Shown: piece after piece, positions 1 to 37,478 of the stretch
How the letters are laid out: each line of letters opens with the position of its first letter
Position numbering within the stretch: the first letter of the stretch is position 1
The notes under the pieces: model-generated
What the model was told of the DNA's origin: nothing
Databases searched by the model: none
Seen by the model: the letters and a program-made list of their open reading frames with translations, nothing else
Translations under genes and position numbers: made by a program
NCBI GenBank assembly: GCA_008080615.1
Contig: VIKJ01000016.1
Location: forward strand, 1 to 37,478
DNA length: 37,478 nt
DNA from: Chitinophagaceae bacterium
GTDB lineage: Bacteria > Bacteroidota > Bacteroidia > Chitinophagales > Chitinophagaceae
Reading direction: 5' to 3'

Positions 1-115
1 GATGGGTATTCGTATAGAGAATAATTTTTGGGTTACCAAAAATGGCAATATCGACTTGATGAAAAATATTCCCATCACAGTAGAAGAAATTGAAACATTG
101 ATGAAGAAGAAGTAG
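1..115 (+). CDS. pepP: Xaa-Pro aminopeptidase (M24B), C-terminal end, cut by window edge
   Basis: This is the last 37 codons of a reading frame (frame from base 2, stop TAG at 113-115). It matches almost residue for residue the C-terminus of the complete aminopeptidase P at 35381-36673, including the GIRIENNFW segment that carries the last metal-binding glutamate of the M24B fold. The enzyme removes N-terminal residues preceding proline. It is followed after 10 bases by pssA, the same order as in the right-hand copy, so the two are probably cotranscribed. Everything upstream lies outside the window. Confidence 0.9.
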   Translation, partial: MGIRIENNFWVTKNGNIDLMKNIPITVEEIETLMKKK

Positions 116-125
116 TTAATATAAT

Positions 126-884
126 ATGAAAAAGCAAATTCCCAATATCATCACTTTATGCAATCTCTTTTTAGGGTGCATTGCCATCATATTTATATTA
201 GCTCCAGGCTTAACCCTTACCGTTAGCATGGAGGGAGAAAATTTAGTTTCTATACCAGAAAAAATGATGTGGGCAGGTTGGTTTATTTTTGCTGCAGCAT
301 TGGTAGATTTCTTTGATGGTTTTGTTGCAAGATGGCTTAAGGTTCCATCTGAAATGGGTAAGCAATTAGATTCTTTGGCTGATGTAGTGAGTTTTGGAGT
401 TGCACCTGCGATGATTGCTTTTCAGTTTTTACGTTATTGTTATGCTCAAGAAGCAGGTGGATTAGATGTATCAATAGCATGGTTATTACCTGCCTTGTTA
501 ATTCCTTGTGCTGGTGCATTTAGGTTGGCCCGATTTAATATTGATACCAATCAGCAATACGGTTTTAAAGGGGTGCCCATTCCTGCAGTAGGGCTGCTAT
601 TTGCTTCTTTCCCGTTATTGTATTGGTATGCTTCAGAAGATTGGGTTATTCAACTTTTGTTAAATAAATGGGTATGGTATGCGCTTATTATTAGCAGTTC
701 TTATTTAATGGTTTCAACCCTCCCGATGTTGGCGTTAAAATTCAATGGGTTTAATCTAAAAAAAGCACAACCGTTTATATTAATTGCCTTAATTAGTTTA
801 ATAACAGCCATTCTTTTTGGATGGTTGGCTGTTTCGATTGCTTTTTTAGCTTATGTAATTCTATCTTTGATCTTTAATAAATAG
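126..884 (+). CDS. pssA: CDP-diacylglycerol--serine O-phosphatidyltransferase
   Basis: The 252-residue integral membrane protein makes phosphatidylserine from CDP-diacylglycerol and serine, the precursor of phosphatidylethanolamine. The CDP-alcohol phosphotransferase signature D-x2-DG-x2-AR-x8-G-x3-D-x3-D is complete at residues 61-86 (D61, D64, D82, D86). Several hydrophobic spans follow, as in the bacterial type II enzyme. It sits in a tight pepP-pssA-purS-rsmI run. The right-hand homologue (34609-35373) has the same length within two residues and the same motif. The ATG start is supported by alignment with that copy. Confidence 0.93.
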   Translation: MKKQIPNIITLCNLFLGCIAIIFILAPGLTLTVSMEGENLVSIPEKMMWAGWFIFAAALVDFFDGFVARWLKVPSEMGKQLDSLADVVSFGVAPAMIAFQFLRYCYAQEAGGLDVSIAWLLPALLIPCAGAFRLARFNIDTNQQYGFKGVPIPAVGLLFASFPLLYWYASEDWVIQLLLNKWVWYALIISSSYLMVSTLPMLALKFNGFNLKKAQPFILIALISLITAILFGWLAVSIAFLAYVILSLIFNK

Positions 885-892
885 TTATTCTA

Positions 893-1138
893 ATGAAATA
901 TAATGTACAAATCACCGTGATGCCATTGAAAGATTTATTAGATCCGCAGGGTAAAGCGGTTTTGGTTGGATTAAATAATTTAGGCATTCATTCTGTAGAA
1001 GATGTAAGAGTTGGTAAACATATTACACTTATTGTAGAAGCCGCATCTGCAGAAGAAGCAAAATCAGTAGCTGAAACTGCTGCAAAGCAATTGTTGGCAA
1101 ACCAAGTAATGGAATCTTTTGAGATTTCTGTAAATTAA
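893..1138 (+). CDS. purS: Phosphoribosylformylglycinamidine synthase subunit PurS
   Basis: This 81-residue protein is PurS, the small structural subunit of the PurLQS FGAM synthase complex in purine biosynthesis. It carries the family's YNVQI start, the LLDPQGKAV segment and the VRVGKHI motif near residues 39-45. Length is normal for PurS. It starts 8 bases after pssA and ends 4 bases before the TTG start of rsmI, so it is an operon member. PurL and PurQ are not in the window. The right copy (34364-34612) is clearly homologous but diverged in the C-terminal half. Confidence 0.93.
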   Translation: MKYNVQITVMPLKDLLDPQGKAVLVGLNNLGIHSVEDVRVGKHITLIVEAASAEEAKSVAETAAKQLLANQVMESFEISVN

Positions 1139-1142
1139 TACT

Positions 1143-1805
1143 TTGCTGTACTTAGTTCCTACACCACTGGGTAATTTAAAAGATATTACTTTGCGTGCTT
1201 TAGAAATATTGCAGCAAGTAGAGTTGATTTTATGCGAAGACACCAGAACTTCTTCCAAACTTTTACAGCATTATAAAATAGAAAAACCCCTCACGCCATA
1301 TCATCAGCATAATGAGCATAAAGTGGTAGCTCATTTAGCAGATCAATTATTGGCCGGTAAAACAATGGCATTGATTACAGATGCTGGAACGCCAGGTATT
1401 TCTGATCCGGCATTTTTATTGGTGAGGGAATGTATAAAGCAAAACATACGTGTTGAGTGTTTGCCAGGTGCAGCTGCATTTGTACCAGCTTTGGTAAACA
1501 GTGGTATACCAACCAATCGATTTGTATTTGAAGGATTTCTTCCTTTAAAAAAAGGAAGGCAAACCTTGTTGAAAAAATTGGCAAAAGAAGACAGAACCAT
1601 GGTATTTTATGAAAGTCCCATGCGATTGGTAAAAACCCTAGAAGAATTAGCAGTTTATTTTGGAGCGGAAAGAGCATGTTCTGTAAGCAGAGAATTAACC
1701 AAGCTATTTGAGGAAAATAAAAGAGGAACTTTACAAGAAGTAGCCAATTATTTTAAAGCCAAAACAGTGAAGGGGGAAATTGTGGTGGTAGTTGCTGGAT
1801 GCTAA
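1143..1805 (+). CDS. rsmI: 16S rRNA (cytidine(1402)-2'-O)-methyltransferase
   Basis: RsmI 2'-O-methylates C1402 of 16S rRNA in the decoding centre, using SAM. The 220-residue protein shows TPLGNLKDIT at the N-terminus, the CEDTR segment, TDAGTPGISDP and FYESP, all typical of this tetrapyrrole-methylase-fold family. The only start that keeps the conserved MLYLVPTPLGN N-terminus is TTG at 1143, four bases after the purS stop. The right copy also starts at TTG, directly abutting purS. This points to translation coupled to purS. The protein is at the short end for RsmI because it lacks a long C-terminal tail. Confidence 0.93.
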   Translation: MLYLVPTPLGNLKDITLRALEILQQVELILCEDTRTSSKLLQHYKIEKPLTPYHQHNEHKVVAHLADQLLAGKTMALITDAGTPGISDPAFLLVRECIKQNIRVECLPGAAAFVPALVNSGIPTNRFVFEGFLPLKKGRQTLLKKLAKEDRTMVFYESPMRLVKTLEELAVYFGAERACSVSRELTKLFEENKRGTLQEVANYFKAKTVKGEIVVVVAGC

Positions 1806-1829
1806 TTTTAAAAGATTAATATCATATTT

Positions 1830-3578
1830 ATGAAACGGAATATTATTGTTTTGTGTTTATTGCTATTGAATGGGTTTCTTATTGCTCAACCAGATCGTTG
1901 GCAACAAAAAATCAAATACAGTATTAATGTAAAAATGGATGTTGTATCCAATCGTTTTTCTGGAACTGAAAAAATTGAATACACCAATAATTCTAGTGAT
2001 ACACTTTCTAGGGTTTTTTTGCATTTATATTGGAATGCGTTTCAGCCCAATAGTAGTATGGATATGCGAAGTAGGGAGTTAGGGAAGACTGTTATCAGTG
2101 AACCAAATCCTAGAAGAGCTTCTGATGGATTAGATTGGGATTCTCGTGTAAAAGATAGGATTAGTAAACTAAGCTCTGACGAAATTGGCTACCAAAGAGT
2201 GAGCGCTGTTTTAATCAACGGTGCAGCACAAAAATTAAAAGAACACGAAACAATTTTAGAGGTAATCTTATCAAAACCCATTTTGCCGAAATCTAAAACG
2301 GTGTTGGATATTCAATTTGAAGCACAGGTTCCACTGCAAGTTAGAAGAAGCGGTAGAGATAGTAAAGAAGGTATACGAAATAGTATGAGCCAGTGGTATC
2401 CTAAAATGGTAGAATACGATTATCAAGGTTGGAATGCCAATCCTTATATCGCCAGAGAATTCTATGGTGTGTGGGGTGATTATGATGTACAAATTAGTAT
2501 TGATAAAAATTACTTTGTTGCAGCTGGCGGTGATTTAATCAATGCAAATGAAATAGGGTTGGGCTATGAGGCAAGTGGTTCAAAGCCTACACCAACTACA
2601 AGTGCTACAAGAACTTGGAAATGGCAAGCGAATAATGTACATGATTTTATGTGGGCGGCCGATCCAACCTATAAAATGATTACTAGAAAAGTAGCCAATG
2701 GTCCGTTAATTAGGGTAGTATATAAAGCAGTAGACTCTGTAGAAACTCGTTGGCAAAAATTGGCTGATACTTGTGCATTGGCATATCCTATTATGGCTAA
2801 AACTTTTGGAAATTATCCTTATAAAACTTACACGATTATTCAAGGAGGTGATGGTGGAATGGAATACCCAATGGCCACATTGATTAATACAGCAAGCGTT
2901 GAAACAGCCATTCACGAATGGATGCATAGTTGGTATCAAATGATCTTGGGTACCAATGAATCATTGTATCCATGGATGGATGAAGGCTTTACCGATTACT
3001 CTAGTACTCGTGTTATGGCTACACTTAGAAATAGGCAAGGATTTTGGCAGGATGCCACATATAGAGGCTATTTTGCATTGGCCAAAAGTGGATGGGAAGA
3101 ACCTGCAAGTACACATTCGGACCATTACAATACCAATTACGCATATAGTAATGCAGCATATAGAAAAGGTGCAGTTTTTATGGAGCAATTAGGCTATATC
3201 ATTGGTGATACAGCGAGAGACCTATTTTTATTAGACTATTTTAATACTTGGAAATTTAAACATCCAAACCCCAACGATTTAATAAGAGTGGCAGAGAAAA
3301 GAAGTGGAATGGAATTAGATTGGTACAAAGAGTATTGGATCAACAGTACAAAAACAATTGATTATTCAGTAGGTGATATTGCAGTTATTGATGGTAAAAC
3401 TTCCATTACAGTAAAGCGTGTTGGAAAAATGCCTATGCCTGTAGATGTATTAATCACGTTTAAAGATGGCACTCAGGAAATGCATTATATGCCTTTAGAT
3501 TTAATGTATGGTGAAAAGCCTAAAGAGAATGCTATTCCTAGAACCGTTCACCCCGAATGGATCCCGATTAATAATTAA
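1830..3578 (+). CDS. M1-family zinc metallopeptidase (secreted), C-terminus shortened
   Basis: The 582-residue protein has an N-terminal signal peptide (residues 1-19, hydrophobic, ending before QPDRW). It belongs to the gluzincin M1 family: GGMEYP at about 342-347 takes the place of GAMEN, and the zinc site is HEWMH at 362-366 with E385 eighteen residues on. It probably acts as a periplasmic or outer-membrane-associated aminopeptidase. The right-hand homologue is 622 residues. The left one diverges right after the shared RTVHPEW and stops five residues later, losing about 45 C-terminal residues. Its stop codon overlaps that of convergent rsmG (3575-3578). Confidence 0.88.
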   Translation: MKRNIIVLCLLLLNGFLIAQPDRWQQKIKYSINVKMDVVSNRFSGTEKIEYTNNSSDTLSRVFLHLYWNAFQPNSSMDMRSRELGKTVISEPNPRRASDGLDWDSRVKDRISKLSSDEIGYQRVSAVLINGAAQKLKEHETILEVILSKPILPKSKTVLDIQFEAQVPLQVRRSGRDSKEGIRNSMSQWYPKMVEYDYQGWNANPYIAREFYGVWGDYDVQISIDKNYFVAAGGDLINANEIGLGYEASGSKPTPTTSATRTWKWQANNVHDFMWAADPTYKMITRKVANGPLIRVVYKAVDSVETRWQKLADTCALAYPIMAKTFGNYPYKTYTIIQGGDGGMEYPMATLINTASVETAIHEWMHSWYQMILGTNESLYPWMDEGFTDYSSTRVMATLRNRQGFWQDATYRGYFALAKSGWEEPASTHSDHYNTNYAYSNAAYRKGAVFMEQLGYIIGDTARDLFLLDYFNTWKFKHPNPNDLIRVAEKRSGMELDWYKEYWINSTKTIDYSVGDIAVIDGKTSITVKRVGKMPMPVDVLITFKDGTQEMHYMPLDLMYGEKPKENAIPRTVHPEWIPINN

Positions 3579-4234
3579 CGGGCAACATGTAAGATGAATT
3601 TTTCTTCAAAATAAGGCTCTGGAAATATTTTGAGAATGGGCATCATTTTGGGTCTTGCACCACTCTCAAATATTTCTTGGGCAAGGTCTCCACCTTTTAA
3701 GCAAATCAGTCCGTTTCTTAAAATATCTGGCCCAGTGGCTGCACCTGGTTGTTTTTTTAACAATGGCATACTCCATTGTAATAAATCTTTTAAAGGAGCA
3801 ACAGCCCTTGAAACAGCAAAGTCGAATTTTCTTGTTTTAATATCTTCTGCCCGAGTATGTTGAGTAGTGATATTTTTTATGCCTGCTCCTTCACAAACTG
3901 CTTCTACTACTTTTAGTTTTTTAGCGATACTATCCACTAAATGAAATTTTACTTCGGGAAAGAATATAGCCAATGGTACTCCTGGAAAACCGCCTCCACA
4001 ACCAATATCAATGATATTCATTCCTGGCTCGAAATCAGCAATGGCTGCAATGCTGAGCGAATGCAAAATATGGTGTAAGTATATTTGATCTATATCTTTC
4101 CTAGAAACTACATTGATTTTAGTATTCCATTCTTTATATAACTCATCAAGTGCAGTTAATTGTATTAACTGATTTTCGGAAAAATCATCAAAGTACTTGG
4201 TGATTAATTCCAGTTTTTGCGGGGTGCTTTCCAT
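3575..4234 (-). CDS. rsmG: 16S rRNA (guanine(527)-N7)-methyltransferase
   Basis: RsmG (GidB) methylates N7 of G527 in 16S rRNA. The SAM-binding loop DIGCGGGFPGVPLAI is intact in the middle of the protein, and the NxxSRKD segment before it is typical. I place the start at the ATG at 4234 (MESTPQK, 219 residues). It aligns with the right copy, whereas the longer frame to 4294 adds unrelated residues read from the glycosyltransferase gene. The first 31 bases overlap the end of the GT2 gene, exactly as in the right copy. A five-residue insertion relative to the right copy lies near the C-terminal third. Confidence 0.92.
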   Translation of the reverse strand: MESTPQKLELITKYFDDFSENQLIQLTALDELYKEWNTKINVVSRKDIDQIYLHHILHSLSIAAIADFEPGMNIIDIGCGGGFPGVPLAIFFPEVKFHLVDSIAKKLKVVEAVCEGAGIKNITTQHTRAEDIKTRKFDFAVSRAVAPLKDLLQWSMPLLKKQPGAATGPDILRNGLICLKGGDLAQEIFESGARPKMMPILKIFPEPYFEEKFILHVAR

Positions 4235-5328
4235 ATGGCAGGTGCTGTAAAAATGAAATAAAAGAACATCCACAAATCGAGCAAAATAAACCAAGGAAAT
4301 AAATCTGATTCATTTAGTTTTTTCATGGCATTGAAATAAACAATGGCCTGTATAATTAATCTAACTCCATATACTGCTAGTGCAATCCACCAATTAAAAA
4401 AGAGTATGCTTATAACTAATAATGGATATATCATAAAAAGAGAGAAAGAATAAAGGCCTAATAAAAACTTATGAATAGGCTTATAATACTTGCTAGTTGT
4501 ATAGTGGCGGTATTTTTGCGACATCCATTCACCCCATGATTTTTTTGATTCGCTTAAAGTATGTGTATCATGGTCTACCACAATGGCTGTGTTGCTAGCA
4601 TTAGCTACTTGATTGATGAACAGATCATCATCCCCGCTTGGAATTTGATTGATAGAGGAGAAGCCCTTGTTTCTGAGGAATACATTTTTCTTGTAACTTA
4701 AATTACGTCCAACTCCCATGTACGGAGTACCTGCTAATGCATAAGAAAGATATTGTATGGCGGTATGAAATGTTTCAAATCGAATGAGTTTATTTAGCAA
4801 GCCCGATTTCTTATGATAAGCACCGTAACCTAAAACAATTTCAATATCATCTGTATAGGTATCCTGCATTTTCTGAATCCAAAATTCAGAAGCGGGAACG
4901 CAATCAGCATCGGTTAATAAAACAATTTCATATTTGGCACTTTTTATACCCATCGATAAGGGGAATTTCTTGCCACTGATCATTTTAGCTTCCTGAGTAA
5001 GATCAATCATATTCAAATTCTTGAATGATCGCTTAAACTCATCAATTACATATTTGCTTTCATCACTAGAATTGTCGTTTACTAATACCAATTCATGTGT
5101 TGTTTTATAATGCTGTACCAAAACCCCTAGTAAGTTTTTTGCCAGATTATGGGCTTCGTCCCTTGCGCAAATCACTACAGAAACGGGATGTTCAACGTTA
5201 GTTTCTTTTAACTGGGGCTTAAAAAACGCCAGTCTTCTAAAAAAGTATAAATAGTAGAAGATTTGAATGGCTATGACTGCGCAAAAAAGTCCAAAACAAA
5301 TAGTCCACACAATAGAAGGTACGATCAT
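4204..5328 (-). CDS. Glycosyltransferase family 2, membrane-bound
   Basis: The 374-residue protein has one N-terminal transmembrane helix (residues 5-29) and a GT-A domain with VSVVICARDE (49-58), the VNDNS strand and a DAD metal motif at 140-142. Two or three C-terminal helices (about 290-370) complete it. It would transfer an unidentified sugar from a nucleotide donor at the inner membrane face; the acceptor cannot be read from sequence. The start is the ATG at 5328 (MIVPSIVW), matching the right copy of identical length. A TATTTTTG promoter element sits four bases upstream, implying a nearly leaderless mRNA. It overlaps rsmG by 31 bases. Confidence 0.85.
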   Translation of the reverse strand: MIVPSIVWTICFGLFCAVIAIQIFYYLYFFRRLAFFKPQLKETNVEHPVSVVICARDEAHNLAKNLLGVLVQHYKTTHELVLVNDNSSDESKYVIDEFKRSFKNLNMIDLTQEAKMISGKKFPLSMGIKSAKYEIVLLTDADCVPASEFWIQKMQDTYTDDIEIVLGYGAYHKKSGLLNKLIRFETFHTAIQYLSYALAGTPYMGVGRNLSYKKNVFLRNKGFSSINQIPSGDDDLFINQVANASNTAIVVDHDTHTLSESKKSWGEWMSQKYRHYTTSKYYKPIHKFLLGLYSFSLFMIYPLLVISILFFNWWIALAVYGVRLIIQAIVYFNAMKKLNESDLFPWFILLDLWMFFYFIFTAPAIWKAPRKNWN

Positions 5329-5332
5329 GCGG

Positions 5333-5340
5333 CAAAAATA
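5333..5340 (-). promoter_or_regulatory. -7 element of the left GT2/rsmG promoter
   Basis: Read on the minus strand this is TATTTTTG, a perfect match to the Bacteroidota TAnnTTTG element. Only CCGC separates it from the GT2 ATG, so transcription would start at or next to the start codon. Confidence 0.6.
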
Positions 5341-5353
5341 AGGCAAAGAGCCC

Positions 5354-5361
5354 TACTTTTG
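5354..5361 (+). promoter_or_regulatory. -7 element of the left tgt promoter
   Basis: TACTTTTG matches TAnnTTTG perfectly and lies four bases before the tgt ATG at 5366. It faces the opposing GT2 element across only 13 bases, so the two polymerase footprints must overlap. Confidence 0.6.
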
Positions 5362-5365
5362 CCAA

Positions 5366-6505
5366 ATGGCTGAGTTGAGTTTTAAATTGGAATCAAGTAC
5401 AAATCATTCTGCTGCAAGGGCGGGTACTATAACTACCGATCATGGGGTAATCCAAACCCCCATTTTCATGCCTGTAGGAACTGTTGGCAGCGTAAAAGCA
5501 GTAACACAACAACAACTAAAAATAGATGTACAGGCCCAGATTATTTTGGGTAATACCTACCATTTATACTTAAGGCCTGGAACTGAAGTACTAGAAGCTG
5601 CTGGTGGCTTGCATCAATTTAATGGATGGGATCGGCCTATTTTAACGGATAGTGGTGGCTATCAAGTTTTTTCTTTAGCTGCCAATAGAAAAATTAAAGA
5701 AGAAGGAGTAGTATTTCAGTCTCATATTGATGGGAGCAAACATTTATTTTCTCCAGAATCGGTAATGGACATTCAACGTAGTATTGGTGCAGATATAATT
5801 ATGGCTTTTGATGAATGCCCTCCTTATCCTAGTGATTATGGATATGCAAAAAAGAGCATGGAGTTAACACATCGTTGGTTAACCAGATGTTTCGATAGAT
5901 TGGCCGATACACCTGATAAGTATGGGTATACGCAAAACTTATTTCCGATAGTACAAGGAGGAACCTATCCAGATCTAAGAAAGGCTTCCTGTGAATTTGT
6001 GGCTTCTAAAAATGCAGTTGGAAATGCCATTGGTGGGCTTAGTGTAGGAGAGCCAGAAGAAATGATGTATGAATACACTGCACTGTGTGCATCTAATTTA
6101 CCCATCAATAAGCCAAGGTATTTAATGGGCGTTGGAACACCTTGGAATTTGCTCGAATGCATCGATTTAGGGATTGATATGTTTGATTGCGTAATGCCTA
6201 CCCGCAATGGTAGAAATGGAATGTTGTTTACTACTCAGGGTGTTATTAATATTCGCAATAAAAAATGGGCAAAAGATTTTAGTCCTATTGATCCTGGATT
6301 GCCTGCAGAACACAGTCAATACTATAGTAAAGCGTATATGCGACATTTATTTGTTGCTGGTGAAATACTAGGATTACAATTGGCAAGTATTCAAAATTTA
6401 TCTTTCTATTTATGGTTGATGAAGGAAGCAAGAAGCAATATTATTTCGGGTAATTTCGTTAGTTGGAAGAAGGAAACACTTGAAATTATCAAGCGACGAT
6501 TATAG
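5366..6505 (+). CDS. tgt: tRNA-guanine transglycosylase
   Basis: TGT exchanges guanine-34 for a queuosine precursor in GUN-anticodon tRNAs. The 379-residue protein has DSGGYQVFS (D95 on), DECPP, GGLSVGEP and FDCVMPTRNGRNG, with the expected nucleophile at D274. The usual zinc motif CxCxxC is absent: residues 311-320 (GLPAEHSQYY) contain no cysteine, although the downstream histidine H327 is kept. The right copy also lacks the motif, with a single Cys. I believe this is common in Bacteroidota TGTs, but I cannot check it here. The gene is followed by a strong hairpin terminator at 6657. Confidence 0.93.
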   Translation: MAELSFKLESSTNHSAARAGTITTDHGVIQTPIFMPVGTVGSVKAVTQQQLKIDVQAQIILGNTYHLYLRPGTEVLEAAGGLHQFNGWDRPILTDSGGYQVFSLAANRKIKEEGVVFQSHIDGSKHLFSPESVMDIQRSIGADIIMAFDECPPYPSDYGYAKKSMELTHRWLTRCFDRLADTPDKYGYTQNLFPIVQGGTYPDLRKASCEFVASKNAVGNAIGGLSVGEPEEMMYEYTALCASNLPINKPRYLMGVGTPWNLLECIDLGIDMFDCVMPTRNGRNGMLFTTQGVINIRNKKWAKDFSPIDPGLPAEHSQYYSKAYMRHLFVAGEILGLQLASIQNLSFYLWLMKEARSNIISGNFVSWKKETLEIIKRRL

Positions 6506-6656
6506 CATATTTCCTTAAGCTCCTCGCCATTTTATGGGGATAAGTCTCCGTGCATTTTATATTTATACACTTTCATACTAAATGTTAAAATTATCATAGA
6601 CTTCGTGTTATTTTCACGGTGCTTATTAATCCGTTATCTATGAAGTCCTTAAATTA

Positions 6657-6686
6657 TACATCCATCTCCATGGATGTATTTTTTTT
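6657..6686 (+). terminator. Rho-independent terminator after left tgt
   Basis: A perfect 9-bp stem (TACATCCAT / ATGGATGTA) with a CTCC loop is followed by eight T. It closes the tgt transcript just before the promoter of the LptF/G gene. The preceding 150 bases after tgt contain no gene that I can recognise. Confidence 0.85.
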
Positions 6687-6689
6687 GTG

Positions 6690-6697
6690 CATCTTTG
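6690..6697 (+). promoter_or_regulatory. -7 element of left LptF/G gene
   Basis: CATCTTTG has one mismatch to TAnnTTTG and lies 8 bases before the ATG at 6706, directly after the tgt terminator. The right homologue has a perfect TATCTTTG upstream (27607-27614). Confidence 0.45.
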
Positions 6698-6705
6698 CAT
6701 AGCAC

Positions 6706-7797
6706 ATGAAAAAACTGGATTGGTATATACTTAGAAAGTTTCTCACTACTTTTTTCTTCGCAATCTTTTTATTTGCGGTGATAGCAGTAGTGGTAGATGT
6801 GAGTGAAAAAACAGATGACTTTGTAAGAAGTCAATTAGGCTTAAGAAGAATCATCACTGATTACTATTTTGGTTTCATTCCCCATATCATTGCTTTACTC
6901 TTTCCGTTATTTGTATTTATTGCGGTAATCTTCTTTACCTCTAAAATGGCGGGCAACAGTGAAATTGTAGCCATCTTAGCAAGTGGTACCAGTTATTCTA
7001 GGTGGTTGCGACCATACTGGATTGGGGGCGCATTATTGGCTGTGATATTATGGTTTGCCAATCAATATGTTGTGCCTAAAGCCAATCAAATACGCGGTAG
7101 TTTTGAGGCTAAATATATTGATGCCAATTCTAGCTATACTTCCATACTCAATAAAGCCAATAATATTTATTTACGTATAGATTCTTTTACTTACGCAGGA
7201 ATTTACCAGTATGATACAGCTACTAAAAGAGGGGGACCTTTTTTTCTTTATAAGGTGAAGCAAAACAAGGTGATTGAAAACCTCAGGGCAGATTATATTA
7301 ATTGGGATACGGCTACAAAAAAGTGGAAAATAGAGCAAATTATAGAGCGTAAACTACTTCCAATGAAAGAGATATTGGTGCAGGTTGTAGTGAGGCAAAT
7401 GAATTATAGTTTTAAGCCACTCGATTTAAGTAGGGATAAGTATACAAAAGACAAACTTACTTCTCCTGAATTAGATCGTTTTATTCAATTAGAAGAATTA
7501 AGGGGTTCTGAGGGCTTGAATGGTTTAAAAGTAGAACGCTATAGAAGGGATGCTACTTGTATAACTGTATTATTATTAACCTTAATTGGGGCAATTGTGG
7601 CTGGTAGAAAGGTGAGGGGTGGAAGTGGCGTTCATTTAGCATTGGGTTTTGTTATAGCAGCCTTGTTTATTATTACCGACCGTTTTTCTACCATTTTTTC
7701 TACAAAAGGGAATTTGCCGCCCCTAATTGCCGCTTGGATTCCTAATTTGATTTTCCTTTTTGTGGTAATCTATCTTTATAAGAAAGCTCCCAAATAA
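6706..7797 (+). CDS. LptF/LptG-family permease
   Basis: The 363-residue YjgP/YjgQ-family protein is a membrane subunit of the LPS export machine (Lpt), which extracts lipopolysaccharide from the inner membrane with the LptB ATPase. Three hydrophobic helices lie before residue 125 (about 14-31, 55-80, 100-120), then a periplasmic beta-rich domain (about 125-270), then three helices to the C-terminus. The MKKLDWYILRKFL start is typical of the family. LptF and LptG cannot be told apart reliably from sequence reading. It lies between tgt and gltA in both copies of the block. Confidence 0.85.
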   Translation: MKKLDWYILRKFLTTFFFAIFLFAVIAVVVDVSEKTDDFVRSQLGLRRIITDYYFGFIPHIIALLFPLFVFIAVIFFTSKMAGNSEIVAILASGTSYSRWLRPYWIGGALLAVILWFANQYVVPKANQIRGSFEAKYIDANSSYTSILNKANNIYLRIDSFTYAGIYQYDTATKRGGPFFLYKVKQNKVIENLRADYINWDTATKKWKIEQIIERKLLPMKEILVQVVVRQMNYSFKPLDLSRDKYTKDKLTSPELDRFIQLEELRGSEGLNGLKVERYRRDATCITVLLLTLIGAIVAGRKVRGGSGVHLALGFVIAALFIITDRFSTIFSTKGNLPPLIAAWIPNLIFLFVVIYLYKKAPK

Positions 7798-7832
7798 ATT
7801 TTAATAAAATCGGTGAGATCAATGGCATAAGT

Positions 7833-7863
7833 TTTGCTGTAGTACCAACTTCAATTAACTTTG
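7833..7863 (+). promoter_or_regulatory. Consensus Bacteroidota promoter for left gltA
   Basis: TTTG at 7833-7836 and TAACTTTG at 7856-7863 are separated by exactly 19 bases, the textbook Bacteroidota -33/-7 arrangement. The start site would be near 7869, giving a leader of about 35 bases before the gltA ATG. Confidence 0.75.
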
Positions 7864-7904
7864 CATATTGCAGATTTTGAAGCAATCTAACAAATAACAT
7901 TGCC

Positions 7905-9227
7905 ATGGGTATAATTAAAGACAAATTCAAAACCAAAGCTGATTTAGCCAGCCTTGAGATTAAGGAAATCATTAAAGAACACGGTAATAAAAAAATTGGA
8001 GAAGTAACCCTTGCCCAGGTTTATCAGGGTATGCGCGGCATTACCGGGTTGGTTACTGAAACCAGTTTATTGGATGCCCAAGAAGGAATTCGCTTTCGCG
8101 GATATTCTATTCCTGAACTACAACAAAAGCTTCCCAAGGCTCCCAATGGCGGGGAACCATTGCCCGAGGGCTTATTTCATTTGATGTTGGTAGGAGAGCT
8201 ACCTACTGATGAAGATGTAAATCATATCACCAATGTTTGGCAAAGAAGAAGTCATGTACCTAATCATGTTTTTGCTACAATTGACGCATTGCCCATCAGT
8301 ACTCATCCAATGACCATGTTTGTTGTAGGAGTTATGGCCATGCAAACAGAAAGCCATTTTGCAAAAGAATATGCCAAAGGATTAAATAAAAAAGATTACT
8401 GGGATGCAGTGTACGACGACTCAATGGATTTAATTGCCAGACTTCCACGTATAGCTGCATACATTTATAGAAGAAAATACAGAAACAACGAACATATACA
8501 TCCAAATGGATTATTAGACTGGGCTGGAAATTTTGCTCATATGATGGGGTATACAGATGAAAGTTTCAAAGAACTCATGCGCTTATACATGACCATTCAT
8601 GCAGATCATGAGGGCGGAAACGTATCTGCGCATACAACGCACTTGGTTGGTTCTGCATTAAGTGATCCATATCTTAGCTATGCTGCAGGTATGAATGGCT
8701 TGGCTGGTCCATTACATGGTCTTGCAAATCAAGAAGTAATTAAGTGGATTTATGAAATGCAAGAGCAAATAGGAACAGATGAACCTACGAGCGAACAAAT
8801 TGCTGATTATGTTCAAAAAACATTGGCTTCGGGAAAAGTAGTTCCTGGATATGGGCATGCTGTACTCAGAAAAACCGACCCTCGTTTTGAAGCACAAATG
8901 GAATTTGGAAAAAAACATATGCCCGATGATAAAATGGTGAATACTGTTTGGAATATTTACAAAACAGTTCCTCCAATTTTGCAGTCACTCGGAAAAATCA
9001 AGAATCCATGGCCCAATGTAGACGCTCATAGTGGTGCACTTTTGGTACATTATGGTTTTGTTGAGTATGAATTTTATACAGTACTTTTTGCGGTTAGCCG
9101 TTCTTTAGGTGTATTAGCTAGTTTATGCTGGGATCGTGCTTTGGCATTCCCATTAGAACGCCCTAAATCTGTAACTACCGATTCAGTTAAAAACTGGATT
9201 GCTGGTAAGGATGAAATCTGGGAGTGA
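7905..9227 (+). CDS. gltA: Citrate synthase, mitochondrial (type I) class
   Basis: Citrate synthase condenses oxaloacetate and acetyl-CoA in the TCA cycle. The 440-residue protein carries [10 protein letters not shown] (H271), [15 protein letters not shown] (H318) and [11 protein letters not shown] (D373), the catalytic His/His/Asp triad. The wording of these motifs resembles animal mitochondrial citrate synthase much more than the hexameric enzyme of E. coli. The start at 7905 follows a consensus promoter. A strong terminator follows at 9253. The right homologue (25013-26354) is very similar over its full length but frameshifted. Confidence 0.95.
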   Translation: MGIIKDKFKTKADLASLEIKEIIKEHGNKKIGEVTLAQVYQGMRGITGLVTETSLLDAQEGIRFRGYSIPELQQKLPKAPNGGEPLPEGLFHLMLVGELPTDEDVNHITNVWQRRSHVPNHVFATIDALPISTHPMTMFVVGVMAMQTESHFAKEYAKGLNKKDYWDAVYDDSMDLIARLPRIAAYIYRRKYRNNEHIHPNGLLDWAGNFAHMMGYTDESFKELMRLYMTIHADHEGGNVSAHTTHLVGSALSDPYLSYAAGMNGLAGPLHGLANQEVIKWIYEMQEQIGTDEPTSEQIADYVQKTLASGKVVPGYGHAVLRKTDPRFEAQMEFGKKHMPDDKMVNTVWNIYKTVPPILQSLGKIKNPWPNVDAHSGALLVHYGFVEYEFYTVLFAVSRSLGVLASLCWDRALAFPLERPKSVTTDSVKNWIAGKDEIWE

Positions 9228-9252
9228 TGATGACCGAATTGATCTAATTCGA

Positions 9253-9295
9253 ATGCCCAAACAAACGCCTACTGAAAGTTTGTTTGGGCATTTTG
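9253..9295 (+). terminator. Rho-independent terminator after left gltA
   Basis: A perfect 14-bp stem (ATGCCCAAACAAAC with its complement at 9278-9291), an 11-base loop and a TTTT tail lie 25 bases after the gltA stop. The right arm and tail fall inside a 57-base direct repeat (9266-9322 and 9364-9420). Confidence 0.85.
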
Positions 9296-9420
9296 CTGAT
9301 TATGATAAAGCAACTCGGTTTTACTACTTTATAAAGTACCACTGATTACTCTTAATATAGAATCGCCTACTGAAAGATTGTTTGGGCATTTTGCTGCTTA
9401 TAATAAAGCAACTTGGTTTT
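9266..9420. repeat. 57-base direct repeat pair between gltA and PKD lipoprotein
   Basis: Copies at 9266-9322 and 9364-9420 differ at four of 57 positions and are spaced 98 bases start to start. The first contains the loop and right arm of the gltA terminator; the second lacks the matching left arm. Both sit in the 194-base convergent gap, which holds no gene that I can see. Confidence 0.9.
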
Positions 9421-9421
9421 C

Positions 9422-10600
9422 TTAAAGCTTAGGAATAGTAATCGTTTTGCTAGTAGTATCTGCACATCCATTGCCTGTTACAATTAATTGTACCTTATAT
9501 GTTTTGGCACTACTCTCTTTTGCATAATCGGTTTCAATAAAACTGTAAAAAGCATTATTGGTTTTTCCATTTCCAAAATCCCATTGATAACTATCTATAG
9601 TGCTAGTTGGAATGGTAGATTTGCTATTAAAAGACCAACGAACAGTTGTACTATTTTGCGATACCAATGTTTCTTCAAATTTTGCTGTAGGTTTAGGATT
9701 TTCTCCTTTAGCATTCACCAATTTATTGGTTGTATAAATAACCCTCCCATTTAATTTCACCATCATTATTACATCGTAATCGTTGGGGTATTTGTATTTA
9801 TAAGTAATGGTGTTACCTGTTTTAACAGGAAGACCATCCGAAAAATCCCATTCGTAAATTGCACCAGTGGGTACGTTTTCGCTCCCTTTGATATTATAAA
9901 TGCCGGGTATTAATACAGGTATGGTTGTATCTGCTTTACATCCAGAATTAGTAGTAACCATAAGCTTTACTGCGTATGTAGTATCATTTATTTTTTTGGG
10001 AAATTCATGTCGTGTTAAACCTACGGCAGAAATCAATTGAGTACCGTCTCCCCAATTATAAATGTATTGAACAAAATCACCTTGATTTACTGATGATGTG
10101 CTATTGAAAGTAATATAATTCAAGTTGGCTGGAAAATCACTTTTGAAGGTAAAACTGGCAACTGGCTTAGTTTGTTCACCCAATACTTTTATAGGAAAAA
10201 CAACTTTAGCCAAAGAGATATTAGCATTAGCCATTACATACAATACGACTACATAGGAACCTGCTGCAGGGTAAGAATAGGTAACTGTTTTTCCATTTGC
10301 AGTATTGCCATTTCCAAATTCCCAATTGTAATAGCCACCTGCAGGCAGATCAACTCCGCTTGCTGTAAAAGTTACAATTTCTTTACTTGGGAAACAGGTA
10401 GAAGTTTGGCTGAATTTGATTTGTATATTTCCGTATGATACTGTTGTAGTATCTTTTGAAACACTAATGATTGCACCCTTTGTTCCTAATGTTGAATCGG
10501 CTTTTATTAAATCCTCTAAAGGGGTAGTTGTATCTTTTTTGCAAGCTGCAAACCAAATACAACCCAATATTAATCCATATAGTAGAAATATTTTTCTCAT
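9422..10600 (-). CDS. PKD-repeat lipoprotein
   Basis: The 392-residue protein has a lipoprotein signal (lipobox ending WFAAC, C20). It then has four PKD-like beta-sandwich repeats, each marked by YxWxFGxG-type strands (for example WEFGNG, WGDG, WDFSDG, WDFGNG). PKD domains are extracellular adhesion or spacer modules common on Bacteroidota surface and gliding proteins. There is no catalytic domain, and no type IX C-terminal signal is obvious. It lies 13 bases downstream of a paralogue (10614-11845), apparently in one transcript. Exact function is unknown. Confidence 0.75.
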   Translation of the reverse strand: MRKIFLLYGLILGCIWFAACKKDTTTPLEDLIKADSTLGTKGAIISVSKDTTTVSYGNIQIKFSQTSTCFPSKEIVTFTASGVDLPAGGYYNWEFGNGNTANGKTVTYSYPAAGSYVVVLYVMANANISLAKVVFPIKVLGEQTKPVASFTFKSDFPANLNYITFNSTSSVNQGDFVQYIYNWGDGTQLISAVGLTRHEFPKKINDTTYAVKLMVTTNSGCKADTTIPVLIPGIYNIKGSENVPTGAIYEWDFSDGLPVKTGNTITYKYKYPNDYDVIMMVKLNGRVIYTTNKLVNAKGENPKPTAKFEETLVSQNSTTVRWSFNSKSTIPTSTIDSYQWDFGNGKTNNAFYSFIETDYAKESSAKTYKVQLIVTGNGCADTTSKTITIPKL

Positions 10601-10613
10601 TAGATCATACGCA

Positions 10614-11845
10614 TTAGCGTGCAGGAATAGTAATATTTGCTACAGCAGTATCCTTACAACCAGTATTACCTGTAACAATAAATCTAATAGCGTAATTGGT
10701 TGGTGTTGCTGCTTTGGTATATTCTTGTTCAACAATGGTATTGAATCAATTACGCCAAATGGCATTTCCCAACGGTAGCCGGTTAAGAAACCGTGGGGAA
10801 CATTTGATTGACTGTAGAAAGCCCATTTTTCTGTTGTAGTGGTAGAACTCACTACATTTTTCAACATCAACGCTTTTGGTTTTATATTTTGGCCAAATGC
10901 GCGAACAGCTTTATGGGTTTGATAAATAACTTTTCCTTTAAGTGTTATAGTTAACTTAACATCATAATCATTTTGATAAGTAAATGATTTTTTTACAGGA
11001 TTACCCGAAACAAAACCTGTAGCATCTGCAAAGTCCCAGGTATAAACCGCTCCGGCTGGAACGCCTGTAGCAGTTGGTGTAAAAATAAAATACTCATTGG
11101 TACAGCCATCGTACTGAACTGCATCAAAACTTCCAGCAATATTATAGGTTGCTGGAACAAATACATTAATGCCAGCAGTGTCTTTGCAACCAGAATTAGC
11201 AGTAACAATTAATTTTACAGGGTAGGTTTTATCTTCAGGAACGAGGGGAAAGTTCTTGGGAATAAAACTATTGGAAGTGCTACTGGTAGTGCCATCTGCC
11301 CAATCCCATAATAAATTAGTGATGGTTCCTGTAGGTACAGTTGATCTACTGGTAAATGTCATGTTATTGAGGATATTGATATCTGCCAATGCGCTAGAAA
11401 AAACAGCAGTGGGTGTTACTTGTTGCCCCAATGATTTTATAGAAACCGATACTTTTTGAATCAGTTGATCGGTATTAGATTTAACCTGAAGTATAACTGT
11501 GTATGTTGCAGGATCTTTATAAATATTTCTTACAGTTTGCCCAACCAGTGATTTGCCGTCTCCAAATTCCCAAACATATTTAGTGGTGGTAGGCACATTT
11601 TTTGCAACAGCAGTAAATGAAAACACTTCATTACTAGGATAACAAGCTTCTGTTTTGCTATAAGTGATGGTTACGTCGCCTTCCGTTACAGAAGTAGTGT
11701 CTTTAAATGAAGAAAGGGTACCTGTAATATTGGTAATAGAGTTATTTAAAACAGGTTCAGCTGGGGCATCCACTTTTTTATTACAAGCCACTATAAAAAG
11801 GGCAAAAAGTAAACAAGAAGATAGCCAATATTGATTGCTTTTCAT
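10614..11845 (-). pseudogene. PKD-repeat lipoprotein, frameshifted near its C-terminus
   Basis: This is a paralogue of the adjacent lipoprotein: lipobox FIVAC (C21), then PKD-like repeats with WEFGDG, WDWADG and WDFADA strands. The open frame runs from 11845 to a stop at 10640, but the last 30 or so residues are nonsense (LLNKNIPKQQHQP). The -1 frame from about 10740 reads TIVEQEYTKAATPTNY and on to TIPAR with a stop at 10614, matching the C-terminus of the paralogue. The break therefore lies near 10740-10750, probably with a few codons lost. It could be a real lesion or a consensus error. Confidence 0.7.
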
Positions 11846-11848
11846 GTG

Positions 11849-11869
11849 GAGTACTTGATCTATGTACTC
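11849..11869. repeat. Inverted repeat in leader of second PKD lipoprotein
   Basis: GAGTAC-N9-GTACTC lies four bases upstream of the ATG at 11845 (minus strand). It could be a leader hairpin or an operator; nothing else decides between these. Confidence 0.35.
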
Positions 11870-11937
11870 TGCTACAACGTAAAACCAGGCTAATTATTGC
11901 TGAAAACGGGCGTTTTTTAAGCTTTTGACCATCTTCC

Positions 11938-12582
11938 TTACTTCATTGGGGAGTCAAATGCGCTTAAGAGCTTTATCTCATTGCGATAAAGGATGATTTT
12001 CTTGGCGTTTTCCAGCTGTTTTAACAATCTTGAAATGACTACTCTAGAAGTAGCTAATTCATCGGCAATCGTATTGTGAGAGGCTTTTATAACACTGGAT
12101 CCGCTCAACCGTTGTTTTTCTTTTAAATAGGCAATTAATCGCTCGTCTAGCTTATGAAAAGCAATACTTTCAATCGATTTAAGTAGTTCAATGAAACGCT
12201 CATTGAAACTTCTCATTACATAATTTTTCCAGCTTGGATATTTGCAAAGCCATTCATCCAATTTTACATGGGGAATTCCTATTAGTTCTACATTATCTTC
12301 GGCAATGGCTTTTACTTCACTTTTTTTTGCTTCAACACAACAACTGTAAGCCATCGAGCAGCTTTCGCTACTTGATAAATAGTATAAGAGTATTTCGTTC
12401 TTGTCTTCGTCTAAACGATACACTTTTACTGTTCCTTTTAACACAATAGGCATCATACGAATGTATTTGCCATAGTCCATAATCAGATCTCCTTCATTAT
12501 AATGTTGCAATATTCCAAATTGCTGCATTTCTTGAATCAGGGCCGGCTCAAATACAGCCTGGAGGTTGTCTAAATTGGTCAT
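11938..12582 (-). CDS. Crp/Fnr-family transcriptional regulator with Cys motif
   Basis: The 214-residue protein has an N-terminal cyclic-nucleotide-binding-like beta barrel (about 15-115) and a C-terminal winged helix (HNTIADELATSRVVISRLL near 169-187). The usual phosphate-binding cassette is replaced by a serine/cysteine stretch with C75, C81 and C82; C113 is further on. This argues for redox or sulfur sensing rather than cAMP. The recognition helix keeps the SR pair of Fnr but has Val where Crp and Fnr have the base-reading Glu. It is transcribed divergently from the TolC-adaptor-RND operon and a palindromic site lies between them. Confidence 0.85.
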   Translation of the reverse strand: MTNLDNLQAVFEPALIQEMQQFGILQHYNEGDLIMDYGKYIRMMPIVLKGTVKVYRLDEDKNEILLYYLSSSESCSMAYSCCVEAKKSEVKAIAEDNVELIGIPHVKLDEWLCKYPSWKNYVMRSFNERFIELLKSIESIAFHKLDERLIAYLKEKQRLSGSSVIKASHNTIADELATSRVVISRLLKQLENAKKIILYRNEIKLLSAFDSPMK

Positions 12583-12620
12583 ATACTAAATTCTGTATAA
12601 AGATAAGCAATGCTGCTTTA

Positions 12621-12640
12621 AGTGTTACATAAGTTACACT
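12621..12640. promoter_or_regulatory. Candidate Crp/Fnr-type operator upstream of the efflux operon
   Basis: AGTGTTACATAAGTTACACT is a near-palindrome (16 of 20 positions symmetric) with core GTTAC-ATAA-GTTAC. Its centre (12630.5) is 29.5 bases upstream of the -7 element at 12660, the position expected of a class II activator. No TTTG -33 element is present, as expected if an activator replaces it. The same core and spacing recur at 20818-20831. Confidence 0.6.
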
Positions 12641-12659
12641 ATAGGCATATTTAGGAGTA

Positions 12660-12667
12660 TACTTTTG
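12660..12667 (+). promoter_or_regulatory. -7 element of the TolC-adaptor-RND operon
   Basis: TACTTTTG matches TAnnTTTG perfectly and lies 18 bases before the ATG at 12686. Confidence 0.6.
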
Positions 12668-12685
12668 CCTTCTTAAAATAAGCAT

Positions 12686-13999
12686 ATGGTATATAAAAAG
12701 GCATTTATTTTCTCTCTTTTCTTTATTCAAACATTGGCAATACTTGCGCAAAAATCAGTTAAGCCTTTATTGTTAGAAGACGCTTTACGGGTGGCAATGG
12801 AGCAGAATAAGCAAATAAAATTAGCAATCAATGACCAAAAGATTGCCGAGGCACAGTATAAGCAAACTGATGCTATATTTTTACCTCAACTTAATCTTTC
12901 TTATGCTGGTTTAGTTACAAATCAGCCACTTAGTGCATTCGGATTTAAAATGCAACAAGCACATGTTCAACAATCCGATTTCAATCCTGCTATTTTAAAT
13001 AAACCTGGTGCTGTATCTAATACACTTACTCAATTAAGTGTTCAGCAACCCATTTATAATGCAGATTTAGGTTACATGCGTAAAGCAGCATTAAAACAAA
13101 CTGCTGTTTATGCATTTCAAGTTCAACGAAGTAAAGAAGCAATTGAAATGCAAGTTACCAATGCATATTTGCAGTTAAGTTTTAATTATGAGTTAGTAAA
13201 TGTTTTGCAAGAAGCATTAAATACGGTAAAAGAAATTTATCGATTTACCAATGACCGATATCAGCAGGGCTTACTTCAAAAGTCTGATTTATTAAATGTT
13301 GAAGTTCAAATTAAATCTGCTGAAACTAATTTAGCAGAGGCGCAAACGCAAATTAAAAATAATTCAGATGTACTAAGCCAATTGATGGGAACAACATTAG
13401 GTGAAGTGTACACTACTTCTCCTGTTTTATTTCAATTACCTAAAAAACTTGCAGAAACAGTTTCTATTAATCGGTCAGACATTAAAGCCATGAATATTGC
13501 AATTGATGCTTATGATCTTGCCATTAAAAGTACAAAGCATTCAATGTTTCCAAAGTTAAATGGATTTGCTAATTACCAATTAAATGATGCCAAGCTTTTT
13601 GGTTTTGGAGCAAATGGTTATATGGCAGGTGTTCAACTTTCATGGGATATTTTTAAAGGGAATCAAGCAAAAAATAAAATTGCTACTCAAGTGTTGGAAA
13701 AAAATAAACTACAAGAACAGTTGAATGAACAAACTGAAAAAAGTGATCTTGAAATAAGAAAAACGATAGCACAATTAGCCGATACAAAGTTTAAGATAGA
13801 GCAGCAATCAATTGCAGTTGAACAAGCAAGTGAAGCACTTAGGATTTTACAAAATAGGTATAGTCAAGGTTTGGCAAACACAACAGATGTATTGATGGCA
13901 CAAACCCAATTATCTCAGCAGAAAATGCTAAAAGCACAAGCCATATTCATTCAAAATACTACAATCAACTATTTGAAATTTTTAACAGCTAATCAATAA
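12686..13999 (+). CDS. TolC-family outer membrane efflux protein
   Basis: The 437-residue protein has an N-terminal signal peptide (ending near ILAQ, residues 18-21) and two repeated OEP halves of long amphipathic helices. Each half ends with the family's FTNDRYQQGLLQKSDLLNVE (about 189-208) or LQNRYSQGLANTTDVLMAQ (about 388-406) motif. It forms the outer-membrane tunnel of a tripartite pump with the adaptor and RND genes that follow. It is the first gene of the operon, downstream of the Crp/Fnr-type site. The substrate cannot be deduced. Confidence 0.9.
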   Translation: MVYKKAFIFSLFFIQTLAILAQKSVKPLLLEDALRVAMEQNKQIKLAINDQKIAEAQYKQTDAIFLPQLNLSYAGLVTNQPLSAFGFKMQQAHVQQSDFNPAILNKPGAVSNTLTQLSVQQPIYNADLGYMRKAALKQTAVYAFQVQRSKEAIEMQVTNAYLQLSFNYELVNVLQEALNTVKEIYRFTNDRYQQGLLQKSDLLNVEVQIKSAETNLAEAQTQIKNNSDVLSQLMGTTLGEVYTTSPVLFQLPKKLAETVSINRSDIKAMNIAIDAYDLAIKSTKHSMFPKLNGFANYQLNDAKLFGFGANGYMAGVQLSWDIFKGNQAKNKIATQVLEKNKLQEQLNEQTEKSDLEIRKTIAQLADTKFKIEQQSIAVEQASEALRILQNRYSQGLANTTDVLMAQTQLSQQKMLKAQAIFIQNTTINYLKFLTANQ

Positions 14000-14022
14000 T
14001 TTATAAATAAATATACCTATTC

Positions 14023-15111
14023 ATGAAAAAAATAATCGATTCAACTTTGATCATTCTTGTCCTTTCATTTTTGGCAAGCTGTTCTAGTAAAGATCTAAAA
14101 GATAAAGCTTCTGCTGAAACGCCTATTTTAGTTAGTACTTCTAGTGTATCAGGAGCAAGCGGTATGGGAATAATAGAAGCAAGTGGTTTGGTAGAAGCAG
14201 CGCACAGTGTAAATATAAGTACCCGGGCAATGGGTTATATTACTCGGTTTGATTTAAAAGTTGGGGATCGTGTAAATGCTGGTCAAATGTTGTTTACTGT
14301 GAATAGTAATGACATTAATGCTAAGAAAGCCCAAACTGAAGCTATGATTGATCAAGCCGATGCTGCATTAAAGAGTGCGCAAAAAGATCTTGAAAGATTC
14401 ACCGTTTTATATAAACAGCAAAGCGCATCTGCTAAAGAGTTAGATCAAATTACCTTGCAGTATCAATCTGCTAAAGCAAATGCTATGGCTGTAAGAGCAA
14501 TGAAAAATGAAGTTGCTGCACATTTAGCATATACAACAGTAGTAGCTCCATTTTCTGGAACTATTACGCAAAAAATGGCAGAAGCTGGTAGTATGGCAAG
14601 CCCTGGCATGCCTGTACTAACAATAGAACAAGCAGGAAACTTACAAGTATCTGCATCTGTTTCAGAAAATCAAATTGGCGCTTTGAATATTGGGGATGCT
14701 GCAGAAATGAATATCGAGTCAATTAATAAAACAATAACAGGTAAGATTATACAAATTAACCCATCAGCACAATTTTCTGGAGGACAGTACATTGTAAAAA
14801 TTTCATTGCCTTTAAGTGATAATAAGCTGTATGCTGGGATGTTTGTTCATGTTCAGTTTCCACAAGCAAAAAAAGTAGCAACAAGTGAAACCGGTGTAAA
14901 TATGATACCAGTTAAAGCAATTGTATATAAAGATCAACTCACTGGGGTTTATACGATAAGTGCACAGCAAACAGCATTATTAAGATGGGTGAGATTAGGA
15001 GCAAAGAGGGGAGATTTTGTAGAAGTGCTTTCTGGTTTATCTAGTCAAGAGCAATTTATTTTAAGCGCAGAAGGAAGATTGTATAACGGAGCACCGGTAA
15101 AAACAAAATAA
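14023..15111 (+). CDS. RND efflux periplasmic adaptor (membrane fusion protein), lipoprotein
   Basis: The 362-residue protein has a lipobox (FLASC, C20). It then has a split biotinyl-lipoyl-like domain (VEAAHSVNISTRAMGYI and VVAPFSGTITQK), a helical hairpin between them (about 105-165), and a beta-barrel and membrane-proximal domain. It bridges the RND transporter to the TolC channel in the periplasm. It follows tolC by 23 bases, and the RND start codon lies six bases after its stop, so it is part of one operon. Confidence 0.9.
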   Translation: MKKIIDSTLIILVLSFLASCSSKDLKDKASAETPILVSTSSVSGASGMGIIEASGLVEAAHSVNISTRAMGYITRFDLKVGDRVNAGQMLFTVNSNDINAKKAQTEAMIDQADAALKSAQKDLERFTVLYKQQSASAKELDQITLQYQSAKANAMAVRAMKNEVAAHLAYTTVVAPFSGTITQKMAEAGSMASPGMPVLTIEQAGNLQVSASVSENQIGALNIGDAAEMNIESINKTITGKIIQINPSAQFSGGQYIVKISLPLSDNKLYAGMFVHVQFPQAKKVATSETGVNMIPVKAIVYKDQLTGVYTISAQQTALLRWVRLGAKRGDFVEVLSGLSSQEQFILSAEGRLYNGAPVKTK

Positions 15112-15117
15112 TTGAAA

Positions 15118-18100
15118 ATGGAAAAAGGTTTATCAGGTAATATAGCAAAGGCATTTTTACAATCAAAGCTAACCATCTTATTGATGATTGCTTTTCTATT
15201 GATTGGCGGGTATAGTACTTTATTGATACCACGTGAAGAAGAGCCCCAAATACAAGTACCCATGGCTGATATCTTTATAGGATATCCAGGCGCTTCCCCA
15301 AAGGAGGTTGAAACAAAAATTGCTGCACCAATGGAAAAATTCATTTCCAATATAAAAGGTGTAGAATATGTTTATTCAACTTCTATGAAAGGTCAACTAA
15401 TGCTTATCGTTCAATTTTATGTGGGCGAGGATGTAGAAAAGTCGTTGGTGAAGTTGTATAGTGAAATAATGAAGCATATGGATATAATGCCACAAGGTGT
15501 TACAATGCCTTTGGTAAAACCTCGTGCAATTGATGATGTACCCGTTTTAGGATTTACATTATGGGGGGAGCACTATGATGATTATCAATTAAAGTTAATT
15601 GGGCAAGCATTAGCTAACGAAATTAAGAAAGTTCCTAATGTAGCAGAAGTATCTATTACAGGAGGAAGAAATAAAGAAGTAAAAGTAATTTTAGATAAGT
15701 CCTTAATGGCCTTAAATGGAGTTGATTTAATTGGCATCAGTAAGTTAATTCAAGCTGGTAACGTTCAAAACGATGCTGGAATATTGGTTCGTAACGATAC
15801 AGCCATATCTATTCAAACAGGCAACTTTTTTAATGCAGCAGATGATGTAGCTAAATTAGTTGTAGGCATGAAAAATGGGCAACCTATTTATTTGCATCAG
15901 GTTGCAAAAGTGGAAGAAGCTCCATCAGAAGCAGCACAATATGTATTTTTTGGATATGGTAAAGCGGATACAGCTGGTTTTAAAAAATATGCAGGATCAT
16001 ATCCAGCTATTACGGTATCTGTTGCAAAAAAATCGGGATCTGATGCAATGAAGCTTGCAACAGAAATTCAAGAAAAAGTAAAGCATTTAAAAAAGGATTT
16101 AATTCCAACTGATTTACAAGTATCCGAAACCAGAAATTACGGAGATTCGGCATCACATAAAGTAAGTGAACTCTTGTTCCATTTATTTATATCTATTGTA
16201 GTTGTTACACTATTTGTAATGCTAGCAATGGGTTGGCGGGGTGGGTTGGTTGTGTTTTTATCGGTTCCGGTAACATTTGCACTTACTTTATTTAGTTATT
16301 ATGTGATGGGCTATACCTTAAATAGAATTACACTGTTTGCACTGGTATTCATTACCGGAATAGTTGTGGATGATTCTATTATTATTGCTGAAAATATGCA
16401 TCGTCATTTTAAGATGCGTAAGCTTCCTCCATTACAGGCAGCAATATATGCCATCAACGAAGTGGGGAATCCTACCATATTGGCAACATTTACAGTTGTG
16501 GCCGCAGTTTTACCCATGGCTTTTGTTTCGGGAATGATGGGGCCGTATATGAGTCCTATGCCAATAGGAGCTGCAATAGCCATGATGCTTTCATTGGTTG
16601 TAGCACTTACATTAACACCTTATCTGGGATATATATTTTTAAGAGAGAAAGAAAAGAAAGGAGTAGCTCATCAAGAACATAAGGCTCATGTTTTAGAAGA
16701 AACAGGTGTATACAAAATTTATTATCGTTTCATTCATCCAATGCTTGAAACAAGATGGAAACGTTGGGCCTTTATTTTTGGAACAGTATTGGTGTTGATA
16801 GGTTCAATGTTATTATTCTATACCAAATCTGTGGCTGTAAAAATGCTTCCATTCGATAATAAAAATGAATTTCAGGTTGTGATAGATATGCCAGAAGGTA
16901 CAACACTAGAAAAAACCATGGCAGTTGCGGCTGAAGTTGCTGCGTATGTTTCCGCTCAACCAATGGTAAAAGACTACCAGGGTTATATTGGAACTTCAGC
17001 GCCAATCAGTTTTAATGGATTGGTAAGGCATTATGATTTGCGAATGGCCAGAAGAGAGAGATATTCAAAGTCATGATATTGCAAAGTCAATGCGCTTGCC
17101 ATTGCAAAAGATTGGATTAAAATATCAAGCCAATATAAAACTAGTTGAAGTGCCTCCAGGCCCGCCAGTATTGTCTACGATTGTTGCAGAAATTTATGGA
17201 CCTGATTATGCGCAGCAAATAATAATTGCAAAGCAAGTTGAGCAGCTGATGAAAAAAACAAGTGACGTTGTTGATATAGACTGGATGGTGGAAGATGATC
17301 AGAATGAGTTTCAAATTACAGTTGATAAAGAAAAAGCAATGTTAAGTGGAGTTGCTACTGGGCAAATTACTGCCACTGTTCAGGGTGCTTTATCTGGAAT
17401 GATTGTAGGAAAAATTAACCAACCATCAACTTATCACCAGGTGCCTATTAAACTTCAATTAAGAGACGCCGAAAAAAATAGTATTAGTCAATTGTTAGAT
17501 TTACAAGTTCAGAATAATCAAGAAATCAAAAAGAAGTAGTTTATGTTTTAGCCGATATGGCTGGAAAATTAGAAAGCCCTTCTTATGCAATGTCTGCTAT
17601 GTCTGATAGTTTAAAGAATATTAAATTACCAATTGGTTATACAACACTTAAAGAGGAATATACGGCTCAACCAGTAAATCAAGACGAATATTCACTTAAG
17701 TGGGACGGCGAATGGCAAATAACGTATGAGGTATTCAGAGATCTTGGAATTGCATTTGCAGCGGTAATCTTAATTATTTATATGTTGATTGTAGGGTGGT
17801 TTCAAAACTTTACTGTTCCATTAGTGATGTTAGCCGCTATTCCATTATCACTTATAGGTATCTTATTAGGCCACTGGATGATGGGAGCATATTTTACTGC
17901 AACTTCTATGATTGGCTTCATTGCCTTAGCTGGTGTTATGGTACGAAATTCGGTTTTGCTAATTGATTTTATTAATATTCGGTTGAAAGAAGGGGTGCCA
18001 TTGAAACAATCCATTATAGAGGCAGGGGCTGTGAGAACTACACCTATATTATTAACTGCAGGAGCAGTTGTGTTAGGAGCGGTGATTATTTTATTCGATC

Positions 18101-18216
18101 CTGTATTTCAGGGCCTAGCTATTTCTTTAATGGGTGGAACAATTACTTCTACATTTTTAACCTTGCTGGTTGTTCCATTGCTTTATTATAAAATGATGCG
18201 CGGTAAAGTAAAATAA
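15118..18216 (+). pseudogene. RND efflux permease, interrupted by two out-of-frame deletions
   Basis: Three consecutive reading frames (to 17076, 17033-17539, 17557-18216) reconstruct one AcrB-like inner-membrane transporter of about 1,030 codons. The N-terminal part has the first helix, porter domain and TM4 with GIVVDDSIII, whose Asp pair relays protons. The middle part is the second porter domain; the last part has the C-terminal TM bundle. The first break is after FNGLVRHYDLR (about 17040), where some 15 codons appear lost. The second is at about 17520-17535, where some 20-25 codons before KEVVYVLADMAG are missing, with AATCAA on both sides. The start is the ATG at 15118. All other motifs are intact, so decay is recent or the breaks are artefacts. 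Confidence 0.8.
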
Positions 18217-18226
18217 AAATTATATT

Positions 18227-18535
18227 ATGAAACTATTATTTGTTACAGCTCTTAAGGAGTACAGCGAAGACATTACTTTAATTTTTAAAAAAGCCAATAT
18301 CCATATTTATAGTGCTACGGATACTATTGGTTTTAAAGATGGCGATGAATCTAATTTATTAGATAATTGGTTTAGTAGTGGAGAAGCCAAGTTTGATTCT
18401 GTTTTTGTTTTCTCATTTACTTCCGAAGAACATGTTGATGTTGCAATGCAATTAATTAAAGAACACAATACAACCAGTCAATCTGAATTTCCTATTAGGG
18501 CATTTGTATTGCCAGTTGAAAAATCATCCCATTAA
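18227..18535 (+). CDS. Small hypothetical protein, efflux-operon partner
   Basis: This 102-residue soluble protein starts 10 bases after the RND gene. It has alternating beta and helix (MKLLFVTAL, FDSVFVFSF, IRAFVLPVE strands) compatible with a ferredoxin-like or PII/CutA-type fold. That assignment is only a guess from secondary structure. I do not recognise the family. Its place between the pump and DUF2892 suggests a role in pump or metal/redox homeostasis. It has no signal peptide. Confidence 0.65.
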   Translation: MKLLFVTALKEYSEDITLIFKKANIHIYSATDTIGFKDGDESNLLDNWFSSGEAKFDSVFVFSFTSEEHVDVAMQLIKEHNTTSQSEFPIRAFVLPVEKSSH

Positions 18536-18543
18536 AAAAATAT

Positions 18544-18753
18544 ATGAAAGAAAGAATTGTACGCGCTGTAGCAGGCAGCATTATGTTAGCCTCTGTTTTA
18601 TTAACTTATTATGTAAGTATTAATTGGTTATGGTTAGGTGTATTTGTTGGTTTGAATTTACTTCAGTCATCATTCACTCGATTTTGCCCACTTGAACTCA
18701 TATTAGATCTTGCTGGGGTTAAAGAAACACCAGGGAAAAAGAATTGTTGTTAG
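18544..18753 (+). CDS. YgaP-like transmembrane protein (DUF2892)
   Basis: The 69-residue protein has two hydrophobic helices (about 7-25 and 28-46) followed by FTRFCPLELILDLAGV, the hallmark of the DUF2892 domain that forms the membrane part of the rhodanese YgaP. It ends with a CC pair. It follows the preceding gene by eight bases, closing the operon. In YgaP the domain anchors a sulfurtransferase; here it stands alone, near thioredoxin and rhodanese genes. Confidence 0.8.
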   Translation: MKERIVRAVAGSIMLASVLLTYYVSINWLWLGVFVGLNLLQSSFTRFCPLELILDLAGVKETPGKKNCC

Positions 18754-18774
18754 TGAAGTAAGTGAAATTATTGG

Positions 18775-19935
18775 TTATTTACTTGGTAAATTATTAAGTA
18801 GAAAATCACGCACGTTTCCACCCATTATTTTGTAAATATCTTCCTTATTGAAACCTTCTTTAAGTAAGGCATTTACAATAAGTGGAAGCCCAGTTACATC
18901 AAAGTGTGTACCAATAGCTCCATCAAAATCAGATCCTAAAGCTACTTTATCTACGCCTATTTTATCTGCTACATAACGGATACTCTTTGCAGTAGCTGCA
19001 GCATCTGTTCCACAAACAGCTGTTTCCCATAATCCAATTCCTACTAACCCGTTGCGCTTACCTATTTCCAATAAGTGTGCGTCTGATAAATTTCGGTTAT
19101 TGTCGCAAACACCTTTTACACCAGTATGCGAAATAATTAGTGGACTATTGGTAATGGCAAAAATATCGTCAATGGTTTTTGTAGAGCTATGGGCTAAGTC
19201 AATAATCATATGTAAACTATCCATCGATCGGATAAGTAATTTACCTTTTTCTGTAAGGCCTCCTTTTTCCATGCCGTGTTTAGAGCCAGCCCAAGCATTA
19301 TCAAAAAAATGAGTTAATCCAATATACCTAACTCCAGCATTGTAAAATTCTTTTAGGTTAGCTATTTCATTATTAAGACAATGAGCACCTTCAATTCCTA
19401 GCATTCCTGCTGTAAGGGTTTTTTTTGATTTTCTGTCTTCAATATATGCTTGAAGTGTTTCTTTATTAGTTATGATTCGGAATGCACCATCAGATTTCTT
19501 AGCAGTTTTAAACAGTGCTTCAGTTTGATGGATTGCTCTTTTCTTTACACTAAACCAATCTTCTGGATTACGCAATTGTGCAAAACTTAAGAGTGAAATT
19601 TGATCCGTTTTATCATCATTTTTTTCAATATTTATACCTCTTGGAGCTTTACTCACAATGGTGAAAACCTGAAAAGCCATATTGACTTCTTGCATTCTGG
19701 GAATGTCTACATGGCCATATTCATGCCTCTTTAAATTATCTCTATTCCAAAGCAGTGCATCGCAATGTAAATCTGCAATAAATGGAATGGAATCGTACCA
19801 TATTACTTTTTGCGGATTTGTATCTACTAAGGTTACTACATTGGTTGTTTTGTCTATGTAGCTAGGAGCAAAAATGAAAAAACAAATTGCTGCCAATATG
19901 AATAGAAGAGCAAGAACTTTGACTATTTTTTTCAT
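18775..19935 (-). CDS. Membrane dipeptidase (peptidase M19)
   Basis: The 386-residue protein has an N-terminal hydrophobic anchor or uncleaved signal (about 5-24) and then a renal-dipeptidase TIM barrel. The zinc-site motifs are DLHCD near residue 56, the GIEGAH glutamate, GLTHFFDN, LAHSS and SHTGVKG. It would hydrolyse dipeptides on the periplasmic side. It is convergent with the efflux operon (21-base gap) and downstream of the carbonic anhydrase gene on the same strand. Confidence 0.88.
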   Translation of the reverse strand: MKKIVKVLALLFILAAICFFIFAPSYIDKTTNVVTLVDTNPQKVIWYDSIPFIADLHCDALLWNRDNLKRHEYGHVDIPRMQEVNMAFQVFTIVSKAPRGINIEKNDDKTDQISLLSFAQLRNPEDWFSVKKRAIHQTEALFKTAKKSDGAFRIITNKETLQAYIEDRKSKKTLTAGMLGIEGAHCLNNEIANLKEFYNAGVRYIGLTHFFDNAWAGSKHGMEKGGLTEKGKLLIRSMDSLHMIIDLAHSSTKTIDDIFAITNSPLIISHTGVKGVCDNNRNLSDAHLLEIGKRNGLVGIGLWETAVCGTDAAATAKSIRYVADKIGVDKVALGSDFDGAIGTHFDVTGLPLIVNALLKEGFNKEDIYKIMGGNVRDFLLNNLPSK

Positions 19936-19947
19936 TTTTATTTCAAT

Positions 19948-19975
19948 TTACTGTTTTTCAATAATGTAACAGTAA
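19948..19975. repeat. Inverted repeat TTACTGTT-N12-AACAGTAA
   Basis: Perfect 8-bp arms lie 13 bases upstream of the dipeptidase ATG, in the 54-base gap after the carbonic anhydrase stop. There is no T-run on the minus strand, so an operator is more likely than a terminator. The inner TTACTG/CAGTAA arms recur at 22070-22091. Confidence 0.5.
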
Positions 19976-19989
19976 ATTTTATATTTGCA

Positions 19990-20691
19990 CTATTCGCGCC
20001 GGAAAATCTTTACATTAAAATTGTGTAAATCATATCTGGCCCCAACTATCTCTAATTCCTTATTCTCTAATTTTTCCGATATAATATTCGATTGCATTTT
20101 TAATTGTTTTATTCCATGCAATACATTAGCTATTACACAATCATCTAAACGATTAGGATCATTAGCTGCAATTGCTTTAATTTCAATTTCTGCTTTAAGG
20201 CTATCAATGATATCTTTTATATGACCTGGCGCAACACCTCCTTTTACGAATGCATCAACAGCCCCACAGCTTTCATGCCCCATGATCATGATTAATTTTA
20301 CATTTAAATGCTCAACAGCATACTCAATACTCCCTAGTTCTACATTTCCTATAATATTACCTGCAGTTCTAATTGTAAATATATCTCCAACACCTTGGTC
20401 AAATAAAAGTTCCGGCGAAACCCTGCTATCCGAACAGCAAACTATAATGGCAAATGGATGCTGTTCTTTTACTACAGACTTTAATCTTTCTAAACTTTCA
20501 TCTGGATGAATGGATTTTGCGTTAGCAAAACGAATATTTCCGTTCATTAATCTCTCCAGCGGTGTTTCATTTTTTATGCTAGTTTCCGTAGCTTGTTTAG
20601 GTTGTGAAGGTTGTTTGCAACTACTATAACAAAGGATAGAGAGAATGAAAATACTTATTTTAACTATGGACACTTGATTTAAAAATTCCAT
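19990..20691 (-). CDS. Beta-carbonic anhydrase, predicted lipoprotein
   Basis: This enzyme interconverts CO2 and bicarbonate. The beta-class zinc site is complete: C86 and D88 in CCSDSR, H139 and C142 in GHESCGAV. The 233-residue protein begins with a hydrophobic segment ending YSSC (C25), a lipobox-like site. The enzyme would therefore be exported and membrane-anchored, unlike most cytoplasmic beta-class enzymes. A TACCTTTG element at 20712-20719 (minus strand) serves as its -7, and an FNR-like palindrome lies further upstream. Confidence 0.88.
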   Translation of the reverse strand: MEFLNQVSIVKISIFILSILCYSSCKQPSQPKQATETSIKNETPLERLMNGNIRFANAKSIHPDESLERLKSVVKEQHPFAIIVCCSDSRVSPELLFDQGVGDIFTIRTAGNIIGNVELGSIEYAVEHLNVKLIMIMGHESCGAVDAFVKGGVAPGHIKDIIDSLKAEIEIKAIAANDPNRLDDCVIANVLHGIKQLKMQSNIISEKLENKELEIVGARYDLHNFNVKIFRRE

Positions 20692-20711
20692 ATGATTTAT
20701 TTTAGAATAAG

Positions 20712-20719
20712 CAAAGGTA
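20712..20719 (-). promoter_or_regulatory. -7 element of the carbonic anhydrase gene
   Basis: Read on the minus strand this is TACCTTTG, a perfect TAnnTTTG match 20 bases upstream of the ATG at 20691. Confidence 0.55.
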
Positions 20720-20762
20720 CAAACTTGAGTATTCTATAAGGCATATAGAATCAGTTGAATAA

Positions 20763-20776
20763 ATGATTTTAATCAT
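20763..20776. promoter_or_regulatory. FNR-like palindrome ATGAT-N4-ATCAT
   Basis: ATGATTTTAATCAT has the TGAT-N4-ATCA core of an FNR box. Its centre is 50.5 bases upstream of the carbonic anhydrase -7 element, two helical turns more than the 29.5 seen at other sites here, so it would be a class I position. It could also serve the divergent gene at 20879. Confidence 0.45.
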
Positions 20777-20817
20777 CTTTGGCGGTTTAAATTTTAACTA
20801 TACTGTATACTTATTAT

Positions 20818-20831
20818 GTAACCTTTGTTAC
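20818..20831. promoter_or_regulatory. Candidate Crp/Fnr-type operator GTAAC-N4-GTTAC
   Basis: GTAACCTTTGTTAC is a perfect 5-4-5 palindrome centred at 20824.5, exactly 29.5 bases before the -7 element at 20854. Core and spacing match the efflux-operon site at 12621-12640. Confidence 0.6.
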
Positions 20832-20853
20832 GTTCACATGATCTATTCGAGTT

Positions 20854-20861
20854 TAATTTTG
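20854..20861 (+). promoter_or_regulatory. -7 element of the small-membrane-protein/thioredoxin operon
   Basis: TAATTTTG matches TAnnTTTG perfectly, 17 bases before the ATG at 20879. A GGAGA follows at 20864. Confidence 0.6.
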
Positions 20862-20878
20862 TTGGAGAAATAAAACAT

Positions 20879-21115
20879 ATGAAAGAAACGCTGTTTCAAA
20901 ATTGGAATTGGATGAGGGCACTAAGACTGATAATTGGTTTAACTATCATCATTCAGGCTATAATGGGCAAGGATTGGGTTTTGGGATTTGCAGGAGTATT
21001 TTTTTCTGCTATGCCAATCCTTAATTTGGGGTGTTGTGGTTCGGGAGCATGTTATACACCTATAAGGAAAGAGAGTGACTCAACTAAAGCAATTATTTAT
21101 GAAGAAGTGGATTAA
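20879..21115 (+). CDS. Small Cys-rich membrane protein (YgaP-membrane-domain-like)
   Basis: The 78-residue protein has two hydrophobic segments (about 14-27 and 32-46) and a cysteine cluster GCCGSGAC near residues 50-57. I start it at the ATG at 20879, preceded by GGAGA, rather than the TTG at 20825, which would lie upstream of the promoter element. It is a small membrane protein of the sort found beside thioredoxin and rhodanese genes in Bacteroidota. Molecular function is unknown; the cysteines could bind metal or carry thiol/persulfide. The next gene overlaps it by 17 bases. Confidence 0.7.
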   Translation: MKETLFQNWNWMRALRLIIGLTIIIQAIMGKDWVLGFAGVFFSAMPILNLGCCGSGACYTPIRKESDSTKAIIYEEVD

Positions 21116-21308
21116 TACCAATATACTCTATATCATAGGGGCAATACTAGGAGCTATAGCAGGATTTTTTTATTGGAAATTGATTGGTTGCTCTTCGGGC
21201 TCCTGTGCCATTACCTCAAAGCCACTAAATAGTACAATTTATGGTGCTGTAATGGGGGCACTCATATTGAGTTTGTTTAAAAGGGAGCAAAAAGTAGTTA
21301 ATAAATAA
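21099..21308 (+). CDS. DUF6132-like small membrane protein
   Basis: The 69-residue protein has two membrane helices (about 7-25 and 45-60) separated by [17 protein letters not shown], a Cys-containing loop that I associate with DUF6132. The start is the ATG at 21099 inside the preceding gene (17-base overlap), indicating coupled translation. It ends 10 bases before the thioredoxin gene. Confidence 0.7.
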
Positions 21309-21318
21309 TTTTACTGTA

Positions 21319-21615
21319 ATGACATTTAATGAGATTATACAATCGGATAAACCTGTGCTAGTAGATTTTTTTGCAGAATGGTGTGGACCTTGCAAAGTAA
21401 TGGCACCTATTTTGAAAGATGTTAAAGCTGATTTAGGTGATACGACTAGTATTTTAAAAATAGATGTAGACAAGAATCCTGGTACCGCTGCTGCTTATCA
21501 AATTCAGGGAGTACCAACATTAATATTATTTAAAAATGGAAAGCCACTTTGGAGGCAAAGTGGGGTAGTATCTAAAAGTACACTTATAAATATAGTAAAG
21601 CAGTATAGTGAATAA
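21319..21615 (+). CDS. Thioredoxin
   Basis: The 98-residue thioredoxin fold protein has the active site WCGPC (C22, C25) and the GVPTL cis-proline loop. There is no signal peptide, so it is a cytoplasmic disulfide or persulfide reductase. It is the third gene of the operon controlled from 20854. Its company suggests service to the thiol/persulfide chemistry of the island; the housekeeping trxA may well be elsewhere. Confidence 0.92.
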
Positions 21616-21626
21616 ATCCTGCTGAA

Positions 21627-22055
21627 TTATAATAGAAATGGGATGATACTTTTTGTTCTCTCCATATATGATTTATATGAGGGAAATTTGATTAATAACA
21701 TTTGTTCCTCCCATTTGCTTTTAATGAGCAAAACAAGTAGTAATAAAATTACCGCAATTAGCTGGTATATAGAATAATGGATCACTAATAATCCAATTAC
21801 AAATAACAGAATTGAGCTATACATTGGGTGCCTTATATATTGATAAGGACCTGAAACTATTAAAATGGCTTCATTGGCTGGAATTGGTGAAATCCTAAGT
21901 TTACTTTTTCTCATAGCAATGATTGCCCAAAGGGCTAATATAATTGCTGGAGAAAGTATGCCAATACTCTTTAAGTTTAAAATTTTTTGGCCAGTATTGA
22001 AAGTGATTCCAATCAGCAAAGAAAATTGTAAAATTATTAAAGTTGGTGATTTCAT
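21627..22055 (-). CDS. Isoprenylcysteine carboxyl methyltransferase-like membrane protein
   Basis: The 142-residue protein has about four hydrophobic helices and the conserved C-terminal pattern GPYQYIRHPMYSS (about 69-81) followed by KWEEQ. These are the SAM-binding signatures of the ICMT/PEMT superfamily of membrane methyltransferases. The substrate in bacteria is generally unknown. It is convergent with thioredoxin (11-base gap) and divergent from the YHS lipoprotein. Confidence 0.75.
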   Translation of the reverse strand: MKSPTLIILQFSLLIGITFNTGQKILNLKSIGILSPAIILALWAIIAMRKSKLRISPIPANEAILIVSGPYQYIRHPMYSSILLFVIGLLVIHYSIYQLIAVILLLLVLLIKSKWEEQMLLIKFPSYKSYMERTKSIIPFLL

Positions 22056-22061
22056 AAATAC

Positions 22062-22069
22062 TATATTTG
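22062..22069 (+). promoter_or_regulatory. -7 element of the YHS lipoprotein gene
   Basis: TATATTTG matches TAnnTTTG perfectly, 25 bases before the ATG at 22095. It is followed at once by the TTACTG-N10-CAGTAA repeat. Confidence 0.5.
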
Positions 22070-22091
22070 TTACTGATTAAATATACAGTAA
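22070..22091. repeat. Inverted repeat TTACTG-N10-CAGTAA over the start site
   Basis: Six-base perfect arms span the predicted start site and leader of the YHS gene, ending three bases before its ATG. The arms match those of the repeat at 19948-19975. It could be a repressor site or a leader hairpin. Confidence 0.4.
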
Positions 22092-22094
22092 TTC

Positions 22095-22403
22095 ATGAAA
22101 AAGATATTATATGCAATTTTTGTTTTAGCCATTCTGCAATCTTGCAATAGTGTAGAACAAAAAAATCCTGATCCAGCAGTAAATGATACTTCAGTAATTG
22201 TTGCTGATAGTACAGCCATGCATAGAGAAGATTTGTTTAAAGATGTAGTATTTGATTCAAAGAAGGATTTTGTTTGTGGAATGCCTATTACTGCAGGAGT
22301 TTCGGATACAGCTCATTATAAAGAAAAAGTATATGGATTTTGTTCATCAGAATGTAAAGCTGAATTTGTTAAGAATCCATCTTCATTTATAGCTGCTAAA
22401 TAG
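22095..22403 (+). CDS. YHS-domain lipoprotein
   Basis: The 102-residue protein has a lipobox (ILQSC, C17), a short linker, and a YHS domain at about 55-99. The latter has FVCGM and the FCSSEC pair, a small metal-binding module found in copper and heavy-metal handling proteins. It would sit on the periplasmic face of a membrane and bind or sense metal. It lies between the ICMT-like gene and the rhodanese/MBL pair, on the opposite strand to both. Confidence 0.8.
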   Translation: MKKILYAIFVLAILQSCNSVEQKNPDPAVNDTSVIVADSTAMHREDLFKDVVFDSKKDFVCGMPITAGVSDTAHYKEKVYGFCSSECKAEFVKNPSSFIAAK

Positions 22404-22442
22404 TATCCTTATTCCTATTCTTTGTTCAAGAATTAAGCAATT

Positions 22443-23129
22443 TTATATTGACATTACTTTGCTTTGGCAAATGAAATTGCTAACGGGTATTCCTGTATTG
22501 CGAATTGCATTGAAGCCTCCAGATATTTCGGTAAAATTTCTGTAACCTCTTGCCTGTAAAATAGAGGCGGCAATCATGCTTCTATAACCGCCTGCGCAAT
22601 GAATATAAAAGTGATCTTTAATCCATTCATTAATATATGCTAGGGGCTTGCTAAATGCATTTTCAATGTGTTCGGCTTTATACTCTGATTCTTTTCGAAT
22701 ATCAATAATGGTTTCTTTTTTAGTATCAACATTTTCTGCAAACGCGTCAGCATGTATACGATCAATGGTATCAGCTTCTTTGCCTGCATTCATCCAAGCA
22801 TTGAATCCGCCGGCTAAATATCCAAGAACATGATCAAATCCAACCCTACTAAGCCGAGTAATAATTTCTTCTTCTTTTCCGGGTTCAGCAACCAAAATAA
22901 TTGGATGATTTACATCTACTATCATGGCGCCAACCCAAGGCGCAAAATCACCTGAAATCCCAATATTGATAGACTGCGGAATAAACCCTAAATAAAAATC
23001 ACTATGTTCTCTTGTGTCTAGGATAAGTGCTTCAGTATTTTCAGCGAATGTTTCAAACTCATCAGGAGAAAGTGCTTTCATCCCTTTATTTAATACAAGA
23101 TCAAATGCTTCGTATCCTTGTTTATTCAT
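22443..23129 (-). CDS. Tandem rhodanese domains (C-terminal part of a broken MBL-rhodanese protein)
   Basis: The 228 residues form two rhodanese domains. The first (about 15-118) has no active-site cysteine (LVAEPGKEEE at that position) and is structural. The second (about 124-215) has HCAGGYRS with C178, so it is a competent sulfurtransferase. Its beginning MNKQGYEAFDLVL is what normally follows the linker after an MBL domain in Bacteroidota MBL-rhodanese-rhodanese proteins. Here it overlaps the upstream MBL frame by ATGA, with the linker apparently deleted. It may be translated by reinitiation, or the split may be an artefact. Confidence 0.8.
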   Translation of the reverse strand: MNKQGYEAFDLVLNKGMKALSPDEFETFAENTEALILDTREHSDFYLGFIPQSINIGISGDFAPWVGAMIVDVNHPIILVAEPGKEEEIITRLSRVGFDHVLGYLAGGFNAWMNAGKEADTIDRIHADAFAENVDTKKETIIDIRKESEYKAEHIENAFSKPLAYINEWIKDHFYIHCAGGYRSMIAASILQARGYRNFTEISGGFNAIRNTGIPVSNFICQSKVMSI

Positions 23130-23788
23130 GGCATAAATGAATCTCTATTCGGTTGATTTAATGCATAGTTCATCTTTTTTTGATTTCCTAAACTATCCAC
23201 CGTTTCTTTCATCATATTTTTTCCGCATTCACTTCCTGCACCATGCGCTGGATATACAATCACATCATCCGCTAAGGGCATTATTTTATTCATTAAGCTA
23301 TCGTATAATAAACCCGCTAATTCTTCCTTGGTTAAATTGGCAGCTTTTTGTGCAAGATCAGGACGGCCTACATCCCCCAAAAACAGGGTATCGCCACTAA
23401 AAATGCAATAGTCTTTTCCTTTTTCGTCAATCAATAAAAAAGTACTGCTCTCCATTGTATGACCAGGTGTGTGCAACACTTTAATTGCGATATCACCGAT
23501 GATAAAAATTTCATTGTCTTTTGCGGTAATACAATCATAACCTGCTACAGCCGTAGGGCCAAATACAATTGAAGCACCTGTTTTTTTACTAAGGTCTACA
23601 TGACCGCTAACAAAGTCGGCATGAAAATGTGTTTCAAAAATATATTTTAGTTGAACTTTATCTTTTTCTAAACGCGCTAAATAAGGTTGAACCTCTCTCA
23701 ATGGGTCTATAATTGCGGCTTCGCCATTGCTGGTAATATAATAAGCTCCTTGAGCAAGGCAACCAGTATAAATCTGTTCTATTTTCAT
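23126..23788 (-). CDS. Persulfide dioxygenase-like metallo-beta-lactamase protein
   Basis: The 220-residue protein is an MBL-fold, ETHE1/persulfide-dioxygenase-like enzyme. HFHADFVSGH (H54, H56, D58, H63), HTPGHTMESS and SGDTLFLGDVGRPDL supply the iron ligands. Such enzymes oxidise glutathione or protein persulfides to sulfite. The start is the ATG at 23788; the GTG two codons earlier adds nothing. The frame runs out right after NYALNQPNRDSF, where related proteins continue through a linker of some 17-20 residues into rhodanese domains, so this is the N-terminal part of a split fusion. Confidence 0.82.
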   Translation of the reverse strand: MKIEQIYTGCLAQGAYYITSNGEAAIIDPLREVQPYLARLEKDKVQLKYIFETHFHADFVSGHVDLSKKTGASIVFGPTAVAGYDCITAKDNEIFIIGDIAIKVLHTPGHTMESSTFLLIDEKGKDYCIFSGDTLFLGDVGRPDLAQKAANLTKEELAGLLYDSLMNKIMPLADDVIVYPAHGAGSECGKNMMKETVDSLGNQKKMNYALNQPNRDSFMP

Positions 23789-23808
23789 GTACACAATTTT
23801 TGGAGATA

Positions 23809-23816
23809 CAAAGTTG
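23809..23816 (-). promoter_or_regulatory. Probable -7 element of the MBL/rhodanese gene
   Basis: Read on the minus strand this is CAACTTTG, one mismatch from TAnnTTTG, 20 bases upstream of the ATG. Confidence 0.4.
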
Positions 23817-23831
23817 TGTAATAAAACAGGC

Positions 23832-24656
23832 TTATTTAATGATAAAAATCATAAATAGCTCTGATTCTTCCCGCTTTTTAAAAGAGTTATAGCAGGTTTC
23901 CAATTTTTTAATTGAAAACGTAGGTGAAAATAAGTGAATATATTCTTCCTTATTTCCTCCAAATGGTGGGCCACCTTCGAAGCTTCTATTGAAAAGTAAT
24001 CCAACTAATTTTCCTCCCTTAGCAATTAGCTGGCTCATTTTTATTACATAATTTGTTCTTAGTGATGGGTCTATTGCACAAAAAAAAGTTTGTTCAATAA
24101 TTAGGTCATATTGGCCTTGATGATTAAAAAAGTCGCCTAAGATTATTTGAATCCGCGAATCGTTTTTATATTTTTTTTGGAGAGATTGAACCAATGGTTC
24201 AGCAATATCTATGAGTGTGATATTGGTAAAGCCTTGTTCTAATAAATAAGCTGCTTCATACGCATTACCACAACCTGGAATGAGTATTCTACAATCTTTG
24301 TTGGTTAGTTGATCAATATACTGTTTAATAGGAGGGGATACTAGCCCTAAATCCCATTGAGTTGAATTGTTTTGGTATTTATCCGACCAAAAATTGGCGT
24401 CTAATGAATTAGCTGAGTTTATAAGTGACTCTATATAAATTCTGCTTTTCATTTTTTTGATTGCTGCTTCTCTAGATCTAGCTTCAGTAAAGGTATTGTA
24501 ATATTCAATGTGTTTTATAATCCAAGGGATACCAGCTTTTGTTGATTTATTTCTACCTGCATTGTGTTGTGATAATCTAATGGTTAGATTTTCACAAGAG
24601 CCTGTGTAGTATTTGTTTAGTGATTTTGAATAAATAATATAGACAGTATACGACAT
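23832..24656 (-). CDS. GIY-YIG nuclease domain fused to TPMT-like methyltransferase
   Basis: Residues 1-82 form a complete small GIY-YIG domain: VYIIYS and KYYTGS for the two motif halves, RLSQHNAG, and the catalytic-type Glu in SREAAIKKMKSR. Residues 87-274 form a full thiopurine methyltransferase-like (TPMT) SAM domain: FWSDKYQNNSTQWDLG start, LIPGCGNAYEA at 125-135, and EQTFFCAIDPSLR at 188-200. The two are usually separate genes; here no stop or start is needed between them. I start at the ATG at 24656. The longer frame to 24755 is read through the tRNA gene and its terminator. The function of the fusion is unknown. Confidence 0.8.
   Translation of the reverse strand: MSYTVYIIYSKSLNKYYTGSCENLTIRLSQHNAGRNKSTKAGIPWIIKHIEYYNTFTEARSREAAIKKMKSRIYIESLINSANSLDANFWSDKYQNNSTQWDLGLVSPPIKQYIDQLTNKDCRILIPGCGNAYEAAYLLEQGFTNITLIDIAEPLVQSLQKKYKNDSRIQIILGDFFNHQGQYDLIIEQTFFCAIDPSLRTNYVIKMSQLIAKGGKLVGLLFNRSFEGGPPFGGNKEEYIHLFSPTFSIKKLETCYNSFKKREESELFMIFIIK
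23839..23852. promoter_or_regulatory. FNR-like palindrome ATGAT-N4-ATCAT upstream of the MBL gene
   Basis: ATGATAAAAATCAT is a perfect 5-4-5 palindrome with the same arms as 20763-20776. It is centred 29.5 bases upstream of the CAACTTTG element, the same distance as the two GTnAC-type sites. It overlaps the last codons of the upstream GIY-YIG/methyltransferase gene. Confidence 0.4.
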
Positions 24657-24683
24657 AAAAAAAGCCCACAGCAATGTGGGCTT
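24657..24683 (-). terminator. Rho-independent terminator of tRNA-Ala
   Basis: On the minus strand a perfect 9-bp stem (AAGCCCACA / TGTGGGCTT, four-base loop) is followed by T residues. It lies 13 bases after the tRNA 3' end and directly before the GIY-YIG start codon. Confidence 0.85.
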
Positions 24684-24696
24684 GATTTTAAAACTG

Positions 24697-24770
<74 letters not shown>

Positions 24771-24818
24771 ATGTGGATTGCAAATGTATAGGCTCAGAGG
24801 GGTATGACAAAATTTTAG

Positions 24819-24938
24819 TTATAAAGGAATCCTCCCCTTCTCAACCAACCGGATATACTCATCATTTTCACTGCGCCAGGGGCATTGGTAATTCTCAACC
24901 GCAAATCTAAAGGTTCCCTGCCGGGAGACTTCCCCGGG
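24819..24938 (-). other. Orphan C-terminal coding fragment
   Basis: On the minus strand a frame reads PGEVSRQGTF, then FAVENYQCPWRSENDEY, and ends VEKGRIPL and a stop. The codon use looks coding-like, but there is no start codon: upstream lies only the gltA terminator. I do not recognise the family. It may be the stump of a gene cut by a rearrangement or assembly join. The rest of 24771-25012 holds this fragment and the terminator only. Confidence 0.3.
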
Positions 24939-24974
24939 AAAAAAAAGTCCGCCAAAGCAAATACTCCGGCGAAC
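24939..24974 (-). terminator. Rho-independent terminator after right gltA
   Basis: On the minus strand GTTCGCC and GGCGGAC form a 7-bp stem (one G-U) with a 14-base loop, followed by eight T. It lies 38 bases after the gltA stop. Confidence 0.75.
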
Positions 24975-25012
24975 AAATTTTATTATTGTTTGTGATTGGT
25001 GAACCGCACCAC

Positions 25013-26354
25013 TTATTCCCAAATCTCATCTTTCCCTTCCAGCCATAACTTAACCGATTCGGTAGTAACCGATTTAGGACGTTCGAGCGGAAAGCCGAGG
25101 ACCCTGTCCCAGCAAAGACTTGCCATTACACCCAATGCACGGCTAACGGCGAAGAGAACGGTATAAAATTCATATTCAACCATTCCATAATGAACCAATA
25201 AGGCGCCACTATGCGCGTCTACATTGGGCCAGGGATTTTTTATTTTACCGAGCGACTGTAAAATAGGTGGCACCGTATCATAAATATTCCAAACCGTATT
25301 CACCAGTTTATCATCCGGCATATGTTTTTTACCAAACTCCATTTGCGCGGTGAAACGTGGGTCTGTTTTGCGCAATACGGCATGGCCATAACCGGGTACT
25401 ACTTTACCATCGGACAATGTTTTTTGAACATAACCAGCTATCTGTTCCCTTGTTGGTTCATCGGTACCCAGTTGCTCCTGCATCTCATAGATCCACTTAA
25501 TCACTTCCTGGTTAGCCAATCCATGTAAAGGGCCGGCTAAACCATTCATTCCGGCTGCATAACTCAGGAATGGATCACTTAAAGCGGATCCTACCAGGTG
25601 TGTGGTATGTGCCGATACGTTACCCCCTTCATGATCGGCATGAATGGTCATGTATAAACGCATCAGCTCTTTAAAGCTTTCATCTTCAAAACCCATCATA
25701 TGCGCCAGGTTACCTGCCCAATCGAGCAAACCATTGGGTTGTATATGCTCACTGTTTTTATATTTTCTCCGGTAGATATACGCGGCAATACGCGGCAGAC
25801 GGGCTATCAGGTCCATCGTGTCATCAAAAGCCGGGTTCCAGTAATCCGACTTACTGATGCCTTTAGAATATTCTTTGGCAAAATTACTTTCTGTTTGCAG
25901 CGCCATCACACCGGTAACAAACATGGTCATGGGATGCGCGCTAATGGGCAATGCATGCGCTAATGGGCAATGCATCAATAGTGGCAAACACATAGTTGGG
26001 TACATGACTGCGGCGTTGCCAGATATTGGTAATATGGGCCACATCTTCTGCTGTTGGCAATTCGCCAATCAACATCAGGTAATATAAACCTTCGGGCAGT
26101 GGTTCCCCGCCATTAGGGGCCCTGGGCAATTTTTCCTGCAATTCCGGAATAGAGTATCCACGAAAACGAATACCATCCTGCGCATCCAACAAACTGGTTT
26201 CAGTTACCAAACCGGTAATTCCACGCATACCCTGGTAAACCTGCGCCAGGGTTACTTCTCCGATCTTTCTGCTACCATGCTGCTTCAGCAATTCCTTAAT
26301 TTCTACATTCGAGGCATCCGCTTTTACTTTAAACCGCTCTTTAATTAATTCCAT
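25013..26354 (-). pseudogene. gltA: Citrate synthase (right copy), frameshifted by a 19-bp tandem duplication
   Basis: This is a mitochondrial-type citrate synthase highly similar to the left copy throughout, with the same catalytic His, His and Asp motifs ([27 protein letters not shown]). The start is the ATG at 26354 (MELIKERFK), aligning with the left start. At 25938-25975 a 19-base unit occurs twice in tandem. Removing one copy restores a continuous frame ([15 protein letters not shown]). As written, the N-terminal frame ends shortly after ALPISA and the C-terminal frame has no proper start. A weak promoter (TACCTTTA at 26432-26439, with TTTG 20 bases further upstream) could drive it. Confidence 0.9.
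25938..25975. repeat. Perfect 19-bp tandem duplication inside gltA
   Basis: The unit GCGCTAATGGGCAATGCAT occurs twice head to tail with no mismatch. Nineteen is not a multiple of three, so the duplication shifts the reading frame by one. Confidence 0.95.
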
Positions 26355-26499
26355 GACTGATTTTTTATTGATAAGCTTACATAATACCATAGATAGGCAG
26401 GCCATATCAGAAAAGCCTTTCCTAAATGCGATAAAGGTAAAACAAGTTGCCATCCGCGACAAAACAAATGGGATGAAGGTTGTTGAAATAATGATAAAA

Positions 26500-27591
26500 T
26501 TATTTCGGCGCTTTGCGATATAGGTAAACCACTACAAAAACGAAGATAATATTGGGTATCCAGGCAGCTAACAACGGGGGCAGATTACCCTTGGTAGAGA
26601 AAATGGTAGAAAACCTGTCAGTAATAATAAATAATGCCGCCACCACAAAACCCACTGCCAGGTGTACCCCGCTGCCACCCCTCACCTTACGCCCGGCCAC
26701 AATGGCCCCGATAAGTGTTAACAGGAGTACCGTTACACAGGTAGCATCACGGCGGTAGCGTTCCACTTTCAATTCATTCAACCCCTCAGAACCGCGCAAT
26801 TCTTCCAGCCGTATAAACCGGTCCAGCTCGGGAGAAGTGAGTTTGTCTTTGGTGTATTTGTCGCGGCTAAGGTCGTAAGGTTTAAAATTAAAGTTCATCA
26901 CCCTGCTTAACTCAATAGTAACCTGTTCATTCAAAGGATTCAATTTCCGCTCAACTAATGATTCGAGTTTCCATTTTTTGCCTGCCGTATCCCAAAGGAT
27001 CACATCGGCCCTTGAATTCAGCACCACTTTATTACCCTCCACCTTATATAAAAAAATGGGGCCACCCCTTTTCAGCGCCGTATCATAGGTATAAATACCG
27101 GCGAACGTAAATGAATCCACCCTTAAATAAATATTGCTGGGCGGCGCCACCAGGCTGTTATAAGAGTTATTACCATCAATATACCTGGCTTCAAAAGCCC
27201 CTCTTACCTGGTTGGCACGGGGTACTATATACTGGTTAGAGAACCAAAGCATAGCAGCCAGGATAATGCCACCGATCCAGTAAGGCCGTAACCATCGCGA
27301 ATAGGAAGTTCCGCTGGCCAGGATGGCTATAATCTCGCTTCTGCCGGCCATCTTAGAGGTAAAAAAAATCACAGCGATAAATACAAATAAAGGAAACAGC
27401 AACGCCACTATATGCGGTATAAAACCGGCATAATATTCCGTAAGCACCCGCTTAAGCCCCAGTTGCGACTTAACAAAATCATCCGTTTTTTCACTTACAT
27501 CCACTACCACGGCAATGATGGAAAACAGGAAAATGGCGAAGAAGAAGGTGGTCAGAAACTTCTTTAGTATGTACCAGTCGATTTTCTTCAT
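26500..27591 (-). CDS. LptF/LptG-family permease (right copy)
   Basis: The 363-residue YjgP/YjgQ-family LPS-export permease has exactly the length of the left homologue: three N-terminal helices, a periplasmic domain and three C-terminal helices. It differs mostly in the periplasmic domain (for example SYNSLVAPPSNIYLR against SYTSILNKANNIYLR). It is transcribed between tgt and gltA. A perfect TATCTTTG promoter element lies at 27607-27614, 15 bases upstream of the ATG. Confidence 0.85.
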   Translation of the reverse strand: MKKIDWYILKKFLTTFFFAIFLFSIIAVVVDVSEKTDDFVKSQLGLKRVLTEYYAGFIPHIVALLFPLFVFIAVIFFTSKMAGRSEIIAILASGTSYSRWLRPYWIGGIILAAMLWFSNQYIVPRANQVRGAFEARYIDGNNSYNSLVAPPSNIYLRVDSFTFAGIYTYDTALKRGGPIFLYKVEGNKVVLNSRADVILWDTAGKKWKLESLVERKLNPLNEQVTIELSRVMNFNFKPYDLSRDKYTKDKLTSPELDRFIRLEELRGSEGLNELKVERYRRDATCVTVLLLTLIGAIVAGRKVRGGSGVHLAVGFVVAALFIITDRFSTIFSTKGNLPPLLAAWIPNIIFVFVVVYLYRKAPK

Positions 27592-27606
27592 GATAGGTTA
27601 TCCTGG

Positions 27607-27614
27607 CAAAGATA
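27607..27614 (-). promoter_or_regulatory. -7 element of right LptF/G gene
   Basis: Read on the minus strand this is TATCTTTG, a perfect TAnnTTTG match 15 bases upstream of the ATG at 27591. Confidence 0.55.
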
Positions 27615-27670
27615 CAGGGGGGAGTTGTAAGTTATATTGTTGTAGGTTATAAGTTATATGGTCCTTTGAT

Positions 27671-28810
27671 TTATAGTCTTTGTTTAACTTTTATAACCAT
27701 CTCTTTTTTCCAACTGCTGAAATCTCCCTCCAGTATATGTTTCCTGGCTTCTCCCATGAGCCAGAGGTAGAAGGCAAGGTTTTGAATGCTGGCCAGTTGC
27801 AGGCCCAGGATTTCGTTGGCTACAAATAAATGACGCAGGTAGGCTTTGGAATAATATTGACTGGTTTCGCAAGGCAGGCCCGGATCAACAGGAGAAAAAT
27901 CGGTTGCCCATTTTTTATTTTTTATGTTGATAACACCCTGTGTAGTAAACAGCATCCCATTCCGGCCATTGCGGGTGGGCATTACACAATCAAACATATC
28001 AATACCCAGATCAATGCACTCCAGTATATTCCATGGGGTGCCCACTCCCATTAAATAACGGGGTTTATCAACAGGCAAATGACCGGTACAGTATTCCGTG
28101 AATTCATACATCATCTCTTCCGGTTCGCCCACACTCAATCCGCCAATCGCATTACCCGCCGCCCCTTTGGAGGCGATGTATTCGCAGGAAGCTTTTCGAA
28201 GATCCTTATAGGTACTTCCCTGAACTATCGGGAAAAGATGCTGGGAATAGCCATATTTGTCCGGCGTTTCACTCAATCGCTGAAAACACCTGTCCAGCCA
28301 GCGATGCGTGAGTTCCATACTTTTTTTAGCATAGGCATACTCACTGGGGTAAGGTGGACATTCATCAAATGCCATGATGATATCCGCACCAATACTGCGT
28401 TGAATATCCATGACCGATTCGGGTGTGAATAAATGCCGGCTGCCATCAATATGCGATTGAAACATTACCCCTTCTTCCTTAATTTTCCGATTGGCTGCCA
28501 GTGAAAAAACCTGGTAGCCCCCGCTATCGGTTAAAATGGGCCTGTTCCAACCAATGAATGTATGCAGGCCGCCGGCCCCTTCCAGCACTTCAGTACCGGG
28601 CCTCAGGTATAAATGATAGGTATTGCCCAGTATGATCTGCGCCCGCACCTCCTGTTTTAATTGTTGCTGTGTTACGGCTTTTACACTACCCACAGTACCT
28701 ACCGGCATAAAAATGGGCGTCAGTATCTCCCCATGACCGGTAATCATCTTACCCGCTCTCGCCTTTGAGCCCGTTGCATTTGCCGGTAACTGAAATTCCA
28801 ATGCTGCCAT
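27671..28810 (-). CDS. tgt: tRNA-guanine transglycosylase (right copy)
   Basis: This 379-residue TGT has the same length as the left copy and the full catalytic set (DSGGYQVFS, DECPP, GGLSVGEP, FDCVMPTRNGRNG). The zinc region reads GLPCETSQYYSKAYLRHL, with one cysteine only, so CxCxxC is again absent. It is divergent from the GT2 gene with 82 bases between the start codons. TACTTTTG lies four bases upstream of its ATG, as in the left copy. Confidence 0.93.
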   Translation of the reverse strand: MAALEFQLPANATGSKARAGKMITGHGEILTPIFMPVGTVGSVKAVTQQQLKQEVRAQIILGNTYHLYLRPGTEVLEGAGGLHTFIGWNRPILTDSGGYQVFSLAANRKIKEEGVMFQSHIDGSRHLFTPESVMDIQRSIGADIIMAFDECPPYPSEYAYAKKSMELTHRWLDRCFQRLSETPDKYGYSQHLFPIVQGSTYKDLRKASCEYIASKGAAGNAIGGLSVGEPEEMMYEFTEYCTGHLPVDKPRYLMGVGTPWNILECIDLGIDMFDCVMPTRNGRNGMLFTTQGVINIKNKKWATDFSPVDPGLPCETSQYYSKAYLRHLFVANEILGLQLASIQNLAFYLWLMGEARKHILEGDFSSWKKEMVIKVKQRL

Positions 28811-28814
28811 CCGG

Positions 28815-28822
28815 CAAAAGTA
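28815..28822 (-). promoter_or_regulatory. -7 element of right tgt
   Basis: Read on the minus strand this is TACTTTTG followed by CCGG and the tgt ATG, the same spacing as in the left copy. Confidence 0.6.
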
Positions 28823-28880
28823 AGGAAAAGACGCCCGCTATTCTTTTCCACACCCCATCCACTCTAACCCTCCAAAACGC

Positions 28881-28888
28881 TACTTTTG
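28881..28888 (+). promoter_or_regulatory. -7 element of right GT2/rsmG
   Basis: TACTTTTG, then CCGG, then the GT2 ATG at 28893. The four-base spacing equals that of the other three starts of this divergent pair. Confidence 0.6.
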
Positions 28889-28892
28889 CCGG

Positions 28893-30017
28893 ATGATGAT
28901 ACCACCCGTTGTATGGAGCATTCTTTTCTATGCTTTTTGTACAGTGATCGCCATCCAGGTTTTTTATTACCTGTATTTTTTTAGCCGCCTGGCCTTTTAT
29001 AAAGCGCCTGCTAAAGAAGTCAGCCATGAGCACCCCGTATCTGTGGTGATCTGCGCACGTGATGAAGCGGATAATCTTGCCAGGAACCTGCCCGGTGTAT
29101 TGGTGCAGGATTATAAGACCACCCATGAAGTGGTGGTAGTGAACGACAACTCTACCGATGATGGCAGATATGTGATTGATGAATTCAATAAATCATTCAA
29201 GAACATCAATCATATACAGCTTACCCAGGAAGCGAAGATGATCAGCGGTAAAAAATTTCCTTTATCAATGGGTATCAGAAGCGCCAAATATGAGATATTA
29301 TTACTCACCGATGCGGACTGCACACCCGCTTCTGAATACTGGATGCAGAAAATGCAGGATGCCTATACCGACAATACAGAGATTGTACTCGGTTACGGGG
29401 CATACCACAAAAGGCCGGGCATTCTAAACAAGCTCATCCGGTTCGAAACATTTCATACCGCTTTACAATATTTATCTTATGCCCTCGCAGGCACACCTTA
29501 TATGGGCGTTGGCAGGAACCTGAGTTATAAAAAAGAAGTGTTCTTACGCAATAAAGGCTTCTCATCCATTAACCAGATACCCAGTGGTGATGATGATCTA
29601 TTTATTAACCAGGTAGCTACCGCAAACAATACCGCGATAGTAATTGATCCGGATGCTCATACCCTGAGTGAGCCTAAAAAAAGATGGAGTCACTGGATGA
29701 CGCAGAAATACCGTCATTATACCACCAGCCGGTATTATAAGCCAAAGCATAAGTTTTTATTGGGACTCTATTCCCTTTCACAGTTCCTGGTTTATCCATT
29801 ACTGGCAGTTGCCCTCATTTTTTTTAACTGGTGGATGGCATTATCGGTATATGGTGTACGGTTACTGGTACAGTCGGTTGTTTTTTTCAGGACCATGAAA
29901 AAACTGGATGAGCGGGACCTGGTGCCCTGGTTCCTGTTACTGGATATCTGGTTATTCTTTTATCATATTTTTACACTACCCGCTATATGGAAAGCGCCCC
30001 GCAAAAACTGGGATTGA
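28893..30017 (+). CDS. Glycosyltransferase family 2, membrane-bound (right copy)
   Basis: The 374-residue GT2 protein has the same length as the left copy: N-terminal helix, VSVVICARDE, VNDNS, DAD metal motif near 140, QIPSGDDD acceptor-side motif, and C-terminal membrane helices. Sugar and acceptor are unknown. Its last 31 bases overlap the start of rsmG, and its promoter element is four bases from the ATG. Confidence 0.85.
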   Translation: MMIPPVVWSILFYAFCTVIAIQVFYYLYFFSRLAFYKAPAKEVSHEHPVSVVICARDEADNLARNLPGVLVQDYKTTHEVVVVNDNSTDDGRYVIDEFNKSFKNINHIQLTQEAKMISGKKFPLSMGIRSAKYEILLLTDADCTPASEYWMQKMQDAYTDNTEIVLGYGAYHKRPGILNKLIRFETFHTALQYLSYALAGTPYMGVGRNLSYKKEVFLRNKGFSSINQIPSGDDDLFINQVATANNTAIVIDPDAHTLSEPKKRWSHWMTQKYRHYTTSRYYKPKHKFLLGLYSLSQFLVYPLLAVALIFFNWWMALSVYGVRLLVQSVVFFRTMKKLDERDLVPWFLLLDIWLFFYHIFTLPAIWKAPRKNWD

Positions 30018-30631
30018 TTCAGAAATATTTTGACGATTTTTCTGAAGAGCAGGTAGCGCAGTTTACCGCCCTGGAAGCATTATATACTGAATGGAACGCG
30101 AAGATCAATGTGATATCGAGAAAAGATATTGATTCGATTTATTTGCACCATGTATTGCATTCGCTAAGCATTGCCGCCATTGCTAATTTTGAACCCGGCA
30201 CACAGGTGATTGATATTGGTTGTGGCGGTGGTTTCCCCGGCGTACCGCTGGCCATCTTTTTTCCAAAAGTAAAATTTCACCTGGCAGACAGTATCGCCAA
30301 AAAATTAAAAGTAGTGGAAGCCGTTTGTGAAGGGGCCAATATCAAAAATATTACGATACAGCATACCCGTGCAGAGGAAATCAAGAACCGCAAATTCGAC
30401 TATGCCATTTCAAGAGCCGTGGCCCCGCTGAAGGATCTCTGGAAATGGAGCGCCCCTCTTTTAAGAAAAGATCATTCAAAAGCATTACCCAATGGACTGA
30501 TCTGCCTCAAAGGCGGAGACCTGGCCCAGGAAATTTTTGAAAGCGGCCTGCGCCCCAGGATGATGCCGATCTTTAAAATTTTCCCGGAAGAATACTTTGC
30601 AGAGAAGTATGTGATTCATGCGGCGAAGTGA
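29987..30631 (+). CDS. rsmG: 16S rRNA (guanine(527)-N7)-methyltransferase (right copy)
   Basis: The 214-residue RsmG has VISRKD, the SAM loop DIGCGGGFPGVPLAI and a C-terminus ending VIHAAK. The start ATG at 29987 lies inside the GT2 gene. The 31-base overlap is identical in length to the left copy, so the two genes are very likely translationally coupled. It lacks a five-residue insertion present in the left copy. Confidence 0.92.
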   Translation: MESAPQKLGLIQKYFDDFSEEQVAQFTALEALYTEWNAKINVISRKDIDSIYLHHVLHSLSIAAIANFEPGTQVIDIGCGGGFPGVPLAIFFPKVKFHLADSIAKKLKVVEAVCEGANIKNITIQHTRAEEIKNRKFDYAISRAVAPLKDLWKWSAPLLRKDHSKALPNGLICLKGGDLAQEIFESGLRPRMMPIFKIFPEEYFAEKYVIHAAK

Positions 30632-30660
30632 ATGTCTGAAACGTGATTTTGGAGGATTAT

Positions 30661-30703
30661 TGTTGAATGCCTAATTATTGTCCACATTATTTAACATTCA
30701 ACA
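30661..30703. repeat. Inverted repeat TGTTGAATG-N25-CATTCAACA
   Basis: Nine-base perfect arms lie 29 bases after the rsmG stop. The long loop and lack of a T-run make it a weak terminator candidate. Confidence 0.4.
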
Positions 30704-30726
30704 TAACAGATATTCAAGAACAGCAT

Positions 30727-30927
30727 CTAAAAAAAACAGGCTGTCCCAAAGTTAGGAATACTGCTTGCTGAAATATTATACTTGATTGCCCAGTTTTGAA
30801 AAGAAGTATTTTGCAGATTAATTTCAGTATCAGTCATTCCACCTGGCGTACCATCAATGGACAAAACCGAGGCATCCGCATTTCTTAAACGGTCAGTGAT
30901 GGTTGTATTTACATTTACCAGCCACAA
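30727..30927 (-). other. Unrecognised 66-codon frame, possible gene remnant
   Basis: A minus-strand frame reads MWLVNVNTTI and later DGTPGGMTDTEINLQNTSF, ending in a stop after ACFF. Composition looks mildly coding-like, but there is no recognisable domain or signal peptide. The upstream neighbour ends 12 bases earlier on the same strand. It could be a displaced extension of that lipoprotein or chance. The rest of 30632-30938 contains only the inverted repeat. Confidence 0.25.
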
Positions 30928-30938
30928 ATTGAATATGA

Positions 30939-31500
30939 TTACCTGGTATAGCGTACATCAAACCTGCCTTCCCTTATTTGTACTTTTTGTCCATTGGCAT
31001 TCACTGCATCAAACCAGAAAGTACCGGAAGCGATTTGATTGATGGTGTCTAATCTTTTTATGAGGAGTTCACCTGTATAGATAGGTTTTTTTGTGCGATA
31101 TGACCAATCTTGAGAGCTACTACCTAACCCAAAATAATTTCCATATGAAGAACCTTTAAAAGCACTATCTAAGCTAAGTCTAAAATTTTCTTGTATTTTT
31201 AAGCTATCTGTAAATAAGCCAACGGCGGTTTGATTATTACCACTGCCTTTAACTCCAGAAAGTCTAAAATAATAACCTCCATTGGCTCCAGTCCCTAAAA
31301 ATTGATAATTACTACCAAGTGAACCTCCACTCAACTGTGCCCCCCGGCTTAAACACCCCTCCATCCACCAAACAGCCAAAAGTATTAGCACCTGTTTGTG
31401 TTTCAGGTGGTAATTGGTCAATAGGATTTACAGGTTTATTTTTTCGGCAACTGCTGCTGAGTAAAACAAAGCTTACAGCAATTATTAAAAAAGATTTCAT
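30939..31500 (-). pseudogene. DUF6252-like lipoprotein with a homopolymer frameshift
   Basis: The N-terminal frame (31500 to 31312) has a signal ending SSSC (C18) and QTGANTFGCLVDGGVFKPGG. The adjoining frame continues AQLSGGSLGSNYQFLG and ends EGRFDVRYTR at 30939. The two meet at a run of six G (plus strand C, 31340-31345); five G would give one continuous protein of about 186 residues. The TGANTFGC opening and GRFDVRY ending resemble Bacteroidota DUF6252 lipoproteins. The gene is absent from the left block, where rsmG and the peptidase abut. Confidence 0.65.
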
Positions 31501-31640
31501 GTCTGAGACTTTTAGTTGTATAAAGAGATGTAATAGTAATTTTTTCTTATAAAAAACCTTATTGCTACGGCAGTTGTATTAAATCTTTATTACTGTCGGT
31601 ATGTGTACAAAGGAAATAGGAAAAGATGTTCGGGTATCGC

Positions 31641-31680
31641 TTCCGGCTAACCGGTTTTGTTTAGCCAGGATAAGCCGGAA
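31641..31680. repeat. Nested inverted repeats downstream of right M1 peptidase
   Basis: TTCCGGCT (31641-31648) pairs with AGCCGGAA (31673-31680), while GGCTAA (31645-31650) can pair with TTAGCC (31661-31666) instead. The two hairpins exclude each other. There is no T-run. The gap 31501-31737 contains no gene that I can see. Confidence 0.4.
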
Positions 31681-31737
31681 ACCTATTTCGGGGAAAAACA
31701 AGTGATACACGCGGCCGGATAATCGGCAGCTAACGGA

Positions 31738-33606
31738 TTAATCAGGAATAACTAATTTGTTATTACTCCTGTTCACATCCGCCAACCGCAGACTGGGATC
31801 AATTTCAATAGACCTGATGAGGCCTATGTTTCTGCTTATTGCGAATGTATAGTCGGGATGCGTCCATCTCCATTCGGGATGTACTGTTCGGGGAACTTTA
31901 CTCTCGGCGGGTTTTTCTCCATACATCAGGTTCAAAGGAATATAATGCAGTTCCTGCGCGCCATCTTTATAAGTGATTAATATATCAACAGGCATGGGCA
32001 TTTTGCCTGCACGTTTCACCGTAATAAAACCTTTACCATCCTTCACATTGATATCACCAACAGCATAATCAATCGTTTTGGTAGTATTGATCCAGTATTC
32101 TTTATACCAGTCCAGTTCCATATTACTCAGCTTTTCCGCCACACGGATAAAATCATTTGGATTCGGATGTTTGAAACGCCACTGGTTATAATAAGCGAGC
32201 ATTATTTTATCGCGCATACTATCTCCCACAATATATCCTAACTGCGAAATAAATACGGACCCTTTACTATAGGCTGCATTGCCATAAGCGTAGTTGGTGT
32301 TATAATGATCTGAGTGTGTACCGGCGGGTTCTTCCAACCCGGATTTAACCAGGTTATAATACCCGCTGTAAGACCCGTCAAACCAAAAGCCCGGTGCATT
32401 GCGTAAAGTGGCTATCACGCGGGTACCGGCATAATCCGTAAACCCTTCATCCATCCATGGATACAAAGATTCATTGGTACCCAACATCATCTGGTACCAG
32501 CTATGCATCCATTCATGAATGGCCGTTCCGATACTCGCTGATTTTAATAGAGTGGCCATAGGATATTCCATACCACCATCGCCCCCCTGCACGAATGTGT
32601 AAGTCTTATAAGGATATGCTCCAAATGTTTTCGCGATAATGGGATAGGCCAAAGCCGCGGTATCAGCCATTGCCTGCCACCTGTTTTCCAAAGAATCTAC
32701 CGCTTTATATACTACACGAATTAACGGACCATCCTTCAGCGTGCGGGTGATCATTTTATAACCAGGATCAGCGGCCCACATAAAATCGTGTACGTTATTC
32801 GCCTGCCATTTCCATACATTCATAGTACCGGAAGAAGCTTTTATTTTTACACCGGGCGTTTCATATCCAAAACCCAGTTCATTAGCGTTCTGTAAATCGC
32901 CACCTGCCGTAACCATATAATTTTTATCAATCGTAATGTTTACATCATAATCACCCCAAACGCCGTAGAACTCCCTTGCTATATACGGATTGGCATTCCA
33001 TCCCTGGTAATCATATTCCACTAATTTGGGATACCATTGACTCATGCTGTAACGGATGCCTTCTTTATTATCTCTGCCGCTTCTTCTTACCTGTAAAGGA
33101 ACCTGTGCCTCAAACACCAGTTCCATCTGTACTTTAGACTTAGGCAGGATAGGCTTACTGAGCAATACTTCCAATATGGTTTCATGTTCCTTAACCATTT
33201 GTTCCGCGCCGTTGATACGAATACTTTTCACCTGCTGGTAACCAATTTCTCCGGGCGTTAATTTACCGATACGGTCTTTCACACGGCTATCCCAATCCAA
33301 TCCATCCCATTCTTTGCGAGGCTCAGCAATTCTTGTCTTACCCAATTCCAGGCTTCTCATATCCATACTACTACCGGGCTGAAACGCATTCCAGTATAAA
33401 TGAAAATATACTTTGGATAAAGTATCGGGAGAGTTATTCGTGTATTCCAGTTTCTCTGTTCCGGTAAAACGATTGGTAAGCACATCCATCGTTACATTGA
33501 TATTGTATTTAACACGTTGTTGCCAGCGGTCGGGCTGGGAGAAAGCAAGTGTTAGTTGACAGATGACGGATGACAGAATAAGAAATACTGATAAATATTT
33601 TTTCAT
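31738..33606 (-). CDS. M1-family zinc metallopeptidase (right copy, full length)
   Basis: The 622-residue secreted metallopeptidase has a signal peptide (about 1-23), GGMEYP, the zinc site HEWMH at 364-368 and E387. The region after RTVHPEW (about 45 residues, including DPSLRLADVNRSNN) is present here and missing from the left copy. The DxxxRxxDxNRxNN ending is what I expect of intact family members, so this is the reference length. It is probably cotranscribed with upstream rsmI or has its own promoter in the 88-base gap. Confidence 0.9.
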   Translation of the reverse strand: MKKYLSVFLILSSVICQLTLAFSQPDRWQQRVKYNINVTMDVLTNRFTGTEKLEYTNNSPDTLSKVYFHLYWNAFQPGSSMDMRSLELGKTRIAEPRKEWDGLDWDSRVKDRIGKLTPGEIGYQQVKSIRINGAEQMVKEHETILEVLLSKPILPKSKVQMELVFEAQVPLQVRRSGRDNKEGIRYSMSQWYPKLVEYDYQGWNANPYIAREFYGVWGDYDVNITIDKNYMVTAGGDLQNANELGFGYETPGVKIKASSGTMNVWKWQANNVHDFMWAADPGYKMITRTLKDGPLIRVVYKAVDSLENRWQAMADTAALAYPIIAKTFGAYPYKTYTFVQGGDGGMEYPMATLLKSASIGTAIHEWMHSWYQMMLGTNESLYPWMDEGFTDYAGTRVIATLRNAPGFWFDGSYSGYYNLVKSGLEEPAGTHSDHYNTNYAYGNAAYSKGSVFISQLGYIVGDSMRDKIMLAYYNQWRFKHPNPNDFIRVAEKLSNMELDWYKEYWINTTKTIDYAVGDINVKDGKGFITVKRAGKMPMPVDILITYKDGAQELHYIPLNLMYGEKPAESKVPRTVHPEWRWTHPDYTFAISRNIGLIRSIEIDPSLRLADVNRSNNKLVIPD

Positions 33607-33694
33607 AATTATAGAATTATTATCACCTACATTTTCTAAAAATCACCTTTACACTTGCTTCAACATTAAAACTCCCGTATTCAATATTCGATAT

Positions 33695-34363
33695 TCACTC
33701 GGCTTTCCCCGCAACCACAATCACTATTTCTCCTTTTACGGTTTTGGCTTTAAAATGGTCGCATACTTCCCGCAGACTGCCGCGTTTATTTTCTTCGAAT
33801 AGTTTGGTTAATTCACGACTAACGGAACAGGCTCTGCCGGCCCCGAAATACACAACAAATTCTTCGAGGGTTTTTACCAAACGCATGGGACTTTCATAAA
33901 AGACCATGGTTCTTTCTTCGCCGGCCAGTTGTTTCATCATTGTCTGGCGGCCTTTTTTTAATGGCAGAAAACCTTCAAACACAAAACGGTTGGCGGGTAT
34001 GCCACTGTTTACCAGCGCGGGTACAAAAGCGGTAGCGCCGGGCAGGCATTCTACTTTTACATTATGCTTAATGCATTCCCTAACCAATAAAAAAGCGGGG
34101 TCTGAAATGCCCGGCGTACCCGCGTCTGTAATCAATGCCATTGTTTTTCCGGCCACTAACTGTTCCACAATATGCGGCACAATTTTGTGTTCATTATGCT
34201 GATGATAGGGAGAAACCGGTTTCTGAATATTATAATGATTGAGTAGTTTGGAAGAAGTACGGGTATCCTCACACAAGATCACATCCACCTGCTGCAACAG
34301 TTCAAGAGAACGTAGCGTGATATCCTTTAGGTTACCGAGGGGGGTGGGGATTAAGTAAAGCAA
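33695..34363 (-). CDS. rsmI: 16S rRNA (cytidine(1402)-2'-O)-methyltransferase (right copy)
   Basis: The 222-residue RsmI has TPLGNLKDIT, CEDTR, TDAGTPGISDP and FYESP. The start is a TTG at 34361-34363, immediately after the purS stop with no gap. The left copy also uses TTG. Translation is therefore probably coupled to purS. Position and length agree with the left homologue. Confidence 0.93.
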   Translation of the reverse strand: MLYLIPTPLGNLKDITLRSLELLQQVDVILCEDTRTSSKLLNHYNIQKPVSPYHQHNEHKIVPHIVEQLVAGKTMALITDAGTPGISDPAFLLVRECIKHNVKVECLPGATAFVPALVNSGIPANRFVFEGFLPLKKGRQTMMKQLAGEERTMVFYESPMRLVKTLEEFVVYFGAGRACSVSRELTKLFEENKRGSLREVCDHFKAKTVKGEIVIVVAGKAE

Positions 34364-34612
34364 TTAATTGATCATTTCAATTTCATAAAATTCCATTACC
34401 GGATTGGCTAATAGTTTCTTACTGGCTTCTTCCGCTATTTGTTTGGCCAGGCCTTCACTCCCGGCTTCTATTTGTAAGGTAATATGTTTACCTACCCGCA
34501 CATCTGATACTGTAGTTAATCCGAGGTTTTGTAAACCACCCAGCACGGCTTTCCCTTGTGGATCCAATAAATCTTTTAAGGGCATTACTTTGATCTGAAC
34601 ATTATAGGTCAT
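34364..34612 (-). CDS. purS: Phosphoribosylformylglycinamidine synthase subunit PurS (right copy)
   Basis: The 82-residue PurS has YNVQI, LLDPQGKAV and VRVGKHI. The start is the ATG at 34612, overlapping the pssA stop as ATGA; the longer frame to 34681 is read from pssA. Four-base overlap upstream and zero spacing downstream make a tightly coupled pssA-purS-rsmI unit. Confidence 0.92.
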   Translation of the reverse strand: MTYNVQIKVMPLKDLLDPQGKAVLGGLQNLGLTTVSDVRVGKHITLQIEAGSEGLAKQIAEEASKKLLANPVMEFYEIEMIN

Positions 34613-35373
34613 GATTCTTGTTGTTTGAATGACAAAGATAGAATTACGTAAGCAATAAATGTGAGGGGAACTGCCAGCCATCCAAAACTCAGCGCGCCGG
34701 CCAGCGCGATAAGGGCCATGATTAAAAAAGGAAGCATTTTTTTAATGGTAACCCCGTCAAACTTCAAAGCCAGCATGGGCAGGCGGGATACCATCAGGTA
34801 ACTAACCAGCAGAATGGCTCCATACCAAAACCATTTATTCAATAAAATTCTAATGATGGTATCGTTATTGGAATACCAATACACCAGCGGAAAAGAGGCG
34901 AATAATAGCCCTACTGCCGGAATAGGCACCCCTTTAAAACCTTTGCTTTGAGAACTATCCAGATTAAATCTTGCCAGGCGATAGGCCCCGGCGCAGGGCA
35001 AAATAAAAGCGGGTAATAACCAGGCCATCGAAATATCGAGTCCATCTGGTTGCTGGGCAAAACTCAAACGCAGAAATTGATAAGCAATCAAACCAGGAGC
35101 CACCCCAAAGCTTACAGCATCAGCTAAGGAGTCTAATTGCTTACCCAATTCAGAAGACATTTTTAAAAGACGGGCCACAAATCCGTCCAGAAAATCAACC
35201 AATGCCGACAGGCCAATGAATACACTGGCCATATAAATACTTTCGGGTATTACTACCAGGTTCTCTACATTGGAATCAACAGAAAGGGTTAAGCCCGTCT
35301 GCATGATACTTACAATAGCCAGGCAGCCGAAGAAAAGATTGAGCAAAGTAAAAATATTAGGTATCTGTTTCAT
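34609..35373 (-). CDS. pssA: CDP-diacylglycerol--serine O-phosphatidyltransferase (right copy)
   Basis: The 254-residue integral membrane enzyme has the full CDP-alcohol phosphotransferase motif (DFLDGFVAR to GKQLDSLAD). It follows pepP by seven bases and overlaps purS by four. N-terminal and C-terminal membrane segments align with the left copy without gaps of note. Confidence 0.93.
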   Translation of the reverse strand: MKQIPNIFTLLNLFFGCLAIVSIMQTGLTLSVDSNVENLVVIPESIYMASVFIGLSALVDFLDGFVARLLKMSSELGKQLDSLADAVSFGVAPGLIAYQFLRLSFAQQPDGLDISMAWLLPAFILPCAGAYRLARFNLDSSQSKGFKGVPIPAVGLLFASFPLVYWYSNNDTIIRILLNKWFWYGAILLVSYLMVSRLPMLALKFDGVTIKKMLPFLIMALIALAGALSFGWLAVPLTFIAYVILSLSFKQQES

Positions 35374-35380
35374 TCGTTTA

Positions 35381-36673
35381 CTATTTCTTTTTCATCAAAG
35401 CTTCAATCTCTTCTACTGTAATCGGGATATTCTTCATTAAATCAATATTACCATTTTTAGTGAGCCAGAAATTATTTTCAATTCTGATACCCATTTTTTC
35501 TTCCTCAATATAGATGCCAGGTTCAATCGTAAAGAGCATGCCGGCTTTTACAGGTTCTGTCCTGGTTCCCAGGTCATGAACATCAATCCCTAAATGATGC
35601 GAGATGCCATGGTAGAGATATCTGCGGTAAGCACGGTTGTCTTTGTCTTCATTCTTAACGGCTTCTTTGGTTAGTAACCCGATTTTCATAAATTGTTTGG
35701 TAGCCGCCTCTCCCACTTTATCGGTATAATCTAAGATGGTGATGCCTGGTTTTAAAATTGATTTTGCATAGTTATGCAGATGTAAGCAGGCATTGTAAAC
35801 GATTTTTTGCCGGGGCGAAAATTTACCATTTACCGGAATAGTACGGGTAAGATCGGCGCAATAATTTCCATACTCTGCCCCAAAATCCATCAGTATCAAA
35901 TCACCCTCCTTACAATCCGCATTATTAGAAACATAGTGCAGGGTTCTGGCATTATCGCCACCGGCAATGATGCTTCCGTAGGCAGGACCGGTGGCTCGCT
36001 GACTTAAAAAACTATGCCAGATTTCGGCTTCTATTTCGCATTCGTTTACACCGGGTTTTATAAATTGTAATAATCTTCGAAAAGTTTTTTCTGTAATATC
36101 AATGGCTTGCTGAACTACTACTATTTCTTCTTTCGTTTTAATGCCGCGCAATTGTTTCATAATTTTCGCGGCACGCTGAAAAGAGTGTAGCGGGTAAGCC
36201 GCTTTCATCTCATCAACAAAACGGTATTCCCTGCCACGTACAGCAGAAGCTTTGCGATCGTTTTCATTTGTATCCAGGTAGATATGATCGGCCAGGTGTA
36301 CCCATGTTTGTAAAAGGGCATCCAGGGTATCTAACCAAACAATCGTTGCAATACCGGAAATACCGGTAGCTTCTTTTGCCCGCAGCCTTTTACCATCCCA
36401 TTTTTCTTTCAACTCATTGGGCCTGACCAAAACCAATACTTCGCGCATTCGCGGATCAGGATTGTCTGGGAATAAAATCACCAGCGAGTCTTCCTGTGTA
36501 ATGCCACTTAGCCAGAACAGGTCTGTGTTTTGTTTAAATGCATGTAAAGCATCGCCGTTAGCCGGCCATTCATCGTTGCTTACAAAAACAGCGATGCTGT
36601 TGGGTAACATCTCTTTGATAAACCGTTTTCTGTTATTGATAAATATCTCAGGATTCAGGGGCAAATATTTCAT
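35381..36673 (-). CDS. pepP: Xaa-Pro aminopeptidase (M24B)
   Basis: The 430-residue protein has the N-terminal creatinase-like domain and a pita-bread catalytic domain. All five metal ligands are visible: D263 and D274 (LMDFGAEYGNYCADLTRT), H359 (HGISHHLG), E384 (TIEPG) and E399 (GIRIEN). It cleaves N-terminal residues before proline. I start at the ATG at 36673 (MKYLPLNPEIF); the 22-residue extension begins at a GTG and looks non-coding. It leads the pepP-pssA-purS-rsmI operon. The same C-terminus begins the window on the left. Confidence 0.92.
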   Translation of the reverse strand: MKYLPLNPEIFINNRKRFIKEMLPNSIAVFVSNDEWPANGDALHAFKQNTDLFWLSGITQEDSLVILFPDNPDPRMREVLVLVRPNELKEKWDGKRLRAKEATGISGIATIVWLDTLDALLQTWVHLADHIYLDTNENDRKASAVRGREYRFVDEMKAAYPLHSFQRAAKIMKQLRGIKTKEEIVVVQQAIDITEKTFRRLLQFIKPGVNECEIEAEIWHSFLSQRATGPAYGSIIAGGDNARTLHYVSNNADCKEGDLILMDFGAEYGNYCADLTRTIPVNGKFSPRQKIVYNACLHLHNYAKSILKPGITILDYTDKVGEAATKQFMKIGLLTKEAVKNEDKDNRAYRRYLYHGISHHLGIDVHDLGTRTEPVKAGMLFTIEPGIYIEEEKMGIRIENNFWLTKNGNIDLMKNIPITVEEIEALMKKK

Positions 36674-36797
36674 ACCAAATAATTGATGGTTTGCAAGATA
36701 AAAATTATGCGGCAGGAATAGACATAATAATATAGACACTAAGCCGGCGATGCCTTTTTTGTTAAAATTGATAAAAAATACCAGGTTTGGTAACTTA

Positions 36798-36836
36798 ATA
36801 CGAATTCAATCGTATATTTAGTACGAAATAATTCGT
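36798..36836. promoter_or_regulatory. Pair of palindromes upstream of coiled-coil gene
   Basis: ATACGA-N6-TCGTAT (36798-36815) and ACGAA-N4-TTCGT (36823-36836) share the TACGA word. A promoter-like TTTG (36786-36789) and TATATTTA (36813-36820, one mismatch) interleave with them, so a regulator bound here would cover the start site. The sites lie in the 187-base gap between pepP and the gene at 36861. Confidence 0.4.
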
Positions 36837-36860
36837 TTATTATTCATCAAACAACTTATT

Positions 36861-37352
36861 ATGAACAGCATTCAGCTCAAATGGCCCGTTTTAACCGGTC
36901 TTGCCATTTTACTAATTACACTCTCTTCCTGGCAAACAGTGCCCTCAACGCAACCGGTAAAACCAATTCATTACCAGGAAGATACCAGCAGGCCGGACAA
37001 AAAAGACAGAAAAGAGTACCGAACCGAAGAACTTGAACGCGCTATGAAAGAAGTAGACAGGGCCATGATTGAGATGGACAGGAACCTGAAAATTGATTTC
37101 AGTAAAATGGATAAGGAACTGAAAGCCGCCATGGAAGAGATCAAAAAAATTAATTTTGAAAAAATTAGCCAGGAAGTAGCTGCTGAACTAAAAAAAATAG
37201 ATTGGTCAAAAACAAAGGCAGAAGTAGCAAAAGCGATACGGGAAGCAGAGATCCAGCTACGGAAAATAGATTTTAAAAAGATCCAAAAAGAGATTGAAAA
37301 AGAAAATCAGAAAATCAGAAAATCAGAATCTGACGGTGGGACATTTCACTGA
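36861..37352 (+). CDS. Exported or membrane-anchored coiled-coil protein, function unknown
   Basis: The 163-residue protein has an N-terminal hydrophobic segment (about 8-25, signal or anchor) and then a highly charged, Lys/Glu-rich helical region from about 45 to 155. This region contains a loosely repeated IDFxKxxKE-type unit (LKIDFSKMDKELK, KINFEKISQEV, KIDWSKTKAEV, KIDFKKIQKEI). This predicts a long periplasmic coiled coil. I do not recognise a family. The last 30 bases overlap the end of a convergent gene. It is divergent from pepP. Confidence 0.7.
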   Translation: MNSIQLKWPVLTGLAILLITLSSWQTVPSTQPVKPIHYQEDTSRPDKKDRKEYRTEELERAMKEVDRAMIEMDRNLKIDFSKMDKELKAAMEEIKKINFEKISQEVAAELKKIDWSKTKAEVAKAIREAEIQLRKIDFKKIQKEIEKENQKIRKSESDGGTFH

Positions 37353-37478
37353 CCGTCCCGCGCTGGAAGGGAATATGCCGCTTTTTACGATTGAAATTTC
37401 ATAGGCGCCACGGGTGGCATTGAAGCTGCTGATGCTGGAAATAGTGGCATCATAATTCACAGTGAATTTCATATCGTT
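37323..37478 (-). CDS. C-terminus of a PorP/SprF-like outer membrane protein, cut by window edge
   Basis: The minus strand gives an open frame of 51 codons running in from the right edge and ending at TGA (37323-37325). It reads MKFTVNYDATISSI, then RGAYEISIVKSGIF, then SVKCPTVRF. The AYEISxxKxG strand followed by a Cys-Pro and final Arg-Phe resembles the C-terminus of PorP/SprF proteins of the type IX secretion and gliding system. Only the end is visible, so this is tentative. It overlaps the convergent coiled-coil gene by 30 bases. Confidence 0.5.
   Translation of the reverse strand, partial: NDMKFTVNYDATISSISSFNATRGAYEISIVKSGIFPSSAGRSVKCPTVRF

Follow-up and report, generated by a model that had tools for sequence, protein, structure and literature searches.

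Two palindromes of the GTnAC-N4-GTnAC type in a 37,478-nucleotide stretch of Chitinophagaceae DNA (the window) are probably operators at which the Crp/Fnr protein of the gene at 11938..12582 would act as a class II activator; we hold this joint claim with good confidence. The two palindromes lie at the same distance from their -7 elements, and very probably they are sites of one Crp/Fnr-type protein, which would explain the equal spacing. An efflux pump operon and an operon for thioredoxin and a small membrane protein would be two targets of a conserved reactive-sulfur regulon. The original prediction was essentially right, but it missed the sulfur theme, the wider scope and the different gap (18-19) on the regulator's own side.

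Two predicted operators and their operons in the window

Operator 1, a predicted Crp/Fnr-type site (GTTACATAAGTTAC), occupies 12624..12637 on the plus strand (centre 12630.5, predicted to correspond to -41.5 of the efflux operon) and is followed on the same strand by the efflux-operon -7 element TACTTTTG at 12660..12667. The predicted operator 2 (GTAACCTTTGTTAC; 20818..20831, plus strand, centre 20824.5) is followed by the -7 element of the thioredoxin operon, TAATTTTG, at 20854..20861 (plus strand). TAnnTTTG is perfect at both sites and stands 22 nt past the palindrome end (gap 22), with 29.5 nt from the centre to the first T of the -7 element. The coordinates, the elements and the equal spacing that had been predicted were thus exact for both sites. 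The description as GTnAC-N4-GTTAC palindromes held for the placing of the sites, but the dyad of operator 1 is imperfect, because its core is GTTAC-N4-GTTAC; symmetry extends to 8 of the 10 pairs over 20 bp (AGTGTTACATAAGTTACACT).

Palindromes as such were not significantly enriched in the window (8 matches with at most one mismatch, compared with 4.4 expected; 12 of 100 shuffles reached 8). The pairing with the -7 element was significant, since TAnnTTTG has a frequency of 4.8e-4 per strand-base in the window, which by our own arithmetic gives a chance of about 7e-6 that two palindromes have a -7 element at an equal offset, at any of 31 offsets. When the window was scanned with a degenerate pattern (12 or more of the 14 fixed bases, gap 21-23), the two known sites were the only ones returned, with no weaker third site, for example before the MBL-rhodanese genes. 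Throughout the source genome (2.0 Mb, 64% complete), GTNACNNNNGTNAC was found at 23 places, as against 103 for the reversed pattern, and a perfect -7 element at gap 22 accompanied 2 of the 23, both in the window. We inspected the surroundings of 15 genome sites, and most of those outside the window lay inside ORFs; an intergenic palindrome on contig C61 showed TATCTTTG at gap 24.

Operon 1 begins on the plus strand with an outer membrane efflux protein (PF02321; 12686..13999), the same first gene as is found behind 19 operators, and continues with a HlyD/CusB-type membrane fusion protein (14023..15111) and an RND pump gene (ACR_tran; 15112..18216). Two small losses have split the RND gene into three frames. 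They are equivalent to about 15 and 27 residues of a 1070-aa homologue (L190:5809-9018) and situated at about 17043-17051 and 17509-17521; either decay or an assembly collapse in the MAG may account for them. A 102-aa protein follows (18227..18535, plus strand), with a PII similarity that is weak and below the cut-off (E 0.046); its relatives keep this place behind the RND gene in L175, L178 and L190. Next comes a YgaP-like membrane protein (PF11127; 18544..18753, plus strand). Operon 2, also on the plus strand, encodes a small membrane protein (20879..21115; weak YgaP-like similarity, below the cut-off), a DUF6132 membrane protein (21099..21308) and thioredoxin (21319..21615). A beta-carbonic anhydrase gene (19990-20691) is divergent from this operon and has no -7 element at gap 22 on its side. 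An MBL-rhodanese gene (22443-23794), split near 23129-23135, where about 20 residues are lost, is without operator.

Conservation of the spacing

The check that had been proposed, conservation of the palindrome and of its spacing before orthologous operons, was run, and both were kept in 6 of 6 divergent promoters and in 11 of 11 closest thioredoxin-operon orthologues. Six loci of the same genus, counting that of the window, have the divergent layout; all of them share an identical GTTACATAAGTTAC at 22 nt from TAnnTTTG, but have different spacer and leader sequences. One of the six, L021, is without pump genes; there, as judged by eye, a relative of the YgaP-like gene comes immediately after the same promoter. 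The orthologues of operon 2 were fetched by protein and not by motif; the 11 closest, again with the window's, carried the palindrome at gap 22 (nine) or 23 (two). Distant homologues of the small membrane protein in L073, L074 and L075 were associated with GTAAT-N4-GTCAC sites, which differ from the motif by one base and also lie at gap 22.

When gaps of 10-40 were allowed in 101 related genomes, we found 129 palindrome/-7 pairs, with 56 at gap 22, 10 at gap 23, 8 at gap 21 and no more than 7 at each of the remaining gaps. Gap 22 accounted for 60 of 70 pairs in 80 named loci fetched by regulator alignment only, a set that includes Mucilaginibacter, Ferruginibacter, Aequorivita, Maribacter, Cellulophaga and Larkinella. 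In a phylum sample, it was found in 54 of 79 pairs from 48 genomes of class Bacteroidia, and outside the class in 1 of 16 pairs (149 genomes). The pattern scans required a perfect -7 element, so that weaker or differently placed sites are uncounted.

The regulator locus of a Maribacter (L237) has five gap-22 promoters formed from four palindromes. They serve non-homologous operons that share the geometry, and shared ancestry of one promoter is therefore insufficient as an explanation. Single operators with a gap-22 -7 element on both strands were seen in L237 and L231, respectively 6900 and 1631 nt downstream from the start of the regulator; one palindrome apparently serves two divergent operons there. 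We give next to no credence to the reading that the spacing match is due to chance or to inherited sequence without function. The palindrome count of the window alone, being near expectation, would suit it, but the spacing stays fixed despite differing spacers, in non-homologous operons and in several families, and the gap-22 peaks in the 101 genomes, the 80 regulator-chosen loci and the phylum sample refute it.

The regulator and its proposed mode of action

The regulator (214 aa; 11938..12582, minus strand) has a cNMP-binding-type domain (PF00027) and a Crp-type winged helix (PF13545), both above the cut-off and together the mark of the Crp/Fnr superfamily, and both domains of its predicted fold align with chains of CRP and of FNR. 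The recognition helix carries R180, V181, S184 and R185. Orthologues or relatives were found in 70 of 100 genomes (E ≤ 0.001), and residue 181 in 43 orthologues was Val (36) or Glu (7). A gap-22 site was present in 29 of 57 genomes with a regulator orthologue and in 3 of 43 without (p 2.6e-6), and the third base of the half-site was G in 15 of 28 half-sites from Glu181 genomes as against 10 of 184 from Val181 genomes (p 1.8e-9); these Fisher values overstate certainty, because half-sites and genomes are related, and are a guide only. A control with other gaps also gave a weak association (p 0.025), and about half of the regulator-bearing genomes were without a perfect gap-22 site. The predicted link between the regulator and the motif is supported by this co-occurrence and by the covariation of residue 181 with the third base, and so is the proposal that the divergently encoded Crp/Fnr protein is the candidate binder.

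It is unlikely, in our view, that another Crp/Fnr protein binds the sites, be it an FNR-like paralogue or an HcpR-like protein, and that the divergent gene is a bystander. The source genome does have a second cNMP-domain protein, which is FNR-like and reads only 198 aa, and GTAACnnnnGTTAC is the published motif of HcpR2 from Bacteroides and other anaerobes (PMC1274295). Against this, the sites cluster around regulators of the 11938-12582 type in the 80 loci chosen by it, and the site covaries with residue 181 of the divergent regulator. Furthermore, hcp was found neither in the source genome (no PF03063 match; 64% complete) nor among the sampled regulon targets. The gene of the FNR-like paralogue lies on a contig of the source genome (G000, C169:1900-4200; L263); the protein has an N-terminal C-x2-C start, and its frame seems to stop early, before a recognisable recognition helix.

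For HcpR2 of Bacteroides, Clostridium and Thermotogales, the consensus GTAACnnnnGTTAC has been ascribed to loss of Glu181 (PMC1274295). This consensus fits operator 2 exactly and operator 1 with one change, and the published rule, by which GTAAC-type sites accompany the loss of Glu181 (PMC1274295), agrees with the covariation observed here. In contrast, HcpR2 has Pro181 and controls hcp, while the present regulator has Val or Glu at this position and sulfur-gene targets. Membership in HcpR2 was rejected, as Pro181 occurred in 0 of 43 orthologues. P. gingivalis HcpR is reported to bind heme (PMC12750200); it was not among the phmmer matches to solved structures, which excludes nothing.

The predicted class II position near -41.5 follows from mapped flavobacterial promoters: the mapped starts of Flavobacterium psychrophilum place the sigma-A box TAnnTTTG at -12 to -5 (PMC9723704). 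With gap 22, an operator would span -48 to -35, with its centre at -41.5, a value that is transferred to the window sites from the Flavobacterium start-site map. At -41.5, CRP and FNR are established to act as class II activators. In the Flavobacterium-based numbering, both window sites are centred near -41.5 and overlap the -33/-35 region, and a TTG at -33 (spacings 19-23 from the -7 element) was found in none of 56 sites, a result partly forced by the fixed half-site. The likeness to the class II systems of E. coli CRP and FNR extends to the two-domain fold, the dyad operator and the 29.5 nt from its centre to the first base of the -10/-7 element. The differences are the Bacteroidota sigma-A promoter with TAnnTTTG and the GTnAC half-site with Val181 for Glu181; cAMP or an iron-sulfur cluster is without evidence in the present regulator. 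We propose that a dimer of the regulator would bind GTnAC-N4-GTnAC centred at -41.5, stand in for the missing -33 element and activate sigma-A RNA polymerase as a class II activator.

In the direction of the regulator gene itself, the divergent region has its best -7 element at gap 18-19 (six loci); in the window, the candidate is TATCTTTA (12598..12605, minus strand), at gap 18 from operator 1. As this gap is not 22, the site is suggested to act differently on the regulator side. There its centre would be at about -37.5 to -38.5, and the dimer would probably cover the -33 region and dampen its own synthesis. We infer that one dimer would activate the pump operon and dampen the regulator gene. 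In some Flavobacteriaceae (L227, L237 and L238), the regulator follows DUF983 behind a gap-22 site; being inside such an operon would mean positive feedback there. Activation and repression are not distinguishable from spacing alone, and the persulfide sensors SqrR and CstR are repressors, so that a regulator at -41.5 could instead repress both operons until a signal releases it. We think this very unlikely: many operons share an exact -41.5 and lack a -33 box, which is the signature of a class II activator, repression does not need one fixed distance, and the position of the regulator gene in the three flavobacterial loci also argues against it.

A predicted reactive-sulfur regulon and its possible signal

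Genes were called behind 128 distinct sites with gaps of 21-23, 113 of them at gap 22. The first gene was most often an MBL-rhodanese fusion (25), which in relatives is fused, has about 470 aa and is the commonest regulon member; then came the efflux outer membrane protein (OEP; 19), the small membrane protein of operon 2 (17), YgaP-like and DUF983 proteins (9 each), rhodanese and TauE (6 each), SulP and fatty-acid hydroxylase (4 each). At 2 of the 128 sites it was a CoA-disulfide-reductase-like FAD protein with a rhodanese domain. Later genes, by Pfam, encode thioredoxin, DUF6132, YeeE/YedE-type sulfur transporters, universal stress protein, OsmC and YHS proteins; SQR-like proteins and the OEP/HlyD/RND pump are also members. 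The independent loci of the phylum scan had the same gene kinds. From what is established for these families, they share a theme, the handling of sulfide, persulfide, sulfite and thiosulfate, and as judged from gene content, the genes behind the 128 sites are a reactive-sulfur regulon. The efflux and thioredoxin operons, which had been predicted to belong together, both recur in this one regulon in relatives.

The known sulfane-sulfur and persulfide regulators belong to the ArsR, CsoR, sigma-54-dependent, LysR or MarR families. Like them, the present regulator would control a set of sulfide and persulfide detoxification genes: SqrR, CstR, FisR, OxyR and MarR-family proteins have similar kinds of targets, namely persulfide dioxygenase, rhodanese, sulfur transport and thiol redox (PMC9143464, PMC6831875, PMC11211675). 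No Crp/Fnr-type regulator of this sort was found in the open-access literature. Cys75 was present in 43 of 43 orthologues, and Cys81 and Cys82 in 38 of 43 each. In the AlphaFold model (mean pLDDT 89.6), these cysteines flank or sit on helix 76-84, before strand 90-94, a region that we take, by comparison with CRP, to be the place of the cAMP-binding cassette. The best solved-structure match by sequence was the Crp/Fnr regulator 3DV8 of the PDB (E 8.8e-18), with cysteines aligned at 75 and 81; its entry names no function.

The conserved cysteines, together with the sulfur regulon, suggest a sensor of persulfide or polysulfide, and the signal would react with Cys75 and/or Cys81/Cys82. This sensing through the cysteines is the weakest step of the proposal, and we place it a little below an even chance. 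Neither the fold nor the class II geometry nor the type of motif is new. It is conceivable, and nearly as probable as the contrary, that the regulator founds a Crp/Fnr subfamily, a C-x5-C-C persulfide or polysulfide sensor that acts as class II activator of reactive-sulfur handling across class Bacteroidia. In the open-access literature, to which our search was confined, we found no earlier description of a Crp/Fnr reactive-sulfur regulator in Bacteroidota.

It is rare for a Bacteroidota transcription factor to have its operator, regulon and promoter geometry known. In the present case, sequence gives access to all three, in Chitinophagaceae as well as in Flavobacteriaceae and further families, and this makes the predicted regulon directly testable in a tractable flavobacterium. 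The variation of residue 181 offers a natural test of how Crp/Fnr specificity is set. Through the predicted regulon, reactive sulfur would be connected with an RND efflux pump and with several unnamed membrane proteins (YgaP-like, DUF6132, DUF983); the regulator could plausibly be what controls how a large phylum handles sulfide and persulfide.
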